Source: Paenarthrobacter sp. Z7-10 (lineage in GTDB: Bacteria; Actinomycetota; Actinomycetes; Actinomycetales; Micrococcaceae). Taken from it: DNA of 64,000 nt. The notes under the pieces are model-generated. The model was given only the letters and a program-made list of their open reading frames with translations, did no database searches and was not told the origin of the DNA. Shown one piece after another: positions 1 through 64,000 of the stretch. The stretch spans positions 1 to 64,000 of the forward strand of contig NZ_JADPVH010000006.1 of NCBI RefSeq assembly GCF_026932795.1, read 5' to 3'. Each line of letters begins with the position of its first letter. Positions within the stretch are counted from its first letter, which is position 1. The position numbers and the translations under genes are program-made.

Positions 1-734
1 GCTACAAAGTCCCCCGGCGAATGCGCCTCTGGCTGCGCGCCAGAGACCGGACCTGCACCTTCCCCGGCTGCCGCACCGTAACCGCTGACACCCAACTGGA
101 CCACCTCAAAGCCCACGAACACGGCGGCACCACCGACGACGATGACCTTAGCAGCGAATGCCGCCGCCACCACTACTTCAAACACCTCCCCGACGGCAAA
201 GACCGCCACGGCCACCACCACCCCGCACATTCCAATTCCGACACCAACTCCAGCAATGGCTGCGGCACCGACAACGAATCCGAGACCAGCGTCGGAGCAG
301 ACCCGCCACTGACAGTCCGCGGCTGGAAACCCACGATGACCGACTCCGGCATCCCCGCCTGGACCGCACCCTCCGGCCGGACCTACCCACCCATACCCCG
401 CGACATCACCCCACCCATCCTGCCCAACCACTTCACCACGCCACCGCCCGGCCTCAATGACCGCGAGGCCCCGGAGGACCGTCCTTGGCCGACCCTGCCT
501 CAAGACCCGGACTCAGACACGTGGTGGCAACACCTCCACCAATACCTCTCCGAAGCCGGATCTGAGACTCCCGAACGTCCCTACGCCGAACCGGACGAGA
601 CAGCGACCTTTCATGACAAGCAGCCCCGCAGTCCATACCGTCAGCAACCCTACGCAGCGTGGCCAGCACCGGGTCTGGTCCACACCCCAACCTCAACAGC
701 ATTGCACTGCCCGGTTGGCCGGAACCCGGGATAA
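1..734 (+). CDS. HNH endonuclease domain protein (DUF222/13E12 type), C-terminal part
   Basis: The frame is open from base 3 at the left edge, so the protein starts outside the window; about 243 residues are visible. The first visible residues read YKVPRRMRLWLRARDRTC and run into a zinc-type HNH nuclease core: CTFPGC, then a DH pair and an RRHH..KH cluster. In the family a DUF222 domain precedes this core. Roughly 160 further residues are Pro/Asp/Thr-rich and probably disordered. These proteins occur in many copies in Micrococcaceae; their role is unproven. The stop overlaps the next start by one base (TAATG). The nuclease family is clear; biological function is not. Confidence 0.85.
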   Translation, partial: YKVPRRMRLWLRARDRTCTFPGCRTVTADTQLDHLKAHEHGGTTDDDDLSSECRRHHYFKHLPDGKDRHGHHHPAHSNSDTNSSNGCGTDNESETSVGADPPLTVRGWKPTMTDSGIPAWTAPSGRTYPPIPRDITPPILPNHFTTPPPGLNDREAPEDRPWPTLPQDPDSDTWWQHLHQYLSEAGSETPERPYAEPDETATFHDKQPRSPYRQQPYAAWPAPGLVHTPTSTALHCPVGRNPG

Positions 735-1516
735 TGCAGACTGTGGACAATTCGACCCTGCTGAACACCGGCCCCGTCAGCTGGATCCTGCTGGCCGTTC
801 TGCTGGCCTTGGCCGCGGTGCTGTGGCGGGGAGCCCTGGGACGCCGAGCCCGGGAAATGGTTCTTGCCGGACTCCGAGCCTTGGTGCAGTTGGCGGTCGT
901 TGCGCTGATCATCTCCCGACTGGCCGGCCATCCCGGCGTGGCGCTGCTCTTCGTGGCACTGATGTTCCTGATTGCAGTCTGGACCTCTGGTCGGCGGATC
1001 ACTCCGCACGGACGTTGGTGGTTTGCCGCAGTTCCCATTGCCGCAGGAGCCCTCCCGGTAGGTGCCCTGATGTTTATCAGCGGGGTTCTGCCCTGGAACG
1101 CCTTGGCGCTGGTGGCCGTGCTGGGTCAGCAGGTAGGCGGCGCCATGGCCACAACCACGTTGTCCGGTCGACGACTTGAGGCGGAACTGCTGAGCCGTCG
1201 TGGCGAAGTTGAGGCCGCCGTCGCCCTCGGCTTTCAATGGCCGGCGGCCCGGTCGTTGGTGGCGCGGCCCGTCGCGGGCGAGGCTGTCCTGCCCAGCCTT
1301 GACCAAACCCGCACAGCCGGAACTGTCACACTCCCGGGCGCCTTCGTCGGTCTCATTTTGGGTGGCGCGTCAGCCTTGGATGCAGGCCTGATCCAACTGC
1401 TGGTGCTGATTTCGCTGCTGGCTGTGAACAGCGCGGCCGCCTGGGTGACCATGTTGCTCAGTAACCGGGGCGTGTGGCACTACGCCCCGGCGCCCACAAG
1501 GCATGTTGGTCAGTGA
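734..1516 (+). CDS. fetB: ABC transporter permease, FetB/UPF0014 family
   Basis: A 260-residue polytopic membrane protein. FetB-family proteins are the permease half of an ABC transporter linked in E. coli to iron efflux and oxidative-stress resistance. Hydrophobic segments run from about residue 15 to the C terminus, with the family-like stretch GQQVGGAMATTT and a later PGAFVGLILGGAS segment. I chose the ATG at 734 because the longer frame would overlap the HNH gene and 734 starts exactly on its stop codon (TAATG). Length fits the family (about 260). No FetA-type ATPase lies beside it in the window, which is unusual because the two are normally adjacent. The last 7 bases overlap the 3' end of convergent polA. 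Confidence 0.8.
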   Translation: MQTVDNSTLLNTGPVSWILLAVLLALAAVLWRGALGRRAREMVLAGLRALVQLAVVALIISRLAGHPGVALLFVALMFLIAVWTSGRRITPHGRWWFAAVPIAAGALPVGALMFISGVLPWNALALVAVLGQQVGGAMATTTLSGRRLEAELLSRRGEVEAAVALGFQWPAARSLVARPVAGEAVLPSLDQTRTAGTVTLPGAFVGLILGGASALDAGLIQLLVLISLLAVNSAAAWVTMLLSNRGVWHYAPAPTRHVGQ

Positions 1517-4272
1517 CCTGCTTCGTGCCAGCTCGTACCTGTGCCCACCTGAACCTCAAGCGGGACGGAGAGCTGCGCCGCGGAGCCCATCTGTTCGACC
1601 ACCAACTGCGTTACGGATTCCAATTCGCCGTCGGCCACCTCAAGGACCAGTTCATCGTGGACCTGCAGCAGCATCCGTGAAGCAAGCCTCCGGGACCGAA
1701 GCTCAGCGGCAACGCCCAGCATGGCTTTCTTGATGATGTCGGCGGCAGAGCCTTGAATCGGAGCATTCAAGGCAGCTCGCTCGGCCATTTCCCTAAGTTG
1801 GCGCTGGTCACTGGAAAGGTCCGGCAGGTAGCGCCGGCGTCCTTCAATCGTGGAAGTGAAGCCATCTCTCCGGGCCTGCTCCACGATCCCACGCAGATAA
1901 TCCCGAACTGCGCCAAAACGGTCGAAATAGTCCTTCATCAGGGTCCGGGCCTCATCGACGGGCACTGCCAGCTGCTTGGACAGACCGAAGGAACTGAGGC
2001 CATACACCAGGCCGTAGGACATGGCCTTGACCTTGGAACGCATGGCACTTGTGACCTCGTCCGGGGCGACGTGGAAGACATGCGAACCGACAAAGCGGTG
2101 GAGGTCCTCACCGTCCCTGAACGCCTGGATCAGAGCTTCGTCACCGGACAGGTGCGCCATGATGCGCATCTCGATCTGGGAATAGTCTGCAGTCAGCAGG
2201 GTTTCGTATCCGTCGCCGACAACGAACACCTCACGGATCCGCCGGCCGGCCTCGCTGCGGATGGGGATGTTCTGCAAGTTCGGGTTGTTGGAGGACAGAC
2301 GTCCGGTGGCGGCCACATTCTGTGCATAGGTGGTGTGGATCCTGCCGTCGTCGGCAATGGACTTGTTCAGCCCTTCCACGGTCTGGCGCAGCTTGGTGGC
2401 ATCCCGATAGGCCTGCAGCTGCAGCAGGAACGGATGTCCCGTCCTGACGGCAAGGTCCGCCAGCGCGTCGGCATCAGTGGAATAGCCGGTTTTGATCTTC
2501 TTCGTCGTGGGCATGCCCAGTTCGTCGAAAAGCACGGTTTGAAGCTGTTTCGGAGAACCGAGATTAACCTCGTGGCCGATTGCCTCGAAAGCTGCCGCTT
2601 GGGCCGCGTCGATGGTCGCCGTGAAGTCAGCCAGCAGCTGATCCAATCTCGGTGCTGAAACGGCCACCCCAGTCAATTCCATGTTGGCCAGCACATTGGC
2701 AAGCGGCAGTTCCAGCTCGCCCAGCAGAGTATTTGCCCCCCGCTCGAGCAACTGTCCAACAAAGTGCTCGCTCAACTCCCGAGCCACATAGGCCTTCATC
2801 ACTGCATCGGCAGCCGTTGTGTCCTGGCCCAGCCCCAGGTCGAGCTGGCCGGCGGTTCCAGCACCGGTCGAGCTGACGGAGATCCTCAGGTGTACCTGGC
2901 TCAGATCGGCCAGCTCATAGCTGCGCCGGTCGGGCTGGATCAGATAAGCCGAGATGGATGTATCGTCCACCACTCCCGCCAGTGTAAATCCACGGGCGTA
3001 CAGACTTTTGTATGCGGATTTAAACTCATGGACCACCTTGGGCGCGTCCCGGCTGGTCAGCCAGGCGCCGAGGACCTGCTCAGCTGCGGCGTCAAGGTGG
3101 GCGAACTCCACGTAGGCTGCTGAATGCTCGGCCACCAATGCCAAAGCGATGGCATCGCGACCCTGGACCGCGGCTTCAAAAACTACCTGCAGTCCCACCT
3201 TGGCCAGATTCGTGCCGACGAACCAGGAGCGAAGACTGGGAGCGTCAGTGAGCAGGACGTGGTCCGGCGCAGTGTGCGCTTCGGCAGCGTCGGCAGATTC
3301 ATCTTCACCGAAAAGTTCCGCGAGGCGTTTGCGCAGTGTGTTGAACTGCAGGGCGTCGAAAAGCTCTTCGACCTGATCACTATCCGGGCGCTGGAGCACC
3401 ATGGCATCAAGGACCACAGGCAGCTCCAAGTCACGGAGCAGGTGATTCAGCCGCCGGTTGCGCTTTACCGTGTCCACGTTCTCACGAAGGGCCGCCCCCA
3501 CTTTTCCGCCAATTGCGTCCACGTTGTCCAAAATGCCGTCCAGGCCACCATAGAGGTTGATCCATTTGGCTGCGGTCTTTGGGCCCACGCCAGGGACGCC
3601 GGGAAGATTGTCCGCCGTTTCCCCGACCAGTGCCGCCAGATCCGGATACCGTGCCGGGTCAACGAAGTATTTTTCCTGCACGGCCGCGGCGTCCATCGGG
3701 GGGATATCGGAGATGCCCTTTTTGGGGTAGAGGACGGAGACCTTATCCGTAATCAACTGAAAGGCGTCGCGGTCCCCGGAAACCACCAGTACCTCCCAGC
3801 CGGCCGCTTCCCCCTGCGTGGCAAGGGTGGCAATGATGTCGTCCGCCTCGTATCCCTCCAGTGAAATGGTGGGAATGCGCATGGCGTCCATGACTTTGAT
3901 GATCAGGTCCACCTGACCGTGAAATTCCTCGGGGGACTTAGACCGCCCACCCTTGTATTCGGCGTATTCCACGGAGCGGAAGGTTGGGGTGTCGAGATCG
4001 AAGGCGACCGCCACGTGAGTCGGCTTCTGCTGGCGGATCATGGCCAGCAGCATGGAGGTGAACCCATAAACCGCGTTGGTGTGTTGGCCGGTGTCAGTTG
4101 AAAAATTTTCCGCGGGCAGCGCGTAGAAAGCCCGAAAGGCCATGGAATGGCCGTCAATCACCAGCAGCCGGCGGGGACCGCCGTCGAGCCCCTGAGACTG
4201 TTCCTGAGTCGGGGAAACTGCCTCCGGAGGTTGTGCTGCTGATTCAGGGGCCGTTTTGGTAGTTTCACTCAC
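1510..4272 (-). CDS. polA: DNA polymerase I
   Basis: Replication and repair polymerase of 920 residues, with an N-terminal 5'-3' exonuclease (VIDGHSMAFRAFYAL onward, to about residue 320), a middle domain and a C-terminal family A polymerase. Polymerase motifs A (DYSQIEMRIMAHLSGD), B (RSKVKAMSYGLVYG) and C (LQVHDELVLE) are intact. The middle domain lacks obvious DEDD metal-binding acidic residues, as is common in actinobacterial PolA, so proofreading is probably absent (inference). I chose the GTG at 4272 (VSETTK) over the upstream TTG/ATG codons: it avoids overlap with the divergent gene at 4292 and has a TAGGCT hexamer 7 nt upstream, which suggests a leaderless transcript. Convergent with fetB. 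Confidence 0.95.
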   Translation of the reverse strand: MSETTKTAPESAAQPPEAVSPTQEQSQGLDGGPRRLLVIDGHSMAFRAFYALPAENFSTDTGQHTNAVYGFTSMLLAMIRQQKPTHVAVAFDLDTPTFRSVEYAEYKGGRSKSPEEFHGQVDLIIKVMDAMRIPTISLEGYEADDIIATLATQGEAAGWEVLVVSGDRDAFQLITDKVSVLYPKKGISDIPPMDAAAVQEKYFVDPARYPDLAALVGETADNLPGVPGVGPKTAAKWINLYGGLDGILDNVDAIGGKVGAALRENVDTVKRNRRLNHLLRDLELPVVLDAMVLQRPDSDQVEELFDALQFNTLRKRLAELFGEDESADAAEAHTAPDHVLLTDAPSLRSWFVGTNLAKVGLQVVFEAAVQGRDAIALALVAEHSAAYVEFAHLDAAAEQVLGAWLTSRDAPKVVHEFKSAYKSLYARGFTLAGVVDDTSISAYLIQPDRRSYELADLSQVHLRISVSSTGAGTAGQLDLGLGQDTTAADAVMKAYVARELSEHFVGQLLERGANTLLGELELPLANVLANMELTGVAVSAPRLDQLLADFTATIDAAQAAAFEAIGHEVNLGSPKQLQTVLFDELGMPTTKKIKTGYSTDADALADLAVRTGHPFLLQLQAYRDATKLRQTVEGLNKSIADDGRIHTTYAQNVAATGRLSSNNPNLQNIPIRSEAGRRIREVFVVGDGYETLLTADYSQIEMRIMAHLSGDEALIQAFRDGEDLHRFVGSHVFHVAPDEVTSAMRSKVKAMSYGLVYGLSSFGLSKQLAVPVDEARTLMKDYFDRFGAVRDYLRGIVEQARRDGFTSTIEGRRRYLPDLSSDQRQLREMAERAALNAPIQGSAADIIKKAMLGVAAELRSRRLASRMLLQVHDELVLEVADGELESVTQLVVEQMGSAAQLSVPLEVQVGTGTSWHEAGH

Positions 4273-4279
4273 AGGTGCC

Positions 4280-4285
4280 AGCCTA
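4280..4285 (-). promoter_or_regulatory. Putative -10 of polA (leaderless start)
   Basis: Minus-strand TAGGCT with 7 nt to the GTG at 4272. No Shine-Dalgarno sequence precedes that GTG. No clear -35 is visible. The position is what is expected for a leaderless actinobacterial mRNA; inference only. Confidence 0.35.
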
Positions 4286-4291
4286 GTCATC

Positions 4292-4762
4292 ATGACGGAC
4301 AATTACACAGCGGATGCTGCCGGCAACGCGCATCTGGCTGAGCTGATCGCGGCCGGAGTACCCGAGGAAATGCACGAATGGTTAAGCGCCTTCGGGGTGG
4401 GGACGCTTGTAGCCAAAATGGGCATCAAATTCCTGCAGATGAGCGCCCAAAAAACGGTCGCGACTATGCCTGTGGAGGGCAACACCCAAGTGGCCGGAAT
4501 CCTGCACGGTGGTGCCCACGTGGTGCTGGCCGAGACCCTGGGCTCCTTTGCCTCCGGGATCCACGCTGGGCCGGGCGGTCAGGCTCTGGGCATCGAGGTG
4601 AGTGCGACTCATCACCGGAGCATTTCCTCCGGTCTTGTCACGGGTACCTGCACCGCAATTCATCTGGGCCGCACCTTGGCGACCCACGAAATCGTCATGA
4701 GGGATCCGGAAGGGCGCCGCCTCTCGACGGCCCGCATCACAAACCTGATCCGCAGGCCGTGA
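4292..4762 (+). CDS. PaaI-family hotdog thioesterase
   Basis: A 156-residue hotdog-fold protein resembling acyl-CoA thioesterases of the PaaI/MenI type, which hydrolyse aromatic or other acyl-CoAs. The HGGAHVVLAETLGSFAS stretch is the characteristic hotdog helix with the catalytic acidic residue, followed by GIEVSATHHRSISSG, the beta-strand region typical of this family. I took the ATG at 4292 (MTDNY) rather than the TTG at 4256 because the latter would lie inside polA. The stop overlaps the next gene by 4 bases (GTGA), so the two are probably one transcript. Substrate cannot be told from sequence; MenI (DHNA-CoA thioesterase) is one possibility. Confidence 0.85.
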   Translation: MTDNYTADAAGNAHLAELIAAGVPEEMHEWLSAFGVGTLVAKMGIKFLQMSAQKTVATMPVEGNTQVAGILHGGAHVVLAETLGSFASGIHAGPGGQALGIEVSATHHRSISSGLVTGTCTAIHLGRTLATHEIVMRDPEGRRLSTARITNLIRRP

Positions 4763-5313
4763 CCCCGGGTTTACCTGCAGCGCGGCGCATTCTGATTTAC
4801 GGCGTCACCGGCTCCGGTAAGTCCACCTTCGCTCGCCAGCTGGGCGCAGTCACTAAACTTCCCTGCCATTTGGTTGACGACGAGATCGGCTGGCTTCCGG
4901 GTTGGAAGTCGCGGCCGATGGCCGATCAGCAGGCACTTGCCTCCGCAATCGCGGCTGGAGACGAGTGGATTCTGGACTCTGCCTATGCCCAATGGCGGAG
5001 CGCGGTGATGCCAAGAGTCGAGCTGCTCATTGCCCTTGACTATCCTCGCTGGCTCTCGTTCGCGCGGCTGACGCGGCGCAGCTTGCGCCGGGTTTACCGT
5101 TGTGAAGAGGTCTGCAATGGAAATCGCGAAACTCTGGGCAGGCTGAGGTCCGCGGATTCGATTCTGCTTTGGCACTTCTCATCGTTTGCCCGCAAACGCC
5201 GGACAATGCGGGCTCTGGCCGCAAATCCGGGAAAAATGCACGTTGTAATCTTTCGGCACCCCCGACAAGCCGAACGTTGGCTGGATCAGCTCGCCAAGCT
5301 GGTCGTTGAGTAG
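4759..5313 (+). CDS. P-loop adenylate-kinase-like protein (FlaR/topology-modulation type)
   Basis: A 184-residue P-loop protein. The Walker A is visible near residue 17 (YGVTGSGKSTFARQLG), followed by HLVDDEIGWLPGW, a pattern shared with small kinases annotated as adenylate kinase-like or DNA topology modulation proteins (FlaR-like). A basic segment (RLTRRSLRRVYR) could be a lid. I chose the GTG at 4759 because it overlaps the preceding stop (GTGA) and leaves the Walker A close to the N terminus, as usual. The phosphate acceptor is unknown. Translationally coupled to the thioesterase gene. Confidence 0.75.
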   Translation: MTPGLPAARRILIYGVTGSGKSTFARQLGAVTKLPCHLVDDEIGWLPGWKSRPMADQQALASAIAAGDEWILDSAYAQWRSAVMPRVELLIALDYPRWLSFARLTRRSLRRVYRCEEVCNGNRETLGRLRSADSILLWHFSSFARKRRTMRALAANPGKMHVVIFRHPRQAERWLDQLAKLVVE

Positions 5314-5420
5314 CTGGGAAAGGCGTTCGACGACGCAGCTGCGGGACAAACCGCGGTGCTCGACGGTCAGGTACTCAATGTTTGCCGCGGTCCGGCCAAT
5401 TGCCGCGGATCCGGCCTGGC

Positions 5421-5648
5421 CTATTTAGGATGGAACGCAGGAACAATCAGGTAGATGCCGTAAAGCACGGCCGCCGCGCAGAGAGCAAAACAAACGTAGG
5501 CGCCGACCCGTGCAATTCGTGTGCTGGGTACGTGCTCATCGACGCTTACGGCGTACAGCCGCACGCCTACAGAATAAAGCCCAACCACCAAAACCGCTGA
5601 AATAATGGTGGCGATGGCGACGGCCAGGAAGGCCCCCCAGTTAATCAT
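5421..5648 (-). CDS. Small two-TM membrane protein downstream of the phosphate permease
   Basis: A 75-residue protein with two clear hydrophobic helices (about residues 5-30 and 45-68). I do not recognise a named domain. The start overlaps the stop of the Pit permease gene by 4 bases (ATGA), so it is almost certainly co-translated with it and may be an accessory to phosphate uptake; that role is inferred only from position. Confidence 0.7.
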   Translation of the reverse strand: MINWGAFLAVAIATIISAVLVVGLYSVGVRLYAVSVDEHVPSTRIARVGAYVCFALCAAAVLYGIYLIVPAFHPK

Positions 5649-7351
5649 GGCTGGTCCTTCCGGTTCGGAGTATCCGCGGGTGCCGGCGCGGGAAACGAAG
5701 TCTGTGCAGCAGGAGTCGTTTCTTCAGCGGTGGATTCCGCCGGTTGTACCACTGTCGGTTGCGCGGCTGCATGCTTGCCCCCGCTTCGGCCCTCGCCCCG
5801 TTCGGCTGGGGCGCCTCCACTCGGCGCTGACGCGTTCTGCTTACCGGTACCGGACCGGCCGGCACCGGTTTTACCCGCATCAGTCTTGCCGCCACCAGGC
5901 TTGCCGCCGTCGGGCTTGCCCGCACCCAGCTTGCCCGCGCTGGTTTTACTACCGCCTGGTCGACCACTGCCCGACTTGTTGGTGCCCGATTTACCCGCAC
6001 CTGGAGACTTCCCGTCTGCCCCCTGCCTGCTGCCCGGGGTACCGGTGCCGCCTGCCGATGCTGGCCGTTTCGCGGCCGGACCCTGCTTCGATGTCCCGGA
6101 CTTAGCCTTCGCCGCGGATTTCTGCGTCGATTTCAGCGCCGCTTTCCGTGCAGCCTTCATCCGTGCAGCCTGCCGCTGACGCTGCTTTTTGGTGGGAATA
6201 GTCACCGTCCCACCGACGACGCCCACCTCGCTGATGGCATTCCTATGGTCGACGCGCTCGCGCTGGGACAGGAAGAAGATCAACAGGATGGCGCTGAGTC
6301 CGAGGACGGCGTCGATGAGGACACCCACCGGTCCAAACCCCGCGACGAATGCGGCGAACCCACCCACGATCGCGGCGGCCGGCAGTGTGAACAGCCATCC
6401 GAGGGCAATCTTGCCGATAGCGCGCCAACGGACCGTGGATCCCTTCCGGCCCAGGCCCGAGCCCACTACCGATCCCGATGCCACATGCGTGGTGGACAGC
6501 GCGAAGCCCAGGTGCGACGACGCCAGGATAGCGGCCGCGGTGCTGGTTTCCGCGGCGAATCCCTGCGCCGGCTTAACATCCGTCAGACCACTGCCGAGGG
6601 TTCGGATGATGCGCCAACCACCCGTATAGGTGCCAAGCGCGATGGCCAGAGCACAGGAACCGACCACCCAGAAGACCGGTCCCGTCCCAGCCGCCTGCAT
6701 ATTGGCGGAGATCAGGACCAGGGTAATGACACCCATAGTCTTCTGCGCGTCGTTGGTACCATGCGCCAGCGACACCAGGGAGGAGGAGAAGACCTGCGCG
6801 TAGCGGAAACCGCCGCGCTTCTGCACCATCTTGTCACCGGAATCCGGGTCGGTACGGCGGGTGATGGCGTAGGCCAGCTTTGTGCACAAATACGCCACAC
6901 CGCCGGCGATCAGGGGCGCGAGGACAGCGGGAAGAATCACCTTGGACAGCAGCACACTCAGGTCCACCGCGTGGAACCCAATGCCGACGACGGCGGCGCC
7001 AATCAATCCTCCGAACAAGGCGTGGGAGGAACTCGATGGAAGCCCGAAGAGCCACGTCATCAGGTTCCAGAGCACCGCACCCAGCAGCCCCGCGAAAATC
7101 AGCACCGGGGTGATCTGCACACCTGACGTGCCCTCCCGAATCAATCCACCGGAAATGGTCTTAGCCACTTCAGTGGACAGGAAGGCGCCCACCAGGTTCA
7201 GCACCGCGGACAGCGCAACCGCAGTCTTCGGCTTGATGGCACCCGTCGCTATTGGGGTGGCCATCGCGTTGGCGGTGTCGTGAAAGCCATTCGTGAAATC
7301 AAAGAAAAATGCCAGTGCTATGACCAGCACCACCATGACGGTTAGATCCAC
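5645..7351 (-). CDS. Inorganic phosphate transporter, Pit family, with long basic low-complexity tail
   Basis: A 568-residue Pit (PF01384) low-affinity phosphate/cation permease. Both Pit signatures are visible: DFTNGFHDTANAMATPIATG near the N terminus and AHGTNDAQKTMGVI in the second half. About 11 hydrophobic segments fill the first 380 residues. I chose the GTG at 7351 (VDLTVMVVLV) because family members start just before this helix; the longer frame adds 28 unrelated residues. The last 180 or so residues are a K/G/A/S/P-rich tail with GAGK/GGGK-like repeats that is not part of the Pit fold. It overlaps the small downstream membrane gene by 4 bases. Confidence 0.9.
   Translation of the reverse strand: MDLTVMVVLVIALAFFFDFTNGFHDTANAMATPIATGAIKPKTAVALSAVLNLVGAFLSTEVAKTISGGLIREGTSGVQITPVLIFAGLLGAVLWNLMTWLFGLPSSSSHALFGGLIGAAVVGIGFHAVDLSVLLSKVILPAVLAPLIAGGVAYLCTKLAYAITRRTDPDSGDKMVQKRGGFRYAQVFSSSLVSLAHGTNDAQKTMGVITLVLISANMQAAGTGPVFWVVGSCALAIALGTYTGGWRIIRTLGSGLTDVKPAQGFAAETSTAAAILASSHLGFALSTTHVASGSVVGSGLGRKGSTVRWRAIGKIALGWLFTLPAAAIVGGFAAFVAGFGPVGVLIDAVLGLSAILLIFFLSQRERVDHRNAISEVGVVGGTVTIPTKKQRQRQAARMKAARKAALKSTQKSAAKAKSGTSKQGPAAKRPASAGGTGTPGSRQGADGKSPGAGKSGTNKSGSGRPGGSKTSAGKLGAGKPDGGKPGGGKTDAGKTGAGRSGTGKQNASAPSGGAPAERGEGRSGGKHAAAQPTVVQPAESTAEETTPAAQTSFPAPAPADTPNRKDQP
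5800..6010 (-). repeat. GxGK-type repeats encoding the Pit tail
   Basis: Degenerate in-frame repeats built on AGK/GGGK/GAGK units (for example KLGAGKPDGGKPGGGKTD) in the C-terminal tail. They are visible both in DNA (recurrent cagcttgcccg-like words) and in protein. Strongly basic, likely cytoplasmic and disordered. Confidence 0.7.
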
Positions 7352-7519
7352 CCGCGATCCAATCTGAGGGAATAGGAATTGTGCGCCGGCGAACTCCGTA
7401 GGTTTCCGGATCCGCCCCGCGCATTGGAGAGCCAAGAAGATCCTACGCGGGAAGCCGGACCAGACAAAAGTTCAACGGCCGGCTCGGCGGCGTCCGCGAA
7501 AGGCAGCCCCCTTACTACC

Positions 7520-7548
7520 TTGACTCGAGCGTGTACTGCGAGTTGGAT
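7520..7548 (+). promoter_or_regulatory. Possible promoter of the ADH gene
   Basis: TTGACT at 7520-7525, 17 nt, then TTGGAT at 7543-7548, 54 nt before the ATG at 7603. The -35 is good and the -10 weak. Inference from sequence only. Confidence 0.3.
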
Positions 7549-7602
7549 CGGAAGGAGGCTCTATAACCGGCGTTATCACCCGCGTTGACCCGAGGAGACA
7601 GC

Positions 7603-8778
7603 ATGAAAGCACTGACCTGGCAGGGACGCCAGTCCGTGAGCGTGGAGACAGTTCCCGATCCGACCATCCAGGAACCGACGGATGCCGTGGTCAGGATCAC
7701 CTCCACAGCCATCTGCGGATCCGATCTGCACCTCTACGACGTCCTGACGCCCTTCATGCATCGGGGTGACGTTCTAGGTCACGAACCGATGGGGATCGTG
7801 GAGGAAGTTGGGCCGGGCGTCTCGAACCTCTCCCCCGGCGACCGCGTCGTGGTTCCCTTCAATATTTCCTGCGGCACCTGTTTCATGTGCCGGCGCGGGC
7901 TGCAGTCCCAATGTGAGACGACCCAAGTGCGGGACAAGGGCAGCGGAGCGGCGATTTTCGGTTACAGCGAGCTGTATGGCCAGGTGCCGGGCGGACAGGC
8001 AGAGTATCTGCGGGTTCCGCACGCCGACTATGGACCGATCAGGGTTGGAACCGAACTTGAGGATGAACGCTACCTGTACCTCTCGGACATTCTGCCCACC
8101 GCATGGCAGGGGGTGCAGTACGCCAACGTGCCCGACGGAGGCACCTTAGCCGTGCTGGGCCTGGGCCCTGTCGGCCAATTTGCGGCACGCATCGGCCGCC
8201 ATCTTGGCTATCGAGTGCTGGCCGTCGATCCCGTCGCGGAACGCCGGGCCATGGCCGAACGCCATGGCGTGGAAACGTTGGACCTGACGAAGGATATCGC
8301 GGCGGAACTGAAGGACCGCACGCAGGGGCGGGGCCCGGATTCCGTGCTCGACGCCGTCGGCATGGAGGCCCACGGCTCCCCCGTGGCCAGCTTCGCGCAG
8401 CAGGCGGCAGGCCTGCTGCCCGACGCACTGGCGAAGAAAGCAATCGAGTTGGCCGGGGTGGACAGGCTGTCCGCGCTGCACGCCGCCATTGACGCAGTTC
8501 GGCGCGGCGGCACGCTGTCCCTAAGCGGCGTGTACGGCGGGCAGGCAGATCCGATGCCGATGCTGACGCTGTTCGACAAGCAAATCCAAGTTCGGATGGG
8601 CCAGTGCAACGTCAAGCGTTGGATCGACGACGTTCTTCCACTGGCCGAGGACGAGGCCGATCCGCTGGGCGTTATGGATCTGGTGACACATCGCGTCCCG
8701 CTGGCCGAGGCGCCCGCGGCCTACTCGCTGTTCCAAAAGAAAGCCGATGGTTGCATCAAAGTCATCCTCAAGCCCTGA
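7603..8778 (+). CDS. Zinc-dependent alcohol dehydrogenase, formaldehyde-dehydrogenase-like
   Basis: A 391-residue medium-chain dehydrogenase. Catalytic-zinc region ICGSDLHLYD and GHEPMGIVEEVGPGV, structural-zinc cysteines in CGTCFMCRRGLQSQC, and a Rossmann glycine motif LGLGPVGQFAA are all present. The length and the long insert after the Rossmann domain resemble glutathione-independent formaldehyde dehydrogenases and their many actinobacterial paralogues; substrate is uncertain. The ATG at 7603 is preceded by GAGGAG at a good distance, which decides this start over the one 18 nt upstream. A 33-residue ORF and a phosphoribosyltransferase follow closely. Confidence 0.9.
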   Translation: MKALTWQGRQSVSVETVPDPTIQEPTDAVVRITSTAICGSDLHLYDVLTPFMHRGDVLGHEPMGIVEEVGPGVSNLSPGDRVVVPFNISCGTCFMCRRGLQSQCETTQVRDKGSGAAIFGYSELYGQVPGGQAEYLRVPHADYGPIRVGTELEDERYLYLSDILPTAWQGVQYANVPDGGTLAVLGLGPVGQFAARIGRHLGYRVLAVDPVAERRAMAERHGVETLDLTKDIAAELKDRTQGRGPDSVLDAVGMEAHGSPVASFAQQAAGLLPDALAKKAIELAGVDRLSALHAAIDAVRRGGTLSLSGVYGGQADPMPMLTLFDKQIQVRMGQCNVKRWIDDVLPLAEDEADPLGVMDLVTHRVPLAEAPAAYSLFQKKADGCIKVILKP

Positions 8779-8813
8779 ACGGTGTGGATGGGGAAACGAA
8801 AGGAGAGTCCATC

Positions 8814-8915
8814 ATGGCTCGTTATGACGCCGTCTATCCGCCTGCGGGCACCCAAGAGTTCCTGGGGGGCTGGGTAAACAGCTTTCGACAGTTCACCGGC
8901 CGTGTCCTGGGCTGA
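8814..8915 (+). CDS. 33-residue small protein between ADH and phosphoribosyltransferase genes
   Basis: MARYDAVYPPAGTQEFLGGW... is a 33-codon ORF with a strong Shine-Dalgarno sequence (AAAGGAGAG) 6 nt before its ATG. It sits 35 nt after the ADH stop and 11 nt before the next start. Not recognised; amphipathic, rich in aromatic residues. The good ribosome site and the tight spacing are the reason to call it. Confidence 0.55.
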   Translation: MARYDAVYPPAGTQEFLGGWVNSFRQFTGRVLG

Positions 8916-8926
8916 GCCGGGGCAAT

Positions 8927-9604
8927 GTGCAGCCTTTTTCAGACCGCAGAGACGCGGGCAGGCGGCTCGCCGGGCGACTCCAACGCTATGCTGGCCGCCC
9001 GGATGTCTTGGTTTTAGGGCTCCCCCGCGGTGGCATTCCGGTGGCCGCCGAAGTGGGGCGGGCACTTGGTGCTCCGCTGGACCTGGTGGCCGTGCGGAAA
9101 GTTGGTGTCCCATCCCATCCCGAGCTCGCCATGGGAGCGATGGCGACCATTGCCGGCCGCACGGAGACAGTCTTCAATGAGGAGGTTATGGCCAGCCTGG
9201 GACGGCGCAAGATGGCCATCCAGACCTTTGAACTCGTCGCCTCCCGTGAGCGCGTCGAGTTGGCCCGGCGGGAGGCATCCTACCGGGCGGGCCGGCCAGT
9301 TGTTGGGCTGGCGGGGCGCATCGTTATTCTGGTCGACGACGGTCTGGCGACCGGTTGCACAATGCGCGCGGCCGCAGCCGCCGTCCGCCGTCATGAGCCT
9401 GCACGCCTCGTGATCGCGGTCCCCGTGGCAATCGGGACTGCATGCCGCGATGTGCAGGACGCTGCCGATGAGATTGTCTGTGTGTGGACTCCCGCGGCGT
9501 TTCGTGCCGTTGGCCAGGCATACCAGAACTTCGAACAGACCACCGATGAAGAAGTGCGCATGCTGTTGGCCACCGGAGGCAGTAATGACGCAGCAGGACC
9601 TTGA
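8927..9604 (+). CDS. Phosphoribosyltransferase-family protein
   Basis: A 225-residue type I PRTase-fold protein. The PRPP loop is VILVDDGLATGCTMRAA, close to the family consensus, and the N terminus has LGLPRGGIPVAAEVGRALGAPLD, the usual PPi-loop region of the annotated phosphoribosyltransferase proteins that often sit beside dienelactone hydrolases or stress genes. The GTG at 8927 gives the expected MQPFSDRRDAGRRLA start. Substrate base unknown. Reads in the same direction as the ADH and the 33-residue ORF, with only 11 nt spacing to the latter. Confidence 0.85.
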   Translation: MQPFSDRRDAGRRLAGRLQRYAGRPDVLVLGLPRGGIPVAAEVGRALGAPLDLVAVRKVGVPSHPELAMGAMATIAGRTETVFNEEVMASLGRRKMAIQTFELVASRERVELARREASYRAGRPVVGLAGRIVILVDDGLATGCTMRAAAAAVRRHEPARLVIAVPVAIGTACRDVQDAADEIVCVWTPAAFRAVGQAYQNFEQTTDEEVRMLLATGGSNDAAGP

Positions 9605-9640
9605 AAGAAGGAATAGCCCGCTGCTCTGGTCATCAACTGA

Positions 9641-10798
9641 TCACCCGGGCTCATCAAATCCAAGGCGTTTCTGCGTCCGGGCCGCGGTCCGCCGAGCCTT
9701 TTCCGCCGTCCTCCGGCAGGTATCCAAGTCCCGGCCCAGGTCTGCAGACTCGTCCTCCAAAGCGTCGAGATTCTGCCGGAGGATCCGAAGCCGTTCGTCG
9801 AGCTCATCCCGTTCCCCCTCAAGCGCGGCCCGGCGGTTTCCGACCGCCAGCATCCGCTGCTGCAGCCGCTCCAAACCGGCAGCTGCATCGTCTGCCGCCC
9901 GCTGAGCCTGCTCAGCCAGCAATGCCTGCTTTGCCTGCTTTGCCTGCTTTGCCTGCTTTGCCTGCTTTGCCTTTTCATCCTCCTGCGCGCGATTAGTTTG
10001 CGCTTCCGCCCGCTTGGCTTCCGCTTCCCCCGCAGCCGCCTGCGTCCGCCGACGCGGTTCCCCTGCAGCGGTTTTGTCGGCGCCGGCACCAGCGCTTGCT
10101 GCAGCGCTCCGTCCAGCGTCCACGGAGTCGGCCGTTTGGTTTGTCGACTCGGACAGGGAGCCGGGAACGGCCAACGCTCCAGCCAGATCCACCGAATCCA
10201 GACCGTTCGTGGACAACGGGCGGATCAGCTGCCCACTGAGCACGGCTGCCACAGCTCCGACGTCCGTCAGGGCGGCCCATAGCGTTTGTTCCACTTCCAC
10301 AGCGGCCGGACCGCTGACCTTATGACCCAAATCATGGGCCAGCTGCCGACTCTCAGCGCCCACCGCGTTCAACAGGCTGCGCCGTTCCTTACTCAATTCC
10401 CGCAGCTGTTCGTGGTCAAGTTCGTCGTTCGCCCGCCGCAGCGAATGGCCCAGATTCATTAGCTCGGAGATCATTGCTGGACGGTGCCGTACAAGCATAT
10501 TGACCAGCCAGGCCGATGCGGACGGTTTGGCCAGAGCCGCGATGCTGGCGGCAAGCGCCCGATTATTGTCTCCGCGTGCCTGCTTCGCGAGCACATTGCG
10601 GCCGACGGTGAATCCGTTGGAATCCAGAGCATAGAGTTCAGCGGCGGCAGCGGTCAATTCCTTCTCGGCATCGGTTGCGGATCCACTCTCCACCTCGGTC
10701 GCGGGACCACTGTCCACCTCGGTTGCGGATCCACTGTCCACCTTTGCCGCCGTAGTTGCGGATTTTTCGCCCCGTTTGGGGCCGTTTTGGTTTGCCAT
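9641..10798 (-). CDS. Conserved actinobacterial coiled-coil protein of unknown function
   Basis: 385 residues. The N terminus (to about 45) is a Ser/Ala/Thr/Glu repeat (VDSGSATEV-type). Residues about 45-200 resemble a widespread actinobacterial family of unknown function with the signature LAKPSASAWLVNMLVR, a pattern usually followed by an arginine-rich helix as here. Residues about 255-385 form a long heptad-like, charged coiled coil containing five KQA triplets. No catalytic motif is seen. Convergent with the phosphoribosyltransferase gene. The DNA binding sometimes guessed for such proteins cannot be supported from this sequence. Confidence 0.75.
   Translation of the reverse strand: MANQNGPKRGEKSATTAAKVDSGSATEVDSGPATEVESGSATDAEKELTAAAAELYALDSNGFTVGRNVLAKQARGDNNRALAASIAALAKPSASAWLVNMLVRHRPAMISELMNLGHSLRRANDELDHEQLRELSKERRSLLNAVGAESRQLAHDLGHKVSGPAAVEVEQTLWAALTDVGAVAAVLSGQLIRPLSTNGLDSVDLAGALAVPGSLSESTNQTADSVDAGRSAAASAGAGADKTAAGEPRRRTQAAAGEAEAKRAEAQTNRAQEDEKAKQAKQAKQAKQAKQALLAEQAQRAADDAAAGLERLQQRMLAVGNRRAALEGERDELDERLRILRQNLDALEDESADLGRDLDTCRRTAEKARRTAARTQKRLGFDEPG
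9923..9967 (-). repeat. 9-bp tandem repeat inside the coiled-coil gene
   Basis: Five perfect copies of TGCCTGCTT (plus strand) in frame, coding for repeated Lys-Gln-Ala on the minus strand. Copy number is likely to vary between strains. Confidence 0.9.
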
Positions 10799-11247
10799 GG
10801 AAGGTCTGTCCCCTCGCTCCCGTCTGGCCTCCTACGATACGGGCTGCGGCTTGAACGTCCGTGGGACGCGACCAACGTGATGGTGACACAACATCGTTGC
10901 GCTGTATCCGGCAGCCAGGAGCGGCCGGGTGGACGGCTTGGCGCTTGGGCGCCCGGACGCCAGCCAGACAGCGCTCCAATGCAGACAGCGCTCCAGGCAG
11001 GACCGCATTCGACTCCGGACAGGGCTCCAGGCAGGACCGCACTCGACTCCGGACAGCGCAAGGTAAAGGGTCGAGGTGAAGGGTTGTGTCCTCCCGGCAC
11101 CCGGGATAGGTTACGAGAAAGTTCCGCACCGGAGCGCGAGCCTGGCAAGAGACACCGTCCGCAGTGGTTCCGCAGTGGTTGAGCCAGCCGCACGGGAGCT
11201 CGTGGCAGCCGGTGCGGGGATCCCGAAATAGCCCGGAGGTGCTGCTC
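10799..11247. other. 449-bp intergenic region with 34-bp tandem repeats
   Basis: Lies between the divergent coiled-coil gene and the molybdenum oxidoreductase cluster. No coding ORF with a ribosome site was accepted. It contains the 34-bp repeat listed separately and presumably the promoters of both flanking genes. No convincing -35/-10 pair was identified. Confidence 0.6.
10967..11059. repeat. 34-bp tandem repeat, about 2.7 copies
   Basis: Full units at 10984-11017 and 11018-11051 begin GACAG(C/G)GCTCCAGGCAGG and differ at two positions. A half unit precedes at 10967 and a partial one follows at 11052. It is intergenic, 190 nt upstream of the first gene of the molybdoenzyme cluster. Confidence 0.85.
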
Positions 11248-11862
11248 GTGGAAGCCAACGTGACGTTGCACGTGGACGGCGAGGAGCGGTCCGCGGTGGT
11301 GGAGACGCGCACCACGTTGCTGGATCTGCTGCGCGACAAGCTTGGAGTCAGCTCGCCGAAAAAGGGCTGCGATCACGGTCAATGCGGAGCCTGTACCGTC
11401 CTGCTGAATGGAAGGCGGGCGACGACGTGCCTGGCTTTCGCCGTCGCCCACGAGGGTGCGAGCATAACCACCGCTGACGGACTCGCCGACGTCGGCGACC
11501 TGCACCCGGTTCAGCAAGCATTCCTTGACCAGGATGGATTCCAATGCGGCTATTGCACCCCCGGGCAGATCTGTTCGGCCGTGGGGATGCTCGATGAGGC
11601 AGCGGCGGGCCAGCCGAGCCATGTCACCCCGAACGGCGGCGTAAGCGACCCGACGGGGATCAAGCTCACCGACGCGGAGATCCGCGAACGGATGAGCGGC
11701 AATCTATGCCGGTGCGGCGCTTACGTGAACATTGTCGCCGCCATTCGTCAGGCAGCCGGCGCTCAAGCAGCCGGCGCTCAAGCAGCCGGCACCGCAGCAG
11801 ACGACACCCAAGCCGCCGGGACCCCAACCGCCGGGACGGATTACTCCGGGGACCGGTCATGA
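11248..11862 (+). CDS. 2Fe-2S subunit of a YagT/PaoA-like molybdenum aldehyde oxidoreductase
   Basis: 204 residues. It carries electrons from the molybdenum site to FAD in xanthine-oxidase-family enzymes. Plant-type 2Fe-2S loop KGCDHGQCGACTVLLNG, then the second cluster cysteines in QCGYCTPGQICS and GNLCRCGAYVNI. I chose the GTG at 11248 because GGAGG lies 8 nt upstream; the frame is open further but those residues do not match the family. The C terminus (about 35 residues) is an Ala/Gln/Gly/Thr low-complexity tail from short DNA repeats near 11752-11790. It overlaps the FAD-subunit gene by 4 bases (ATGA). Confidence 0.9.
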   Translation: MEANVTLHVDGEERSAVVETRTTLLDLLRDKLGVSSPKKGCDHGQCGACTVLLNGRRATTCLAFAVAHEGASITTADGLADVGDLHPVQQAFLDQDGFQCGYCTPGQICSAVGMLDEAAAGQPSHVTPNGGVSDPTGIKLTDAEIRERMSGNLCRCGAYVNIVAAIRQAAGAQAAGAQAAGTAADDTQAAGTPTAGTDYSGDRS

Positions 11863-12917
11863 TTCCCTTCGACTACCGGCGCGCCATAGATGTGGACAGC
11901 GCCGTAGCTGCAGCCACTGCCAATCCACGGGCCGCTTATCTTGGTGGCGGCACAAATGTGGTGGACCACATGAAGCTTGGCATTACCGGCCCCGGGATGC
12001 TGGTGGATATCACGGGGCTCCCGCTGGATGAGATAAAGGAGCTTCCCGACGGCCGGCTGCGGATTGGCGCGACTGTGCGCAACAGCGACCTGGCGGCGGA
12101 CCCGCTCATCCGCAGGCGCTATCCGGTGCTGTCCCAGGCATTGCTCGCAGGCGCTTCGGGTCAGCTGCGCAACCTTGCCACCACGGGCGGTAACCTGCTG
12201 CAGCGCACGCGCTGTGTGTACTTCCAAAACGTCACGACGCCATGCAATAAACGTGAACCGGGTTCCGGCTGTTCGGCGCTGGAAGGCTACACGCGGTACC
12301 ACGCCATCCTCGGTGCCTCCGCTGACTGTGTGGCCGTGCATCCTTCGGACATGGCCGTTGCGATGGCTGCCCTGGATGCGGTGGTGGTCGTCACCGGAGT
12401 GCACGGCGAGCGAAGCATCCCGCTGCGGGATTTCCACCGGCTTCCGGGCCGGGAACCGGAGCGGGACACTGTACTGGATCATGGCGAGCTGATCATCGCC
12501 GTCGAGCTGCCCGCGCTTCCCGCGCGGGCCCGCTCCAGCTACCGCAAGGTCCGTGACAGGGCGTCCTACGCGTTCGCCCTGGTCTCGGTTGCGGCCGTAC
12601 TTGAACTGGAGATCCCCGAAAACCGTGGCACAGTCGGCGCCCATCCTGCTCAGCCGCCCGGTCCCGCTTTAATCAAGGACATTCGGCTGGCGCTGGGTGG
12701 AGTGGCACACAAGCCTTGGCGTGCCAGCCGTGCCGAAGAGTTCCTGCGCGGCAAAGAAGCCGTCGAGGAGAATTTCCGCCGCGCGGCGGAGGAAGAACTG
12801 GACTCCGCCGCAACGCTGCGGGACAACGCGTTCAAGGTTCCCATGTCCCGTAATACCATCGTGGCGGTCCTGCGGGATCTCACAGCCGCCCAAGCCGGCA
12901 AGGAGCAGCAACGATGA
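11859..12917 (+). CDS. FAD-binding subunit of the molybdenum oxidoreductase, YagS/PaoB-like
   Basis: 352 residues, PCMH-type FAD fold: LGGGTNVVDHMKLG binds the pyrophosphate and TTGGNLLQRTRC is the second FAD motif. The insertion RTRCVYFQ followed by CNKREPGSGCSALEG is the cysteine-rich stretch typical of YagS/PaoB, where it holds an extra 4Fe-4S cluster. This places the enzyme in the PaoABC aldehyde oxidoreductase branch rather than ordinary xanthine dehydrogenase. The start overlaps the 2Fe-2S gene and the stop overlaps the next gene (ATGA) by 4 bases, so all three subunits are co-translated. Confidence 0.9.
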   Translation: MIPFDYRRAIDVDSAVAAATANPRAAYLGGGTNVVDHMKLGITGPGMLVDITGLPLDEIKELPDGRLRIGATVRNSDLAADPLIRRRYPVLSQALLAGASGQLRNLATTGGNLLQRTRCVYFQNVTTPCNKREPGSGCSALEGYTRYHAILGASADCVAVHPSDMAVAMAALDAVVVVTGVHGERSIPLRDFHRLPGREPERDTVLDHGELIIAVELPALPARARSSYRKVRDRASYAFALVSVAAVLELEIPENRGTVGAHPAQPPGPALIKDIRLALGGVAHKPWRASRAEEFLRGKEAVEENFRRAAEEELDSAATLRDNAFKVPMSRNTIVAVLRDLTAAQAGKEQQR

Positions 12918-14997
12918 GCCAACTGCTGCCGGCCAGGGCCATTGGAGTAGGACTGGAGCGTCTGGACGGTGTGGCCAAGGTGCGGGGCACCGCGCCATAC
13001 GCCATAGAGCAGCCAGTGGAGCACCCGCTCTATCTTCATCCGGTACAGGCAACCACAGCGCGGGGGACAATTACGTTTCTGGACACCTCGGCCGCCCAGG
13101 CTCTGGACGGAGTCCAGACGGTGCTGACGCACCTCAACGCGCCGAAGTTAGCCGCCACCGACGATGCCGAATTGGCTGTGCTGCAGTTCCCCGAGGTTGG
13201 ATTCCGCGGTCAGCTCATCGGTGCCGTTCTGGCCGAATCTCCGGAAATCGCCCGGCATGCGGCGTCGCTGGTGCGCGTGACCTATGCCGAAGTCGCGCAT
13301 GACGCGGATTTTCGGGTCGATCGTGGGGATCTCTACGCGCCGGGCAAAGTTAACGCCGGTTATCCCACCGACACTGACCAAGGCGACGCCGACGCTGCGT
13401 TGGCCTCCTCGGCGGTGGTCCTGGAAGGCACATATACAACGCCGCCGGAGCACAATAATCCGATGGAGCCGCACACGACTGTCGCCTGCTGGAAGGACGG
13501 CGCCCTTACGCTGTACGACTCAACTCAGGGGGCGCACACCGTCCGGGATACGCTGGCGCCGATCTTTGGCGTGCAGCCGGAGGATATCCGGGTCATTTCC
13601 CCGCACGTCGGCGGCGGCTCAGGTCGAAGGGGATGCCGCACGCGCACGTGGTACTGGCCGCCCTGGCCGCCCAGCGCAGCAACGGCCGTCCGGTGAAGTT
13701 CGCGCTGACGCGGCAGCAGATGTTCGCCCTGGTTGGCTACCGGACGCCCACCGTGACGCGGGTGCGGCTGGGGTCCGACGACGACGGCCGGCTCACCGCC
13801 GTCGTCGTCGATGTGGTGGAACAAACCTCGAGAATCAAAGAATTCGCCGAGCAGACGGCCGTTCCGGCCCGGATGATGTATGCCGCGCCCAACCGACGCA
13901 CCAGTCACCGCCTGGCTGCCCTGGATGTTCCAGTTCCGTCCTGGATGCGGGCGCCCGGCGAATGTCCCGGCATGTTCGGACCCGAAGTTGCGATGGACGA
14001 GCTGGCCGATGCCTGTGGGATTGATCCGATTGAGCTGCGTGTGCGCAATGAGCCCGGCATCGATCCGGAGTCCGGCAATCCCTTCGGCAGCCGGCACTTG
14101 CTGGATTGCCTGCGCGAAGGAGCCACACGGTTCGGCTGGGAGCGGCGGACGCGCCAACCCGGGACGCGGCTGGAGGACGGCTGGCTCATTGGGATGGGCG
14201 TGGCTGGTTCCACCTATCCATTTCGCCGGCAGGGCGCGAATGCGGCCCGAATCAACTACGGGGCGGACGGAATCTACACAGTGCAGATAGAGGCCGCGGA
14301 CATCGGCACCGGAACCTGGACGGCGCAGACACAGATTGCCGCCGATGCTCTGGAGAGCCCGGTGGGAAAAATCCGGCTGGAGATCGGTGATACGTCGTTG
14401 CCGCGGGCCTCGGTGGCTGGCGGTTCCACCGGCACCGCCAGCTGGGGGGACGCAATTATTGCCGCCGCGGGGGCCTTCCGTGCACAGCACGGCGCGGATC
14501 CGGCGGCCGGGGCCGAAGCACAGGCCGCCGGCTCGGAAAACCCGGACCAGGACAGCTTCGCGCTGCATTCCTTCGGGGCGCAGTTTGCCGAGGTACGGGT
14601 CAATGCCGACACCGGCGAAATCCGAGTTTCCCGGATGCTGGGCGTTTTTTCGGCCGGCCGCATCATCAATCCGCGAACCGCGCGGTCACAGTTCATTGGC
14701 GGCATGACCATGGGAATAGGTATGGCACTGCACGAACACAGCGTGATGGACCCGCGGTTCGGCATCATCGTCAATTGCGACTTTGCCGAGTACCACATTC
14801 CTGTCAACGCGGACATCGAGGACGTCGATGCGGTCTGGCTCGAGGACGTGGATCCGCATGCCGGGCCGCTGGGGGCCAGGGGAATCGGCGAAATCGGCAT
14901 CGTGGGCGCCGCGGCGGCCGTGGCCAACGCAGCCTTCAATGCCACCGGCATCCGGGTCCGCGACCTGCCTCTGACGGCCGACAAATTCCTTCGCTAA
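12914..14997 (+). pseudogene. Molybdopterin-binding catalytic subunit, YagR/PaoC-like, broken by a frameshift
   Basis: Two frames together give the full family length (about 694 residues): 12914 to about 13623, then about 13624 to 14997. The join is inside the conserved Gly-rich GGGFG(S/G)KG motif, where one base appears to be missing between 13618 and 13625; re-reading the T at 13624 gives GGT TCG AAG GGG ATG and restores the protein. Downstream motifs look functional: WMRAPGECPG, GTGTWTAQTQIA, and GARGIGEIG with the catalytic glutamate. As sequenced the enzyme would be truncated to about 260 residues. It is either a recent pseudogene, a sequencing error or, less likely, a recoded gene. It overlaps the FAD-subunit gene by 4 bases. 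Confidence 0.85.
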
Positions 14998-15005
14998 GGC
15001 CGGGG

Positions 15006-15707
15006 ATTCCGGCCGGCGAGCCTGGCGCCGTTCCGGCGAGCGAGTCTGGCTCCGTTCCGGCGAGCGAGTCTGGCGCCGTTCCGGCGAGCGAGTCTGGCGC
15101 CGTTCCGGCGACCACCGGCATCCTGCTGGCCGCCGGCGCGGGGACCAGGCTTGGGAAGGGACCCAAAGCGCTGCTGCCCTACCGGGGCGTGACACTGGTC
15201 GAACATCTGGCCGGCGTGCTGCTGGCAGGGGGCTGCACTGATGTCATCGTCGTCCTGGGCTCCGAAGCGGAGACGGTGCGGGCGGGAACGCTGCTGCCGG
15301 GGTGCCGAACCGTCGTCAATCCGCGCTGGGCGACTGGGCTGGGATCCTCACTTCAGTGCGGGGTTGCCACCGCGGCTCCGCTGGAGAACGTGCTGGTGGC
15401 CCTGGTGGACCAGCCGGGCGTGAATGCGGAGCTGATCCGTCGACTGCGGAAACAGCATCAGGACGGCCGCATAACGGCCGCTGGATACTCGGATGCCTCA
15501 GGCCGGCTGCGCCGCGGACATCCCGTCCTGTTTGACGCTGATCTGGCGCGGGAGGCGGCCGCGGCCGCCTCCGCGGACACCGGCGCACGCAGTTACCTGC
15601 GCGCGCATTCATTCCTGCTGGACACCATCGACTGCTCCGACCTCGGAACCGGCCAGGACATCGACACACCGGCGGACCTGCCACTGCTGGATCAGTCTTC
15701 CCGCTAA
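15006..15707 (+). CDS. MocA-like molybdenum cofactor nucleotidyltransferase, start unresolved
   Basis: NTP-transferase-3 family enzyme that in this context would add CMP to molybdopterin for the adjacent aldehyde oxidoreductase. The signature TGILLAAGAGTRLGKGPKAL begins at about 15118, and later regions (VALVDQPGV, GHPVLF) match the family. No ATG, GTG or TTG exists in frame between the upstream gene's stop and the signature. The nearest is an ATT at 15006, chosen here only as a placeholder; the next ATG upstream (14775) lies inside the molybdopterin subunit gene. The N-terminal part is encoded by a 24-bp tandem repeat giving PASESGAV octapeptides. The body of the enzyme appears intact. Confidence 0.75.
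   Translation: MPAGEPGAVPASESGSVPASESGAVPASESGAVPATTGILLAAGAGTRLGKGPKALLPYRGVTLVEHLAGVLLAGGCTDVIVVLGSEAETVRAGTLLPGCRTVVNPRWATGLGSSLQCGVATAAPLENVLVALVDQPGVNAELIRRLRKQHQDGRITAAGYSDASGRLRRGHPVLFDADLAREAAAAASADTGARSYLRAHSFLLDTIDCSDLGTGQDIDTPADLPLLDQSSR
15015..15106 (+). repeat. 24-bp tandem repeat at the mocA-like 5' end
   Basis: Three full units (15035-15058, 15059-15082, 15083-15106) of GGCGAGCGAGTCTGGC(G/T)CCG..., preceded by a 20-bp partial unit at 15015. The period is a multiple of three, so the frame is kept and an octapeptide repeat PASESGAV is encoded. Confidence 0.9.
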
Positions 15708-15823
15708 CGCCTGGCCTCAACCGGAACCAAATCCCGGGTACCTGGATCGACAGCCCGACCCCGCGGCCGGTCTTGGCTGCGCTAAGCCGCTCGAGCCCGG
15801 GCTCACTGTCTATCTATCGGGGC

Positions 15824-16885
15824 TCACTGTTCGGGAAAAGGATCAATGCCCCAGCTGGCGCTGTGGTGCTGGCCGGGCAGCAGGGTCAGCAGTCCGTCAC
15901 CGCTGTTAAAGGCGTTGGGCGCGCAGGTCATCGGCTCCACGCCCATGCCTGTGCGCCGGCGTTCGGGTTGGGGAAGAGTATCGCCGGTGAAGATTTCCAA
16001 GTAGGGATAGGACTCGTCCACCCACAATTCCACCGCCGACGCATTGGCTCCGGACTCCAAGCGCACCCGCGCCCGCCCGTCCGGTCCACGGTGCAGGTCG
16101 GTATAGGCCACATCGATCTGCCGGTCAGCCAGCTGCTGCGCCGTCCGCAGGTCATAACGGGTGCCGTCAACAGCCTTTCGACCCACCGGTATGCCCCGTT
16201 CGTCCACGGGCAGATAGATGGATCCCGGCACCTGGGCACGGTCAGTATTAATGACAGAAGACCCAACACTGAGGTATGGATGGGCGCCGGTTCCATAGGG
16301 ACAGGGAGAGTCGCTGAGGTTTGTAACACTGGTCCGCACGGTCAGTCCGCCGTCATCCAACGCGTAGTCCAGCCGACACCGCAGAACCCACGGCCAGCCC
16401 TGGCAGGCGTGCAGGACATGAGTGAAACTGGCGCTGGCCTGCGAGGACTCGGCAAGCTGCCAGTTGGCCCAGCGCGTCAGACCGTGGATGGCTCCGTGCT
16501 TGGCCGGTTCGGTGAGATCCAGTTGGTGATCCGAGCCGCCCCAGCTGTAGCAGCCATCGGCAATCCTGTTGGGCCAGGGAATCAGGGACTGACCGCGCGC
16601 ACCGGTGCACATTTCCGACTCTTCGTATCCGTCCAGCAGAGTGCGCTCCCCCACCGTGTAAGACCGCAACGCCGCACCCACTTCCGTGAGCATAACCGTT
16701 TGCTCACCATGCGAAATTTCGTATTGGGCGCCCGACGGCGGTGCCGCCGCCGGGGTTCCGGTTCCCGTCGTTGCCGTCCCGCTTCGGGCCTGGCCGCCAC
16801 CAATCGTGCTTCCGGTTCCGCTGTTGGTTCCGCTGGCGGAACCCGCCGGTACCCCGCTGTTGTCCATGCTGACGCCGTCGTGCAT
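15824..16885 (-). CDS. Aldose 1-epimerase family protein
   Basis: 353 residues. Galactose-mutarotase fold enzyme interconverting sugar anomers. The conserved histidines are seen in KHGAIHGLTRWANW and GTGAHPYLSVG, with the substrate-pocket RGQSLIPWPNRI and a C-terminal acidic region near EIFTGDTLPQPERR. Residues 1-50 are an extra Gly/Ser/Thr/Ala-rich segment not found in the family core. The start follows an AAGGA-like site about 12 nt upstream, which is loose; the M at residue 7 is an alternative. Convergent with the mocA-like gene; sugar specificity unknown. Confidence 0.88.
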   Translation of the reverse strand: MHDGVSMDNSGVPAGSASGTNSGTGSTIGGGQARSGTATTGTGTPAAAPPSGAQYEISHGEQTVMLTEVGAALRSYTVGERTLLDGYEESEMCTGARGQSLIPWPNRIADGCYSWGGSDHQLDLTEPAKHGAIHGLTRWANWQLAESSQASASFTHVLHACQGWPWVLRCRLDYALDDGGLTVRTSVTNLSDSPCPYGTGAHPYLSVGSSVINTDRAQVPGSIYLPVDERGIPVGRKAVDGTRYDLRTAQQLADRQIDVAYTDLHRGPDGRARVRLESGANASAVELWVDESYPYLEIFTGDTLPQPERRRTGMGVEPMTCAPNAFNSGDGLLTLLPGQHHSASWGIDPFPEQ

Positions 16886-16989
16886 GCTGATTTTCCGTCC
16901 TTACTCGTTCCACGTCGTTCCGGGCTTCGGCTCTTTCCGCCACCTTAGCGTTTATGCCTGTCCGTTGGCTGTCCGCTGGCTGCTCGTGG

Positions 16990-17828
16990 CTACAGAACCG
17001 GCTTTCCGCCGGTGACTGCGATGCGGGCGCCGGAGATGTAGCTGCCGTCGTCCGAGGCGAGCAGCACATATGCCGGCGCCAGCTCCGCGGGCTGGCCCGG
17101 GCGTCCCAGCGGCACACCGGTGCCAAAGGACTGAATCTTTTCCTGCGGCATCGTGGACGGTATCAGCGGCGTCCAAATCGGTCCCGGCGCCACCGAGTTC
17201 ACGCGAATGCCCTTTTCACCAAGCAATTGGGCCAGGCTGGCGGCAAAGTCGGCAATTGCTGCCTTAGTCGCCGCATAGGGTGCCAGGGTCGGGCTGGGCA
17301 TGTCCGAGTTGACCGAGGAACTGGCGATGATCGAAGAGCCCGGAGGCATATGCGGCACGACCGCCTTGGCCAGATGGAACATGGCACCGATATTGAGTTT
17401 GAAGGTGTGGTCCCACTCTTCCTCTGAAATCTCGTCCAGCGAGGAGTGATTCATCTGGAAGGCCGCGTTGCTGACCAGTATGTCCACCTTCCCAAATTCC
17501 TGCACGGCCCGATCCACCACATCTCGGCATTGCTGTGAGTCGGACAGATCTCCTGACAGCAGCACCGCCTCCCTCCCCGCGTCCTGGATCAGTCGGGCGG
17601 TGTCGTTGGCGTCCTCGTCCTCATTGAGGTAGGCAATGAGGACATCGGCACCCTCGCGAGCAAAAGCAATGGCCACGGCGCGGCCGATTCCGCTGTCCCC
17701 GCCGGTGATAATGGCCGCCTTTCCCGTCAGTTTTCCGCTTCCTCGATAGCTGTCTTCCCCGCAGTCCGGAACGGGATCATGCGGGACTGAACTCCGGGCG
17801 GGTCTTGGTGCTGCGCGGGCTGGTTCAT
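16990..17828 (-). CDS. SDR-family oxidoreductase with an apparent N-terminal frameshift
   Basis: Short-chain dehydrogenase of the GEDSYRGSG subfamily (about 280-300 residues). Visible: TGGDSGIGRAVAIAFAREG for the cofactor, a NAAFQ motif, and SSSVNSDMPSPTLAPYAATK with catalytic Ser, Tyr and Lys. The frame carrying these has no start codon near its N terminus. An ATG at 17828 with AAGGA 9 nt upstream opens MNQPAQHQDPP... in another frame, and adding one C to the GGG (plus strand) at 17773-17775 joins the two into the expected M-x-P-x-PDxGEDSYRGSG. So the gene probably begins at 17828 and lacks one base, either truly or by sequencing error. The core is intact. Confidence 0.75.
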
Positions 17829-18049
17829 GGCTGTTTTCCTTCTGGGCTCGGTGGGCAGCGTCGCGTTGGCGTCGCGCCAATGCCGACCTATGCAGTCGTG
17901 CTTGGCTCGGAAACCGTTCGAAATCAACACGGGTGTCTGCCCCGCGTCTTACGCCGGCTTCCATTGAGCCGATGCTAAGCAACCTTATCGTATGGTTAGC
18001 TCGGGCAGGGGATGCGGGCAGGCCAACGAAGGGCTGTCCGATGAAGGCG

Positions 18050-18055
18050 TAGGAT
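18050..18055 (+). promoter_or_regulatory. Putative -10 of the antiporter gene (leaderless start)
   Basis: TAGGAT with 6 nt to the GTG start at 18062 and no close Shine-Dalgarno site. Suggests transcription begins at or next to the start codon. Confidence 0.4.
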
Positions 18056-18061
18056 TCTTGC

Positions 18062-19519
18062 GTGAGAGATGTCGAACCCTTCAGCGTCGTCATCTTCCTT
18101 GTTGCAGCAGCCTTGATTGTCGCCGTACTCTCCAATCGGCTAAGCGACCGTATCCGTATCCCGGCTCCCGCCCTGTTCCTGATAGCAGCCGCCGTCGCAT
18201 CGGATGTGTTTCCGGCTTTGGGTGCCATACCGCTGGAGATCGACGAACGGATTGTCACAGTCGCGCTGATCTTCATCCTGTTCGACGGCGGCATGCACAT
18301 GGGCTGGAAACGGTTCCGATCCGCGTCCGGATCCATCGTCTGGATTGGAGTGGCGGGCACCGCCGTCACGGCGGGAGCCGTGGCCTTCGCCGCTCATGCT
18401 TTGTTTGGGTTCGACTGGCGCACCGCGCTGCTCCTCGGGGCCGCGCTTTCGCCCACCGATCCTGCGGTCGTTTTCTCGGTTCTGGGCAAACGGGAAATTG
18501 CCGGCCGGAGTGGAACGATTCTCGAGGGTGAGTCCGGTGCCAATGACCCGGTTGGAATTGCGCTGATGGCGAGTCTGCTTGGAGCCAGCGGGGCTGGATT
18601 CGGAGCGGTCGCCGCCGGGGCTGGAAACTTCGCCCTCCAGATGGCAGTGGGCGCGGCGGTCGGCGGGTTGGGAGGCTACGCACTGGTGAAGCTGATGCGG
18701 CGGGTGGCCCTTCCGAACGAGTCGCTGCACTCGGTGCGCACCATTGCCTGTGCCGCCTTCATCTATGCTGCGGCGACCCTGCTGCATGGCTCGGGCTTTC
18801 TGGCCGTTTTCCTGGCCGGCATCATCGTCGGCGATGCCCGCGCCCCCTACAAGCGCGAGATCGAAAGGTTTGTCTCGGGCTTCGCCAGCATCTCGGAAAT
18901 CGTAGCCTTTGCTGTTCTGGGGCTCAGTGTGTCCCTTCGCGAACTGCTGGTTTCGGGCGCACTATGGACAGGGCTGGCCTTGGCCGCGCTGCTGATTCTC
19001 GTTGTCCGGCCAGTGCTGGTCGGTGCTCTGCTGTGGCCGGTTAGGCTGCACCGCGGCGAGCGCCTGTTCGTGCTCTGGTCCGGGCTCAAGGGCGCCGTGC
19101 CCATCCTGCTCGGGATGTTCATCCTCGGTTCGGGAACTGCTAAGGGCTCGACCGTTTACTCGATCATCTTCGTCGTTGTGCTGGTCTCGGTCGTCCTCCA
19201 AGGGAGTTTGGTCCCTGCCTTCGCCGGCCTGTTCCGTGTTCCGATGCGCCAAGTCCAGCTTGAACCCTGGGCCTTCGGGCTAAGGTTCCGGAACGAGCCG
19301 CACGGACTTCATGACTATGTTATTGCGCCGGGCTCGCCTGCCGATGGATGCACAATTGCCGAACTCTCACTGGGGGAATCCGGTTGGATCTCCATGGTAA
19401 GGCGGCACGGACAACTGGTTCAGGTTCGAGGCACCACAACACTGCAGGCCGGCGATACGGTGCTGGCCCTGTCCGAGCCTGAGGGTGGTCTCGCGGACCT
19501 TTTTAAATGCCCGCGCTGA
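18062..19519 (+). CDS. Cation/proton antiporter, CPA1 type with C-terminal TrkA_C-like domain
   Basis: 485 residues. A Na+/H+ exchanger fold of roughly 12 helices occupies residues 5-390, with acidic motifs in DGGMHMGWKRF, SPTDPAVVFSVLG and EGESGANDPVGIALMASL, the last two containing the ion-binding aspartates. The C-terminal region (about 400-485) with IAPGSPADGCTIAELSLGESG looks like a TrkA_C/RCK-C ligand domain, as in NhaP2/KefF-like potassium-proton antiporters. The GTG at 18062 fits the helix start and the TAGGAT 6 nt upstream. Ion specificity cannot be settled. Confidence 0.88.
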   Translation: MRDVEPFSVVIFLVAAALIVAVLSNRLSDRIRIPAPALFLIAAAVASDVFPALGAIPLEIDERIVTVALIFILFDGGMHMGWKRFRSASGSIVWIGVAGTAVTAGAVAFAAHALFGFDWRTALLLGAALSPTDPAVVFSVLGKREIAGRSGTILEGESGANDPVGIALMASLLGASGAGFGAVAAGAGNFALQMAVGAAVGGLGGYALVKLMRRVALPNESLHSVRTIACAAFIYAAATLLHGSGFLAVFLAGIIVGDARAPYKREIERFVSGFASISEIVAFAVLGLSVSLRELLVSGALWTGLALAALLILVVRPVLVGALLWPVRLHRGERLFVLWSGLKGAVPILLGMFILGSGTAKGSTVYSIIFVVVLVSVVLQGSLVPAFAGLFRVPMRQVQLEPWAFGLRFRNEPHGLHDYVIAPGSPADGCTIAELSLGESGWISMVRRHGQLVQVRGTTTLQAGDTVLALSEPEGGLADLFKCPR

Positions 19520-19587
19520 TAGCCTGACCGACACTGCGCGAGTTCCGCGGTTACCGAATACTCAGTACGCTTAGATAGATCCAGTCC

Positions 19588-20526
19588 ATGCCGTCGGATT
19601 GGCCTACAGATCGGACCAACCCGTTGGCGGATGACCAGCAGCATCACGCGCCCTCCCGAAGCCCGAATGTTCCAGACCAGTCCGGCGCCCAAGCCGCTGA
19701 GCGCTCGGGTGTACGCGGCGAACTGCGCGACGACCGCTTTGTGGGCGGCCGTGACCTCACGCACTGGAAGTCGTCGTTTGGTCGGTTTTTGGCACGGATC
19801 ATCCTGTGGATCGGTGCGCGGCTGGGTCCGCACACGGCGCTCGTGCTCACGCTGGTTGTCGGAATCCTATTGGCGGTGTCACTGACCGCGGTGTCGGCGC
19901 AGGTCTATGAGTCCGTAACGGAGGCCGACGGCGTAGCTGGGTTGGATCATCCCCTGCTGGAGACCGCCATGTCCCTGCGGTCCCCCGCTCTCGACGCTGC
20001 CGTAACCGCCTACACCGACGTCGGCGGCACCGTTGGCATGCCCATCCTGGCGGCAGTGGCACTGACCGTCCTGGTGCTGACACGCCGATCCTGGACGCCG
20101 GTGATCCTCATTGTTGCCGCGGCCGCCGGCTCGCTGTCCATGACCATCGCGGGCAAGCGCTTGATCGGTCGGGCGCGGCCTCCCCTAGCCGATGCCGTTC
20201 CGCCGTACGAGCATTCGGCTTCCTTTCCCAGTGGTCATGCCCTCAACGCCGTCGTAATCGCCGGGATTGTGGCCTATCTGCTCATCCTGCGCCTGCACAG
20301 CACGCGCTCGCGGGTGCTGTGCGCCGTGGTGGCCGCCGTCTTCGCGATCACCATTGGTTTGAGCCGGGTCTTCCTGGGCCACCATTGGTTCACCGACGTC
20401 CTGGCCGCCTGGACGCTCGGGCTGGCATGGCTGGCTTTGGTCATCACGGCTCACCGGCTCTACCTCACGGTGCGAAAGGTGCGCCGTCACGGGAGCGAAT
20501 CGGGTACGGCCGACTCACCAAGCTGA
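19588..20526 (+). CDS. PAP2-family phosphatase
   Basis: 312-residue integral membrane phosphatase. The three PAP2 catalytic motifs are complete: KRLIGRARP, PSGHA, and SRVFLGHHWFTD. About six hydrophobic helices follow an N-terminal, hydrophilic, probably cytoplasmic stretch of 75 residues. Such enzymes dephosphorylate phosphatidate, undecaprenyl pyrophosphate or similar lipids. The next gene encodes a diacylglycerol-kinase-like enzyme on the same strand, so the pair could work on opposite sides of a lipid phosphorylation cycle (inference). Confidence 0.88.
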   Translation: MPSDWPTDRTNPLADDQQHHAPSRSPNVPDQSGAQAAERSGVRGELRDDRFVGGRDLTHWKSSFGRFLARIILWIGARLGPHTALVLTLVVGILLAVSLTAVSAQVYESVTEADGVAGLDHPLLETAMSLRSPALDAAVTAYTDVGGTVGMPILAAVALTVLVLTRRSWTPVILIVAAAAGSLSMTIAGKRLIGRARPPLADAVPPYEHSASFPSGHALNAVVIAGIVAYLLILRLHSTRSRVLCAVVAAVFAITIGLSRVFLGHHWFTDVLAAWTLGLAWLALVITAHRLYLTVRKVRRHGSESGTADSPS

Positions 20527-20657
20527 TCATTGCGATGGCCGGCCGGGCGGGACGGACCGCCGTGTCCAACGGATGGGCCCTCCCGCGGACAGCAAGGTTC
20601 TGCCGATAAGCTCGTGCTCAGCAGCGCAAACTTCAACCGGCCCGATTCCACAGACAG

Positions 20658-20690
20658 TTTCAACTGATAATTTCAACAGGCAATTTCAAC
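20658..20690. repeat. TTTCAAC direct repeats upstream of the lipid kinase
   Basis: TTTCAAC at 20658-20664, 20670-20676 and 20684-20690, with a weaker CTTCAAC at 20631. They lie just before the lipid-kinase ribosome site. They could be a regulator binding site or a decayed duplication. Confidence 0.4.
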
Positions 20691-20709
20691 CACCGGGAAG
20701 CAGCAATCC

Positions 20710-21693
20710 ATGACCGAGTCCGACCCCACTTCCGCCGGCGCTCCCGCCCGGCGTGCCGCCGTCGTCGTCAATCCCGCCAAGTCCTTGGACTTGGATCTGC
20801 GGGAGGCGGTGCAGGAAATCTGCCGCGACGAGGGGTGGACGGATCCGCTGTGGCTTGAAACCTCGGTGGAGGACCCAGGCGCAGGGCAGGCGCGGCAGGC
20901 GCTGGAGGAAGGTGTGGACGTCGTCCTGGCAGCCGGAGGGGACGGCACGGTACGCTGCGTCGCCGGAGTCCTCGCGGGCACGAATACCGCTCTGGGGCTG
21001 ATCCCGCTGGGCACCGGAAATCTGCTGGCCCGGAATTTGGGCATAAATATCAGCGACCCGGCGCTGGCCGCCTGGCAGGCCCTGACCGGGACGACGCGGC
21101 GCATAGATGTGGTCCGCGCCGTGGTGGATGACGCGGCCGAGGAACAAATCTTCCTGGTGATGGCCGGCCTGGGCTATGACGCAGCCATCATGGCGGACAC
21201 AAATGACGGCCTCAAGGACCGGGTGGGCTGGCTGGCGTATGTTGACGCCGGAATCAGGAATTTGCCGGGTAAACCGGTCAGGGCCAAAATCAGCATCGAC
21301 GGGGCGCGGCCGGTAAGCCGGAGGCTGCGCAGCCTTATGGGCGGCAACTGCGGACGGCTGCAGGGTGGAATCGAGATGTTCCCGGGAGCCCAGCCCGACG
21401 ACGGCGTATTGGATCTCATGACCCTGGCTCCCAGCGGGACATTTGGCTGGTTCGCGGTCCTGGCCGGACTTTTTACCCGCGGCCGGACCAAGGATCCAGC
21501 CGTCGAATATTTCCAAGGTAAATCCGTCCAGGTGGCAACTGATGTGCCGCAGGAAATTCAGCTCGACGGGGACCATATTGGCCAGGGATCCCGGCTTACG
21601 ATGACCGTCGATCCCGGCGCCCTGCTGGTGACATCGTCAAACGAGTCGAGGCCTAAGCCTGTCACGTTCCCGGCCGGCCGGCCGACGTCCTGA
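20710..21693 (+). CDS. Diacylglycerol/lipid kinase family protein
   Basis: 327 residues, DAGK_cat fold (YegS/DgkB-like), transferring phosphate from ATP to diacylglycerol or another lipid. AAVVVNPAKS at residue 15, AAGGDGTVRCVAGVLAGT holding the GGDGT motif, IPLGTGNLLARNLG next to it, and DDGVLDLMTL near the C terminus are the family landmarks. The ATG at 20710 has GGGAAG 9 nt upstream. It follows the PAP2 gene by 183 bp. Confidence 0.92.
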   Translation: MTESDPTSAGAPARRAAVVVNPAKSLDLDLREAVQEICRDEGWTDPLWLETSVEDPGAGQARQALEEGVDVVLAAGGDGTVRCVAGVLAGTNTALGLIPLGTGNLLARNLGINISDPALAAWQALTGTTRRIDVVRAVVDDAAEEQIFLVMAGLGYDAAIMADTNDGLKDRVGWLAYVDAGIRNLPGKPVRAKISIDGARPVSRRLRSLMGGNCGRLQGGIEMFPGAQPDDGVLDLMTLAPSGTFGWFAVLAGLFTRGRTKDPAVEYFQGKSVQVATDVPQEIQLDGDHIGQGSRLTMTVDPGALLVTSSNESRPKPVTFPAGRPTS

Positions 21694-21705
21694 AACACCC
21701 CGCCG

Positions 21706-22425
21706 TCACGGGCGCAGTGCGTGGCGGATGGCTTGATGCAGGGACTCTTCCGCAAGAATCCGAAAATGCCCCATTACGTCCAACTGGACGTTTTCGCTGC
21801 CTTCCAGATAGCTGCCCCCTGGAATCTGCGGATCGAAGACCCCGTAGATGGAAGTGATGCGGGCATTGACTTCCAGATTGGCAAGCAGGGCGAGCAGGAC
21901 GGGATTGCGCGGGGAGAACGCACGGATCACCGGTGTGAGGGCATAGCGGGCGTAGCGCGACCCGGAGAACGGCGTGCAAACTGCCACCATTTGGCGCACC
22001 CTGGGGCCCGCGTCCGCGGACAGCATCACGTGCTTTCCGATCAAGCCACCCTTGCTGTGCGCGATGATTGTGACATCCGTCAGGTCGGCCTCGCTTAGGT
22101 AGCTGCCCACCAAGGCGGCCATGTCCACCACGGATCCGACGTTGTGACCCAAGGGTTCAACGACGTGGACCGCATGTCCAAGGCCATGAACGTAGTCCAT
22201 GACGGGGCGCATCAACTGCCAGGTTTCGTAGACGCCCGGGATAACGACGACGGGACTGGCGCCAGACCGGGACGGCACCAGATAGGGCGCCGGATCCATT
22301 CGGTGCAGAAAGCCGTGGATCTGCCAGTAGGTGACATAGGCGTAGTCCAAAATCCAGGTGCGGCCCTGCCGCAGCAGGCGGTGGCCCCGCGAGTGGGGCG
22401 CATCGGCTGGCCCGCTGGGATTCAA
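21706..22425 (-). CDS. Alpha/beta hydrolase, lipase/esterase-like
   Basis: About 239 residues. The nucleophile elbow appears as AHSKGGLIGKHVML, the H-S-K-G form seen in some lipases and PGAP1-like hydrolases, after VVVIPGVYETW. Near the C terminus a histidine in MGHFRILAEESLHQAIRHAL could complete the triad. I placed the start at the TTG at 22425, which overlaps the previous gene's stop (TTGA); the TTG at 22431 is equally possible. Substrate unknown. The overlap with the neighbouring hydrolase gene points to co-translation. Confidence 0.75.
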   Translation of the reverse strand: MNPSGPADAPHSRGHRLLRQGRTWILDYAYVTYWQIHGFLHRMDPAPYLVPSRSGASPVVVIPGVYETWQLMRPVMDYVHGLGHAVHVVEPLGHNVGSVVDMAALVGSYLSEADLTDVTIIAHSKGGLIGKHVMLSADAGPRVRQMVAVCTPFSGSRYARYALTPVIRAFSPRNPVLLALLANLEVNARITSIYGVFDPQIPGGSYLEGSENVQLDVMGHFRILAEESLHQAIRHALRP

Positions 22426-23369
22426 CGGCAAGCGCCAGTTGCAGTGTTGGTGGCCGTGCCGGCGGCGGTAGTGCCCGTGGCCATGCCGGCCGTAGTGCCG
22501 GTGGCCATGCCGGCCGTAGTGCCGGTGGCCATGCCGGCGGTGGTTTCAGTGTCGGCGCCGGTAGTGCCGGTGACCATGCCGGCGGCGGCTGCATCACTGG
22601 TCCGTGACAGCATCGCGAGGCAGCCGGCTGCCACGGCTGCGGCGTGCCGGAACATCATCACGTGTGCTCCGCCTTCGATCGTTTCCGCCGTACCATTGCG
22701 GCAGGCTTCGGCAAGCTCCCGGGTCCAGCGCTCCGGAACAATAGGATCACGTTTTCCCCGCAGAATCAGCACCGGCGTGGACACCAGGCCGATGCGCTCC
22801 TCCAACCGGTGGCCGAGCATCTGGGGCAGCGTTTTGAGGTACCAGCGCAACCCACAGCGGGCATAGTCCGAAAAGACGATGAAGTTCACTGCCGGTGGCT
22901 CCAGGCACGTGTCCTGCAGCAGCCGCAGCCCCTGCTTCCAGGCTGTGCGTTCCTTACGGTTCACGGTCGGTCCCAACAGGACCAGCGACGTGACCGCCGC
23001 CGGGTTGAGGATGGCTACTTCCACCACGACCTGGCAGCCCATCGAATGTCCTATGATTGTGGCGGGGCCGCAGTCCAGCTGCTCAAGCGCCCGCTCCACC
23101 AAATGAGCGAAGTCCGGAACCGTCAGGGGCCGGCGGGGGTTGGCGTTGGCCGCGAAACCTGGCATCTCGATCAGAAGCACCGTACCGTGGCGGGCAAGCT
23201 GCGCCGCGAGCGGTGCAAAATAGCGGCTGGAAGTTCCGATGCCATGCACCAGCACAAACGTCTTGCTTCCAGAGCCCAGCGTTCGCACCGTGAACGCGAG
23301 TCCTTCGACTGTCAGCTCGACAGCCCGAGGTGCCTCAACTGTCGAAAACGGCTGCGATAACACAAACAC
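22422..23369 (-). CDS. Alpha/beta fold hydrolase with AGMATGTT repeats at the C terminus
   Basis: 315 residues. Oxyanion motif LVHGIGTSSRYF, nucleophile elbow IIGHSMGCQVVVE, acid in LRGKRDPIVPERW, and histidine in EGGAHVMMFRHAA complete the catalytic set by about residue 250. The final 55 residues are a tandem Ala-Gly-Met-Ala-Thr-Gly-Thr-Thr repeat unlike the hydrolase fold. The GTG at 23369 has AAGGAAGG immediately upstream. It runs into the second hydrolase gene. Confidence 0.85.
   Translation of the reverse strand: MFVLSQPFSTVEAPRAVELTVEGLAFTVRTLGSGSKTFVLVHGIGTSSRYFAPLAAQLARHGTVLLIEMPGFAANANPRRPLTVPDFAHLVERALEQLDCGPATIIGHSMGCQVVVEVAILNPAAVTSLVLLGPTVNRKERTAWKQGLRLLQDTCLEPPAVNFIVFSDYARCGLRWYLKTLPQMLGHRLEERIGLVSTPVLILRGKRDPIVPERWTRELAEACRNGTAETIEGGAHVMMFRHAAAVAAGCLAMLSRTSDAAAAGMVTGTTGADTETTAGMATGTTAGMATGTTAGMATGTTAAGTATNTATGACR
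22471..22587 (-). repeat. 24-bp tandem repeats in the hydrolase 3' end
   Basis: Units at 22471, 22495 and 22519 follow GTGCC(C/G)GTGGCCATGCC..., and a diverged copy lies at 22564-22587. The period keeps the frame and encodes the AGMATGTT octapeptide. Confidence 0.85.
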
Positions 23370-23727
23370 GACCTTCCTTATGCCGACGATGATTCAACAA
23401 TAGCGGAGCGCGCTGGTCGCTCCGGCTGCAGTGCCGCTGCAGACTCTGCTGGCGTGCCAGCCCCAGAAGGTGGCTGCTTTCCTGGTCTAAGTCGGCCATC
23501 GAGGTGAACCTTATCCGCCGGCTGAAAGGATCGTCTGGGCGGACCTTGACTGCCTCCAGCCGTCCCGCCGCCGGCGCGTCGAGCCGCAGGAACACGTTCA
23601 CGGTTGTGGTGTTGGCCGGCGTGATTTGAGCGAACTTCCGCCGCGGACTGGGCATAGCCGCCCACTCCAGGATCTGTCCGGGCCGTGGGAGGGCACCAAC
23701 CGGCGGGCCGTCAGCCAGCACCGGCAC
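23335..23727 (-). CDS. DUF4287/DUF5655-like C-terminal fragment
   Basis: A 130-codon frame whose centre reads RRKFAQITPANTTTVNVFL, then an F...RRIRFTSMADLDQE stretch, resembling the C-terminal half of DUF4287/DUF5655 proteins. The usual N-terminal half is absent. It starts 17 nt after the LLM gene's stop and its end overlaps the hydrolase start by 35 nt. The last 30 residues look random, suggesting a degraded tail. Possibly a remnant rather than a working gene. Confidence 0.4.
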   Translation of the reverse strand: MPVLADGPPVGALPRPGQILEWAAMPSPRRKFAQITPANTTTVNVFLRLDAPAAGRLEAVKVRPDDPFSRRIRFTSMADLDQESSHLLGLARQQSLQRHCSRSDQRAPLLLNHRRHKEGRVCVIAAVFDS

Positions 23728-23744
23728 GACGGCCCATGCGTTCG

Positions 23745-24740
23745 TCAGCTCTGCGCGCCGACCAGCCCGGTGGCCTCGGCCAACAATTCCGCAGAACGAA
23801 GCCGCGCCATGGTACCGCTGGACTGATGCGCCACAATCAGCTCGTCCGCGTCGGCGTGCCGGGCAAAGCCATCCAGGTACTCCCGCACCTGCTCCGGCGT
23901 ACCCACCGCGGAGTATTTGACCATCTGTGCCACATGCTGGCCCTGCGGCGATTCCAGGATCATGTCCGCTTCCTCATCGGTAAAGCTCCGGTCCCGGCCG
24001 AAAAGCAGCGAAACCCGTGCCCTCTTGGTCGCCCGGAACTGCTCCTGCGCCTGCTCATGCGTATCGGCAGCGATGACATTCACTCCGGCAATGACATACG
24101 GCTCGGCTAATTGCGCGGACGGCTTGAACTCGCGTCGGTAAATCGCCACCGCGTCCTGGAGCGCATTCGGCGCGAAATGCGACGCGAAGGCGTATGGCAG
24201 CCCCAGGGCTGCGGCCAGTTTGGCGCCAAACAAGGAGGAACCAAGGATGTACAGCGGCACATTAGTTCCCTTGCCCGGCGTAGCTTCCACGCCTTGGATG
24301 CGGGTGGGACCGCTCAGGTAGCCCTGCAGTTCCTGTACGTCCTGGGGAAAGCTGTCCGCGGCCATCGGATCTCGGCGCAGCGCACGCATGGTGTTCTGGT
24401 CACTGCCTGGCGCCCGTCCCAAGCCCAGATCGATTCGTCCAGGGTGCAGCGTTTCCAGCGTTCCGAACTGCTCGGCGATGGTCAACGGGGCGTGGTTGGG
24501 CAGCATCACCCCGCCGGAGCCCAGCCGGATGGTTCGGGTGTTGGCCGCTACATGGGCGATCAGCACACTTGTCGCGGAGGAGGCGATTGAGGACATGTTG
24601 TGATGCTCGGCATACCAGATGCGGCGGTAGCCCAATTCTTCCGCCCGCTGTGCGAGCAGGACGCTGCCGTTGAGGCTGTCCCGCGCACTCTCCCCCTTGC
24701 CGATGGTCGCCAGGTCGAGGATGGAAAGCGGAACAGTCAC
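23745..24740 (-). CDS. LLM-class flavin-dependent oxidoreductase (MsnO8 type)
   Basis: 331 residues, bacterial luciferase-like FMN/F420 TIM barrel. [11 protein letters not shown], the [19 protein letters not shown] stretch, [19 protein letters not shown] and [13 protein letters not shown] are hallmarks of the single-component LLM oxidoreductases of unknown substrate. The GTG at 24740 ([10 protein letters not shown]) gives the family's usual N terminus. The frame stays open upstream to 26402, but that part is antisense to the phospholipase-D gene and is not coding. It is divergent from the cardiolipin-synthase-like gene. Confidence 0.88.
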
Positions 24741-24914
24741 GGGAGGAGCCGGCCTTTCATTGCGGGGAATGCTGCGGGGTTGGCTGCCCGCCCAGTTTGG
24801 TGCTGCCGAGTCGTTGCACCGGCACATAACGCAGAACGACGACGACGGCCGGCTTATTCCGCTGCCGCGGCCGTCCAGCGGGACAAGCGGCGGCGGCCGG
24901 TGGCTCCGAGTTGC

Positions 24915-24920
24915 TAAGGT
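24915..24920 (+). promoter_or_regulatory. Putative -10 of the cls-like gene (leaderless start)
   Basis: TAAGGT with 6 nt to the ATG at 24927. AAGG could alternatively be read as a close Shine-Dalgarno, so this is tentative. Confidence 0.35.
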
Positions 24921-24926
24921 TCCTTC

Positions 24927-26180
24927 ATGAGCCCCCATCAGCTGCAGCTTGCCAAGGAAGTCGTTCGGAAATCCCTCCAGCGCATGGTTGTGGCTTTCGT
25001 GGCCGTCCAGGGAGTCGTGATCGCGGGCCTGGTGCTGGTGGACGCCATTAAGAAGCACGCCCGGACAAAGCGGTCCCGTTTTCCACGTCCCGGCACGTTT
25101 TCCAGCGAAGTCGCGGACAGTGTCACAACGATCTACACCTACGGCGAGGACCTGTACGAGGCCATGCTGGAGGAAATCGGCAAGGCCAAGCACCGGATTC
25201 TGATTGAGACGTATATCTGGAAAGGCGATTCGCTGGGCCAGCGGTTCAAGGATGCCCTCGGGGCGGCAGCCGAGCGCGGAGTTGAGGTATACGCCGTCTA
25301 CGACGGATTCGCCAACCTGGTGGTACCGGCCAGCTTCTACAAGTTCCATCCGGCCATCCACCTGATGCGCTTTCCGGTGCTGCGCCCCTCGATCCTGATC
25401 GCCAACGTACGCGGCACCGGCCTGGATCATCGAAAAATGCTGATCATCGACGACCACACGGGTTTCGTGGGCGGGTACAACATTGGCTTGCTCTACGCCA
25501 CCCAGTGGCGGGATACCCACCTGAAAATCGTGGGACCGTCGGTATGGGAACTTCACCAGGCTTTCGCCACGGTGTGGAACGGCAACCGGAAGCAGCAGCC
25601 GGGGATTGAGGAGTTGGATGCCGGCATTTGGGAACCCCGGATCCGTGCGGTGAACAACATTCCGGCCAATCTGGTGTACCCGATCCGGGGCGTCTATCTT
25701 GATGCCATTAACCGTGCCAGCCACCACATCTACATCACCATGGCCTACTTCATTCCCGATCACCAGATCCTCACTGCCTTGTTTAGGGCCAGTAAACGCG
25801 GCGTTGATGTGCGGGTCATCCTGCCGGAGAATTCCAATCACGTGCTCGCGGACTGGCTCTCCCGCGGCTTCTACACGGCACTGCTGCGCGGCGGCGTGAC
25901 AATTCTGCTCTATCAGAACGCCATGGTGCATGCGAAGACGGCAACAGTGGACGGGGAATGGTCCACCGTCGGAACAGCCAATATCGACAGGTTGAGCCTG
26001 ACCGGTAATTATGAAATTAATATGGAAATCCACGACCGCAACCTGGCCGAAGACATGGAAAAAATCTTTGAGGTTGACAGTACCAACAGCCGTGAGCTCA
26101 CCCTGGCGGAATGGGAGAGCCGCCAACTGGTGGCCAGGTTCAGCGAAGCGGTCCTCGCACCGCTTCGACCACTGCTCTGA
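24927..26180 (+). CDS. Phospholipase-D-like cardiolipin synthase family protein
   Basis: 417 residues. One N-terminal membrane helix (about residues 20-40) is followed by two PLD domains. The first HxK motif reads [20 protein letters not shown], the second [20 protein letters not shown], both with the downstream Asp and Asn. These enzymes join phosphatidyl groups to make cardiolipin at the membrane; other PLD phosphatidyltransferases are possible. It follows TAAGGT 6 nt upstream of the ATG. Confidence 0.9.
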
Positions 26181-26241
26181 GACTGGAAAAACGCGGCCGG
26201 GAGAGGAAATTTCCGCGAACACGCAAGGACAAGGAAATGCT

Positions 26242-26409
26242 ATGAACGATTCTGCTGAACCCGTGCCGGCCCGGGCCATCGTCGCCATCAGCCCAACCAG
26301 CGGTTCTCCCGCCGCACTGCGTTGCGGAAGACCGTTGAATGTGCTGCTGGCGGCCTGCAAGCAGGCGGCCCTCTTGGTGATCGATGCGCCGCCGAGGGCC
26401 ATCTCATGA
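26242..26409 (+). CDS. 55-residue small protein, translationally coupled
   Basis: [20 protein letters not shown]... is a 55-codon ORF with AAGGAAATGCT before its ATG, and its stop overlaps the next start by 4 bases (ATGA). No family recognised; moderately hydrophobic with two cysteines. The ribosome site and overlap are the reasons to keep it. Confidence 0.5.
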
Positions 26410-26885
26410 GCACCGGAACTTCACCCGTTCGCGCCGGCTCGGGCCAAGCGGCGAAAATGCCGGCCTTCTACCGCAAGCTGACCTTGGTAGGCGCGTTGGT
26501 GCTGCTGGCCGGCGCCGTGCTGGGACAGTTCGTCTTCGGCGGCATCACCCTTGCCGCTGCCGGCCTTGGCATCGTAGCCGCCGCCGCCTGCCATAACGGC
26601 CAACCGGGCTGGCGTCAGCCGCTGGTGCTGGGCTGCGCGGCGGTGGGTGCGGTGTTCACGGTCCTGACCGGACTGTATTGGCAGGACATTTCACGGCGGA
26701 TTGTTTTAGGCCAGCAGCACCAGCCGACGACGGCGGCCGACGGAACGCTGGCGCTGCTGCTGGGCAGCGGAACCACCGCCGTCGCCGTTCTGGGCGTACT
26801 GGTGCTGTTGGCTTATGCGCTTCGTGTTCGGGCGCGCCGGATGGCCGTCGTGCACTCGGGCAGCTCGGGCAGCTCGGGCAGCTAA
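26406..26885 (+). CDS. Four-helix membrane protein of unknown function
   Basis: 159 residues with three to four hydrophobic segments (about 25-45, 48-62, 75-95 and 115-140). It ends in a charged patch and an SGSSGSSGS tail from a 9-bp repeat. The ATG at 26406 is coupled to the small gene before it. The last 4 bases overlap the stop of the convergent HIBADH-like gene. I do not recognise the family. Confidence 0.65.
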
Positions 26886-27784
26886 CGCAGCTGGTCCACG
26901 GTCCCGTCCACGAGAGTGACAATTGCAGAGCAGTCCTTGGCGCCCAAACCGCCGTCGATCAGGCGCTGGAACAGCTGCTGGACGTGCGCTCCGATCTCCA
27001 GCGGGGTCCCGGTGGCCTCGGCTGCCGCTACCGCAAGGCCCATGTCCTTGTTGGCCAGTTCCGCCGTGAAAGTGGGGGCGAAATTGTTGTTGGCCGCCGC
27101 TGTGGCAACCACACCGGCCACCGGGTACCAGGTGCGCAGAGCCCAGCTGTCCCCGGAGGAGACCGAGGCAATGTCCCAGAACACCTGCTTGTCCAGCCCC
27201 AGCCGTTCGGCCAGCACGGCTCCTTCAGCACAGGCGGCCAGCGAAATGAACAGCATCAGGTTGTTGCAGATCTTCGCCGCCTGCCCGGTCGTGGCAGCGC
27301 CGGTGCGGATAATGTTCGCGGACATCGGCTCAATGAAGTTACTGGCGTCCTGCACCGCGGACGCTTCGCCTCCGATCATGAAGGTCAGAGTCCCTGCGGC
27401 AGCACCGCTCATGCCGCCCGAAACCGGGGCGTCAACGAAGCGGAAGCCGGCAGCCGCGGCGCTGTCGTGAAGTTGCTGAGCCGACTCAATGTCGATCGTG
27501 GAAGAATCCACGAGCAGGGTCGTCTTCGCTGCGGTTGCCAGAATGCCGTCCGCACCCAGATACACCGCGCGGGCGTGGTCACCCTTGGGCAGCATGGTAA
27601 AGACGACATCGGCATCCTTTACAGCCTCCGCCACGCTGGCCACTGGGGTGACTCCTCCGGCAGCCGCCGCATCCAAAGCCTTCGGGCTGAGGTCGAAACC
27701 CCGCACCTGGTGCCCGGCCTTGACCAAATTGGCCGTCATCGGTGCGCCCATATTGCCCAAACCGATCCATCCGATTACTGACAT
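26882..27784 (-). CDS. 3-hydroxyisobutyrate dehydrogenase-like NAD(P)-dependent oxidoreductase
   Basis: 300 residues, beta-hydroxyacid dehydrogenase family. IGWIGLGNMGAPMTANL is the dinucleotide motif, DAPVSGGMSGAAAGTLTFM the substrate motif, and GQAAKICNNLML contains the catalytic lysine. Reactions in the family include 3-hydroxyisobutyrate, tartronate semialdehyde and glyoxylate conversion. It is the most distal gene of a run of five minus-strand catabolic genes, 129 nt downstream of the enoyl-CoA hydratase gene and separated from it by a strong palindrome. Confidence 0.9.
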   Translation of the reverse strand: MSVIGWIGLGNMGAPMTANLVKAGHQVRGFDLSPKALDAAAAGGVTPVASVAEAVKDADVVFTMLPKGDHARAVYLGADGILATAAKTTLLVDSSTIDIESAQQLHDSAAAAGFRFVDAPVSGGMSGAAAGTLTFMIGGEASAVQDASNFIEPMSANIIRTGAATTGQAAKICNNLMLFISLAACAEGAVLAERLGLDKQVFWDIASVSSGDSWALRTWYPVAGVVATAAANNNFAPTFTAELANKDMGLAVAAAEATGTPLEIGAHVQQLFQRLIDGGLGAKDCSAIVTLVDGTVDQLR

Positions 27785-27903
27785 GGCATAAGCTCCTTCG
27801 TCCGAAACGCTAAAAGGGTGAGATGCTGCCGACTCTATCCTGCCGCTTTGCCGGGCTGCTGGTTTGGGTTCTCCCGCCCCGAACGGTTTCGCCTTGCTGG
27901 AAA

Positions 27904-27923
27904 CCGCCGGTAGCTACCGGCGG
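27904..27923. terminator. 20-bp perfect palindrome at the end of the enoyl-CoA hydratase gene
   Basis: CCGCCGGTAG at 27904-27913 pairs with CTACCGGCGG at 27914-27923, with no loop bases. The hydratase stop codon lies inside it. There is no T-tract, so a factor-dependent terminator, an RNA processing hairpin or an operator are all possible. Confidence 0.4.
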
Positions 27924-28687
27924 CGGCGATGCAGGAACGCGCTCACCCTGGCACTGAATTCGCGCGGATCCGAGGCCAGGCCCTGCGGTTCCCGACGCGC
28001 CGGACCGCTCACGGGCTGCAGTCCACGATCCACCGCCGCCTTAGAGGCACGCAGCGACGCGGCGGACAACCCCTCCCATCCGGTGAGCAGCGATTCCAAA
28101 GCCGCCTCGACGCCGTCGTCTGCAATCACAGTGGTGATCAGCCCCATCTCCACAGCCTGTTGCGCGGTAAGCAACCGACCGCTGTAGAGCAGGTCCTTGG
28201 CGCGCGATGGACCCACCCGCAGCGAGAGCCGATTCGCGAACGATGCGGGCACCAGGATGCCTAACCTGGCCACGGGCATGCCGATCCGGGCCGATTGCGC
28301 CGTCAGCTGCAGGTCGCACGCAAGCGCAAGCTGGCAGCCACCACCGGCAGCGACACCTTCCAGCACGGCCACCGTAGGCACAGCCAGATCTTCGACGGCC
28401 TGCAGCGCCGTTTCCATTTCGGCGAAACTGGCACTGATCTCCCCCGCATCGACGCCGTCCCATTCGCGCAGGTCCGAGCCGGCGCAGAACATGCCGCCGC
28501 GGCCCCGTATCACCACCGCCCGAAGCGAATCCCGTGCCGCCAACTCCGCCGCGGCCCGGCCCAGGTCCCGCCATTCCGCCCGGCCCATGGCGTTGAGCCG
28601 TTCACCGGTCCCCAGCGTCAGGGTTGCCACCGAACCGGTCAGCTCGAGGTCCACCGTATTCATTTCCGCCCCGATCGTTGACGTCAT
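27914..28687 (-). CDS. Enoyl-CoA hydratase/isomerase family protein
   Basis: 257 residues, crotonase fold. The oxyanion-hole segments are GRGGMFCAGSDLREWDG and EGVAAGGGCQLALACDL, with the usual membrane-distal RIGMPVARLGILVPA. One catalytic glutamate position appears altered relative to classical hydratases, so isomerase, hydrolase or other crotonase chemistry cannot be excluded. The start overlaps the CoA-transferase stop by 4 bases (ATGA), so the two are co-translated. Confidence 0.88.
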   Translation of the reverse strand: MTSTIGAEMNTVDLELTGSVATLTLGTGERLNAMGRAEWRDLGRAAAELAARDSLRAVVIRGRGGMFCAGSDLREWDGVDAGEISASFAEMETALQAVEDLAVPTVAVLEGVAAGGGCQLALACDLQLTAQSARIGMPVARLGILVPASFANRLSLRVGPSRAKDLLYSGRLLTAQQAVEMGLITTVIADDGVEAALESLLTGWEGLSAASLRASKAAVDRGLQPVSGPARREPQGLASDPREFSARVSAFLHRRRR

Positions 28688-29940
28688 TTAACCGCACCGC
28701 TCCCGCGCAGCGAGGCAATCTGCTCCGCGCTGAAGCCGAGCCCGGTCAGCACGTCGTCCGTGTGCTGGCCCAGCAGCGGCGGTGCCGTCCGGATGGCGGC
28801 CGGCGTGCGGGTAAGGCGGATCGGACAGCCGACAACCTTCAGCTTCCCGGCCGTGGGATGGTTCAGCTCGGCCACCATACCGCGGGCCAGCACCTGCGGA
28901 TCCTCAACCGCCTGGTCCACGGTCTGAATGGGACCCACCGGTACGCCGGCCCGATCCAGGATCTCCACCCACTGCGCGGTGCTCTTGGTGGCCATAATGC
29001 CCTCGAGCAGCGGTATCAGCGTAGTCCGCTTAGCCACTCGGGAGGGATTACTGGCGTAACTGGGGTCCTCGGCCAGCTCCGGGCGTTCCAAGGCAGCAGC
29101 GAAGCGGCGCCACAGCCCATCGTTGCCCACCGCCACCATGACAAACCCGTCCGCCGTGCCAAACGCCTGGTAGGGCGCGATGGTGGGATGGGCAGAGCCG
29201 TATCGCCGCGGTGTTTCACCGCTGGCAAAGTAGCCGCTGGAAACGTAGGTGAGCCAGCTGACGGAACCGTCAAGGAGGCTGATATCGACCCACTGACCGG
29301 TGCCGGTGCGCTGCTTCTCATGAAGCGCCGCCAGGATTCCGATGGTCGCCCACATCCCGGCCGTGAGGTCCGCACTGCTGACCCCGACCCGGACCGGCGG
29401 GCCATCGGGCTCACCCGTAACACTCATAATGCCGCTGCGGGCTTGGGCGATGGCGTCGTAGCCCGCCCGGGCGGCGTCCGGACCCGTCTGGCCGTAGCCG
29501 CTGATTGAGGCATAGATCAATCCGGGGTTTTCGCGGGAAAGCTCGTCGTACCCCAAACCGAGCCTGGCCGCCGTACCCGGCCGGAAATTCTCCACCACGA
29601 TGTCAGCCTTCAGGGCCAGACGGCGAACGGCGGCCAGCCCCTCCGGTGACTTCAGGTCCACCGCGAAGCTGCGCTTATTGCGGTTAACCGCGAGGAAATA
29701 CGCCGCCTCCCCGCCCTGGAACGGCGGTCCCCACTGCCGGGTATCGTCGCCCTGGCCGGGCTGTTCGATTTTGATGACGTCCGCGCCCAGGTCCGCCAAA
29801 GTCATGGTGGCGAAGGGCCCGGACAAGATCCTGGTCAGGTCCAGTACCAGCAGGTCCGCCAGGGCGCCAGTCCTTTCGGGGACGGCAACCCCGGCCGCCG
29901 CCGTATTGGCTGGCGCCTTAGCCGTGGATTTGTCCTGCAT
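28684..29940 (-). CDS. CaiB/BaiF (family III) CoA-transferase
   Basis: 418 residues. It transfers CoA between acids, activating the substrate for the hydratase encoded next. VLDLTRILSGPFATMTLADL, ADVIKIEQPGQGDDTR and GYDAIAQARSGIMSVTGE, the last with the catalytic aspartate, mark the family. Only 2 nt separate it from the upstream permease gene's stop. The acid is not determined; formyl-, succinyl- or mesaconyl/itaconyl-type transfer are all possible in this family. Confidence 0.9.
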   Translation of the reverse strand: MQDKSTAKAPANTAAAGVAVPERTGALADLLVLDLTRILSGPFATMTLADLGADVIKIEQPGQGDDTRQWGPPFQGGEAAYFLAVNRNKRSFAVDLKSPEGLAAVRRLALKADIVVENFRPGTAARLGLGYDELSRENPGLIYASISGYGQTGPDAARAGYDAIAQARSGIMSVTGEPDGPPVRVGVSSADLTAGMWATIGILAALHEKQRTGTGQWVDISLLDGSVSWLTYVSSGYFASGETPRRYGSAHPTIAPYQAFGTADGFVMVAVGNDGLWRRFAAALERPELAEDPSYASNPSRVAKRTTLIPLLEGIMATKSTAQWVEILDRAGVPVGPIQTVDQAVEDPQVLARGMVAELNHPTAGKLKVVGCPIRLTRTPAAIRTAPPLLGQHTDDVLTGLGFSAEQIASLRGSGAVK

Positions 29941-29942
29941 GC

Positions 29943-31262
29943 TTAGAACGACCTTTCCGCTTCGACCAGCTTAGTGTCAGACCGCGAGCCGGAGATCTTG
30001 GGAAGCAGGATCAGTGCCGTCATGGCGACCGCGCAGCAGATGATGATGTAGATGGAAATCATGGTGGAATTGCCATAGTGGGCCAGCAGAGCCGCGGCAA
30101 TCAGAGGTGCGGGCCCACCGGCCACGACACTGGCCAGCTGGTACCCCATGCCGGCTCCGGTGTACCGGATATCCGCGTCAAAGCTCTCCGCGATCAGCGC
30201 GGCCTGCGGTCCGTACTGGATGTCGTGCAGGATCAGCGAGACGATGATGGCGACCGCCACCAGCACCGCATTACCGGTGTTGAGCAAGCCGAAGTAAGGG
30301 AAGGCGAACAGCGCTGTCAGCAAAATGCCTGTGCCATAGACCCGGCGTCGGCCAAAGCGGTCCGAGAGCCGGCCGAAGACGGGCACACTGATCAAGCCAA
30401 GGGCCGCGGCGATGAGCGTATCGTCCAGGATGGAGTTGCTGTTCAGGTGCAGGTGCTTGACCGCATAGGTGAGCACGAAGGTGATGAACAGGTAGAACGG
30501 AGCCTGCTCAGAGGTGCGCACCAGAGCGGAGAGCAGAATCTGCAGCGGCTGGCGGCGGATGACCTCCATCAGGGGATTCTTGACCACCTTGCCGGATTTG
30601 CGGATGGCCTCGAATTCCGGGCTCTCGATTACCCGGAGCCGGACGAACAGACCCACGCCGATCAGCAGGATGCTGATGATGAAGGGGATCCGCCAGCCGT
30701 AGTTCGCGAATCCGTCAGTGCCGGTGACACCGGTGGTCAGGCGAACCACACCGGTGGAAAGGACCAGGCCCAGCGGTACGCCAATCTGCGGCCAGCTGGC
30801 CGAGAGTCCACGCCGCTTCTGGTCGCCCCACTCCATGCTCAGCAGCACCGAACCGCCCCACTCGCCGCCCACACCGACACCTTGGATGATGCGCAGCAGG
30901 ATCAGCAGGATCGGCGCAGCGACGCCAATGCTCTGGTAGGTGGGCAGGCAGCCGATCAGCACGGTACCGAACGCCATCAGGAACAGGGTCACCATCAGCG
31001 TGGTTTTCCGCCCGATCCGGTCACCATAATGACCGAAGATGGCGGCTCCGACGGGACGGGCCACGAACCCGACGAACTGCGTGCCGAAGGCTGCCAGCAC
31101 ACCGGCGAACGCCGATTGGCCCGGAAAGAACAAATGCGGAAAGACCAGGGCCGCCGCGGTGCCGTAAAGGAAAAAGTCGTACCACTCGATTGTCGTGCCT
31201 ACTACGCTTGCCACCGTGGCACGCCGGACGGCCTGCTCCCGGGTTACTTCTTGTACACTCAT
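29943..31262 (-). CDS. MFS transporter, metabolite:H+ symporter (MHS) family
   Basis: 439 residues with 12 predicted helices. GTTIEWYDFFLYGTAAALVF and GDRIGRKTTLMVTLFLMAFG are MHS (ShiA/ProP/KgtP-like) signatures, and GGEWGGSVLLSMEW lies in the fourth to fifth helices. These proteins import organic acids or betaines. I chose the ATG at 31262 because GGAG is 5 nt upstream; the ATGs at 31265 and 31292 are alternatives. Its place beside a CoA-transferase suggests it imports the acid the cluster degrades. Confidence 0.88.
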   Translation of the reverse strand: MSVQEVTREQAVRRATVASVVGTTIEWYDFFLYGTAAALVFPHLFFPGQSAFAGVLAAFGTQFVGFVARPVGAAIFGHYGDRIGRKTTLMVTLFLMAFGTVLIGCLPTYQSIGVAAPILLILLRIIQGVGVGGEWGGSVLLSMEWGDQKRRGLSASWPQIGVPLGLVLSTGVVRLTTGVTGTDGFANYGWRIPFIISILLIGVGLFVRLRVIESPEFEAIRKSGKVVKNPLMEVIRRQPLQILLSALVRTSEQAPFYLFITFVLTYAVKHLHLNSNSILDDTLIAAALGLISVPVFGRLSDRFGRRRVYGTGILLTALFAFPYFGLLNTGNAVLVAVAIIVSLILHDIQYGPQAALIAESFDADIRYTGAGMGYQLASVVAGGPAPLIAAALLAHYGNSTMISIYIIICCAVAMTALILLPKISGSRSDTKLVEAERSF

Positions 31263-31348
31263 CATCACTCCGTTGGTCTGATGTTCGGGCATGGCGCCCG
31301 TCTTCGGATTTGTTGGTTGGTTCGGTTTAAATTTGTGGTTTGGGCCGT

Positions 31349-32179
31349 TCAGGCGTCTGCCGAAAAAGTGGCCTGCAGCTTTTCCAGCGTCCCGGCGAGC
31401 AGCGCACCGGCACCGGAAATGGCAGGCGGGTGCCCGAGGGCCTTGAGGATTTCGTAAGCGGTGGCCGTCGCGGCGGTAATGACCGGCACTCCCAGCTCGT
31501 CCTCGGCCCGCTGCACAGCCGCCAACGACGGCATCTGCACGCAGGCCGAGAGCACGACGGCGTCAACTCCGCTGCGGTTCAGCCGACCGGCAAGCTCGGG
31601 CAGCCGTTCCGGATCAAGCCGGCCCACCTCGAGATTGTCGGCGACCTCCAACCCGACAACGTCCTGCACTGTGATCCCGGCGCCCTCGATGTAATCGCTG
31701 ACCAGCTTCGTCAATTCAGGCATGTAGGGGGTCACCATCACGACCTTGCGGGCCCCCATATCGGTCAGCGTGCGCACCAAAGCGCCGGCACTGCTGGTCA
31801 CCGGGGCCGGGCGCCCGTTGTCGGCGGCCGCCTGGCCTATCACCTGCTCCGAACCGACGTGCGCGCCGGGGCCCTGGGCCATCACTGCCACCAGACAGGC
31901 GTAGGCAATCACGTCCACGTCGGCGTCGGACACGGCGGCGGAACACTCCGCGGCTTTGGCCACCATGGCCGCCAGCTCCTTGGGTGTGACATTTTTCAGC
32001 GTGGCCCGCGCGGAGTGGAAGGTGTAGCGATGCCCGGTTGCCTCCGATTGTCGGCGGAACAGCTCCGGGAGCTCGGTTTCCATCGTGGTGTTGGAGCTGG
32101 GGACAATCATGCCGATCCGTGAACTGCCCGGGACTTTGGCCTCGGGTACCGTTTCGTCGGCGCTTGCAAGCGTAAACAT
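31349..32179 (-). CDS. Maleate cis-trans isomerase / Asp-Glu racemase superfamily protein
   Basis: 276 residues. RIGMIVPSSNTTMETELPEL is the N-terminal substrate loop, and the two catalytic cysteines sit in AYACLVAVM and LSACVQMPS, the pattern of maleate isomerase and arylmalonate decarboxylase relatives. The ATG at 32179 has GGAAGAG 4 nt upstream. It is the promoter-proximal gene of the five-gene set and is divergent from the IclR regulator. The isomerase/racemase/decarboxylase choice cannot be made from sequence alone. Confidence 0.85.
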   Translation of the reverse strand: MFTLASADETVPEAKVPGSSRIGMIVPSSNTTMETELPELFRRQSEATGHRYTFHSARATLKNVTPKELAAMVAKAAECSAAVSDADVDVIAYACLVAVMAQGPGAHVGSEQVIGQAAADNGRPAPVTSSAGALVRTLTDMGARKVVMVTPYMPELTKLVSDYIEGAGITVQDVVGLEVADNLEVGRLDPERLPELAGRLNRSGVDAVVLSACVQMPSLAAVQRAEDELGVPVITAATATAYEILKALGHPPAISGAGALLAGTLEKLQATFSADA

Positions 32180-32278
32180 GTTCTCTTCCAGTTGTGTGAG
32201 GGGCTCCACGGCCGCAGGATGATCGCACTGCGCAAAACCCACATCGCGATTTCCTCACCCATCATGCGGGTTTTACGC

Positions 32279-32289
32279 TTGACTGTCAA
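32279..32289. promoter_or_regulatory. Candidate operator in the IclR intergenic region
   Basis: TTGACTGTCAA is a perfect 5-1-5 inverted repeat, and a second small palindrome GGATATTCGATCC lies at 32295-32307. Both are in the 141-bp gap between the divergent maleate-isomerase-like gene and the IclR gene. The first also looks like a -35 hexamer. Binding is inferred, not shown. Confidence 0.35.
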
Positions 32290-32320
32290 CGGCCGGATAT
32301 TCGATCCCAAGATCAACGCA

Positions 32321-33247
32321 ATGGAGGCCGGATATCATCGACATCAAGCAAGCAGACAACCTTCGATCGCGAGGACCGGCAGATTGGCAAAGCTAACCAA
32401 CCCAGGATCGGCACCGATCCTCGTGCTGCGCAAGGTCAGCGATATCCTGAGCTGTTTCTCCATCGAATCCCCGGAGCCGACGCTGCAGCAGATCGCCCGT
32501 CAAACCGGCCTGCCTGCCAGTACCTGCCAGCGCCTGGTGCAAAACATGGTTCGGGACGGTTTCCTGGACCGCGACGGGGACCGCTACCGCATCGGCCTCC
32601 GGCTGGTCCAGTGGGCCACCCCAGGCACCTTTGGATTGGACATAGTCCGGCTGGTCCGTCCGATCCTGCAGGAGCTGCGGGATCAAACCGGAGAAACGGC
32701 GTGCCTTTACATCCGCGACGGCGCATTGCGGACCATCGTGGCTGTCGCGGAGACCCGCCATGTGGTCATGCGGCCGTTCCTGATTGGCCAGGTCATGCCG
32801 ATCCATGCCGGAGCCCCGGGCAAGATCTTCCTGGCCTTCGATCCCGAGGCCCGGACGGCGCTGGCTAACACCGAACTGACCAGGTACACCGAGATCACCC
32901 CTGATAACTGGTCTCTGCTCGACGAACAGGCTCAGCTGGCCCGCACGCAGGGCTATTACGCCGCCTTTGGTGAACGCAACAAGGATGTCGGCTCGATCGG
33001 AGCACCGGTGTTCAACCACACCGGCCAACTCGCAGCCGTTTTGGGCCTGGGCTTTCCCACCCTGCGCGTGGGCCCCGACGATGTTCCCCGGCTGGGACCG
33101 GCAGTGGCGCAGGCGGCCCAACGAGCCAGCGCTGCCCTCGGTCATGCTAACGCCGTCGGCTCCGGTGACAGCGCGAATCCCGACCGCGTCCGCCCGACAA
33201 CGGAGAACCGCAAGGGGCGCAAGGCTGCCAGCTCCGGAAACCCTTGA
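32321..33247 (+). CDS. IclR-family transcriptional regulator
   Basis: 308 residues. The winged helix runs from about VLRKVSDILSCFS through TLQQIARQTGLPASTCQRLVQNM to DRYRIGLRL, followed by the IclR effector domain (GETACLYIRDGALRTIVAV, HAGAPGKIFLAF). The last 35 residues are a basic, disordered tail. I chose the ATG at 32321; it has no strong ribosome site and a start at the TTG near 32384 is possible. Divergent from the catabolic cluster, which it probably controls. Confidence 0.9.
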   Translation: MEAGYHRHQASRQPSIARTGRLAKLTNPGSAPILVLRKVSDILSCFSIESPEPTLQQIARQTGLPASTCQRLVQNMVRDGFLDRDGDRYRIGLRLVQWATPGTFGLDIVRLVRPILQELRDQTGETACLYIRDGALRTIVAVAETRHVVMRPFLIGQVMPIHAGAPGKIFLAFDPEARTALANTELTRYTEITPDNWSLLDEQAQLARTQGYYAAFGERNKDVGSIGAPVFNHTGQLAAVLGLGFPTLRVGPDDVPRLGPAVAQAAQRASAALGHANAVGSGDSANPDRVRPTTENRKGRKAASSGNP

Positions 33248-33301
33248 CACCGCGGCGTGCTGGCGGGACAATCCAGGGACTTCGAAAAGCGGGTGGTTTC
33301 C

Positions 33302-34456
33302 ATGAGGAATCAACATGAACGCGTCGCTGATCCGGTGGGTCTTGCGGCTGTCTCGAACCTTCGATCCGGTGGTTCGGGAGCCGCCGTTGGCGCGGAAGCC
33401 ACTGCAGCAGCTTCTGGCTCAGAAGCTGACGGCCCAGCATCCAGCGACCCGCCAGCAGCCTATTCAGTTCCGGACGGGGGCCAAACGAATCCGGCGGTGG
33501 ATGGCAAGCCCCGCCGAAGCAGGGGCCAAAGCCCTGGCTCACCCGATCGGCTGCGGCATCTGCAGGAGAGCCAGAACCTCGACACCCGGCTGATCAGTTT
33601 GTGGTCCACCAGTGCCGAACGTACCTGGTACATGGGCAGCCGCGAGCGGGTGTACATCTGGTGCGGCGTGGGGCTGGTCCTGGTCCTCGGTGGACTGTGG
33701 TCGTCCACCGCCGACCTCGACCGGGCCTGGGGACCGGACAAACTGTGGGGCCTGGTGGCCATCACGCTGGGAGCGGTGGTGCTGGCATGGTGCACCGTGC
33801 CGTACTGGTCCGCGCGCCGCGCCTACGCTTCAAGGAAGCGGGCGGTGGCAACCTACCGGGTGGACCAGGCAATCGAGGAACTGCGCAAAGTGATGGAGTC
33901 CGGGCAGGGAAACCTGCAGCTGCCCCGGCTGTTCGACTTGAATCGACGGCAGCTGGACCAGTATCAGGACCTGACCAAAAGCCAGCAGCACGTAGCGTTC
34001 GTGTTGACCTGGTGCGCCGCCGTTGGCGCATTCCTGGTCCTAATTGCCGGTTCCATCCTGGCGCTGCGCGTCGGGGACGAGGACAAATTCATCACCGGAG
34101 GACTGACCGCGCTCGGCACCATACTGAGCACCTTCCTCGGCAAGACCTTCTTCGAGGGCCACCGCGAAGCCATGAAACAGCTGAACTACTACTACGCCGA
34201 GCCTTCCCTGACCGGGCGCCTGCTGGCGGCCGAACGCATCCTGGACCAGCTTCCTTCGGAGAGCAGGTCCGAGTATGTCGCGGCCCTTATCACCCGAATT
34301 CTTGCCCCGGATCCGGTTCGAAAAGGTGGCGCAAAGCTGCCCGAACGCGCCGGCAAGACAACCGGACACTCTTCAGCCGGCCCGGCGGCCCCCAGCGGCC
34401 ACGCCGCAGGCGGGGCCGCCGGTGCCAGCGCTCCCCCAGCAACCCCCGGACTCTGA
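33302..34456 (+). CDS. TRADD-N-associated membrane-domain protein
   Basis: 384 residues. The N-terminal 90 residues are Ala/Gly/Ser/Pro-rich and look disordered. Two hydrophobic helices follow (RVYIWCGVGLVLVLGGLW and LWGLVAITLGAVVLAW). Then comes a helical stretch ending LPRLFDLNRRQLDQYQDLTK, and a second helix pair (VAFVLTWCAAVGAFLVLIAG and ITGGLTALGTILSTFLGKTF) running into EAMKQLNYYYAEP. This last block resembles the two-TM domain described beside TRADD-N domains in predicted bacterial conflict proteins. The C terminus is a Pro/Ala tail. No enzyme domain is seen. A better ribosome site (GAGGA) precedes an ATG at 33315 in another frame, so the exact start is uncertain. Confidence 0.7.
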   Translation: MRNQHERVADPVGLAAVSNLRSGGSGAAVGAEATAAASGSEADGPASSDPPAAYSVPDGGQTNPAVDGKPRRSRGQSPGSPDRLRHLQESQNLDTRLISLWSTSAERTWYMGSRERVYIWCGVGLVLVLGGLWSSTADLDRAWGPDKLWGLVAITLGAVVLAWCTVPYWSARRAYASRKRAVATYRVDQAIEELRKVMESGQGNLQLPRLFDLNRRQLDQYQDLTKSQQHVAFVLTWCAAVGAFLVLIAGSILALRVGDEDKFITGGLTALGTILSTFLGKTFFEGHREAMKQLNYYYAEPSLTGRLLAAERILDQLPSESRSEYVAALITRILAPDPVRKGGAKLPERAGKTTGHSSAGPAAPSGHAAGGAAGASAPPATPGL

Positions 34457-34548
34457 GCACAGTCAGCGGGCGACGGAAAGACCGGCGGCCCAAAGGGTGC
34501 GGGCGCGGCGGAGGTGACACAAACCCGGCGGTGGACGAGAATTGCGTC

Positions 34549-35616
34549 ATGCACCTGCCCATATTGCCTCCGGTCCTGCCCATGCTGGCCAAACCCGTCA
34601 AGGACATCCCGGTCGGAGATCTGGGCTACGAACCCAAGTGGGATGGTTTCCGGGCCATTATTTTCCGCGATGGAGACGAGGTGGAGATCGGCAGCCGCAA
34701 CGGCAAGTCAATGGCCCGTTACTTTCCCGAACTCGTGGCCGCATTCAAGGTCAACCTGCCCGATCGCTGCGTGCTTGATGGCGAGATCATCGTCGTCGCC
34801 TCCTCGGGGGACAGACTGGACTTCGAGGCGCTGCAGCAGCGGATCCATCCCGCCGAAAGCCGCGTTAAGCTGCTCGCCGTCCAGACTCCGGCCCAATTCG
34901 TCGCGTTCGACCTGCTCGCTTTGGACGACGAGGATGTCAGCGGACAGCCGTTTGCCGAACGCCGGGCCGCACTCGAAACGGCCCTCTCCACCGCCGCAGC
35001 ACCCGTCCATCTGACCCGCAGCACCGCCGATGCGGCAACGGCGAAGCAATGGTTCGAACAATTCGAAGGCGCCGGTCTGGACGGTATCGTGGCCAAGCCG
35101 CTGACGGGGAGCTATCAGCCGGACAAACGCGTCATGTTCAAGATCAAGCACGAGCGGACAGCGGACTGCGTCCTGGCCGGATATCGGCTGCACAAGAGCG
35201 GCCCGGATCTCATTGGTTCCCTGCTGTTGGGGCTCTACGACGACGACGGCATATTGGCCAGCGTTGGGGTGATCGGCTCCTTTCCGATGGAGCGGCGCAG
35301 GGAACTTTATGTCGAATTGCAGTCGCTGGTGACAACCTTCGATGACCATCCGTGGGCCTGGGCGAGGCAGGAGTCCGGAACGCGGACACCACGCAACGCC
35401 GAAGGCAGCCGGTGGAGCGCAGGCAAGGACCTCTCCTTCACGCCGCTGCGCCCGGAGCGGGTGGTGGAGGTGCGCTACGACCACATGGAGGGGATCCGGT
35501 TCCGGCACACCACCCAGTTTGTCCGCTGGCGGCCGGATCGCGAACCGCGCTCGTGCACCTATGCCCAGCTGGAAGAGCCTGTCAGCTTCGATCTGGCGGA
35601 TGTGCTCGGCGGCTGA
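34549..35616 (+). CDS. ATP-dependent DNA ligase, LigD ligase-domain type
   Basis: 355 residues. The adenylation lysine is in the motif YEPKWDGFR, followed by IGSRNGKSMARYFPEL, CVLDGEIIV, GLDGIVAKP and MFKIKHERTADCV, i.e. ligase motifs I to V. The OB domain occupies the last 110 residues. In mycobacterial LigD this domain is fused to polymerase and phosphoesterase domains; here it stands alone, and the polymerase domain is encoded at 48173-49195. The ATG at 34549 gives the family N terminus (MHLPILPPVLPMLAKP). Confidence 0.92.
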   Translation: MHLPILPPVLPMLAKPVKDIPVGDLGYEPKWDGFRAIIFRDGDEVEIGSRNGKSMARYFPELVAAFKVNLPDRCVLDGEIIVVASSGDRLDFEALQQRIHPAESRVKLLAVQTPAQFVAFDLLALDDEDVSGQPFAERRAALETALSTAAAPVHLTRSTADAATAKQWFEQFEGAGLDGIVAKPLTGSYQPDKRVMFKIKHERTADCVLAGYRLHKSGPDLIGSLLLGLYDDDGILASVGVIGSFPMERRRELYVELQSLVTTFDDHPWAWARQESGTRTPRNAEGSRWSAGKDLSFTPLRPERVVEVRYDHMEGIRFRHTTQFVRWRPDREPRSCTYAQLEEPVSFDLADVLGG

Positions 35617-35797
35617 ACAAGCCTGCCGCGCCGCAGGCTCCCGTCCGGCGCTGCACACCCGGGGCGGTGTTCTCCCATCTTTCCAGTGGCCGGCTACGAA
35701 TCAAGGGCACAGTGGCCCAGGGCTGGCCTCCGCCTTGGCCAAGCCAGCGGACGACAGTTGCACGGCCGACGACGCCACATTCCAGGGAGCCTGAGCC

Positions 35798-36046
35798 ATG
35801 CCGGAAGACGATTCCTCCATCACGCACTATTTGACCGTCGCGGAACTGGCCACCGCGACGCGGCTGTCCAAAATGACGATCTACCGGTTAATACATGCCG
35901 GCACGCTGCCCGCTGTGAGCATCGGGCGGTCCTTCCGCATTTCCCAGTCAGCCGTCGACGCCTACCTCGGCCGACCGGCGGCGGACGCGGACGCAGCAGA
36001 CACGGCCGCGGTACTTCCGGATTCTCCGCTGGCACGGGACAAGTAG
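35798..36046 (+). CDS. Excisionase-family helix-turn-helix protein
   Basis: 82 residues. LTVAELATATRLSKMTIYRL followed by IHAGTLPAVSIGRSFRISQS is the HTH_17/excisionase winged-helix core, ending VDAYLG. The last 25 residues are Ala/Asp-rich. Such small proteins are DNA-binding regulators or phage excisionases; no integrase or attachment site is visible nearby, so a regulator is more likely. The 181 nt before it and 228 nt after it contain no gene I can support. Confidence 0.8.
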   Translation: MPEDDSSITHYLTVAELATATRLSKMTIYRLIHAGTLPAVSIGRSFRISQSAVDAYLGRPAADADAADTAAVLPDSPLARDK

Positions 36047-36274
36047 TCGGCTTCGATTTGGGCCCGCCGCGCCAGCAGGAAACACGTAGCCGCTACTCGT
36101 GCGTCGGAGAGTGGCGGACCCGTAGCTTTAGTTCAGTCGGTCGGGGTGCATGCGCCCCCACCGGTGCACGCAGGTGTGCTGAGCCCGCCAGCGGGGTCGA
36201 CGGCGGTGAAGTCTCTTGAGACCAGGCTTCCCCCAGCCGCCGTCGGCCCAATGCTCATGACAGCCCGGCGATCG

Positions 36275-36880
36275 TCAGTGCCGGACGAAGACTGCCACCA
36301 GGAAGTCCGACGACACGCTCCATGGCAGCAGATCCCACGTCGCAAACCGTTCCTGGCAGTCAAGGCCAGCGGAGCCGGCGTCGGCCCAGAACTGCTCGAA
36401 TGCATACCCCCGGCCGGCACCGAAGCCCACCACCAGTCGACCCTTCGGCGACAGGTGCCGGCCCAAATTTGCCAACACGGCAGGGGCGGTTCCCGGCGCG
36501 AGGAAGGTCATGACATTACCGGCGCTGACGATCAGATCAAAGGGATCGGTGATGCCCCGCTCGGGCAGATCCAATTCGGCCAAGTCAGCCACGAGCCACT
36601 CGCCGTCGGGATGGGTTGCGCGGGCAGCCGCTATGAGCTCCGGATCAACGTCCACCCCCACTACGTTGTGCCCGCGGTTGGCCAGCTCGGCCCCTACCCG
36701 GCCCGGTCCACACCCCGCGTCCAGAATCCTGCTTCCGCGTGGAACCATGGCGTCGATCAGGCGCGCTTCGCCGTCCAGGTCCTTACCCTGCTCCCGCATG
36801 GCTTCAAAGCGCTGGATGTACCACGCCGAATGCCCCGGGTTCGCCCGCTTTTGTGCCTCCCACAACGTTTCTTCCCTCAT
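36275..36880 (-). CDS. Class I SAM-dependent methyltransferase
   Basis: 201 residues. ILDAGCGPGRVGAELANRGH is motif I, followed by VVGVDVDPELIAAAR and DPFDLIVSAGNVMTFLAP. Short family members of this type have unknown acceptors. The ATG at 36880 is preferred over the GTG at 36886 because TAAGCT lies 7 nt upstream of it, consistent with a leaderless transcript. Confidence 0.85.
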   Translation of the reverse strand: MREETLWEAQKRANPGHSAWYIQRFEAMREQGKDLDGEARLIDAMVPRGSRILDAGCGPGRVGAELANRGHNVVGVDVDPELIAAARATHPDGEWLVADLAELDLPERGITDPFDLIVSAGNVMTFLAPGTAPAVLANLGRHLSPKGRLVVGFGAGRGYAFEQFWADAGSAGLDCQERFATWDLLPWSVSSDFLVAVFVRH

Positions 36881-36887
36881 GCCCACA

Positions 36888-36893
36888 AGCTTA
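36888..36893 (-). promoter_or_regulatory. Putative -10 of the methyltransferase gene (leaderless start)
   Basis: Minus-strand TAAGCT ending 7 nt before the ATG at 36880; no Shine-Dalgarno site. Confidence 0.35.
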
Positions 36894-37158
36894 AGCCTGA
36901 TCGCGGGTGACCTCAGAGCGAAGGGGGGCGTTGAGGCGTTGAGAGACCGGCGTTCCTACGGTGGAGATGGGACTTCGGGCAGCGAAGTGGCGTTTCAACG
37001 GCCCTGACCGCAGTAATCTATTGCGAAGGGCGTGGTTGGGCAAGCTGCGGGCCGGCCGGTGCGCCACCGCACCCTGTGTCGCGCCGACGGTAACTTTGGA
37101 CGAAGTTGGACGGCATTCAAGCGCTGGTGGCAGCGAGGATAACCATGAGGGCAAACGC

Positions 37159-40100
37159 ATGAGCACCAGCGACACCGGCGCCACGAGCCACTTTGGCGGC
37201 AGCGGCTCTGACAGCAGCGGCTCCGGCACCAGCGGCTCCGGCGCCGCAACTTCCGGCGGTACCGGGAACGAGCGCTTCCAGCTTCTGCGACAGCAGGGTC
37301 TCGAAGTCGACGTCAGCACGCGCCGGCTGTCCGAATACAGCTACGACGCCTCCAATTACCGGCTTCAGCCTGCCGCCGTCGCGTTCCCCCGGACTGTCGA
37401 CGATGTCGTGACCGCTGTGCGCTTCTGCGCGGCCAACCACATTCCGCTCATCAGCCGTGGTGGCGGTACATCGATGGCCGGAAATGCCGTCGGCGCGGGC
37501 CTGGTGCTGGATTTCTCCCGGCACATGGACGCGGTGCTGTCCGTGGACCTCCAGGCGCGGACCGCCACCGTGGAACCGGGGCTGGTGATTTCGCACCTGC
37601 AGCACCACATTGAAACCGAAACCGACGGGAATCTCACTTTTGCTCCGGACCCATCCAGCAAGAGCCGGGCCACAATTGGCGGTGCCGTGGGTAATGATGC
37701 CTGCGGGAATCATTCCGTACGTTACGGGCGGACCTCCGACCATGTGCTCTCCCTGGATCTGGTGACAGCGGCCGGCGTTCGGCTGACGGCCACCCGAACC
37801 GGGCTGCAGGCCACCGTAGCCGGCGACGCGGAAGCCGTTGATTGTGCGCTTCGGATGACCACGAAACTGCTCGAACTGTGCCACAACCATCTGCAGGATT
37901 TTCGCCTGGAGCTTGGCCGGATCCCGCGACAGGTCTCCGGCTTTCACCTCTGGCATCTGCTGCCGGAAAATAAGTTCGATGTAGCCCGCGCGCTGGTCGG
38001 CAGCGAGGGTACCTGCGCCGTCGTCGTGGCCGCCATTCTAGCCCTGGTGCCCAAAGCCCCGGCGGCGCTGTTGGTCAGCCTCGGCTATGACGACGTGGTT
38101 GCGGCGGCTCGGGATGTGCCCACCATCCTGGAATTCTCCCCCGCCGCCATTGAGGGCATCGATGAGGCGATCGTGGAGACCATGCGGGCCCGCCGCGGGG
38201 CGGATTCGGTCCGCGGCCTGCCGGCGGGGAAGGCCTGGCTGTACGTGGACCTCGACGGCGACGACCCGGCCGACATGCAGGCGCAGGCGGCCGATCTGTT
38301 GGAACGGCTGCACGGCAACGGCCGCCTTATTCAGGGCCGGGTCGTTCCGGACATGGCCGAGCGGGCATCGCTGTGGCGTGTCCGTGAAGACGGCGCAGGG
38401 TTGGCCGCCAGGCTGCACACTGGTGGAGAGTCCTGGCCGGGCTGGGAGGATTCCGCCGTTGCACCTGAGAAGCTGGCCGACTACCTGGCTGACTTCCGCG
38501 ATTTGCTCACGGAGCATGGTCTCCAGGGTGTTATGTACGGCCACTTCGGAGCCGGCTGCATGCACGTGCGGGTCACCTTCGACCTGCGTTCGGAACAGGG
38601 CCGGGAAGTGATGGAGCGGTTCACCCGGGCGGCGGCCGAACTGGTGGTCCGACACGGAGGTTCGCTCTCCGGCGAGCATGGTGACGGCCGTGCCCGGTCG
38701 GCGCTGCTGCCGCTCATGTACTCCCCTGCCCTCCTGGCTTCCTTCACGGAGTTCAAGGCGGTGTGGGATCCCGAGGGACTGCTCAACCCCGGGTCCATCA
38801 CGGTGCCGCAGGCCGTGAGCCAAAACTTGGCGCTGGAGGGCGTTCCGGAGCGGCAGTGGCGCACCAGTTTCGATCTGCACGCGGTGGCCGGCAGCAGCAC
38901 CCCCGCACCGCTTGACCCGTTCGTCAACGCGGTCCAGGGGTGCGTAGGCATCGGCCGCTGCCGCAGCGATTCCGGCGGGGTGATGTGCCCCAGCTACCGC
39001 GCCACCGGCGATGAAAAGGATTCCACCCGGGGCCGTGCCCGGGTGCTGCAGGACATGGTCCGCGGTGCACGCACGGTACAGGAAGGCTGGCAGTCCGAAG
39101 ATGTACGCGAGTCGCTGGACCTATGCCTGTCCTGCAAGGCCTGCGCAACGGACTGCCCGGTCGGGGTGGATATGGCCACCTACAAATCCGAGTTCTTTGA
39201 CCACTACTATCGGAGGCGGATCCGACCGCTCTCGCACTATTCACTGGGCTGGCTGCCGCGCTGGCTCAAACTGACCGGGCGAATCGCGCCCCTGGTGAAT
39301 CTGGTGTTGGCCGGACCGGCCGGCAAGCTGATCGCCCGCGCCGGCGGCCTGACCACCCGCCGCAGCCTGCCCGCTTTCGCTTCGACGAATGCCTGGCGCC
39401 AGGCCACATGCGCAACCCGAAACTCTGCACCCGGTGGCAGGGGGCCGGGCCCCAAAGTACGGGGCGGAACGGCGGATACCGCTGCCGTTGCGGATGTGGT
39501 TCTTTTCGTGGACACCTTTACCCGCGGTTTCCGTCCGCATCTGGCCGGAGTTGCGCAGCGGGTGCTCGAAGGTGCTGGGCGGAGGGTGGAATGCACTGCC
39601 GATGCCTGCTGCGGGCTGACCTGGATCTCCACCGGTCAACTGGACACCGCCAAGAAGCTTCTGGCGAAGGCCGCCGCGACGCTCGACGACGGCACGGACC
39701 GTCCGATTGTGGTCATCGAGCCCAGTTGTGCGGCGGCGCTGCGGAAGGACCTGCCCGAACTGGTACCCACCGACGCCGCCCGGCGGGTAGCGGCACGGAT
39801 TCAGAGTTTCGCCTCCGCCGTGACCACCCTTGCCGGCAGTGGCTGGACGCCGCAGTGGCGCGGCGGCATGGTGCCGGAGGCTGTCACGGTGCAGACGCAC
39901 TGCCATGAATACTCCGTCTTCGGGGCAGCAGTGCAGCGGGCGGCGCTGACCGCAGTCGGCGTCAAAGAAATCCGGGAGGCCACCGGCTGCTGCGGTGTGG
40001 CCGGCAACTTCGGCTTTGAAGCGCAACACTACGAACTGAGCATGCAGGTGGCCGAACAAGCGCTGACCCCGGCACTGCGCTCGACTGCCGACGGCACGCC

Positions 40101-40215
40101 GGTGCTCACTGACGGCTTCAGCTGCCAGATGCAGGTCAAGGCGCTGGCGCCAGGCCGGCCTTCCCTGCACCTCGCCGAACTGCTCGATCCAGGCAGCGGC
40201 CCTGCCTCGCGATGA
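37159..40215 (+). CDS. FAD-binding and Fe-S oxidoreductase (D-lactate dehydrogenase/glycolate oxidase-like fusion)
   Basis: 1018 residues. After a Gly/Ser-rich N-terminal 40 residues comes an FAD_binding_4 domain (PLISRGGGTSMAGNAVGAGL, GGAVGNDACGNHS), then the FAD-oxidase C-terminal domain with GHFGAGCMHVRV and SGEHGDGRARS. Near residue 600 are the ferredoxin-like cysteines in CVGIGRCRSDSGGVMCPSY and CLSCKACATDCPVG. A CCG domain follows (ADACCGLTW, TGCCGVAGNFG). The family oxidises D-2-hydroxyacids such as D-lactate. The ATG at 37159 has GAGGG 8 nt upstream. Confidence 0.9.
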   Translation: MSTSDTGATSHFGGSGSDSSGSGTSGSGAATSGGTGNERFQLLRQQGLEVDVSTRRLSEYSYDASNYRLQPAAVAFPRTVDDVVTAVRFCAANHIPLISRGGGTSMAGNAVGAGLVLDFSRHMDAVLSVDLQARTATVEPGLVISHLQHHIETETDGNLTFAPDPSSKSRATIGGAVGNDACGNHSVRYGRTSDHVLSLDLVTAAGVRLTATRTGLQATVAGDAEAVDCALRMTTKLLELCHNHLQDFRLELGRIPRQVSGFHLWHLLPENKFDVARALVGSEGTCAVVVAAILALVPKAPAALLVSLGYDDVVAAARDVPTILEFSPAAIEGIDEAIVETMRARRGADSVRGLPAGKAWLYVDLDGDDPADMQAQAADLLERLHGNGRLIQGRVVPDMAERASLWRVREDGAGLAARLHTGGESWPGWEDSAVAPEKLADYLADFRDLLTEHGLQGVMYGHFGAGCMHVRVTFDLRSEQGREVMERFTRAAAELVVRHGGSLSGEHGDGRARSALLPLMYSPALLASFTEFKAVWDPEGLLNPGSITVPQAVSQNLALEGVPERQWRTSFDLHAVAGSSTPAPLDPFVNAVQGCVGIGRCRSDSGGVMCPSYRATGDEKDSTRGRARVLQDMVRGARTVQEGWQSEDVRESLDLCLSCKACATDCPVGVDMATYKSEFFDHYYRRRIRPLSHYSLGWLPRWLKLTGRIAPLVNLVLAGPAGKLIARAGGLTTRRSLPAFASTNAWRQATCATRNSAPGGRGPGPKVRGGTADTAAVADVVLFVDTFTRGFRPHLAGVAQRVLEGAGRRVECTADACCGLTWISTGQLDTAKKLLAKAAATLDDGTDRPIVVIEPSCAAALRKDLPELVPTDAARRVAARIQSFASAVTTLAGSGWTPQWRGGMVPEAVTVQTHCHEYSVFGAAVQRAALTAVGVKEIREATGCCGVAGNFGFEAQHYELSMQVAEQALTPALRSTADGTPVLTDGFSCQMQVKALAPGRPSLHLAELLDPGSGPASR

Positions 40216-40288
40216 GCCGCCTGGCTGCTGCTCGTCGGACTCGGCGTCGCGCCTGATCTGCTGCAGCCGGTGTCAGCCGCCGGGGAGC

Positions 40289-40306
40289 AAGGCCGGCTGC
40301 GGCCTT
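40289..40306. terminator. Hairpin between convergent genes
   Basis: AAGGCCG-GCTG-CGGCCTT, a 7-bp stem with a 4-nt loop, lies between the convergent ends of the FAD/Fe-S gene and the small membrane protein gene. In each direction the stem ends in TT. A bidirectional terminator is plausible. Confidence 0.45.
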
Positions 40307-40315
40307 ACCGGGCGG

Positions 40316-40603
40316 TCACCAACCGGGGCGGTTTGTCCGGCGTCGGTGCAGGCGCCGGGCGATATCGGTGACGGCGAAGAAACCTGCCGCCGCGGAGGCC
40401 ACGATCAGGAACAGCATAAGGTATAGCCATCCAAGCGTGACGAGCGCCGAATGCGGCGTGTGCAGCAGGGTTAGCCCACCGAACAGTGCCAGCGTCCAGA
40501 AAAGGGCAACGACGACCAGAATCGAAACCGCCGGAAAATATTCATGACGCAGTACGGTCTTGAGCCAAACCAGGCCCTGCCGGTATGTCGAAGTAATTTG
40601 CAC
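40316..40603 (-). CDS. Two-TM membrane protein of unknown function
   Basis: 95 residues with two hydrophobic helices (about 24-46 and 54-78) and a basic C terminus (RRLHRRRTNRPGW). Not recognised. Convergent with the FAD/Fe-S oxidoreductase and divergent from the TetR gene. Confidence 0.6.
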   Translation of the reverse strand: MQITSTYRQGLVWLKTVLRHEYFPAVSILVVVALFWTLALFGGLTLLHTPHSALVTLGWLYLMLFLIVASAAAGFFAVTDIARRLHRRRTNRPGW

Positions 40604-40704
40604 AACAACAAGTATGGGCTGGGTCTACGCAGACCCGCTGCTGGCACCGGCGTGTCGGAGCTGTGATGCCGGGCACGGATGCGGCCGACCACCGGTTGCA
40701 GGTG

Positions 40705-40710
40705 TAGAAT
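40705..40710 (+). promoter_or_regulatory. Putative -10 of the TetR gene
   Basis: TAGAAT with 9 nt to the ATG at 40720. No Shine-Dalgarno site in between, so a leaderless or very short leader is suggested. Confidence 0.4.
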
Positions 40711-40719
40711 GTTCCCACC

Positions 40720-41382
40720 ATGACAATCCCGTCGCGGACAATTTCCGCCGCTTCACGCTTTTCGCCGCCGGTCCTCCTGCCAGATACGACCGGAAGCTCC
40801 TTGGCTGAACCCCGCGAGCGGATCATGGCCGTGGCCTACGAATTGTTCTCCAACCGTGGCGTCCGGGATGTGGGAGTTGACGAGCTCGTCCGCCGTGCTG
40901 GTGTTGCGAAGGCGACTTTCTACCGTCACTTCCGTTCCAAAGACGATTTGGTTCTGGCCTTTCTGGCCCGCAGGGACCAGGTCTGGACCACGGACGAGAT
41001 TATTGCCCGGGCGAAGGCCCGGGGTGGAACGCCGGCCGAACAACTGCTGGCCATTTTCGACGTGTTTGATGAATGGTTCCACCGGGCAGATTTCGAGGCA
41101 TGCTCCTTCATCAACATTTTGCTCGAAATGGGATCTGCCCACCCGCTGGGCCGCGCCAGCATCGGTTATCTGGAACGCATTCGCGCCCATGTGCGCGGTC
41201 TCGGCGAAGAGGCCGGACTCAGCGATGCGGAAGGCTTCGCCCGTTCCTGGCATATCCTCATGAAAGGCTCCATCGTCTCTGCCGCCGAAGGGGATACCGC
41301 AGCCGCGACCCGTGGGCGCGTGATGGCCGAATGGCTGATCGAACACCACCGACACACGGAAGCCGCTTCTCCGGGCCGCTGA
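40720..41382 (+). CDS. TetR/AcrR-family transcriptional regulator
   Basis: 220 residues. An N-terminal segment of about 30 residues precedes the helix-turn-helix (RERIMAVAYELFSNRGVRDV, then VDELVRRAGVAKATFYRHFR). The remaining helices would bind a ligand. If the TTG near 40801 were used, the N-terminal extension would be lost. The target is unknown; the neighbouring small membrane protein genes on either side are candidates. Confidence 0.9.
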   Translation: MTIPSRTISAASRFSPPVLLPDTTGSSLAEPRERIMAVAYELFSNRGVRDVGVDELVRRAGVAKATFYRHFRSKDDLVLAFLARRDQVWTTDEIIARAKARGGTPAEQLLAIFDVFDEWFHRADFEACSFINILLEMGSAHPLGRASIGYLERIRAHVRGLGEEAGLSDAEGFARSWHILMKGSIVSAAEGDTAAATRGRVMAEWLIEHHRHTEAASPGR

Positions 41383-41420
41383 TCGGCCGGGACCGCTGGA
41401 GCCGGATACCGTAGAGGCTG

Positions 41421-41711
41421 TTGGGTGCAGCAAAAGTTCTGCACCGCACGCTCTTCCGGCGGCGGTTGAAACGTGAAATTGTCGAAAACAGCGCAACCGT
41501 GTTGCGCATCGCTCTGGTCGGAGCAGCCGTCCTTGCCGCCGGAACCGCCTCCTTGGTTTTTGACGTTGTGGTCGGAAGAGCGGCGGGCCTGACCGTCCTG
41601 GCAATCCTGCCGGCGGTCGTGGGTTTGCTGTGGCTTACCTATCCTGCGATCGTGGGTCGCCGGGGCCGCAGCGGGGGCAAAGCTCAAGCCGCCCGGGCCG
41701 TCGATTCCTGA
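41421..41711 (+). CDS. Small two-TM membrane protein
   Basis: 96 residues with helices at about 29-48 and 56-75 and a basic C terminus. The only in-frame start is a TTG at 41421; the frame otherwise has good GC-rich third positions. It lies 38 nt after the TetR gene and may be co-transcribed. No family recognised. Confidence 0.5.
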   Translation: MGAAKVLHRTLFRRRLKREIVENSATVLRIALVGAAVLAAGTASLVFDVVVGRAAGLTVLAILPAVVGLLWLTYPAIVGRRGRSGGKAQAARAVDS

Positions 41712-41742
41712 CCCTGCCACCGGAAGCTTTGCCAGAGGTCTG

Positions 41743-43707
41743 CTACCCGGCACTAAAGCCGGTGCGGGAAATAACGATGGGAGGTTCAAGAAGTCTCGGG
41801 GTGGGCAGCCCCGTTCTGGCAACGGGCCGCGTGCCGCCGGATGCTGTTGAAGCGTATTCCCACTTCCGGACCACCGAATCGATGACCAACGGGTAAACCT
41901 CCAGAGTGCCGTCGTCGCGGATGCACATGCGCAGAAAGCCCTTATGGTCTTCAATGGCTTGACTCGACATCTGCCAGTCCGCAATCTGTGGAGTGACTGC
42001 CGTCAGAGTAAACACTCCGAACGCCTCACAGCCCAGCGCCGCGCCACCCAGCCACGCCATCAGCCAGGTGCAGCCGTGGATGGCCCAGCTCGGCCAGTGC
42101 TGCGGCCACGGAATGATCGTGGCTGCAAGGACCAGCAACAGGGTGACCATCAGCTCCAAACCGAGGCCTACAAGAACCGGCGCCCGGCGCTGGATCAGGT
42201 TGCTTCCCCGACAGGCAGCAGCGATCCAGCCGGCCGCCACAACAACAGCCAGAATGGAACCGGCGACCGCGCAAAACCAAAGGGTCGGTTGAACCTGCAG
42301 CGACCTGCCCGTTCCAACAGCCTCCGGCGTCAGCGCCGGACCGGGATTGAGGAACCAGACCACCGCCATAAACACTGCCAGATGGATGAAACCGAGGGCC
42401 ACGGCGAATCCCGGATTGCGCCACGCAATCCAGTGCCTGCTGAAGGGATTGATAACCCGTCGGCTCATGCGGCGCGAGGCAGCCGGCTCGGGATAAGCAG
42501 CCGCCGCCCGGACGAAGACCGACGCCGGCAGACCCGAGGACTGCATGCGGGAACGCGGCGGGGGCAAGATGAGCTGGTCGGGAAGCCGGTGCGTGTCAGC
42601 CAAGTAGGCGCCGCCGAGTCCGCAGGTAATCAGCTGCACGGCCCGCGGATCCGCTCGCGAGGTTTCGGGACTGTCGGACTCCCGCCGCACCTCCTGCGGT
42701 CCATCATGGTCATCGCCGTCGTGCTTTACTTCCTGCTGATAGCGGCAGTAGTGATGGGAATCGCCGCTGAGCCACAGCCGGACCTCCGCACCGGTGGGAA
42801 CAAGCTCCCCGGTCTGCGGATCTACCCTGTTGCGTATGTAGTGCTTGAGAAAATAATGCAGCTGGTTGAATTCGTCCGGGTCTCGGGTCGCTGTGTAGAC
42901 CCAGGTCGGCTCGGCGGCGCAGAAGATGATCCCGTCACCGGGGCGCAGTTTCGACGTCAACTGGTCCCGGAAGTAATCCAGCTGCGGCTGGTCGATGTAC
43001 TCGCCCAGCTGACTGTCCAGACCCACAATCCACCAGCCCGGTGACGGCTGCAGAGCGAAATAGCTGCGGGTCTGGACCGTGGTCCAGGCCCCGATCTTCC
43101 GGTTCCTGGTGAATATCCGCAGGAAGGCGGACAGTCCGTCATACCAGTCGTGGTTTCCGGGAATGGCCAGCAGTGTTTGATTAGGGCCGTCTTCGGCGCC
43201 CAAGCTGTCTGCCGGAAAGGCTGCCGCATAGGGCCCGGTCGTGCGGTCTTCATAGGCACGGGCCGAGGCCGAAGGGTAAACCTCGTCGCCGCCGAGGACG
43301 AGGACATTGCCGCGTGGCAGACGCAGAAGGCGCTGCGCACCGCCGCCGTCGTCAGCCACCGGCAGCTTGCCGTCGGAGGCCGTAAGGACCGTGGCATCGA
43401 GCGTCAGTTCCGACTGGGCCAACAGCGAAGCCACGGTATAGGTGGCGTTGAAGCCATCTCCGATGTCGGCCGCATAATCCAACCAGAGGTCTCCGCTGGG
43501 AGGGTCAACCAGCTGCAGAACATCCTCACCGAAGACTGCCTGGACCTCACGCTTGTCACCATAGTTCGCGAATATGGAGGCGAGCCCGGCCTTGACCGCC
43601 GTCCGGACCAGCTCACCAGGTTCGAGCCAGCGGACGCAGGCTTGGGGATTGAACCCCAGTTGCTTTGCCCGATCGGCTTCGCCGCCAGGTGTGCTCCGGG
43701 CAGTCAC
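41743..43707 (-). CDS. Membrane-anchored calcineurin-like metallophosphoesterase
   Basis: 654 residues. In the N-terminal half the metallophosphoesterase motifs are GNVLVLGGDEVYPS, IPGNHDWYDGL and WLSGDSHHYCRY, which carry the metal-binding Asp, Asn and His. The C-terminal half has about four hydrophobic helices (around 425-580), so the enzyme is probably anchored. The substrate is unknown. The GTG at 43707 is the assumed start and has no obvious ribosome site. Minus strand, following the sulP gene's upstream neighbour region. Confidence 0.82.
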   Translation of the reverse strand: MTARSTPGGEADRAKQLGFNPQACVRWLEPGELVRTAVKAGLASIFANYGDKREVQAVFGEDVLQLVDPPSGDLWLDYAADIGDGFNATYTVASLLAQSELTLDATVLTASDGKLPVADDGGGAQRLLRLPRGNVLVLGGDEVYPSASARAYEDRTTGPYAAAFPADSLGAEDGPNQTLLAIPGNHDWYDGLSAFLRIFTRNRKIGAWTTVQTRSYFALQPSPGWWIVGLDSQLGEYIDQPQLDYFRDQLTSKLRPGDGIIFCAAEPTWVYTATRDPDEFNQLHYFLKHYIRNRVDPQTGELVPTGAEVRLWLSGDSHHYCRYQQEVKHDGDDHDGPQEVRRESDSPETSRADPRAVQLITCGLGGAYLADTHRLPDQLILPPPRSRMQSSGLPASVFVRAAAAYPEPAASRRMSRRVINPFSRHWIAWRNPGFAVALGFIHLAVFMAVVWFLNPGPALTPEAVGTGRSLQVQPTLWFCAVAGSILAVVVAAGWIAAACRGSNLIQRRAPVLVGLGLELMVTLLLVLAATIIPWPQHWPSWAIHGCTWLMAWLGGAALGCEAFGVFTLTAVTPQIADWQMSSQAIEDHKGFLRMCIRDDGTLEVYPLVIDSVVRKWEYASTASGGTRPVARTGLPTPRLLEPPIVISRTGFSAG

Positions 43708-43762
43708 GGGCGCCGGGCACGCACCTCACCGCCGTACCTTGGATCCAAAATGTCCGTCACCT

Positions 43763-43782
43763 CCTGATACCTCTATATCAGG
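43763..43782. terminator. Hairpin between the metallophosphoesterase and SulP genes
   Basis: CCTGATA-CCTCTA-TATCAGG, a 7-bp stem with a 6-nt loop, lies downstream of the minus-strand sulP gene and upstream of the phosphoesterase gene. It has no T-tract and may be a weak terminator. Confidence 0.3.
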
Positions 43783-43798
43783 GAAGCGGACGCTCACG

Positions 43799-45298
43799 CT
43801 ATGCACCAAATTGGCCGGTAAGCCGCCGATGGAAGACCGAACTGCGTTCGTCAAGCCCCTCGAAGGTCACGGTGGCTCCGTGCTCACGGTACTTCGTCTC
43901 GATGGAGTCCAGGGCCGCGACGCTTGATGCGTCCCAGATCTGGGCGTGCGTGAGGTCCACGCTCACGTCCGCCGGATCGAGTCCATAGGAGAAGCGCTCC
44001 ACGAGGTCATTGCTGCTGCCAAAGAACAGCGGTCCGCGGACCTCGTAGTGGACGGATAGCCCGTCGTCGGCAGCGGTCCGGTCGACGCGGATCACATGGG
44101 CGATCCGGCGCGCAAACAACACCATGGCCAGGATCACGCCGACAAGGACACCGACTGCGAGGTTTCCCGTCGCCACGACAACTATCACGGTGATTCCCAT
44201 GACCAGCGTCTCTGGAACGGGCATCCGCTTCAGCGTTGTGGGTTTGACGCTGTGCCAATCGACGGTGGTGATGGCGACAATCATCATGACCGCTGCGAGC
44301 GCCACCATGGGAATCTGGCCCATGATGGAACTCAGTCCTGTCACCAGGGCCAGCAGAAACAGCCCGGCGACCACGGTTGAGATCCGGGTGCGGGCACGAC
44401 CGATCTTCACGTTGACGATGGTCTGGCCAATCATGGCGCAACCGGCGATCCCGCCGTAGAAACCCGCGGCGATGTTTGCCACCCCCAGCGCCCATGATTC
44501 ACGGCCTTTATGGGACTTGGTATCCGTCATGTCGTCGACAAGCTTGGCGGTGAGAAGAGTTTCCATCAGCCCGACAAACGCGGCGCTCAGCGCGGTGGGC
44601 CAGATGATCTGCAGTGTCTGCAGGTTCAGCGGCACGAGCAGAGCGGTGACGCCGGGCAGGCCACCATCGAGCGGTCCCTCCCCGGCCACGTTGGGGACGG
44701 TGAGGCCGGCGATAATTACGACGGCGGTCACCACCACTATCGCAACGAGCGGGGCCGGCACCACCTTGGTGAATCTCGGCAGTATCAGGATGATGGCGAT
44801 GGTCAGCCCGAACAACGGATAGACCAGCCACGGGACACCGATCAGATGGCGAACCTGGGCCATGAAGATCAGTACTCCCAGGGCGTTGACAAATCCGATC
44901 ATTACCGAACGAGGGATAAAGCGCATCAGCCTCGCCAGTCCCGCCAGGCCAAAGGTAATCTGGACCAAGCCGGCAAGGATCACCGTGGGCAGGACGTATT
45001 GGACGCCGTGGGCCTGTACCAGCGGTGCAATCACGAGGGCAACTGAACCGGCCGCCGCGGTGATCATGGCGGGCCGGCCGCCGAGGACCGACATCGTCAG
45101 CGCCAAAACGATGGACGCGACGAGGCTGACAATCGGGTCAACACCGGCGATGACGGAGAACGAGATGACCTCGGGGATCAGGGCGAGCGTGGTGACAATT
45201 CCCGCTAAAATTTCACGGGTCAGCAGGCGCGGTGTCCGGAGCGCGCTAAGTACGCTCCCGGTAACCTGGGCGCCTGATTCAGGGTTGGCAAGGGCCAT
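43799..45298 (-). CDS. SulP-family anion transporter with C-terminal STAS domain
   Basis: 499 residues. Ten to twelve hydrophobic segments fill residues 15-405, with the SLC26/SulP-like stretch GGRPAMITAAAGSVALVIAP and GIAGCAMIGQTIVNVKIG. The STAS domain lies at about 410-499 (VDLTHAQIWDASSVAALDSI). Substrates in the family are sulfate, bicarbonate or dicarboxylates. I chose the ATG at 45298 (MALANPES) because GGAG lies 6 nt upstream; the longer frame adds 24 unlikely residues. Confidence 0.9.
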   Translation of the reverse strand: MALANPESGAQVTGSVLSALRTPRLLTREILAGIVTTLALIPEVISFSVIAGVDPIVSLVASIVLALTMSVLGGRPAMITAAAGSVALVIAPLVQAHGVQYVLPTVILAGLVQITFGLAGLARLMRFIPRSVMIGFVNALGVLIFMAQVRHLIGVPWLVYPLFGLTIAIILILPRFTKVVPAPLVAIVVVTAVVIIAGLTVPNVAGEGPLDGGLPGVTALLVPLNLQTLQIIWPTALSAAFVGLMETLLTAKLVDDMTDTKSHKGRESWALGVANIAAGFYGGIAGCAMIGQTIVNVKIGRARTRISTVVAGLFLLALVTGLSSIMGQIPMVALAAVMMIVAITTVDWHSVKPTTLKRMPVPETLVMGITVIVVVATGNLAVGVLVGVILAMVLFARRIAHVIRVDRTAADDGLSVHYEVRGPLFFGSSNDLVERFSYGLDPADVSVDLTHAQIWDASSVAALDSIETKYREHGATVTFEGLDERSSVFHRRLTGQFGA

Positions 45299-45416
45299 GG
45301 ACGACTCCGATCTGGGCGCTTCAACACTACCGCAACGCCGGTTCCAAGCTGTGATCGCGACGCAGCACACTCTGTGTAATGTCCTAAGGAGTGGATAAAG
45401 GACGCCAGGGAGCAGC

Positions 45417-45882
45417 GTGAGGACCAGAGGCAGAAGGGTTCCGACAGCCCTGCGGGTGGTGGTGCTGCTGGCCTGCTGATGGGGCTAGCCGGATGTACGA
45501 CGGCCAGCGGCGGTCCGGCCGGAACTCTCTCCCGGGCTCTGGACCAGTGCCCTTCCGCCACCTCCAGTGTCAAACTGTCCTTGAATCTGTTCATCAAGGG
45601 CAAAGCAACGACCGCAGCCGCTGCCACCACAGCCGAAGATATGGCCAAGGAGATCCTGGACGCGCAAAAACAGGCCACGAAACTTCAGGCCGACACAAAC
45701 CAGGATCGCAGCGAACAATCGCGGCGCTCGATTTGATCAACAGCACCGCCAAAACGGTGATTTCCGCCCAGCGGGCCCTCACCGACAATGACGCCGCCGC
45801 CATTCGGGCCGCGGCCCAGGGCCTCAAGTCACGAGCTCAGGAGCTGACTTCCATGAGCAGGCACCTGAAGGCAGAGAAGTGA
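45417..45882 (+). pseudogene. Lipoprotein gene with two apparent single-base deletions
   Basis: A GTG at 45417 with GGGAG 4 nt upstream opens VRTRGRRVPTALRVVVLLAC, a signal-peptide-like start, then hits a stop at 45477. In the -1 frame the next residues are LMGLAGCTTASGG, a lipobox. That frame runs to about 45712, after which a second -1 shift enters TIAALDLINSTAKTVIS... to 45882. Adding one base at each place would give one lipoprotein of about 155 residues, mostly helical. Function unknown. The end overlaps the next gene (GTGA). Confidence 0.65.
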
Positions 45883-46793
45883 AGAACCTGCTTGGACTTG
45901 CCCTCAGCATCCTGACCGCCATCGGCGGGTTCGTCGACATCGGTGACCTGGTTACCAACGCGGTGGTGGGTTCACGTTTCGGCCTGAGCTTGGCCTGGGT
46001 GGTGGTTGTCGGCGTGGTGGGCATCTGCCTTTTTGCTTATATGTCGGGGAAGGCGGCCGCGATGAGCGGGCGTGCCACCTTCGAGATCATCCGCGAACGA
46101 TTAGGGCCGCGGGCGGCCGTTGGAAATCTCGGCGCCTCCTTTTTGATCAACCTGATGACCCTCACGGCGGAAGTCGGTGGCATTTCACTGGCCCTGCAGC
46201 TGTACAGCAGCGTGAACTATCTCCTGTGGGTTCCGGTGGCTTTAGTTGCCGTATGGCTTGTTGTTTGGCGGGTCAAGTTCAAGATCCTGGAAAACGCCAC
46301 CGGACTGTTGGGCCTTACGCTCATTGTTTTCGCCGTCGCCTTATTCCTGCTCGGACCCAACTGGATGGAGTTCGCGGGTCAGGCGTTCACCCCGTCGATG
46401 CCGCAGTCCGAACATGTGTCAACCTACTGGTATTACGCCGTGGCGCTCTTCAGTGCTGCCATGACCCCGTACGAGGCCTTTTTCTTCTCCTCCGGCGCGG
46501 TGGAGGAGAAATGGACGGTCAAGGATTTGTCCTAGTCCCGGCTCAATGTGCTGGTGGGCTTTCCACTCGGAACGGACCCGATCCTGATCACGGAATACTC
46601 CGTGGTCTTTTCAGCCATCGCCCTGCCGCTGACTTACATTTCGATCCTGATTGTCTCCAATGACCTCCAGTACATGGGCAATTATGTGAACGGCAAAGCC
46701 ATGAATTTTGGCGGCACGGTGTACTTGGGAGTTATCTTGGCCGCGTCGCTGGCGGCCATACCGTTGATGATCATCACAGGAGCCGGAGCATGA
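45879..46793 (+). pseudogene. Nramp-family metal transporter, in-frame stop and internal deletion
   Basis: The frame from the GTG at 45879 encodes about 218 residues of an Nramp (Mn2+/Fe2+) transporter: GFVDIGDLVTNAVVGSRFG covers the first helix metal site (in place of DPGN), and the sixth-helix region is TPYEAFFFSSGAVEEKW. A TAG stop at 46533-46535 follows. The same frame then continues NVLVGFPLGTDPILITEYS, which jumps from the region after helix 6 to helix 10. I infer that about 110 residues have been deleted in addition to the stop. The end overlaps the next gene's ATG (ATGA). Confidence 0.7.
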
Positions 46794-47404
46794 GCGAGGA
46801 TCTGAAGAAACCACCGGCAACACGGATTTTCGGTGGCCGGCCGCCGTCGTCCCGGCTGGCGCGGGTCCCGTGGGCTGACGTGACGGAGATCGGCATCGTC
46901 CTCAAACTTGGTGTCCAGGCGGAATCGTTGGACATCAGCTGGGTCGAACGCTGGGTCAGGGACCATATCATCAGCAAGATCCCCGGAGCCCGTCATGATC
47001 TCGGTGACATTTTGGGATGCCCTGTCGCCGATGAGCAGGGCCGGCGATTGGGGTATGCGGTGGACGCACGATTCGTCCACGACGGCCCCGTTTCACGCGG
47101 CGACAATCCGCACTCACCCGACAGTGCTGGCGGCGCTGACGGCGCCGGCCTTAGCGGAAGCGTTGTGCCCGCGGCGCGGCTGCACGGTTTCATTGTCAGT
47201 CCACACACCCGTTCGTCCTTTCTGGGCTATGCGAGGACCAACGTCAACGCATCCGCGGCGCTGGCCTGGATCCTGGCTCGGCGGCACCGCGGTTCCTTCC
47301 TGGTGCTCTGGCCGGATGTCGCAACCATCACCTGGCATGGCATCTCACTTCGTCAGGGCTTCACCAAGTACAGGCCCAGCCTGCACGAAAGCCAGGGGAA
47401 TTGA
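46790..47404 (+). CDS. PRC-barrel-like domain protein
   Basis: 204 residues. The central part DLGDILGCPVADEQGRRLGY followed by HGFIVSPHTRSSFLGYARTN and RHRGSFLVLWPDV resembles the PRC-barrel-domain proteins found with metal transporters in Actinobacteria. The N-terminal 90 residues are not assigned. The gene is complete and overlaps the broken Nramp gene by 4 bases, so it probably lost its partner. Confidence 0.7.
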   Translation: MSEDLKKPPATRIFGGRPPSSRLARVPWADVTEIGIVLKLGVQAESLDISWVERWVRDHIISKIPGARHDLGDILGCPVADEQGRRLGYAVDARFVHDGPVSRGDNPHSPDSAGGADGAGLSGSVVPAARLHGFIVSPHTRSSFLGYARTNVNASAALAWILARRHRGSFLVLWPDVATITWHGISLRQGFTKYRPSLHESQGN

Positions 47405-47426
47405 GATAGTGGCCCGACGGCGGCGG

Positions 47427-47628
47427 TTAAGCGGAGGAGGAGGGCCGGTTCCGAAGGCTCTGCACCCAGGCATCGGTGTCAAGGACTGAGGCCTGCCTCG
47501 GGAAGACCTTCCCGAGCAAAACCCTGTGGACCTCGGGATCAGAATCCGCACACGCATCGGCCAGGATGGTCAGCTCGTAGTCGAGGTCCATTTTGGACGT
47601 CCATGACCAGTAGTGCGGTACTTACCAT
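47427..47628 (-). pseudogene. Isochorismatase-family (cysteine hydrolase) remnant
   Basis: On the minus strand MVSTALLVMDVQNG (from 47628), the conserved start of isochorismatase-family hydrolases, is followed after about 10 residues by a frame change into DLDYELTILADACADSDPEV and HRVLLGKVFPRQA, the conserved C terminus, ending at a TAA at 47427-47429. The central part with the catalytic lysine and cysteine is missing. An internal out-of-frame deletion is the simplest explanation. This fills most of the gap between the PRC-barrel gene and the DUF1801 gene; the rest of that gap holds nothing I can support. Confidence 0.65.
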
Positions 47629-47744
47629 GCCAATCACCCTACCGACAAGGAGCACCCTTTCCTGCCATCAGTCGTGGCAGGACCGGAGACTTCACAACGG
47701 GACGGGCCCATGCTGAGCAGCGGCCGACAACGACGCGCCGTCGG

Positions 47745-48107
47745 TCAGCGCGGGCTGTTCATCCGCCGCTGCGCCAAACTTTCCACCAGGGCGTCAATGA
47801 GGTCCAGCGGGACTGGCTCGAGCAGCGGGAACCTTATGGTGTCCTTGGCAGCGCGGTACGGTGCGAGCCGTTTCTCGAGTTCATCCTCGAGGACGGGGAT
47901 CGGATACAGGCCGATGTGATGCTTCCAGGCGGCAAAATAAATCAGGTGCTTCCCATTCAGCTTCACGACCGGGATTTGATAGCTGATGGCCTCCTCGGCA
48001 CCCGGCACCGCGTCCAGTATGGTTCCTCGAACCTGCCGGAGGAGAACCTGCACGTCCCCGGGCAACGAGCCGATGTACTCGCCGACGCTTGAAAACCGGT
48101 CAGCCAT
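47745..48107 (-). CDS. DUF1801 family protein
   Basis: 120 residues. VGEYIGSLPGDVQVLLRQVR, PGAEEAISYQIPVVKLNGKH and FPLLEPVPLDLIDALVESLA match the DUF1801/YdhG-like fold, which resembles iron chaperones such as frataxin-like proteins, with function unproven. It is on the same strand as, and 65 nt downstream from, the LigD polymerase-domain gene. Confidence 0.85.
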   Translation of the reverse strand: MADRFSSVGEYIGSLPGDVQVLLRQVRGTILDAVPGAEEAISYQIPVVKLNGKHLIYFAAWKHHIGLYPIPVLEDELEKRLAPYRAAKDTIRFPLLEPVPLDLIDALVESLAQRRMNSPR

Positions 48108-48172
48108 GGCCTGCCTTCCTCCCCCTCGTTCAACGTCCCCCTGCCGCTGCCGTGTTCAGGGCCTGAGCGCCA

Positions 48173-49195
48173 CTAATCCTTCTTGCGTGCCCGGCTGGGC
48201 TGGACCCGCGGCGGTTCGCCGGGCATTTTCGGATAGTCGGGCGGGAAGGGCAGTTCACCCAATCCGGCCTCAACATCGCGCTTCCACCAGGACAGCAGGG
48301 TATCCACGCTGCCCGGGTCCGCGTGCATTCGGGCCCACGGATCACCCACGGTCCGCAGCCTATCGGGCACCGTTGTGACCGTGAAATTCGCCGGGTTTGC
48401 ACCGGAAAGCTCATCCCATTCGAGTGGACAGGAGACGGGGGCGTGGGCCAGCGCGCGCGGGCTGTAGGCGCCCGCTATGGTGCGGTCACGGTTCGCCTGA
48501 TTAAAGTCCAGAAAGACCCGCGCGCCGCGTTCCTCCTTCCACCAGGCCGTCGTCACCTTCTTAGGCATCCGCCGCTCCAGCTCACGGGCCGCGGCAATCA
48601 CCGCGTGGCGGACGTCAAGGAATTCATGGGTCGGCTGGATGGGAGCAAAGATGTGCAGTCCGCGGTTTCCCGAGGTTTTCACGAAGGCGCTCAATCCCGC
48701 CTCCGCCAGCACGGATCTGAGCTCCAGGGCCACCGGAATGGCGTCATCGAAATCAGTTCCGGGCTGGGGGTCGAGGTCGATCCGCAGCTGGTCAGGATTG
48801 TCGGAATTTCCCGCGCGTGAGGGCCATGGGTGAAACACCACGGTGTTCATCTGTACGGCCCAAACCGCAGCCGCCGGTTCATCGAGGACCAACTGCGGAT
48901 GCGAGCGCGCACTGGGATAGACGACCGGCACGGACCGGACAAACTCAGGTGCTCCCTTCGGAGGATTCTTGGAAAAGAACTGTTCGCCATCAATACCGTC
49001 GGGGAACCGCTGCAGGGAAACTGGCCGGTCGCCGTTCGCCGCGATGAACGCCTCCCCCACCGCCGCAATATAGCGGGCAAGGTCGAGCTTCGTCAGGCCC
49101 AGGTCCGGCCACAGCACGCGTCCGGGACTCGATATCCGCATTTCCCGGGTGCCGTGCGGACCATCAACGCTGAGAGTGGTTGCTTCGCTTGCCAT
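48173..49195 (-). CDS. LigD polymerase-domain protein (NHEJ primase/polymerase)
   Basis: 340 residues, archaeo-eukaryotic primase fold. RISSPGRVLWPDLGLTKLDL at the N terminus, FFSKNPPKGAPEFV, LRIDLDPQPGTDFDDAI with the metal-binding aspartates, FVKTSGNRGLHIFAPI, and DFNQANRDRTIAGAYSPR are the LigD-PolDom motifs. Such proteins extend and fill broken DNA ends in non-homologous end joining with Ku and a ligase. The cognate ligase-like gene lies 13 kb away (34549-35616); Ku is not in the window. The ATG at 49195 is chosen over the TTG two codons upstream. Confidence 0.92.
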   Translation of the reverse strand: MASEATTLSVDGPHGTREMRISSPGRVLWPDLGLTKLDLARYIAAVGEAFIAANGDRPVSLQRFPDGIDGEQFFSKNPPKGAPEFVRSVPVVYPSARSHPQLVLDEPAAAVWAVQMNTVVFHPWPSRAGNSDNPDQLRIDLDPQPGTDFDDAIPVALELRSVLAEAGLSAFVKTSGNRGLHIFAPIQPTHEFLDVRHAVIAAARELERRMPKKVTTAWWKEERGARVFLDFNQANRDRTIAGAYSPRALAHAPVSCPLEWDELSGANPANFTVTTVPDRLRTVGDPWARMHADPGSVDTLLSWWKRDVEAGLGELPFPPDYPKMPGEPPRVQPSRARKKD

Positions 49196-49329
49196 GGACA
49201 CAACCTACCCCGCCCGACCGACTGCCGTCCGGACTTTCCGTCCCGGGATGCGTTGAGGTCAACGAACGACGACGACGAGCGCCGCAGCAGTGGCGGACGC
49301 CGCCGTCAACCGCGTCGCGTGCACAAGAA

Positions 49330-49578
49330 CTAAACCGCCAACGGAACGGGATGGACTTCGTCGGGGGGATGACCCGCGCGCTCATGAACGCGCCGCACTG
49401 CATCCGCGGATGGCGCCTCGGACAGGCAGTAGACCACCCCGCTCTCCGGGTCCGCCCACGTCTTTTTGAAGGTAACCCCCTCCTGATCCTGAATCGCCAG
49501 GTCCGCGTCATGCGCAGCCTTCAGGTCCTCCTCGGTCAGCCCTGTCATATTGTGATGCACATCCATGAATTCAGGCAT
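49330..49578 (-). CDS. SCO4226-like/DUF4242 small metal-binding protein
   Basis: 82 residues. MPEFMDVHHNMTGLTEEDLK and the C-terminal VVYCLSEAPSADAVRRVHER resemble the SCO4226 nickel-binding fold (DUF4242), a small ferredoxin-like protein. An AAGGAG site precedes the ATG at 49578. Possible ligands are the N-terminal histidines. Physiological role unknown. Confidence 0.8.
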   Translation of the reverse strand: MPEFMDVHHNMTGLTEEDLKAAHDADLAIQDQEGVTFKKTWADPESGVVYCLSEAPSADAVRRVHERAGHPPDEVHPVPLAV

Positions 49579-49811
49579 GATAGCGCTCCTTAGCTCTGCC
49601 TGCTGTGTCTGGAATCAGACAACAGAACGGTAGGCCTCCTGTGCCCCACGGTCAAGAGGTCTGCGGGCACACCCTCCGCTTCGCTGATTGCTGCCAATCC
49701 GGGACAGCGTCCGCCAAGGTACGGCCTGCGCGCCTTTGATTCCAAACACTGCCAGTCTGCCCCTTTCATCGGGCCGAACGCCGCCATGATGCGGGAAGGG
49801 TCGACGGGCCG

Positions 49812-49817
49812 TAGGCT
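49812..49817 (+). promoter_or_regulatory. Putative -10 of the Sua5/YrdC gene (leaderless start)
   Basis: TAGGCT with 6 nt to the ATG at 49824, no Shine-Dalgarno site. Confidence 0.4.
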
Positions 49818-49823
49818 CAAGAC

Positions 49824-50447
49824 ATGGCGACATACTTCGACGTTCACCCGCAGGATCCCCAGCCGCGTGTCATTTCGCAGGTTGTAGACCTCGTGCTGTC
49901 CGGCGGTCTGATCGCGTACCCCACCGACTCGTGTTACGCGCTCGGGGCGCAACTGGGCAACAAGGAAGCCTTGGACCGGATCCGAACGATCCGCCAGCTT
50001 AACGACAAGCACCACTTCACGCTGGTCTGCAGGAACTTTGCCCAGTTGGGACAGTTTGTGCAGATCGACAATGACGTGTTCCGCCGCATCAAGTCGGTCA
50101 CTCCGGGCAGTTACACCTTCATTTTGCCGGCGACAAAAGAAGTTCCGCGCAGGTTGTTGCACCCGAAGAAGAAAACAGTCGGCGTGCGTATTCCGCAGAA
50201 CAACGTTGTCCGGGCCCTGCTGGATGAGCTTGGTGAACCCCTGCTGTCCAGCACGCTGCTGCTGCCCGGGCAGGAGGAGCCGCTGACGCAGGGCTGGGAA
50301 ATCAAAGACAGGCTGGACCATCAAGTCGACGCCGTAATCGATTCCGGGGACTGCGGTGCCGAACCCACCACGGTGGTTGACTTTTCCAGTGGCGCCGCGG
50401 AAATTGTCCGGCGCGGAACGGGCGATCCCGCTCCGTTCGAGTCATGA
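49824..50447 (+). CDS. Sua5/YciO/YrdC-family L-threonylcarbamoyladenylate synthase-like protein
   Basis: 207 residues. VVDLVLSGGLIAYPTDSCYA, RIRTIRQLNDKHHFTLVCRN, PGSYTFILPATKEVPRRLL and TVGVRIPQNNVVRALLDELG are YrdC-fold landmarks; the sequence is closer to the YciO branch than to Sua5. Either tRNA t6A formation or an unproven YciO role is possible. Plus strand, and 37 nt before the FUSC gene. Confidence 0.85.
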   Translation: MATYFDVHPQDPQPRVISQVVDLVLSGGLIAYPTDSCYALGAQLGNKEALDRIRTIRQLNDKHHFTLVCRNFAQLGQFVQIDNDVFRRIKSVTPGSYTFILPATKEVPRRLLHPKKKTVGVRIPQNNVVRALLDELGEPLLSSTLLLPGQEEPLTQGWEIKDRLDHQVDAVIDSGDCGAEPTTVVDFSSGAAEIVRRGTGDPAPFES

Positions 50448-50484
50448 GCGCTACCCCAAACCAGGAAAGTCAGGGCTGACGCCC

Positions 50485-53055
50485 GTGGACAGACCGCCTG
50501 CAGGTAACGGATCCACAGCATTCGAGGGTCAGTCAATATTGGACGCAGGAAGCGCAGACAGTGCAGGCAGCGCAGACAGTGGAGGGACCTTGGTTAGCGG
50601 GAGCGAGTCCCCCCGCCCAAATCGAACGTCAGGACGAGGCAGGTTCGGCGCAGGATTCCGGTCCTGGCGTGGCAGGTTGGCGTCCTCGGATCCCGGGCTG
50701 ACCCGGCTGCGGACAGCGCTGAGGGTTATTTTGGCTGTCAGTTCCGCTTTGCTGCTGGTGGTGGTCATCATCATGTTGTTGGGACAATCTCCCCTCGTTC
50801 CAACCATCATGGCCGCTGTCGTGGCCATGCTGGCCTCGATGACCATGAATGACTCGACCCCTGGGGGCAAGGCGATCACCGCCGCGATCGCGCCCATCGC
50901 CGCTGGCGTCGGCGCAACAGTATCGATCCTGACCGCACCGATTCCTGCCTTGTCGACAACGGCGTTCATTCTTGTCATGTTCGCGGCAGTCTGGATGCGC
51001 CGGTTCGGGGCTCGATTCTTTGCCGATGGCTTCCTGCTCTGGATGGGCTTTTTTATGCCCCTGTTCATTGGCGCCAAGCTGCCTTCGCTGCCCTGGCTGA
51101 TTCGTGGAGCGGCCATATCCGCAGGCTGGGTCTGGCTCCTGCGCGTCACTTTGCTCAAGGACCGCCCGCACCGCACGCTGCGCCGGATGGTTGACGCGTT
51201 CTGGACCCGCACATGGCAGGTCATGCAGACCGCCTCGGAACGGTTGGAAACGCCCGACGACGGCCGGGTCGCCCGCCGTCTGTGGTCCCGCCGGGCGCAA
51301 ATCACCGAGGTGGCACTGCTGATCGATGGCCAGCTGGCCGATGTCACGGCCGCGCCCATCCCCCGCCGATTCCAAGTCCGGCAATGGCTCATTGAGGTGG
51401 AAATGGCCTGTGATGAGGTCTGCGGAGCGGCGAACGAACTGGCGGTCACGGCCGACGTTCCGTCCAGCGTACGGCTGGCGGCCCAAAATGCGCTGCTGGC
51501 TCTGGCCCGTGGACAATGGGATTTGGCCCAAACCAAGCTGGAGAAGTTTGCGCATGCGCCGGGCTCCGGCTACCTGCGTCAGATGCGGCGGCTCGCCGTC
51601 GCCGCGCAGGCGATCGAAAAAGCCGGGCGGCTCCGGGACGAGCGCGGCACCACGGGTGAGCCCTCCGCGGTCCAATCCACCGCCGTCGAGCTCATCCCGA
51701 ACTCCAACGACGAACCCCGGCGCAGCCCGGCAAGCACCCGGTCCGATGACCCCGGCGGGGACGAGAATTTCACGTCGGCCGTGACACTCTTCGGAGGAAA
51801 CCTGCCGGGCACCGCGGGCACCGCCAAAAAGGCGTTGGAAGAGGGCCCCCGACGGCGCTGGACCAACGGCGGGCGCCTGAGCTTGACCACACGGCAGGCG
51901 TTCCAGGCGGCACTGGCGGGCGGGATCGCCATTGCCGCGGGGCACCTGGTCTCCGGTCAGCGCTGGTATTGGGCCGTTATCGCCGCCTTTGTCGCGTTCG
52001 CGGGGACCTCCAACTCGGGCGAAACCGTCCGGCGAACCAGCGCCAGGGTCGGCGGAACGCTTATTGGCCTGGCGCTGGCCGTCCTCTTCGCCAACCTGAC
52101 GGTCGGCAACACCGCGCTGGCGGCCGTCTGCGTCTTCATCTGCATCTTCTGCGCGTTCTACATCCAGCGCATCTCCTACGCCGCCATGACCGTCTTTATC
52201 ACCATCATGCTGGGTCAGCTCTACGTCCTGCTCGGCAGCTACTCCGGACATACGCTGGTGCTGCGGCTGGAGGAGACAGCCGTCGGTGCGGCGATCGGCG
52301 TCGCCGTTTCACTGTTGGTGCTGCCCACCGGGACCCGAGCGGCCGCGAAGATCGCCTCCAGCGAGCTGTTTAAGCTGCTGGGCCAACTGCTTGGCACTCT
52401 AGCGGACCGGGTTGACCCGGCCGCGCAGGACGAAAATCAAAAGAGATCCAAGGCCGACGACGGCGACGGCGACGGCAAACCCGCCGCAACGCAGGACGAC
52501 GGCAACGACGGCGACGGCAACGAAGATCCGGCTGCTAAGGGCGCCCCTGCCGATCTGTTGGCTTCGGCGCGCGGCATCGATGCCCAGCTGAACCAGGTCA
52601 TACAGGTAAACCGGGCGGTCAGCTCCACCACGCCCTCCAGCAGCGATCGGGCCGCACTGCAGCACCGCCTTGATGTGCTCTCCGCAGTGTGTTCGGCGGC
52701 TCGCGGGTTAGCGGTGGATGTGCAAACCGCCCGCAGCCCCAGCTCCACACCGCTGGCTCAGGTATGCCGCCGTCTCGCCGAGCTCGTGACCGGATTCCCA
52801 GCGGATCTGCAGGGGCGCGAAGCTGGCGCCGCGGATTCGGCATCCGGGCGGCTGGCCGCCCTTGACGAAGAGCTGGCCGAGTTGGCCGACGACGGCAGTG
52901 AAATCTGGCTGCGCCGATCCAGACGGCATCTGCAACGGATGTCGGGAGCACTCAAAGTGCTCCTGGATGGGCACTCCGGAAGTCGGCCGGCCAAAGGTCC
53001 GCCGGCTCCGCAGCACCTGCCTTACGGCTGGCCCTTGCTTGAAAAAAGGCGGTGA
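50485..53055 (+). CDS. FUSC-family membrane protein
   Basis: 856 residues. Six hydrophobic helices at about 75-210 are followed by a large soluble region (about 225-460), a second helix block (about 475-620, with SGQRWYWAVIAAFVAFAGTS and LEETAVGAAIGVAVSLLVL), and a soluble C terminus. This two-block layout is typical of FUSC/YccS/AaeB-like putative exporters of aromatic acids. Charged low-complexity inserts (DGDGDGKPAATQDDGNDGDG) lie at about 650-680. The GTG at 50485 has AGGG nearby and gives the expected short N terminus; the frame is open further. Confidence 0.82.
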   Translation: MDRPPAGNGSTAFEGQSILDAGSADSAGSADSGGTLVSGSESPRPNRTSGRGRFGAGFRSWRGRLASSDPGLTRLRTALRVILAVSSALLLVVVIIMLLGQSPLVPTIMAAVVAMLASMTMNDSTPGGKAITAAIAPIAAGVGATVSILTAPIPALSTTAFILVMFAAVWMRRFGARFFADGFLLWMGFFMPLFIGAKLPSLPWLIRGAAISAGWVWLLRVTLLKDRPHRTLRRMVDAFWTRTWQVMQTASERLETPDDGRVARRLWSRRAQITEVALLIDGQLADVTAAPIPRRFQVRQWLIEVEMACDEVCGAANELAVTADVPSSVRLAAQNALLALARGQWDLAQTKLEKFAHAPGSGYLRQMRRLAVAAQAIEKAGRLRDERGTTGEPSAVQSTAVELIPNSNDEPRRSPASTRSDDPGGDENFTSAVTLFGGNLPGTAGTAKKALEEGPRRRWTNGGRLSLTTRQAFQAALAGGIAIAAGHLVSGQRWYWAVIAAFVAFAGTSNSGETVRRTSARVGGTLIGLALAVLFANLTVGNTALAAVCVFICIFCAFYIQRISYAAMTVFITIMLGQLYVLLGSYSGHTLVLRLEETAVGAAIGVAVSLLVLPTGTRAAAKIASSELFKLLGQLLGTLADRVDPAAQDENQKRSKADDGDGDGKPAATQDDGNDGDGNEDPAAKGAPADLLASARGIDAQLNQVIQVNRAVSSTTPSSSDRAALQHRLDVLSAVCSAARGLAVDVQTARSPSSTPLAQVCRRLAELVTGFPADLQGREAGAADSASGRLAALDEELAELADDGSEIWLRRSRRHLQRMSGALKVLLDGHSGSRPAKGPPAPQHLPYGWPLLEKRR

Positions 53056-53097
53056 CGGTACGCCGGCCTACGCCGGAAACAACAGAGAGGAAAGTTT

Positions 53098-54021
53098 ATG
53101 CGGATCGCGGTAATTGGAGCGGGTGGGGTCGGAGGCTATTTCGGCGCGCGCCTGGCAGCCGGCGGAAACGATGTGATGTTCGTCGCCCGCGGAGCCCATC
53201 TCCACGCCATCAACGAGCACGGACTGCGGGTAAACAGTGCGCTTGGAGACGAACACGTCATCCCCGCCTCAGCCGTGGCTGACGCGTCGGAGGTCGAAAG
53301 CGCCGAGCTGGTAATTCTGGCGGTGAAGCTGTGGGACACGGAAGCCGCGGCAACCCAGATTGCACCGCTCGTGGCCGGCGGAGCACAGGTCATGTCATTG
53401 CAGAATGGGATCAGTAAGGACGAGCTGCTCGCCTCACGTTTCCCTCGGGAGCAGATCCTCGGTGGTGCCTGCTATATTTCTGCGGTCATCGACTCACCTG
53501 GCGTAATCAGCCATGACGGCACCCTCCAGCGGCTGGTTTTCGGCGATTACGGCGACGCCGCATCGCCGCAGACACTGCAGTTCCTTCAGGCCTGCCGTGC
53601 CAGCGGCATAGATGCGCAGCTCAGCGACGACATCGAGCTGGAACTGTGGCAAAAATACGTTTTCCTGGTTGGACTATCCGCAACCACCGCGGCAACCCGA
53701 CTGCCCATCGGACCCATCCTGGCCAACGAGCGCTCACGGCAGCTATTGCTTGAAGTCATGCAGGAGGTCGTCACCCTCGGCCGCAAACGGGGGGTCAATC
53801 TGGATCCCTCGTACGCCGATCACCGGCTGGAATTCTGTGCCGGCCTCCCGCCCACTATGACATCCTCGATGTACCACGACCTCATCCGCGGCAACCGGCT
53901 GGAATTGCCCTGGCTCAGCACTACGGTCGCCGCCGCATCAGCGGACTTGGGACTGGCCGCTCCGCGAAACGCGACAATTGCCGACATTCTGGCCCCCTTC
54001 GAAAACCCCGTCCGGATCTGA
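53098..54021 (+). CDS. panE: 2-dehydropantoate 2-reductase family protein
   Basis: 307 residues. RIAVIGAGGVGGYFGARLA is the NADPH motif, followed by LVILAVKLWDTEAAA, MSLQNGISKDELL and a C-terminal helical domain with the catalytic lysine-region sequence ELWQKYVFLVGLSATTAATR. The reaction is ketopantoate to pantoate or a related 2-oxoacid reduction; many paralogues are not PanE, so the symbol is tentative. AGAGAGGAAAG precedes the ATG. It lies 77 nt before the acetamidase gene, probably the same transcript. Confidence 0.85.
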   Translation: MRIAVIGAGGVGGYFGARLAAGGNDVMFVARGAHLHAINEHGLRVNSALGDEHVIPASAVADASEVESAELVILAVKLWDTEAAATQIAPLVAGGAQVMSLQNGISKDELLASRFPREQILGGACYISAVIDSPGVISHDGTLQRLVFGDYGDAASPQTLQFLQACRASGIDAQLSDDIELELWQKYVFLVGLSATTAATRLPIGPILANERSRQLLLEVMQEVVTLGRKRGVNLDPSYADHRLEFCAGLPPTMTSSMYHDLIRGNRLELPWLSTTVAAASADLGLAAPRNATIADILAPFENPVRI

Positions 54022-54097
54022 CGCACCCCCCCCAGCAAGCCAGCCAGCCGGCAAGCCACGCGGTTATACGGCTGCCGGCAACGAAGAGAGGAATACC

Positions 54098-55018
54098 ATG
54101 GACTATTTCCTGGACAAAAGCCACGGCAAGTTCGGTTTCTCGGCTGAACTTGAACCGGCCTTGGTGATCCTGCCTGGCACGGGCGAACGGATCGGGTTTG
54201 AGACCAGCGATGAGGTCTACGCTCAGCTCCACGAACATCACGATATCGCCAAACTGACAGTCCAGATCAACCCTGTCACCGGTCCGGTTTATGTTGAAGG
54301 AGCCTGTACCGGTGACGCGCTTGCCGTTACCATCCACGAGATCAGGCTGAAGGACCGCGGCTGGGCTGTCAGCTTGCCGGGCGTCCGGGCACTGCAGCAC
54401 GTTATGGGTTCGGATATGTTCACCCGCCGGGTTCCCATCGACGACGACGGCGTGCACGTAACCGAGCGGCACGTTTTTGCGCCGCTGCCGATGATCGGAT
54501 GCATCGGCACAGCACCGGCGCGCGGCACAAACTCCACCGTCATGCCCTCCTACAGCCAAGGCGGGAACATGGACCTGACGGACTGCCGGCCCGGCTCCAT
54601 TGTGTACCTTCCCGTCGAGGTGGACGGCGGATACCTTTCCATCGGGGATATCCACGCCATCATGGCTGAAGGGGAATCCTCCTTTGTCGCCATCGAGGCC
54701 GAGGGCATTGCCGTGGTCAGCATCGATCTGGTCAAGGGCATGAATCTTCGCGCACCCCGGGTGGAAACTGCCCAGGACTGGATTTTTGTTGGGCTCGGCG
54801 ACCCAGTCCAGGACAGCATCACCCGGGGCTATGAAGATATGTTTGCCTTCCTGACCGAAGAACATGACTGGAGCCCGTCAGACGCCTATGCCGTGATGAG
54901 CGCCGTCGGCCATTCAAGCCTTGGCGGCCCGACCGGTTCCGCCGTTCCCGACCCGCTCCATCCGATGACCGCCCGTGGGGCTGTGACGGTTCACCGGCTC
55001 CCCAAGCGTGTCCTTTAG
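54098..55018 (+). CDS. Acetamidase/formamidase family protein
   Basis: 306 residues. FmdA/AmdA fold: TGPVYVEGACTGDALAVTIH, GNMDLTDCRPGSIVYLPVEV and YLSIGDIHAIMAEGESS are the conserved metal- and substrate-binding segments. The enzyme hydrolyses short amides such as formamide or acetamide. AGAGAGG 6 nt before the ATG at 54098 decides the start. Paired with the reductase gene before it. Confidence 0.9.
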   Translation: MDYFLDKSHGKFGFSAELEPALVILPGTGERIGFETSDEVYAQLHEHHDIAKLTVQINPVTGPVYVEGACTGDALAVTIHEIRLKDRGWAVSLPGVRALQHVMGSDMFTRRVPIDDDGVHVTERHVFAPLPMIGCIGTAPARGTNSTVMPSYSQGGNMDLTDCRPGSIVYLPVEVDGGYLSIGDIHAIMAEGESSFVAIEAEGIAVVSIDLVKGMNLRAPRVETAQDWIFVGLGDPVQDSITRGYEDMFAFLTEEHDWSPSDAYAVMSAVGHSSLGGPTGSAVPDPLHPMTARGAVTVHRLPKRVL

Positions 55019-55028
55019 CCGGCCGCCA

Positions 55029-55424
55029 TCAGGTCCACGCCGGTGCCGGGGAGGCCAGGTCCACGATAATTCCGTCGGGAGTGCGCAAGTAGGAACTAAT
55101 TTGGCCCCACGGTTTGACCTCGGGCGCCCGCAGCCCAACCGCGCCGGCCGCGATGGCCCGGGCGAAATCTGCTTCGACGCGCTCGGATACCAGAGATAGT
55201 TCCACGCTCACCGTAGACGAGGAGGGTGCACCGGCGACGTATCCATCAGGCAGGTGCTGCTGCCCCGATGCATACGATCCGAAAGCGATAACGGTCTGAC
55301 CGCTTTCGACCTCGCCGTAGCTCCCCGGCTGAACAACCGACGTCTTCATGCCGAAGGCCTTCTCGAAAAAGGCCAGTGACGCTTCAACGTCCTCGACGTA
55401 AATTATGGTTTTTGCGAATTTCAT
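55029..55424 (-). CDS. VOC-family (glyoxalase-like) protein, probable ECF41 target
   Basis: 131 residues, one VOC repeat pair: KTIIYVEDVEASLAFFEKAF with the second half GQISSYLRTPDGIIVDLASP. Metal-binding Glu/His positions are not all evident, so function may be isomerase, dioxygenase-like or binding. The divergent sequence at 55512-55538 matches the ECF41 promoter and points at this gene, 88 nt upstream of its ATG. Its stop is 10 nt from that of the convergent acetamidase gene. Confidence 0.85.
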   Translation of the reverse strand: MKFAKTIIYVEDVEASLAFFEKAFGMKTSVVQPGSYGEVESGQTVIAFGSYASGQQHLPDGYVAGAPSSSTVSVELSLVSERVEADFARAIAAGAVGLRAPEVKPWGQISSYLRTPDGIIVDLASPAPAWT

Positions 55425-55511
55425 CGAAATCGATCCTCTGCTGCGAAATGGTTGCTGCTGACACGGGATGTGGTGCGCCTGGTTTCAGGGCGGCCCCGGT
55501 CCCATTCCTTT

Positions 55512-55538
55512 GACGAAGCCCCGCCACAAAACGTGACA
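55512..55538 (-). promoter_or_regulatory. ECF41-type promoter of the VOC gene
   Basis: On the minus strand TGTCACG (55538-55532), 16 nt, then CGTC (55515-55512). This equals the published ECF41 pattern TGTCACA-N16-CGTC except for the last base of the first element. It faces the VOC gene. Confidence 0.7.
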
Positions 55539-55570
55539 CTCCGGCCGTTTCCGGCTGGAGAGACGCCGCG

Positions 55571-55590
55571 GTCTTTCCCGTTGGAAAGAC
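55571..55590. other. Hairpin between the divergent ECF41 promoters
   Basis: GTCTTTCC-CGTT-GGAAAGAC, a perfect 8-bp stem and 4-nt loop, flanked on both sides by GCCGCG direct repeats. It lies between the two promoters, downstream of neither, so an operator or insulating element is more likely than a terminator. Confidence 0.5.
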
Positions 55591-55603
55591 GCCGCGGCGC
55601 GGG

Positions 55604-55630
55604 TGTCACACCGACGGGGTTTGAATCGTC
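55604..55630 (+). promoter_or_regulatory. ECF41-type promoter of the sigma factor gene
   Basis: TGTCACA at 55604-55610, 16 nt, CGTC at 55627-55630, an exact match to the known ECF41 promoter. It lies 34 nt before the GTG of the sigma gene, implying autoregulation. Confidence 0.75.
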
Positions 55631-55664
55631 AACCAAGGAAGGCCACCGCTGAAAGGATGGAGCC

Positions 55665-56552
55665 GTGAAGGAACAACAAAAGCTCGCCGCCGAGTTCGAG
55701 GCAAACCGCTCCCACCTGCGCGCAATAGCGTATCGGATGCTCAGTTCATCCCATGACGCGGACGACGCCGTCCAGGAGACCTGGCTTCGGCTGAGTCGAA
55801 CGGACACTGACAGCATCGGGAACCTCACCGGCTGGCTGACCACTGTGCTCGGACGCGTGTGTCTGGACATGCTCCGCTCCCGCAGTTCACGCCGGGAGGA
55901 TGCGTTATCCGAACCAATGTTCGATCCGTCCGGCGGCCCGCGCGGGGGTACCGGCGCGGAGACCGATCCCGAGCATGAAGCGGAACTTGTTGACGCCGTC
56001 GGCCTTGCCCTGCTTGTTGTCCTCGATACGCTCGCGCCCAGTGAGCGGCTGGCATTCGTGCTGCACGACGTCTTCGCCGTGCCATTCGAGCAGATTGCCG
56101 GCATCCTTGGTACCTCCTCCGGTGCGGCCCGACAGCTGGCCAGCCGGGCCCGGCGTCGCGTGAGAGGCGCTCCGCCAGAATCCACGCCTGATCCATCGCG
56201 GCACCGGCAGCTTGTCGACGCCTTCCTCGCTGCCTCCCGGAGTGGTAATTTCACGGCGCTGCTGGAGCTGCTGGATCCCGGTGTCGTACTGCGCGCTGAC
56301 TCCGCAGCTGTTTCCACCGGCGCCGAGCGAGAAGTGCTGGGCGCCGATGCTGTGGCAAAAACCTTTTCTGGCCGCGCCCAAGCCGCGCAATCGGCCAGCG
56401 TTGACGGCAACGCCGGTGCCGTGTGGGCCCCCGGCGGTAAACCGCGGGTGGTGTTTTGCTTCACTGTCAACGCCGGGCAAATTACCGCGATTACCATGCT
56501 CGCCAATCGGGACCACATCCGGCGGCTCAATCTGGTCATCCTGGACGCCTGA
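55665..56552 (+). CDS. ECF-family RNA polymerase sigma factor, ECF41-like with SnoaL-like C-terminal domain
   Basis: 295 residues. Region 2 is HLRAIAYRMLSSSHDADDAV then QETWLRLSR, and region 4 is APSERLAFVLHDVFAVPFEQIAGILG followed by SSGAARQLASRARRRVRG. The C-terminal 110 residues (RQLVDAFLAASRSGNFTALL onward) are the SnoaL-like extension that in ECF41 replaces an anti-sigma factor and modulates activity. The GTG at 55665 has AAAGGATGGAG upstream. Its own promoter matches the ECF41 consensus. Confidence 0.88.
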   Translation: MKEQQKLAAEFEANRSHLRAIAYRMLSSSHDADDAVQETWLRLSRTDTDSIGNLTGWLTTVLGRVCLDMLRSRSSRREDALSEPMFDPSGGPRGGTGAETDPEHEAELVDAVGLALLVVLDTLAPSERLAFVLHDVFAVPFEQIAGILGTSSGAARQLASRARRRVRGAPPESTPDPSRHRQLVDAFLAASRSGNFTALLELLDPGVVLRADSAAVSTGAEREVLGADAVAKTFSGRAQAAQSASVDGNAGAVWAPGGKPRVVFCFTVNAGQITAITMLANRDHIRRLNLVILDA

Positions 56553-56592
56553 CATCTGCCGAGAAGCGCGGCAGCACCCCACCCGAAGGGCC

Positions 56593-56648
56593 TCACTTCA
56601 GCGCTGTCACTTCAGCTTTGTCACATCAGCTCTGTCACTTCAGCTTGG
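56593..56648. repeat. 14-bp tandem repeat, four copies
   Basis: Four units of TCAC(T/A)TCAGC(G/T)(C/T)TG-like sequence at 56593, 56607, 56621 and 56635, then a diverged fifth. It lies between the convergent ends of the sigma gene and the membrane protein gene and overlaps neither stop. The units contain TGTCAC, but no CGTC follows at 16 nt. Confidence 0.75.
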
Positions 56649-56653
56649 CCATT

Positions 56654-57208
56654 TCAGGACAGGCGCAGCGCCGCCTTGCGGGCCTTGACGGCGCTGAAGT
56701 AACTGCCAGCAGGCCGAAGCCAGATCAGAACTGTGGCGATGACGGCCGCGATAACCTGGACGGCCCCGACGCCGTAGCCGCTGGCGATGTTCAGCAGGGA
56801 AAGCACGGTGATGATGGTCAGGACGATCCTCGCCCAGTTGGCGCCCTTTTTCATAAAGAAGGCGAAGAGCACGAACAGCACCACCCACACGACGGCGAAG
56901 ATGATGCTGACGGCGATGCCTGCCGCGATGAAAGCGTTGAGGGTGTCCTCGGAAACCTGTTGTCCCTGATTTGAAAGCTGCTGCCGCAGGGCTGGTTTCG
57001 AACCGCCGATGGCGCCCAGCCCAATGATGAGGCTGACAACGCTCAGGGCAGCAGCGGCAATATACAACCAGAAAGCGACCACCACCTGCCGGGGTGCCGG
57101 CAGCGCCACATATTGTGGCTGTCCGGGTCCCAGAGAGGATCCCTGTCCGCTGTAGGACGGAACCGCGGAGGAGGATTGGTACGGAAAATTGTCCTGTGGG
57201 GTCGTCAT
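56654..57208 (-). CDS. Membrane protein of unknown function (DUF4064-like layout)
   Basis: 184 residues. A Ser/Gln/Pro-rich cytoplasmic N terminus of 40 residues precedes helices at about 45-66, 92-120, 127-140 and 143-165. A soluble segment (KPALRQQLSNQGQQVSEDTL) between the first and second helices looks like the DUF4064-type loop. TAGAGT lies 6 nt before the ATG, suggesting a leaderless transcript. Confidence 0.7.
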   Translation of the reverse strand: MTTPQDNFPYQSSSAVPSYSGQGSSLGPGQPQYVALPAPRQVVVAFWLYIAAAALSVVSLIIGLGAIGGSKPALRQQLSNQGQQVSEDTLNAFIAAGIAVSIIFAVVWVVLFVLFAFFMKKGANWARIVLTIITVLSLLNIASGYGVGAVQVIAAVIATVLIWLRPAGSYFSAVKARKAALRLS

Positions 57209-57214
57209 TCCTGA

Positions 57215-57220
57215 ACTCTA
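57215..57220 (-). promoter_or_regulatory. Putative -10 of the membrane protein gene (leaderless start)
   Basis: Minus-strand TAGAGT with 6 nt to the ATG at 57208. Confidence 0.35.
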
Positions 57221-57369
57221 ACCACACCGACGGACATTGTCAGCACGCAGCCCAGTTCCGCCACTTTTCCCAAAAGCGCCCCAGCTGACGGAGCGTTGAC
57301 TCTCAGCTCTCGGCCAGCTCTCGGCCGAATCTCTGGCCGAATCTATGACAGCTGCCGGCGAAGAGTTGG

Positions 57370-58125
57370 TTAGTGCGGCCCTCCGACTTCGCCGCTGTTG
57401 ACCAGCTGGTCAGCAATGTCGTAGAGCTTGATATTTGCGTCCTGGCTGGCGCGGATGAGCATCAGGAATGCCTGCTGACCGGTGATTTTGTAGCGCTCCA
57501 TCAGAATGCCTTTAGCCTGGCCAATTATGTCCCGGCTGCTCAGTGCCTGCTGCAGCTGGCCGGTTTTTTGCGCATCAGCGAAGGCCACCGCCGCGTGGGC
57601 CGCGATCAGGAGGCCGACGTGTTCGGATTCATCCGTGAAAGCCTTGGCGGTGCGCGAGTAGAGGTTCAGCGCGCCAAGGTTGTCGCCTTCGACATACAAC
57701 TGGAAGGAAAGCATGCTGGCCGCTCCAGCCGCATTGGCCTTCCGGGCAAATCCGGGCCAGCGCTCTTCCGCCGCCATGTCCGGGACGCGCACTGTGCGGT
57801 GTTCGTAGACGGCATCCAGGCACGGACCCTCGCCGGTCTCGGCCTGCAGTGCGTCGACCTTGGCCGCCAGTTCACTGGACGCCGCCCGCGAGGACACGTC
57901 CTTGCGCCCTGTCACCACACTGATGGAGCCTTCATCAACACCGGGGATCAGTTCAATCGCTGCATGCACCATGGCGGTCAAAATGGCTTCGGCATCCTCT
58001 TCCTGCTGCAGGGTACGTGCCAGCGCCCCAAGCCGCACCGCCAGCTTGTCCTGGCCTGACGCCGCAGCGGGTCCGGCGTCCTGGAATGAGAAGCCATCCT
58101 GTTCGGCCGCTTCGCTCTCATTCAC
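57370..58125 (-). CDS. GAF and ANTAR domain protein
   Basis: 251 residues. A GAF domain (about 40-180, with EGSISVVTGRKDVSSRAASS and GEGPCLDAVYEHRTVRVPDM) is joined to a C-terminal ANTAR RNA-binding domain (SRDIIGQAKGILMERYKITG, QQAFLMLIRASQDANIKLYD). ANTAR proteins bind dual hairpins in nascent RNA and prevent termination. No such dual hairpin target was identified in the window. Divergent from a second GAF-ANTAR gene. Confidence 0.9.
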   Translation of the reverse strand: MNESEAAEQDGFSFQDAGPAAASGQDKLAVRLGALARTLQQEEDAEAILTAMVHAAIELIPGVDEGSISVVTGRKDVSSRAASSELAAKVDALQAETGEGPCLDAVYEHRTVRVPDMAAEERWPGFARKANAAGAASMLSFQLYVEGDNLGALNLYSRTAKAFTDESEHVGLLIAAHAAVAFADAQKTGQLQQALSSRDIIGQAKGILMERYKITGQQAFLMLIRASQDANIKLYDIADQLVNSGEVGGPH

Positions 58126-58431
58126 TTGGCACTTCCACCACGTTCGGCCGCCTTAGCTTCATTCAAACTGCTCATCCCCCGTCGCGCAGTGATTCGGCAG
58201 AAGGTCCCTGCCTTCCTTCACCCTAACGCCCGCGGTCAATGGGGCAACAGCCTCGGGACTGCCGGCCTCGGAGGTGGTTTATGATGAGCGGGTACGGTTT
58301 AGCCAAAAGCCGGTAGCGCGCTTTTCGAATTGAGCGTCGACAATCGAGTCCAGACCGTCTTTGTTCACAGGGGTCAGGGGTTTCCTGCGACGTCAATGCC
58401 GCGGAGTATTTATCGGAACGGCAATCCCCAC
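58126..58431. other. 306-bp region between divergent GAF-ANTAR genes
   Basis: No ORF with support. It presumably carries both promoters, but I could not pick out a convincing -10/-35 pair or an ANTAR-type tandem hexaloop hairpin. Confidence 0.5.
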
Positions 58432-59184
58432 ATGGCCATCGACACCAGCCAATACCACGACTCTCCCGCATCCGCTGTCAACGACTATCTGCAGTCGCTG
58501 ATCCTCGAAAGCCACGACATCGGGGCATTCCTCGACGGGCTGGCCCGCTTTTCCGCTGAAAGTCTCTCCACTGCCGGAGACGAAGTGTTGTGCGGAATTA
58601 CTCTGCTGCGGGACCGAAAGGCGGCCACAGTTGCCAGCAGCAGTGAATACGCGCGCAAAATGGACGAAATCCAGTACAGCTTCGGCGATGGTCCATGCAT
58701 GACGGCATCCCGAGAGCAAATCACCATTCACGTTCCCGATCTGGAATTGAACCAGCGCTGGCCCGAGTACGCGGCCACCGTTCTGGAACACGGTATCCGG
58801 TCCATCCTGGCCGTGCCTTTCAATCTGGAAGGTGATGCCCGGGCCGCGCTGAACCTGTATTCGGAACAGGTCGGCAAATTCGACTCGGCCGCGCTTGAGA
58901 AGGCCGAGACCTACACCAGAGCCACCTCCAAAGCCCTCCGGCTGGGCCTGCGCTTTGCCCAGCACGTCGATACCGCCACAGACCTCCGGTCGGCGTTGGA
59001 ATCGCGGACCATCATCGACCTCGCGGTAGGCATCATCATGGCGCAAAACCGGTGCGGCCAAGGAAGCGCCATCGAAATCCTCAAGTCCGCCTCCGGCAGC
59101 CGCAACATCAAGCTCCGCGATGTGGCAGCGACCTTGGTGGAATCCATCAGCGACGAAGCTCCAAGTACGCATTTCGACTACTGA
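58432..59184 (+). CDS. GAF and ANTAR domain protein
   Basis: 250 residues. GAF domain at about 25-170 (FGDGPCMTASREQITIHVPD), and the ANTAR domain SRTIIDLAVGIIMAQNRCGQ, GSAIEILKSASGSRNIKLRD at the C terminus. The architecture is the same as in the divergent gene at 57370, but the sequences differ widely, so this is not a recent duplication. The ATG at 58432 (MAIDTS) is chosen; upstream in-frame starts lack ribosome sites. Confidence 0.88.
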   Translation: MAIDTSQYHDSPASAVNDYLQSLILESHDIGAFLDGLARFSAESLSTAGDEVLCGITLLRDRKAATVASSSEYARKMDEIQYSFGDGPCMTASREQITIHVPDLELNQRWPEYAATVLEHGIRSILAVPFNLEGDARAALNLYSEQVGKFDSAALEKAETYTRATSKALRLGLRFAQHVDTATDLRSALESRTIIDLAVGIIMAQNRCGQGSAIEILKSASGSRNIKLRDVAATLVESISDEAPSTHFDY

Positions 59185-59247
59185 TTTCCGGCGCCCGGGC
59201 CGGCGCCTCCACTCCGCATGCCGGAGAGGTGGGCCGATCAGCCCAAA

Positions 59248-60834
59248 TCAGAACGCAGGGTTGATACCATTCCAGCCCGAACCGGCACGCACCCGGGACA
59301 GCCAGCCCCCTGACCCATTGCCTGGATACAACCAGAGGACGCCGGAACCGTCCCGCGCGAGCACGTCGGATGCGCGGTCTCCACTCAGGTCGCCCGGGCT
59401 TAGTAGCGCCGTCATGGACTGCCAACCGTGACCGACCAGGACCCGCGGCAGCCAACCCCACGTCCCATTACCCGGATACAGCCACAGGTTGCCGCTGGCA
59501 GTCTCGCGCGCCAGGACGTCGGTTGTGCCGTCGCCGTTGAAATCGCCCGGTCCAACGATGGCGTTGAAGATGTTCCAGCCGCTGCCCACCCGGACCCGCG
59601 GAAGCCAGCCGCCATGCCCGTTCCCCGGGTAGAGCCACAGATATCCAGTCGCCCTCTCCCGAGCCAGCACGTCGACCAGCTGGTCCCCGTTGAAGTCCCC
59701 GGGGCCAACAATGGTGCTGAAGGCGTTCCAATCGCTGCCCACCCGGACCCGCGGAAGCCAGCCGTCATGCCCGTTCCCCGGGTAGAGCCACAGATATCCA
59801 GTTGACGTCTCACGCGCCAGCACATCCTGGCGCCCGTCACCGCTGAAGTCCCCGGGTGTCTCCAAGGCATTGAACGAGTTCCATCCGGCCCCGATTTGGA
59901 CCCCGGCCAGGAGCGAACCATGTCCATTCCCGGCGTACATCCGCAGGGCCGCGGTGGCGCTCACTCTGGCAAGAACGTCACTGTTCCAGTTTCCGTCGAA
60001 GTCGGACGTCGAGCCCGACAAGCTGGCCGCGGGCACCGGCAGCGCCCCAAATGCATAGGTGCCACAGGTCAGGTCGTAGTCCCGCACGTCGTCGTACCAT
60101 TGCGCCAGGTAAACGTGTCCCGCCGAAAAACTGGGCTGCGTGCACCTGTCCAATGCCTCTGTCGGGTAGTCGAGCCGACCCGCTGTGGCCCAAACCGGGA
60201 CACCGGGAAGCCGCCACGATCCCGTGATGCTTTGCCACGCTGACGTGTAGGAATACAGCCCATAAGACCGCCCGACGTCATGCAGCCCACGCATCAGGCC
60301 TTCAATAACGTAGCGGTTTTCACTCTGCTGCCGGCCGCCGCCGGTGGGCCAAGGTTGAGCCGTCCGAGGTTCGACGTCGATCCACACCACGGGCGCCGCA
60401 AAACCAGTCTTCTGCAGGCTCGCGGCGGCGAAACGGGCCTCAGAATAACCGACATTGGACAACTGTCCCGCCCGGGTCCGCGTGGACCAAGGCCCCCGTG
60501 AACCGTAGGACGCAAGCTGCGCCGTCGTGGGGAACGCCGCCAAGGTGTAGGCCTGCGCCGGCTTGGCGTTCGTCTTCGCCCAGTTCACCTGCGACGCCAG
60601 GCAAGGGTTCTCTGTGAAGGGAAGCCCCTTCGTCAGGCCGATGACGACGAACTTGGCTGAGGCGGGAGGCAACGGGAGCCCGAATCCACCAGCGGCCACC
60701 GAGCACTGCGGCCAGGAAACATCATTTCCGTACTGCGTGGCTGCGGCAACGGGCTGGGCGCCAACTGTCAAAAACCCGACTACAAGCACCCACGCCAGAG
60801 AAACTGCAAACCAGCGTCGAACCAGGCCACTCAT
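59248..60834 (-). CDS. Secreted DUF1906-like glycoside-hydrolase-fold protein with FG-GAP/VCBS repeats
   Basis: 528 residues. Signal peptide VRRWFAVSLAWVLVVGFLTV ending GAQPVAA at about residue 32. The catalytic-like domain (35-270) opens YGNDVSWPQCS and contains APVVWIDVEPR, similar to the GH25-like domain of DUF1906-type proteins. Then five repeats of about 51 residues begin DF(D/S/N)G and contain DVLAR, calcium-loop-type FG-GAP/VCBS units. The ATG at 60834 has GGAAGGA 7 nt upstream and starts the signal peptide. Likely exported and cell-wall or surface associated. Confidence 0.85.
   Translation of the reverse strand: MSGLVRRWFAVSLAWVLVVGFLTVGAQPVAAATQYGNDVSWPQCSVAAGGFGLPLPPASAKFVVIGLTKGLPFTENPCLASQVNWAKTNAKPAQAYTLAAFPTTAQLASYGSRGPWSTRTRAGQLSNVGYSEARFAAASLQKTGFAAPVVWIDVEPRTAQPWPTGGGRQQSENRYVIEGLMRGLHDVGRSYGLYSYTSAWQSITGSWRLPGVPVWATAGRLDYPTEALDRCTQPSFSAGHVYLAQWYDDVRDYDLTCGTYAFGALPVPAASLSGSTSDFDGNWNSDVLARVSATAALRMYAGNGHGSLLAGVQIGAGWNSFNALETPGDFSGDGRQDVLARETSTGYLWLYPGNGHDGWLPRVRVGSDWNAFSTIVGPGDFNGDQLVDVLARERATGYLWLYPGNGHGGWLPRVRVGSGWNIFNAIVGPGDFNGDGTTDVLARETASGNLWLYPGNGTWGWLPRVLVGHGWQSMTALLSPGDLSGDRASDVLARDGSGVLWLYPGNGSGGWLSRVRAGSGWNGINPAF
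59581..59886 (-). repeat. 153-bp near-identical repeats inside the VCBS region
   Basis: The sequence beginning GCTGCCCACCCGGACCCGCG at 59581 recurs at 59734, exactly 153 bp later, with only a few differences over at least 70 bp. Adjacent units are more diverged. Confidence 0.85.
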
Positions 60835-60934
60835 GACCGTCCTTCCGTTCCACCACAAGTTAACCACCGGCGGCTCCGGAGCACCAGAGTATAGACCCAT
60901 TCAATGTTTAGCCGCCGGGCAGTGAGGTACTAGG

Positions 60935-61099
60935 ATGACCAGTATGGGAATAGTAATGACACTTATCATCGTTGGAATCGTCCTCCTCATCCTGGGTATC
61001 GCCGTGAAAGTCGCGTCGTTCCTGCTCTGGATTGGCATTATCCTGCTCGTCATCGGCGCCGTCATGTGGGTGCTGCGGGCGGTCAAAAGCCGGGCCTGA
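60935..61099 (+). CDS. 54-residue hydrophobic membrane protein
   Basis: MTSMGIVMTLIIVGIVLLIL followed by GIAVKVASFLLW and IGIILLVIGAVMWVLRAVKSRA: two hydrophobic helices with a basic end. GAGG lies 9 nt before the ATG. A strong hairpin follows 8 nt after the stop. Similar tiny membrane proteins are common in Actinobacteria; role unknown. It is too short for ordinary ORF thresholds. Confidence 0.7.
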   Translation: MTSMGIVMTLIIVGIVLLILGIAVKVASFLLWIGIILLVIGAVMWVLRAVKSRA

Positions 61100-61106
61100 G
61101 CGCCGT

Positions 61107-61138
61107 CGGATTGCCGCCGGTTCATCGGCGGCAATCCG
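61107..61138 (+). terminator. Terminator hairpin after the small membrane protein gene
   Basis: CGGATTGCCGCCG (61107-61119), loop GTTCAT, then CGGCGGCAATCCG (61126-61138): a perfect 13-bp stem. No T-run follows (GCCTTAGGG), so it may be a GC-rich terminator typical of Actinobacteria. Confidence 0.65.
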
Positions 61139-61302
61139 GCCTTAGGGTTAGCCCATATCCACATATTCAGTTTCTCGAACGCCGGCACCGGCACGGTGCC
61201 TTCCGCGTTCGGTCATCCATGTTCATGAATATGGACAAGATGATGGGCAGCGATTTCGAAAAGGGCCCCGCGGCATCGGCCTATGTGGTCGGCACCAATT
61301 CC

Positions 61303-62322
61303 TCAGCGGCGTGAACCGCACCACGCCAGCAGTCTCTCCACCGGCCAAGTGGTGATAATCCGCTCCGCAGGAACATCATTCAGCGCCGCGCGCTCGGCCC
61401 CGTACTGCAGGAAATCCAGCTGACCTGGGGCGTGCGCATCGCTGTCAATGCTGAACAGGCAGCCAGCCTCAAGGGCAAGCTGGATGAGTTCGTCCGGAGG
61501 GTCCCGGCGTTCCGGCCTGGAATTGACCTCCACGGCGACCTCATTTTCTGCGCAGGCAGCGAAGATCAGCTCGGCGTCGAAGTCCGACGGCGGACGCGTG
61601 CCCCGCGATCCCTGCACCAATTGCCCCGTGCAGTGGCCGAGCACGTTGGTGTGCGGATCCCGAATCCCGCTGAGCATTCTGCGCGTCATGGTCTGCCGGT
61701 CCGAGCGGAGCTTGGAATGCACGCTCGCCACCACCACATCCAGCTTGTCCAGCATCTGCGGTGTTTGATCCAGGTCCCCGCTCTCCAGAATGTCCACTTC
61801 AATGCCAGCCAAAAGACGGAAGCCGTTGCGGCCGTCGTCGAGCTGTGCCAGCAATTCAAGCTGCTTGTCGAGGCGCTCTGCGCTGAGTCCGTTGGCGATC
61901 TTGAGGTTGGGCGAGTGATCGGTCAGGGCCAGGTACTGCCGGCCCAAAAGCACCGCGGCGTCAACCATGAGCTCGACGGGGGAACCGCCGTCCGAGAAGT
62001 TGCTGTGGCTGTGCAGGTCCCCTCGCAGAGCACGGTGCAGTTCCCCGCCGCCCTCCACGAGTGGAGCCGCACCACGGCCGCGGACGTTTTCAAGGTATTC
62101 CGGCACCACGCCGTCCACGGACTGCCGGATGACCTCGAAGGTCCTGCCGCCGATCCCCTTTATGTTTTTGAGCCGACCGTCCCGGGCACGATCGGCCAGC
62201 TCCTGGGGTCCCATCCCACCGACAATTTCGGCCGCTTTGCGGAATGCCTGCACCTTAAACGTCGGAGCAAGTTCACGTTCGAGCCAGAAAGCAATTTCAT
62301 TGAGTGCGTCAACAGCATCCAT
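61303..62322 (-). CDS. PHP-domain phosphoesterase with N-terminal helix-hairpin-helix (PolX-like)
   Basis: 339 residues. The N-terminal 95 residues resemble the PolX/Pol-beta helix-hairpin-helix (KNIKGIGGRTFEVIRQSV). The PHP domain follows: GDLHSHSNFSDGG, LALTDHSPNL, VLGHCTGQLV and SIDSDAHAPGQL carry the metal-binding His and Asp residues. No Pol-beta nucleotidyltransferase domain is present. PHP family members act as nucleases or phosphatases. The ATG at 62322 is preferred over the longer start at 62370. Confidence 0.88.
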   Translation of the reverse strand: MDAVDALNEIAFWLERELAPTFKVQAFRKAAEIVGGMGPQELADRARDGRLKNIKGIGGRTFEVIRQSVDGVVPEYLENVRGRGAAPLVEGGGELHRALRGDLHSHSNFSDGGSPVELMVDAAVLLGRQYLALTDHSPNLKIANGLSAERLDKQLELLAQLDDGRNGFRLLAGIEVDILESGDLDQTPQMLDKLDVVVASVHSKLRSDRQTMTRRMLSGIRDPHTNVLGHCTGQLVQGSRGTRPPSDFDAELIFAACAENEVAVEVNSRPERRDPPDELIQLALEAGCLFSIDSDAHAPGQLDFLQYGAERAALNDVPAERIITTWPVERLLAWCGSRR

Positions 62323-62390
62323 GCAGCCATCTTTCCACCATGCTGGCGACGGTGCCGGGAAGCCGGGCAATTCTCAACTCAGGATGCCGA

Positions 62391-62672
62391 CTACCCGGAC
62401 TGCTCAGCCTTGGCCAACTCGTCAATCTTGTCCAGCTGAACGTAACGGAGCTGGCGGACCAGGCGCAGGGTTGGCTTGAGGGCGAAGCAAATGGAGCCCA
62501 CCAGGAAGCACCACAGGGCAGCGGTCATCGCAGACGGAAAGAAGAACATAATGCTGCCTGCGATGAATAACCCGGCTGCGGTGAAATCAACGATCGTGTA
62601 AATTACTTCGATCGTCGCGTAAAGGCGTGCATGCGCGGGGCTCTTGTGGTCTTTCGGATCGAACAGTGGCAT
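62391..62672 (-). CDS. YrhK-family two-TM protein
   Basis: 93 residues. Two hydrophobic helices (about 22-48 and 50-66) with the connecting FFPSAMTAALWCFLVGSICF match YrhK-like proteins. Minus strand, 68 nt upstream of the PHP gene, with which it may form an operon. Confidence 0.75.
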   Translation of the reverse strand: MPLFDPKDHKSPAHARLYATIEVIYTIVDFTAAGLFIAGSIMFFFPSAMTAALWCFLVGSICFALKPTLRLVRQLRYVQLDKIDELAKAEQSG

Positions 62673-62781
62673 TTGAGTGGCACCTCTCAGGCAGCAGCTG
62701 CGAACGAACGGGGAGGATCGCCGCCACTGGAAAAACGTCTTCCCTTCCCGACAGGCTATCGCTCAATCTGGTCGGACGGAT

Positions 62782-63408
62782 TCAAGGTACGAGCTGCACC
62801 GCCGGGCGGTGTGGATGGTTGTATCGGACCAGGAGGTCCGGTTCCACCTCAAGCTGCTCCTGATATGCCAGCACTGCCGCGAGGGTGAACTGGGATTGAA
62901 CCGGCGTCCGTTGCCGCAGCGCCGGCTCGTCCATCCTCAGGTGCACTGTGAGATCAAAGTCCAGCCAGCGCCCCAGCAGCATGGGTCCTGCCACCAGCAT
63001 CACCAGCCCCGCCGGTGCCTGCCGCCGAAGGACTCGGACGGAGCGGTCGGTGCCGGCGTTCCGCAGCCGCGGCAGCCACGACGGCGGGATTCCACAGCTG
63101 GCGCCGAGCGGATCGAGAACTTCCCTGCCCAACGCGCCATAATCGAACCACGCGGAGGCGAAACTGTCCGGATCGTCGCGGCCATTCTCGAAGCGCTGGG
63201 AAGCCGGAAGCTGGAAGTCATCAAGATCCACCAAGGCTGACGGCCGTCCGGTCTCCTGCAGCCAGACCGCCACTCGCTCGGCGAGTGCCCGTGGGTCCCC
63301 GGCTGCGGGTCCGTCCACGGCAACCCGGAGGAGACCGTCGTGTTCGAGGCAACGCTCTCCAATCAACCGGACCAAGCCATCGGGCGTATAAGGGGCGAAC
63401 TGTGGCAT
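62782..63408 (-). CDS. Uridine-kinase-like protein lacking the Walker A lysine
   Basis: 208 residues. The fold resembles uridine kinase/AAA-type P-loop kinases (VDLDDFQLPASQRFENGRDD, FDYGALGREVLDPLG, PMLLGRWLDFDLTVHLRMDE). The expected GxxxxGK(S/T) is replaced by VAVDGPAAGDPRALAERVA, so the Walker A lysine is absent. The ATG at 63408 has GGAGG directly before it with no spacer, so the TTG at 63432 is an alternative. Confidence 0.72.
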   Translation of the reverse strand: MPQFAPYTPDGLVRLIGERCLEHDGLLRVAVDGPAAGDPRALAERVAVWLQETGRPSALVDLDDFQLPASQRFENGRDDPDSFASAWFDYGALGREVLDPLGASCGIPPSWLPRLRNAGTDRSVRVLRRQAPAGLVMLVAGPMLLGRWLDFDLTVHLRMDEPALRQRTPVQSQFTLAAVLAYQEQLEVEPDLLVRYNHPHRPAVQLVP

Positions 63409-63527
63409 CCTCCAATTATCCCGTCCGGCCAACGTTGGTGGATAACTGAGGACTTGCGCAGCCAGCGACCAACGCTCCGAAACCGTTAAAGTCCACGCCC
63501 GGGCTCCCCATCCGTCACCGGGCGGAG

Positions 63528-64000
63528 CTAAACAGCCGTCCCGCTGCGGCGGGCTGGCGCGATATCGATAACTGTGACTCCGGCCGGGGAGGTGTCACCG
63601 GCCATATCCATCAGCGCATCCGGCACCTGTTCAAGCGTGATTCTGCGCTCGATCAGTTTTTCCGGGCGGAGGACCTTGGAGGCAACGAGGCTCAGCAGAC
63701 CGCTGTAGTCCTTCGCCGGCATCCCATGGCTGCCCAGTATGGTCAGCTCCTTGGCAATGACGGCGGACATGGGGAGGACGGGATCGGACGGGAAAAGCCC
63801 GATCTGCACGTGCCGTCCACGTGGCAGCAGAGAGAGGATGCCGGCCGCTGCCGTCTCCGCCCGGCCCAACGCGTCCACCGAGACGTCGATGCCTGCCGGC
63901 ACGAGCGACTTGATCGCCTGCACCAGCGAGTCCGGAGACATGCCGCGGGAGTTGATTGACTGGAAAGCGCCAAGGTTGCGGGCACGTTCCAGAGGCTCAT
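63528..64000 (-). CDS. Zinc-type alcohol dehydrogenase, C-terminal part
   Basis: The frame continues past the right edge; about 157 residues are visible. ERARNLGAFQSINSRG then DVSVDALGRAETAAAG, GRHVQIGLFP and the C-terminal LEQVPDALMDMAGD are the second half of a medium-chain dehydrogenase (Rossmann and C-terminal part). Zinc-binding residues would be outside the window. The substrate is unknown. Confidence 0.8.
   Translation of the reverse strand, partial: EPLERARNLGAFQSINSRGMSPDSLVQAIKSLVPAGIDVSVDALGRAETAAAGILSLLPRGRHVQIGLFPSDPVLPMSAVIAKELTILGSHGMPAKDYSGLLSLVASKVLRPEKLIERRITLEQVPDALMDMAGDTSPAGVTVIDIAPARRSGTAV

Follow-up and report, generated by a model that had tools for sequence, protein, structure and literature searches.

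ECF41 sigma factors are defined, in the accessible text of PMC3426412, by the promoter TGTCACA-N16-CGTC, by a C-terminal extension and by partner genes encoding CMD, oxidoreductase or epimerase proteins. The same source counts 55 divergent sigma-partner loci among 373, with a sigma-gene promoter in 36 and a partner promoter in 41. It also reports mapped transcription starts shortly 3' of TGTCACA, which is accompanied by CGTC in R. sphaeroides and by TGTT in B. licheniformis, and starts mapped in S. meliloti lie shortly 3' of the same motif (PMC6180224). A contact between a WLPEP and an NPDKL motif is described for ECF41 in PMC7730460, where M. tuberculosis SigG is placed with ECF56 via Streptomyces relatives. 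Overexpression of SigG most strongly induces the glyoxalase-fold genes Rv0887c and Rv0911 (PMC3776920). The first-pass annotation of the locus described here proposed that a divergent pair of ECF41-type promoters links an ECF41-like sigma gene to a gene for a VOC protein, which would be a target outside the published set of partners.

Promoter layout between the sigma factor and VOC genes

The two genes are divergent and the intergenic region between them spans 55425-55664. Positions are those of the window, that is, the whole stretch of 64,000 nucleotides that was analysed, and the features of the locus are as follows.

55029..55424, minus strand: VOC (glyoxalase-fold) gene, 131 aa, the predicted target (PF00903, 39.8 bits, cut-off 20.6)
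55512..55538, minus strand: promoter toward the VOC gene, with -35 TGTCACG (TGTCAC at 55533-55538), N16 and -10 CGTC (55512-55515)
55548..55597: two-copy 24-nt direct repeat between the promoters (88% identity, 26-bp period)
55571..55590: perfect 8-bp hairpin within the direct repeat, probably incidental
55604..55630, plus strand: promoter toward the sigma gene, with -35 TGTCACA (TGTCAC at 55604-55609), N16 and -10 CGTC (55627-55630)
55665..56552, plus strand: SigJ/ECF41-like sigma factor, 295 aa, GTG start, with sigma2, sigma4 and a C-terminal extension
56184..56549, plus strand: predicted SnoaL-like C-terminal extension of the sigma factor (SnoaL_2 below cut-off; SigJ alignment)

The two elements, one per strand and with the exact TGTCAC(A/G)-N16-CGTC spacing, were thus found where they had been annotated. 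The sigma-gene promoter is an exact match to the consensus TGTCACA-N16-CGTC; the VOC-gene promoter reads TGTCACG, with a G at position 7 that is shared by 19% of the sites at related loci, and the use of both promoters is predicted. They stand back to back, and their -35 elements are 65 bp apart. The sigma-facing promoter lies 34 nt from the sigma GTG, and the distance from the -10 element of the VOC-facing promoter to the VOC ATG is 87 nt, which is longer than the mapped leaders of 22-23 nt described in the accessible text of PMC3426412. A simple scan of 54900-56700 detected neither a sigma70-type promoter nor a terminator-like site. The other neighbours of the pair are FmdA/AmdA and a convergent gene for a 184-aa protein without a Pfam match. 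Elsewhere in the window, 57370-58125 (minus) and 58330-59184 (plus) are adjacent divergent GAF-ANTAR genes encoding putative RNA-binding antiterminators.

TGTCACR-N16-CGTC occurs three times in the 64-kb window against an expectation of 0.09, the third match being located at 51760-51786 on the minus strand within an 899-aa FUSC ORF. The genome-wide search that had been suggested as a check recovered the pair but showed no enrichment: TGTCAC-N17-CGTC was found seven times and its reversed control ten times, so the motif by itself proves nothing. The five remaining genomic matches all fall inside mechanical ORFs that are 342 aa or longer, and no further convincing regulon target emerged from this search. 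We also ran a weight matrix, built from 79 sites at related loci with the window excluded, on both strands of the window. The VOC-facing site (26.3 bits) and the sigma-facing site (21.8 bits) ranked first and second among all window positions, a rank that is partly built in because the matrix sites were picked by consensus match. The third-ranking position is 21660-21690 on the plus strand (TGTCACGTTCCCGGCCGGCCGGCCGACGTCC, 18.3 bits). Were the two promoters chance matches, the absence of genome-wide enrichment (7 versus 10) would be expected; however, their placement and orientation, their weight-matrix rank and the recurrence of such sites at 54 of the 80 loci compared (see below) all argue against coincidence, which we find scarcely credible.

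The 8-bp hairpin to which the first-pass annotation drew attention is present and perfect, but it is unremarkable, as such hairpins are common in the window: there are 27 perfect 8-bp hairpins with loops of 3-8, compared with a mean of 11 in 20 base-shuffled copies. It forms part of the direct repeat. A role as terminator, operator or essential part was rejected, given how common such hairpins are and that no terminator-like site was found in 54900-56700; moreover, at the VOC-linked loci L046-L048 the -35 elements are separated by only 14 bp, which is too short to hold it. The direct repeat that contains the hairpin (55548-55597) could be a regulator site or a simple duplication.

The sigma factor and the VOC protein

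The sigma2/sigma4 core of an ECF sigma factor was recognised by PF04542 (53.7 bits) and PF08281 (42.5 bits), both over their cut-offs. Among the NCBIfam models listed, the SigJ model PRK09636 gave the best score (247.9 bits, under its 271-bit cut-off), compared with 211.6 bits for TIGR02957, 107.4 for PRK08241 and 90.6 for TIGR02960. Judged by these scores, the sigma factor is not closest to TIGR02960 and PRK08241, which we take to stand for ECF56 (SigG type). The nearest solved sigma factor is M. tuberculosis SigJ (5xe7; E=3.5e-44, residues 8-278). The C-terminal extension of about 100 aa is predicted to be SnoaL-like, SnoaL_2 being its best Pfam match (profile 1-101, 21.5 bits, under the 27-bit cut-off). 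An AlphaFold2 model of the sigma factor based on two sequences had a mean pLDDT of 56.5, and its C-terminal part, mostly below 50, is of low confidence, so this model was set aside.

The WLPEP motif of the sigma2-sigma4 linker is absent from the window sigma factor, where the alignment sets LSEPMFDP against GTWLPEPV of SigJ 5xe7, and in the extension NRDHI stands in place of NPDKL. WLPEP was found in 2 and exact NPDKL in 0 of the 80 loci compared below, a rarity that is uninformative on ECF41 at large because the sample was picked by similarity to the window. The annotated ECF41 identity therefore holds for the core, the extension and the promoter but not for WLPEP, NPDKL or the SigJ model score (247.9 bits versus 271), and without the two motifs we regard the protein as ECF41-like in its predicted working rather than as a strict ECF41 member. 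No second ECF41-type sigma gene was detected in its own genome among the 16 of 21 candidates that were scored, and the next-best sigma match there was confined to the core (9e-13, residues 18-175).

Membership of the VOC protein in the VOC/glyoxalase superfamily is indicated by PF00903 and by model and structure matches. An AlphaFold2 model based on 36 sequences (pLDDT 90.7) had among its structural neighbours the uncharacterised 2rbb (Z 16.6), the antibiotic binders TioX (15.3), MRD, which is the mitomycin-binding protein (14.3), and TnmS1 (13.8), and E. coli GlxI (13.8). MRD, TioX and TnmS1 serve self-resistance in antibiotic producers. A narrower sequence profile ranked the mitomycin-binding protein first; with a wider profile the matches at E≤1e-6 included 2rbb and 4hc5 but not the mitomycin binder. 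The fold therefore does not settle the function, since GlxI is as close (Z 13.8) and the wider profile finds uncharacterised VOC proteins. The metal ligands of glyoxalase I are H5, E56, H74 and E122. At the equivalent positions the window VOC protein has K5, A47, S73 and D122, and three of the four ligands are apparently replaced; K5 and D122 were taken from the automatic alignment, and A47 and S73 were placed by eye where the alignment gave a gap and A. In the same alignment, which has gaps at E56 in the VOC partners, those of the related loci L087-L090 and L128 keep none of the four ligands and that of L045 keeps E122. The window VOC protein thus does not look like a metal-dependent glyoxalase I, and our first choice is that it is probably a metal-free ligand binder, an enzyme being the second.

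One could envisage the VOC protein as a detoxifying enzyme of the glyoxalase or dioxygenase type that depends on a metal, with the sigma factor responding to reactive aldehydes or oxidants, in line with what has been proposed for SigG. The strongest induction by overexpressed SigG, another SnoaL-type ECF sigma factor, is of two glyoxalase-fold genes (PMC3776920), and GlxI is among the structural neighbours; however, neither the ligand positions of the window protein nor those of the L087-L090 and L128 partners favour such an enzyme, and we consider this explanation rather unlikely compared with binding of a ligand.

Promoters and partners of related sigma genes

We compared 80 loci. Besides the window, these were 79 relatives of its sigma gene, of which 19 were the top-scoring matches outside the window among 149 family genomes; the other 60 came first in a list of 99 non-window matches with E≤1e-45 from 396 order genomes. 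The comparison with relatives that had been proposed supported the intergenic promoter, since a TGTCAC-N17-CGTC site, on either strand and with no more than one mismatch, was present in the 250 bp preceding the sigma gene at 54 of the 80 loci, whereas 60 shuffled motifs gave a mean of 1.7 and a maximum of 9. The site faces the sigma gene at 38 loci and the partner at 41 (13 sigma-only, 16 partner-only, 25 both). Sites of the relatives are often imperfect; an exact site was found at 23 of the 80 loci.

Partners, labelled by similarity to representatives, were epimerase/NAD(P)-binding (19 loci), DUF1059-like (12; PF06348 17.8 bits, under the 21.1 cut-off), DoxX-like (12), VOC (10), FAD-oxidase (8) and CMD/AhpD (6) proteins, with 13 loci having another partner or none. 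The last category includes L108, L116, L124, L125, L132 and L138, where weak FAD-oxidase matches (29-39%) lie upstream and were not counted; weak epimerase matches at L094 (33%) and L102 (27%) were likewise left uncounted, and a VOC gene 0.9 kb away from L102 was excluded from the VOC count. A divergent VOC partner is present in the window and at L045-L048, L087-L090 and L128. Nine of these ten loci have promoters on both strands and L089 has a sigma-facing site only. VOC identity was over the Pfam cut-off for every type checked (window, L045, L087, L088, L090, L128 and L089). The link between sigma factor and VOC protein is therefore recurrent, as 10 of 80 loci testify, and VOC is no lone exception, since partners of several kinds adjoin such sigma genes in the relatives. 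A VOC protein as a target class beyond the CMD, oxidoreductase and epimerase proteins described in the accessible text of PMC3426412 is backed by this comparison.

Two other partner types deserve description. At 12 loci (L049-L053, L056, L120, L135, L137, L142, L143 and L146) a gene for a small MKTMTC...GGPC (DUF1059-like) protein lies 3' of the sigma gene, in all 12 cases behind a TGTCACA-, GGTCACA- or CGTCACA-N16-CGTC site. DoxX-like partners at L101, L104, L106, L113, L122, L127 and L134 are accompanied by an altered -35 element, TGTTACC, which suggests co-evolution of sigma4 and the -35 element.

In the sigma tree all ten VOC loci belong to one clade of 32 loci (SH-aLRT 96) and none to the remaining 48. 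The subclade formed by L088, the window and the pair L087 and L090 (SH-aLRT 85) is VOC-linked in all four members and holds two VOC types, that of the window and that of L087, L088 and L090; L089 has a third VOC type and is a basal branch of the 32-locus clade. A quick search of the ECF tree required at least 4 changes for VOC partnership and at least 17 for all partner states; the number of independent gains is not claimed because several forks in that tree have support below 90. The tight divergent pairing and the two VOC subfamilies within so small a subclade could also be taken to mean that the VOC protein is a sensor or regulator of the sigma factor, such as a ligand-dependent anti-sigma factor or co-sensor, with feedback provided by its own promoter, and the missing ECF41 intramolecular contact motifs make other modes of control conceivable. 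However, the accessible text of PMC3426412 saw no signalling role for analogous partner proteins, and the unrelated enzymes that hold the partner position in relatives fit outputs better. A regulatory role of this kind appears improbable to us, and we prefer to view the VOC protein as an output.

At E≤1e-18 the window VOC protein was found, among 149 family genomes, in its own genome and in three genomes of one other genus; these three matches all adjoin an ECF41-like gene with the promoter, and L048 is a weaker fourth. The 396 order genomes contained only the window protein itself, and the 394 class genomes contained four others, with no ECF41-like gene and no exact promoter in 3.4 kb of surrounding sequence. 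Named genomes supplied 64 VOC relatives, mostly proteobacterial and most with 43-53% identity. One of them, that of Arthrobacter horti (the L045 locus), has an ECF41-like gene nearby, and it also carries the sole exact promoter. Neither feature was seen at the other 63 in flanks of up to 3 kb on each side, some of which end at contig ends (L198 is without upstream DNA), and three of them have a one-mismatch site with different spacing. With 63 of 64 and 4 of 4 relatives unlinked, the VOC subfamily is not tied to ECF41, and the promoter occurs where the sigma gene does.

Four genomes of the same genus gave no VOC match at E≤1e-18, and the FmdA neighbour is present in two of them; hence the module looks accessory. 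One of the four (G078) has two more distant ECF41-like genes, with 42% and 38% identity. Nearly all of the closest relatives of the window VOC protein (L151-L203, 43-53% identity) come from proteobacteria, a distribution that points to horizontal transfer of its gene. The window protein is 34-39% identical to the VOC proteins of L045-L048, and the gene tree could unite them in one group (support 95/66); long branches meet there and the sample, with rows from a pattern search, is uneven, so the genes may have a common origin or may have been recruited separately. The unlinked, mostly proteobacterial relatives at about 50% identity and the lack of a VOC match at E≤1e-18 in the four same-genus genomes are also what one would expect if only the sigma factor's own promoter mattered and the VOC gene were a recent passenger with a fortuitous or decaying promoter match. 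However, the VOC-facing site is the top-scoring position of the window, and VOC partners of other subfamilies carry the promoter as well. We judge the passenger explanation to be very unlikely and retain the VOC gene as a predicted target.

The 25 loci with sites on both strands have two arrangements. In 17 (L041-L044, L087, L088, L090, L105, L110, L118, L126, L128, L129, L136, L139, L141 and L144) the promoters face each other, and their CGTC elements are exactly 8 bp apart in every case; L129 has one extra overlapping one-mismatch match. The partners at these facing loci are 11 epimerase, 4 VOC and 2 CMD proteins, and in 12 of the 17 the partner -35 box overlaps the predicted sigma ATG or ends 1 nt before it. 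In the other eight, including the window and L045-L048, the promoters point away from each other across gaps of 14 to 100 bp. On the sigma tree, at least 6 changes are required for the facing state. In a separate test, exact facing pairs with a gap of 0-30 bp were sought without reference to the sigma gene. Two of 109 order genomes had such a pair, each with an 8-bp gap and beside an ECF41-like gene, one of them being L136; among 396 phylum genomes a single pair was found, with an 11-bp gap (L226), beside an ECF41-like gene and an epimerase gene. The 8-bp gap is therefore not universal, since a distant genome shows 11 bp. Its constancy may in part reflect shared ancestry, and we set aside the chance figure of 31^-16, which assumes independence. 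If transcription starts 7-10 nt past each CGTC, the facing promoters would melt the same stretch of DNA and launch non-overlapping divergent transcripts. A brief literature search retrieved no earlier report of facing ECF promoter pairs.

A model of the locus and comparison with known systems

Given that the same specific start signal is located at both genes, the sigma factor very probably activates itself and the VOC gene. We infer that the promoters are recognised directly and that the feedback is positive, that the SnoaL-like extension senses a ligand and that the VOC protein acts by binding, and consider it likely that the locus is a self-activating one-component sigma module with the VOC protein as its output. 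The SigJ/ECF41-like sigma factor would carry its own C-terminal SnoaL-like sensor, and once a signal satisfied the sensor, the sigma factor would direct RNA polymerase to the two divergent ECF41-type promoters. One promoter would drive the sigma gene, providing the positive feedback, and the other the VOC gene. The VOC protein would most likely bind and sequester, and possibly convert, the small molecule to which the cell responds.

A broader proposal, which we offer tentatively as a possibility, is that ECF41-like sigma factors that carry a SnoaL-like sensor constitute, together with VOC proteins that bind ligands without a metal, a recurrent self-limiting module for small-molecule sensing and sequestration in actinobacteria, for which different VOC subfamilies have been recruited. 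In many relatives both genes would be fired from interlocked face-to-face ECF promoters with -10 elements fixed 8 bp apart and sharing one melted region, that is, from a bidirectional ECF promoter, and the back-to-back layout of the window would depart from this arrangement.

According to the accessible text of PMC3426412, roughly one in three ECF41 sigma factors was regarded as an orphan in 2012, above all in actinobacteria. Many actinobacterial relatives examined here do have a partner under the same promoter type, among them the VOC, DoxX-like and DUF1059-like proteins that are off the published list. The VOC partner suggests a testable class of signals, namely small, planar or reactive molecules, and the locus could serve as a two-gene, two-promoter reporter for finding what the SnoaL-type extension of a sigma factor senses.

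As described in the accessible text of PMC3426412, ECF41 systems are like the present locus in the ECF core with a long C-terminal extension and in the promoter, and divergent loci with both promoters are on record there too. They have no evident anti-sigma gene; beside the window pair none was recognised among FmdA/AmdA and the convergent gene, whose 184-aa product has no Pfam match. They differ in that the window partner is a VOC protein, not a CMD, oxidoreductase or epimerase protein, and in that WLPEP and NPDKL are absent from the window sigma factor. Neither "glyoxalase" nor "bleomycin" occurs in the main text of that paper as accessible, and in a literature search on ECF41 and SnoaL-type sigma factors none of the papers listed joined ECF41 to VOC or glyoxalase, although other papers or supplements may record such a partner.

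The bidirectional sigma70 promoters described in the accessible text of PMC10268837 and PMC12825309 have, by definition, opposed starts 7-25 bp apart. The relatives with facing promoters would likewise have two opposed starts within a few bp; however, they have two complete ECF-type promoters, in contrast to the one near-symmetric -10 element of bidirectional sigma70 promoters. The layout of the window, back to back with its 65 bp between the -35 elements, is unlike either. The VOC protein has its fold in common with MRD, TioX and TnmS1 (Z 13.8-15.3) and a WGQ motif in common with MRD, but the identity in the structure matches is 16-22%.

M. tuberculosis SigG, as presented in the accessible text of PMC3776920, belongs to another ECF group and has another proposed promoter, CGATGA-N18-GTCNNTA; its targets have gene numbers far from that of sigG, and its own promoter was unaffected. 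As a SnoaL-type ECF sigma factor with glyoxalase-fold targets, like the window pair, it is nevertheless the nearest precedent for the locus described here.
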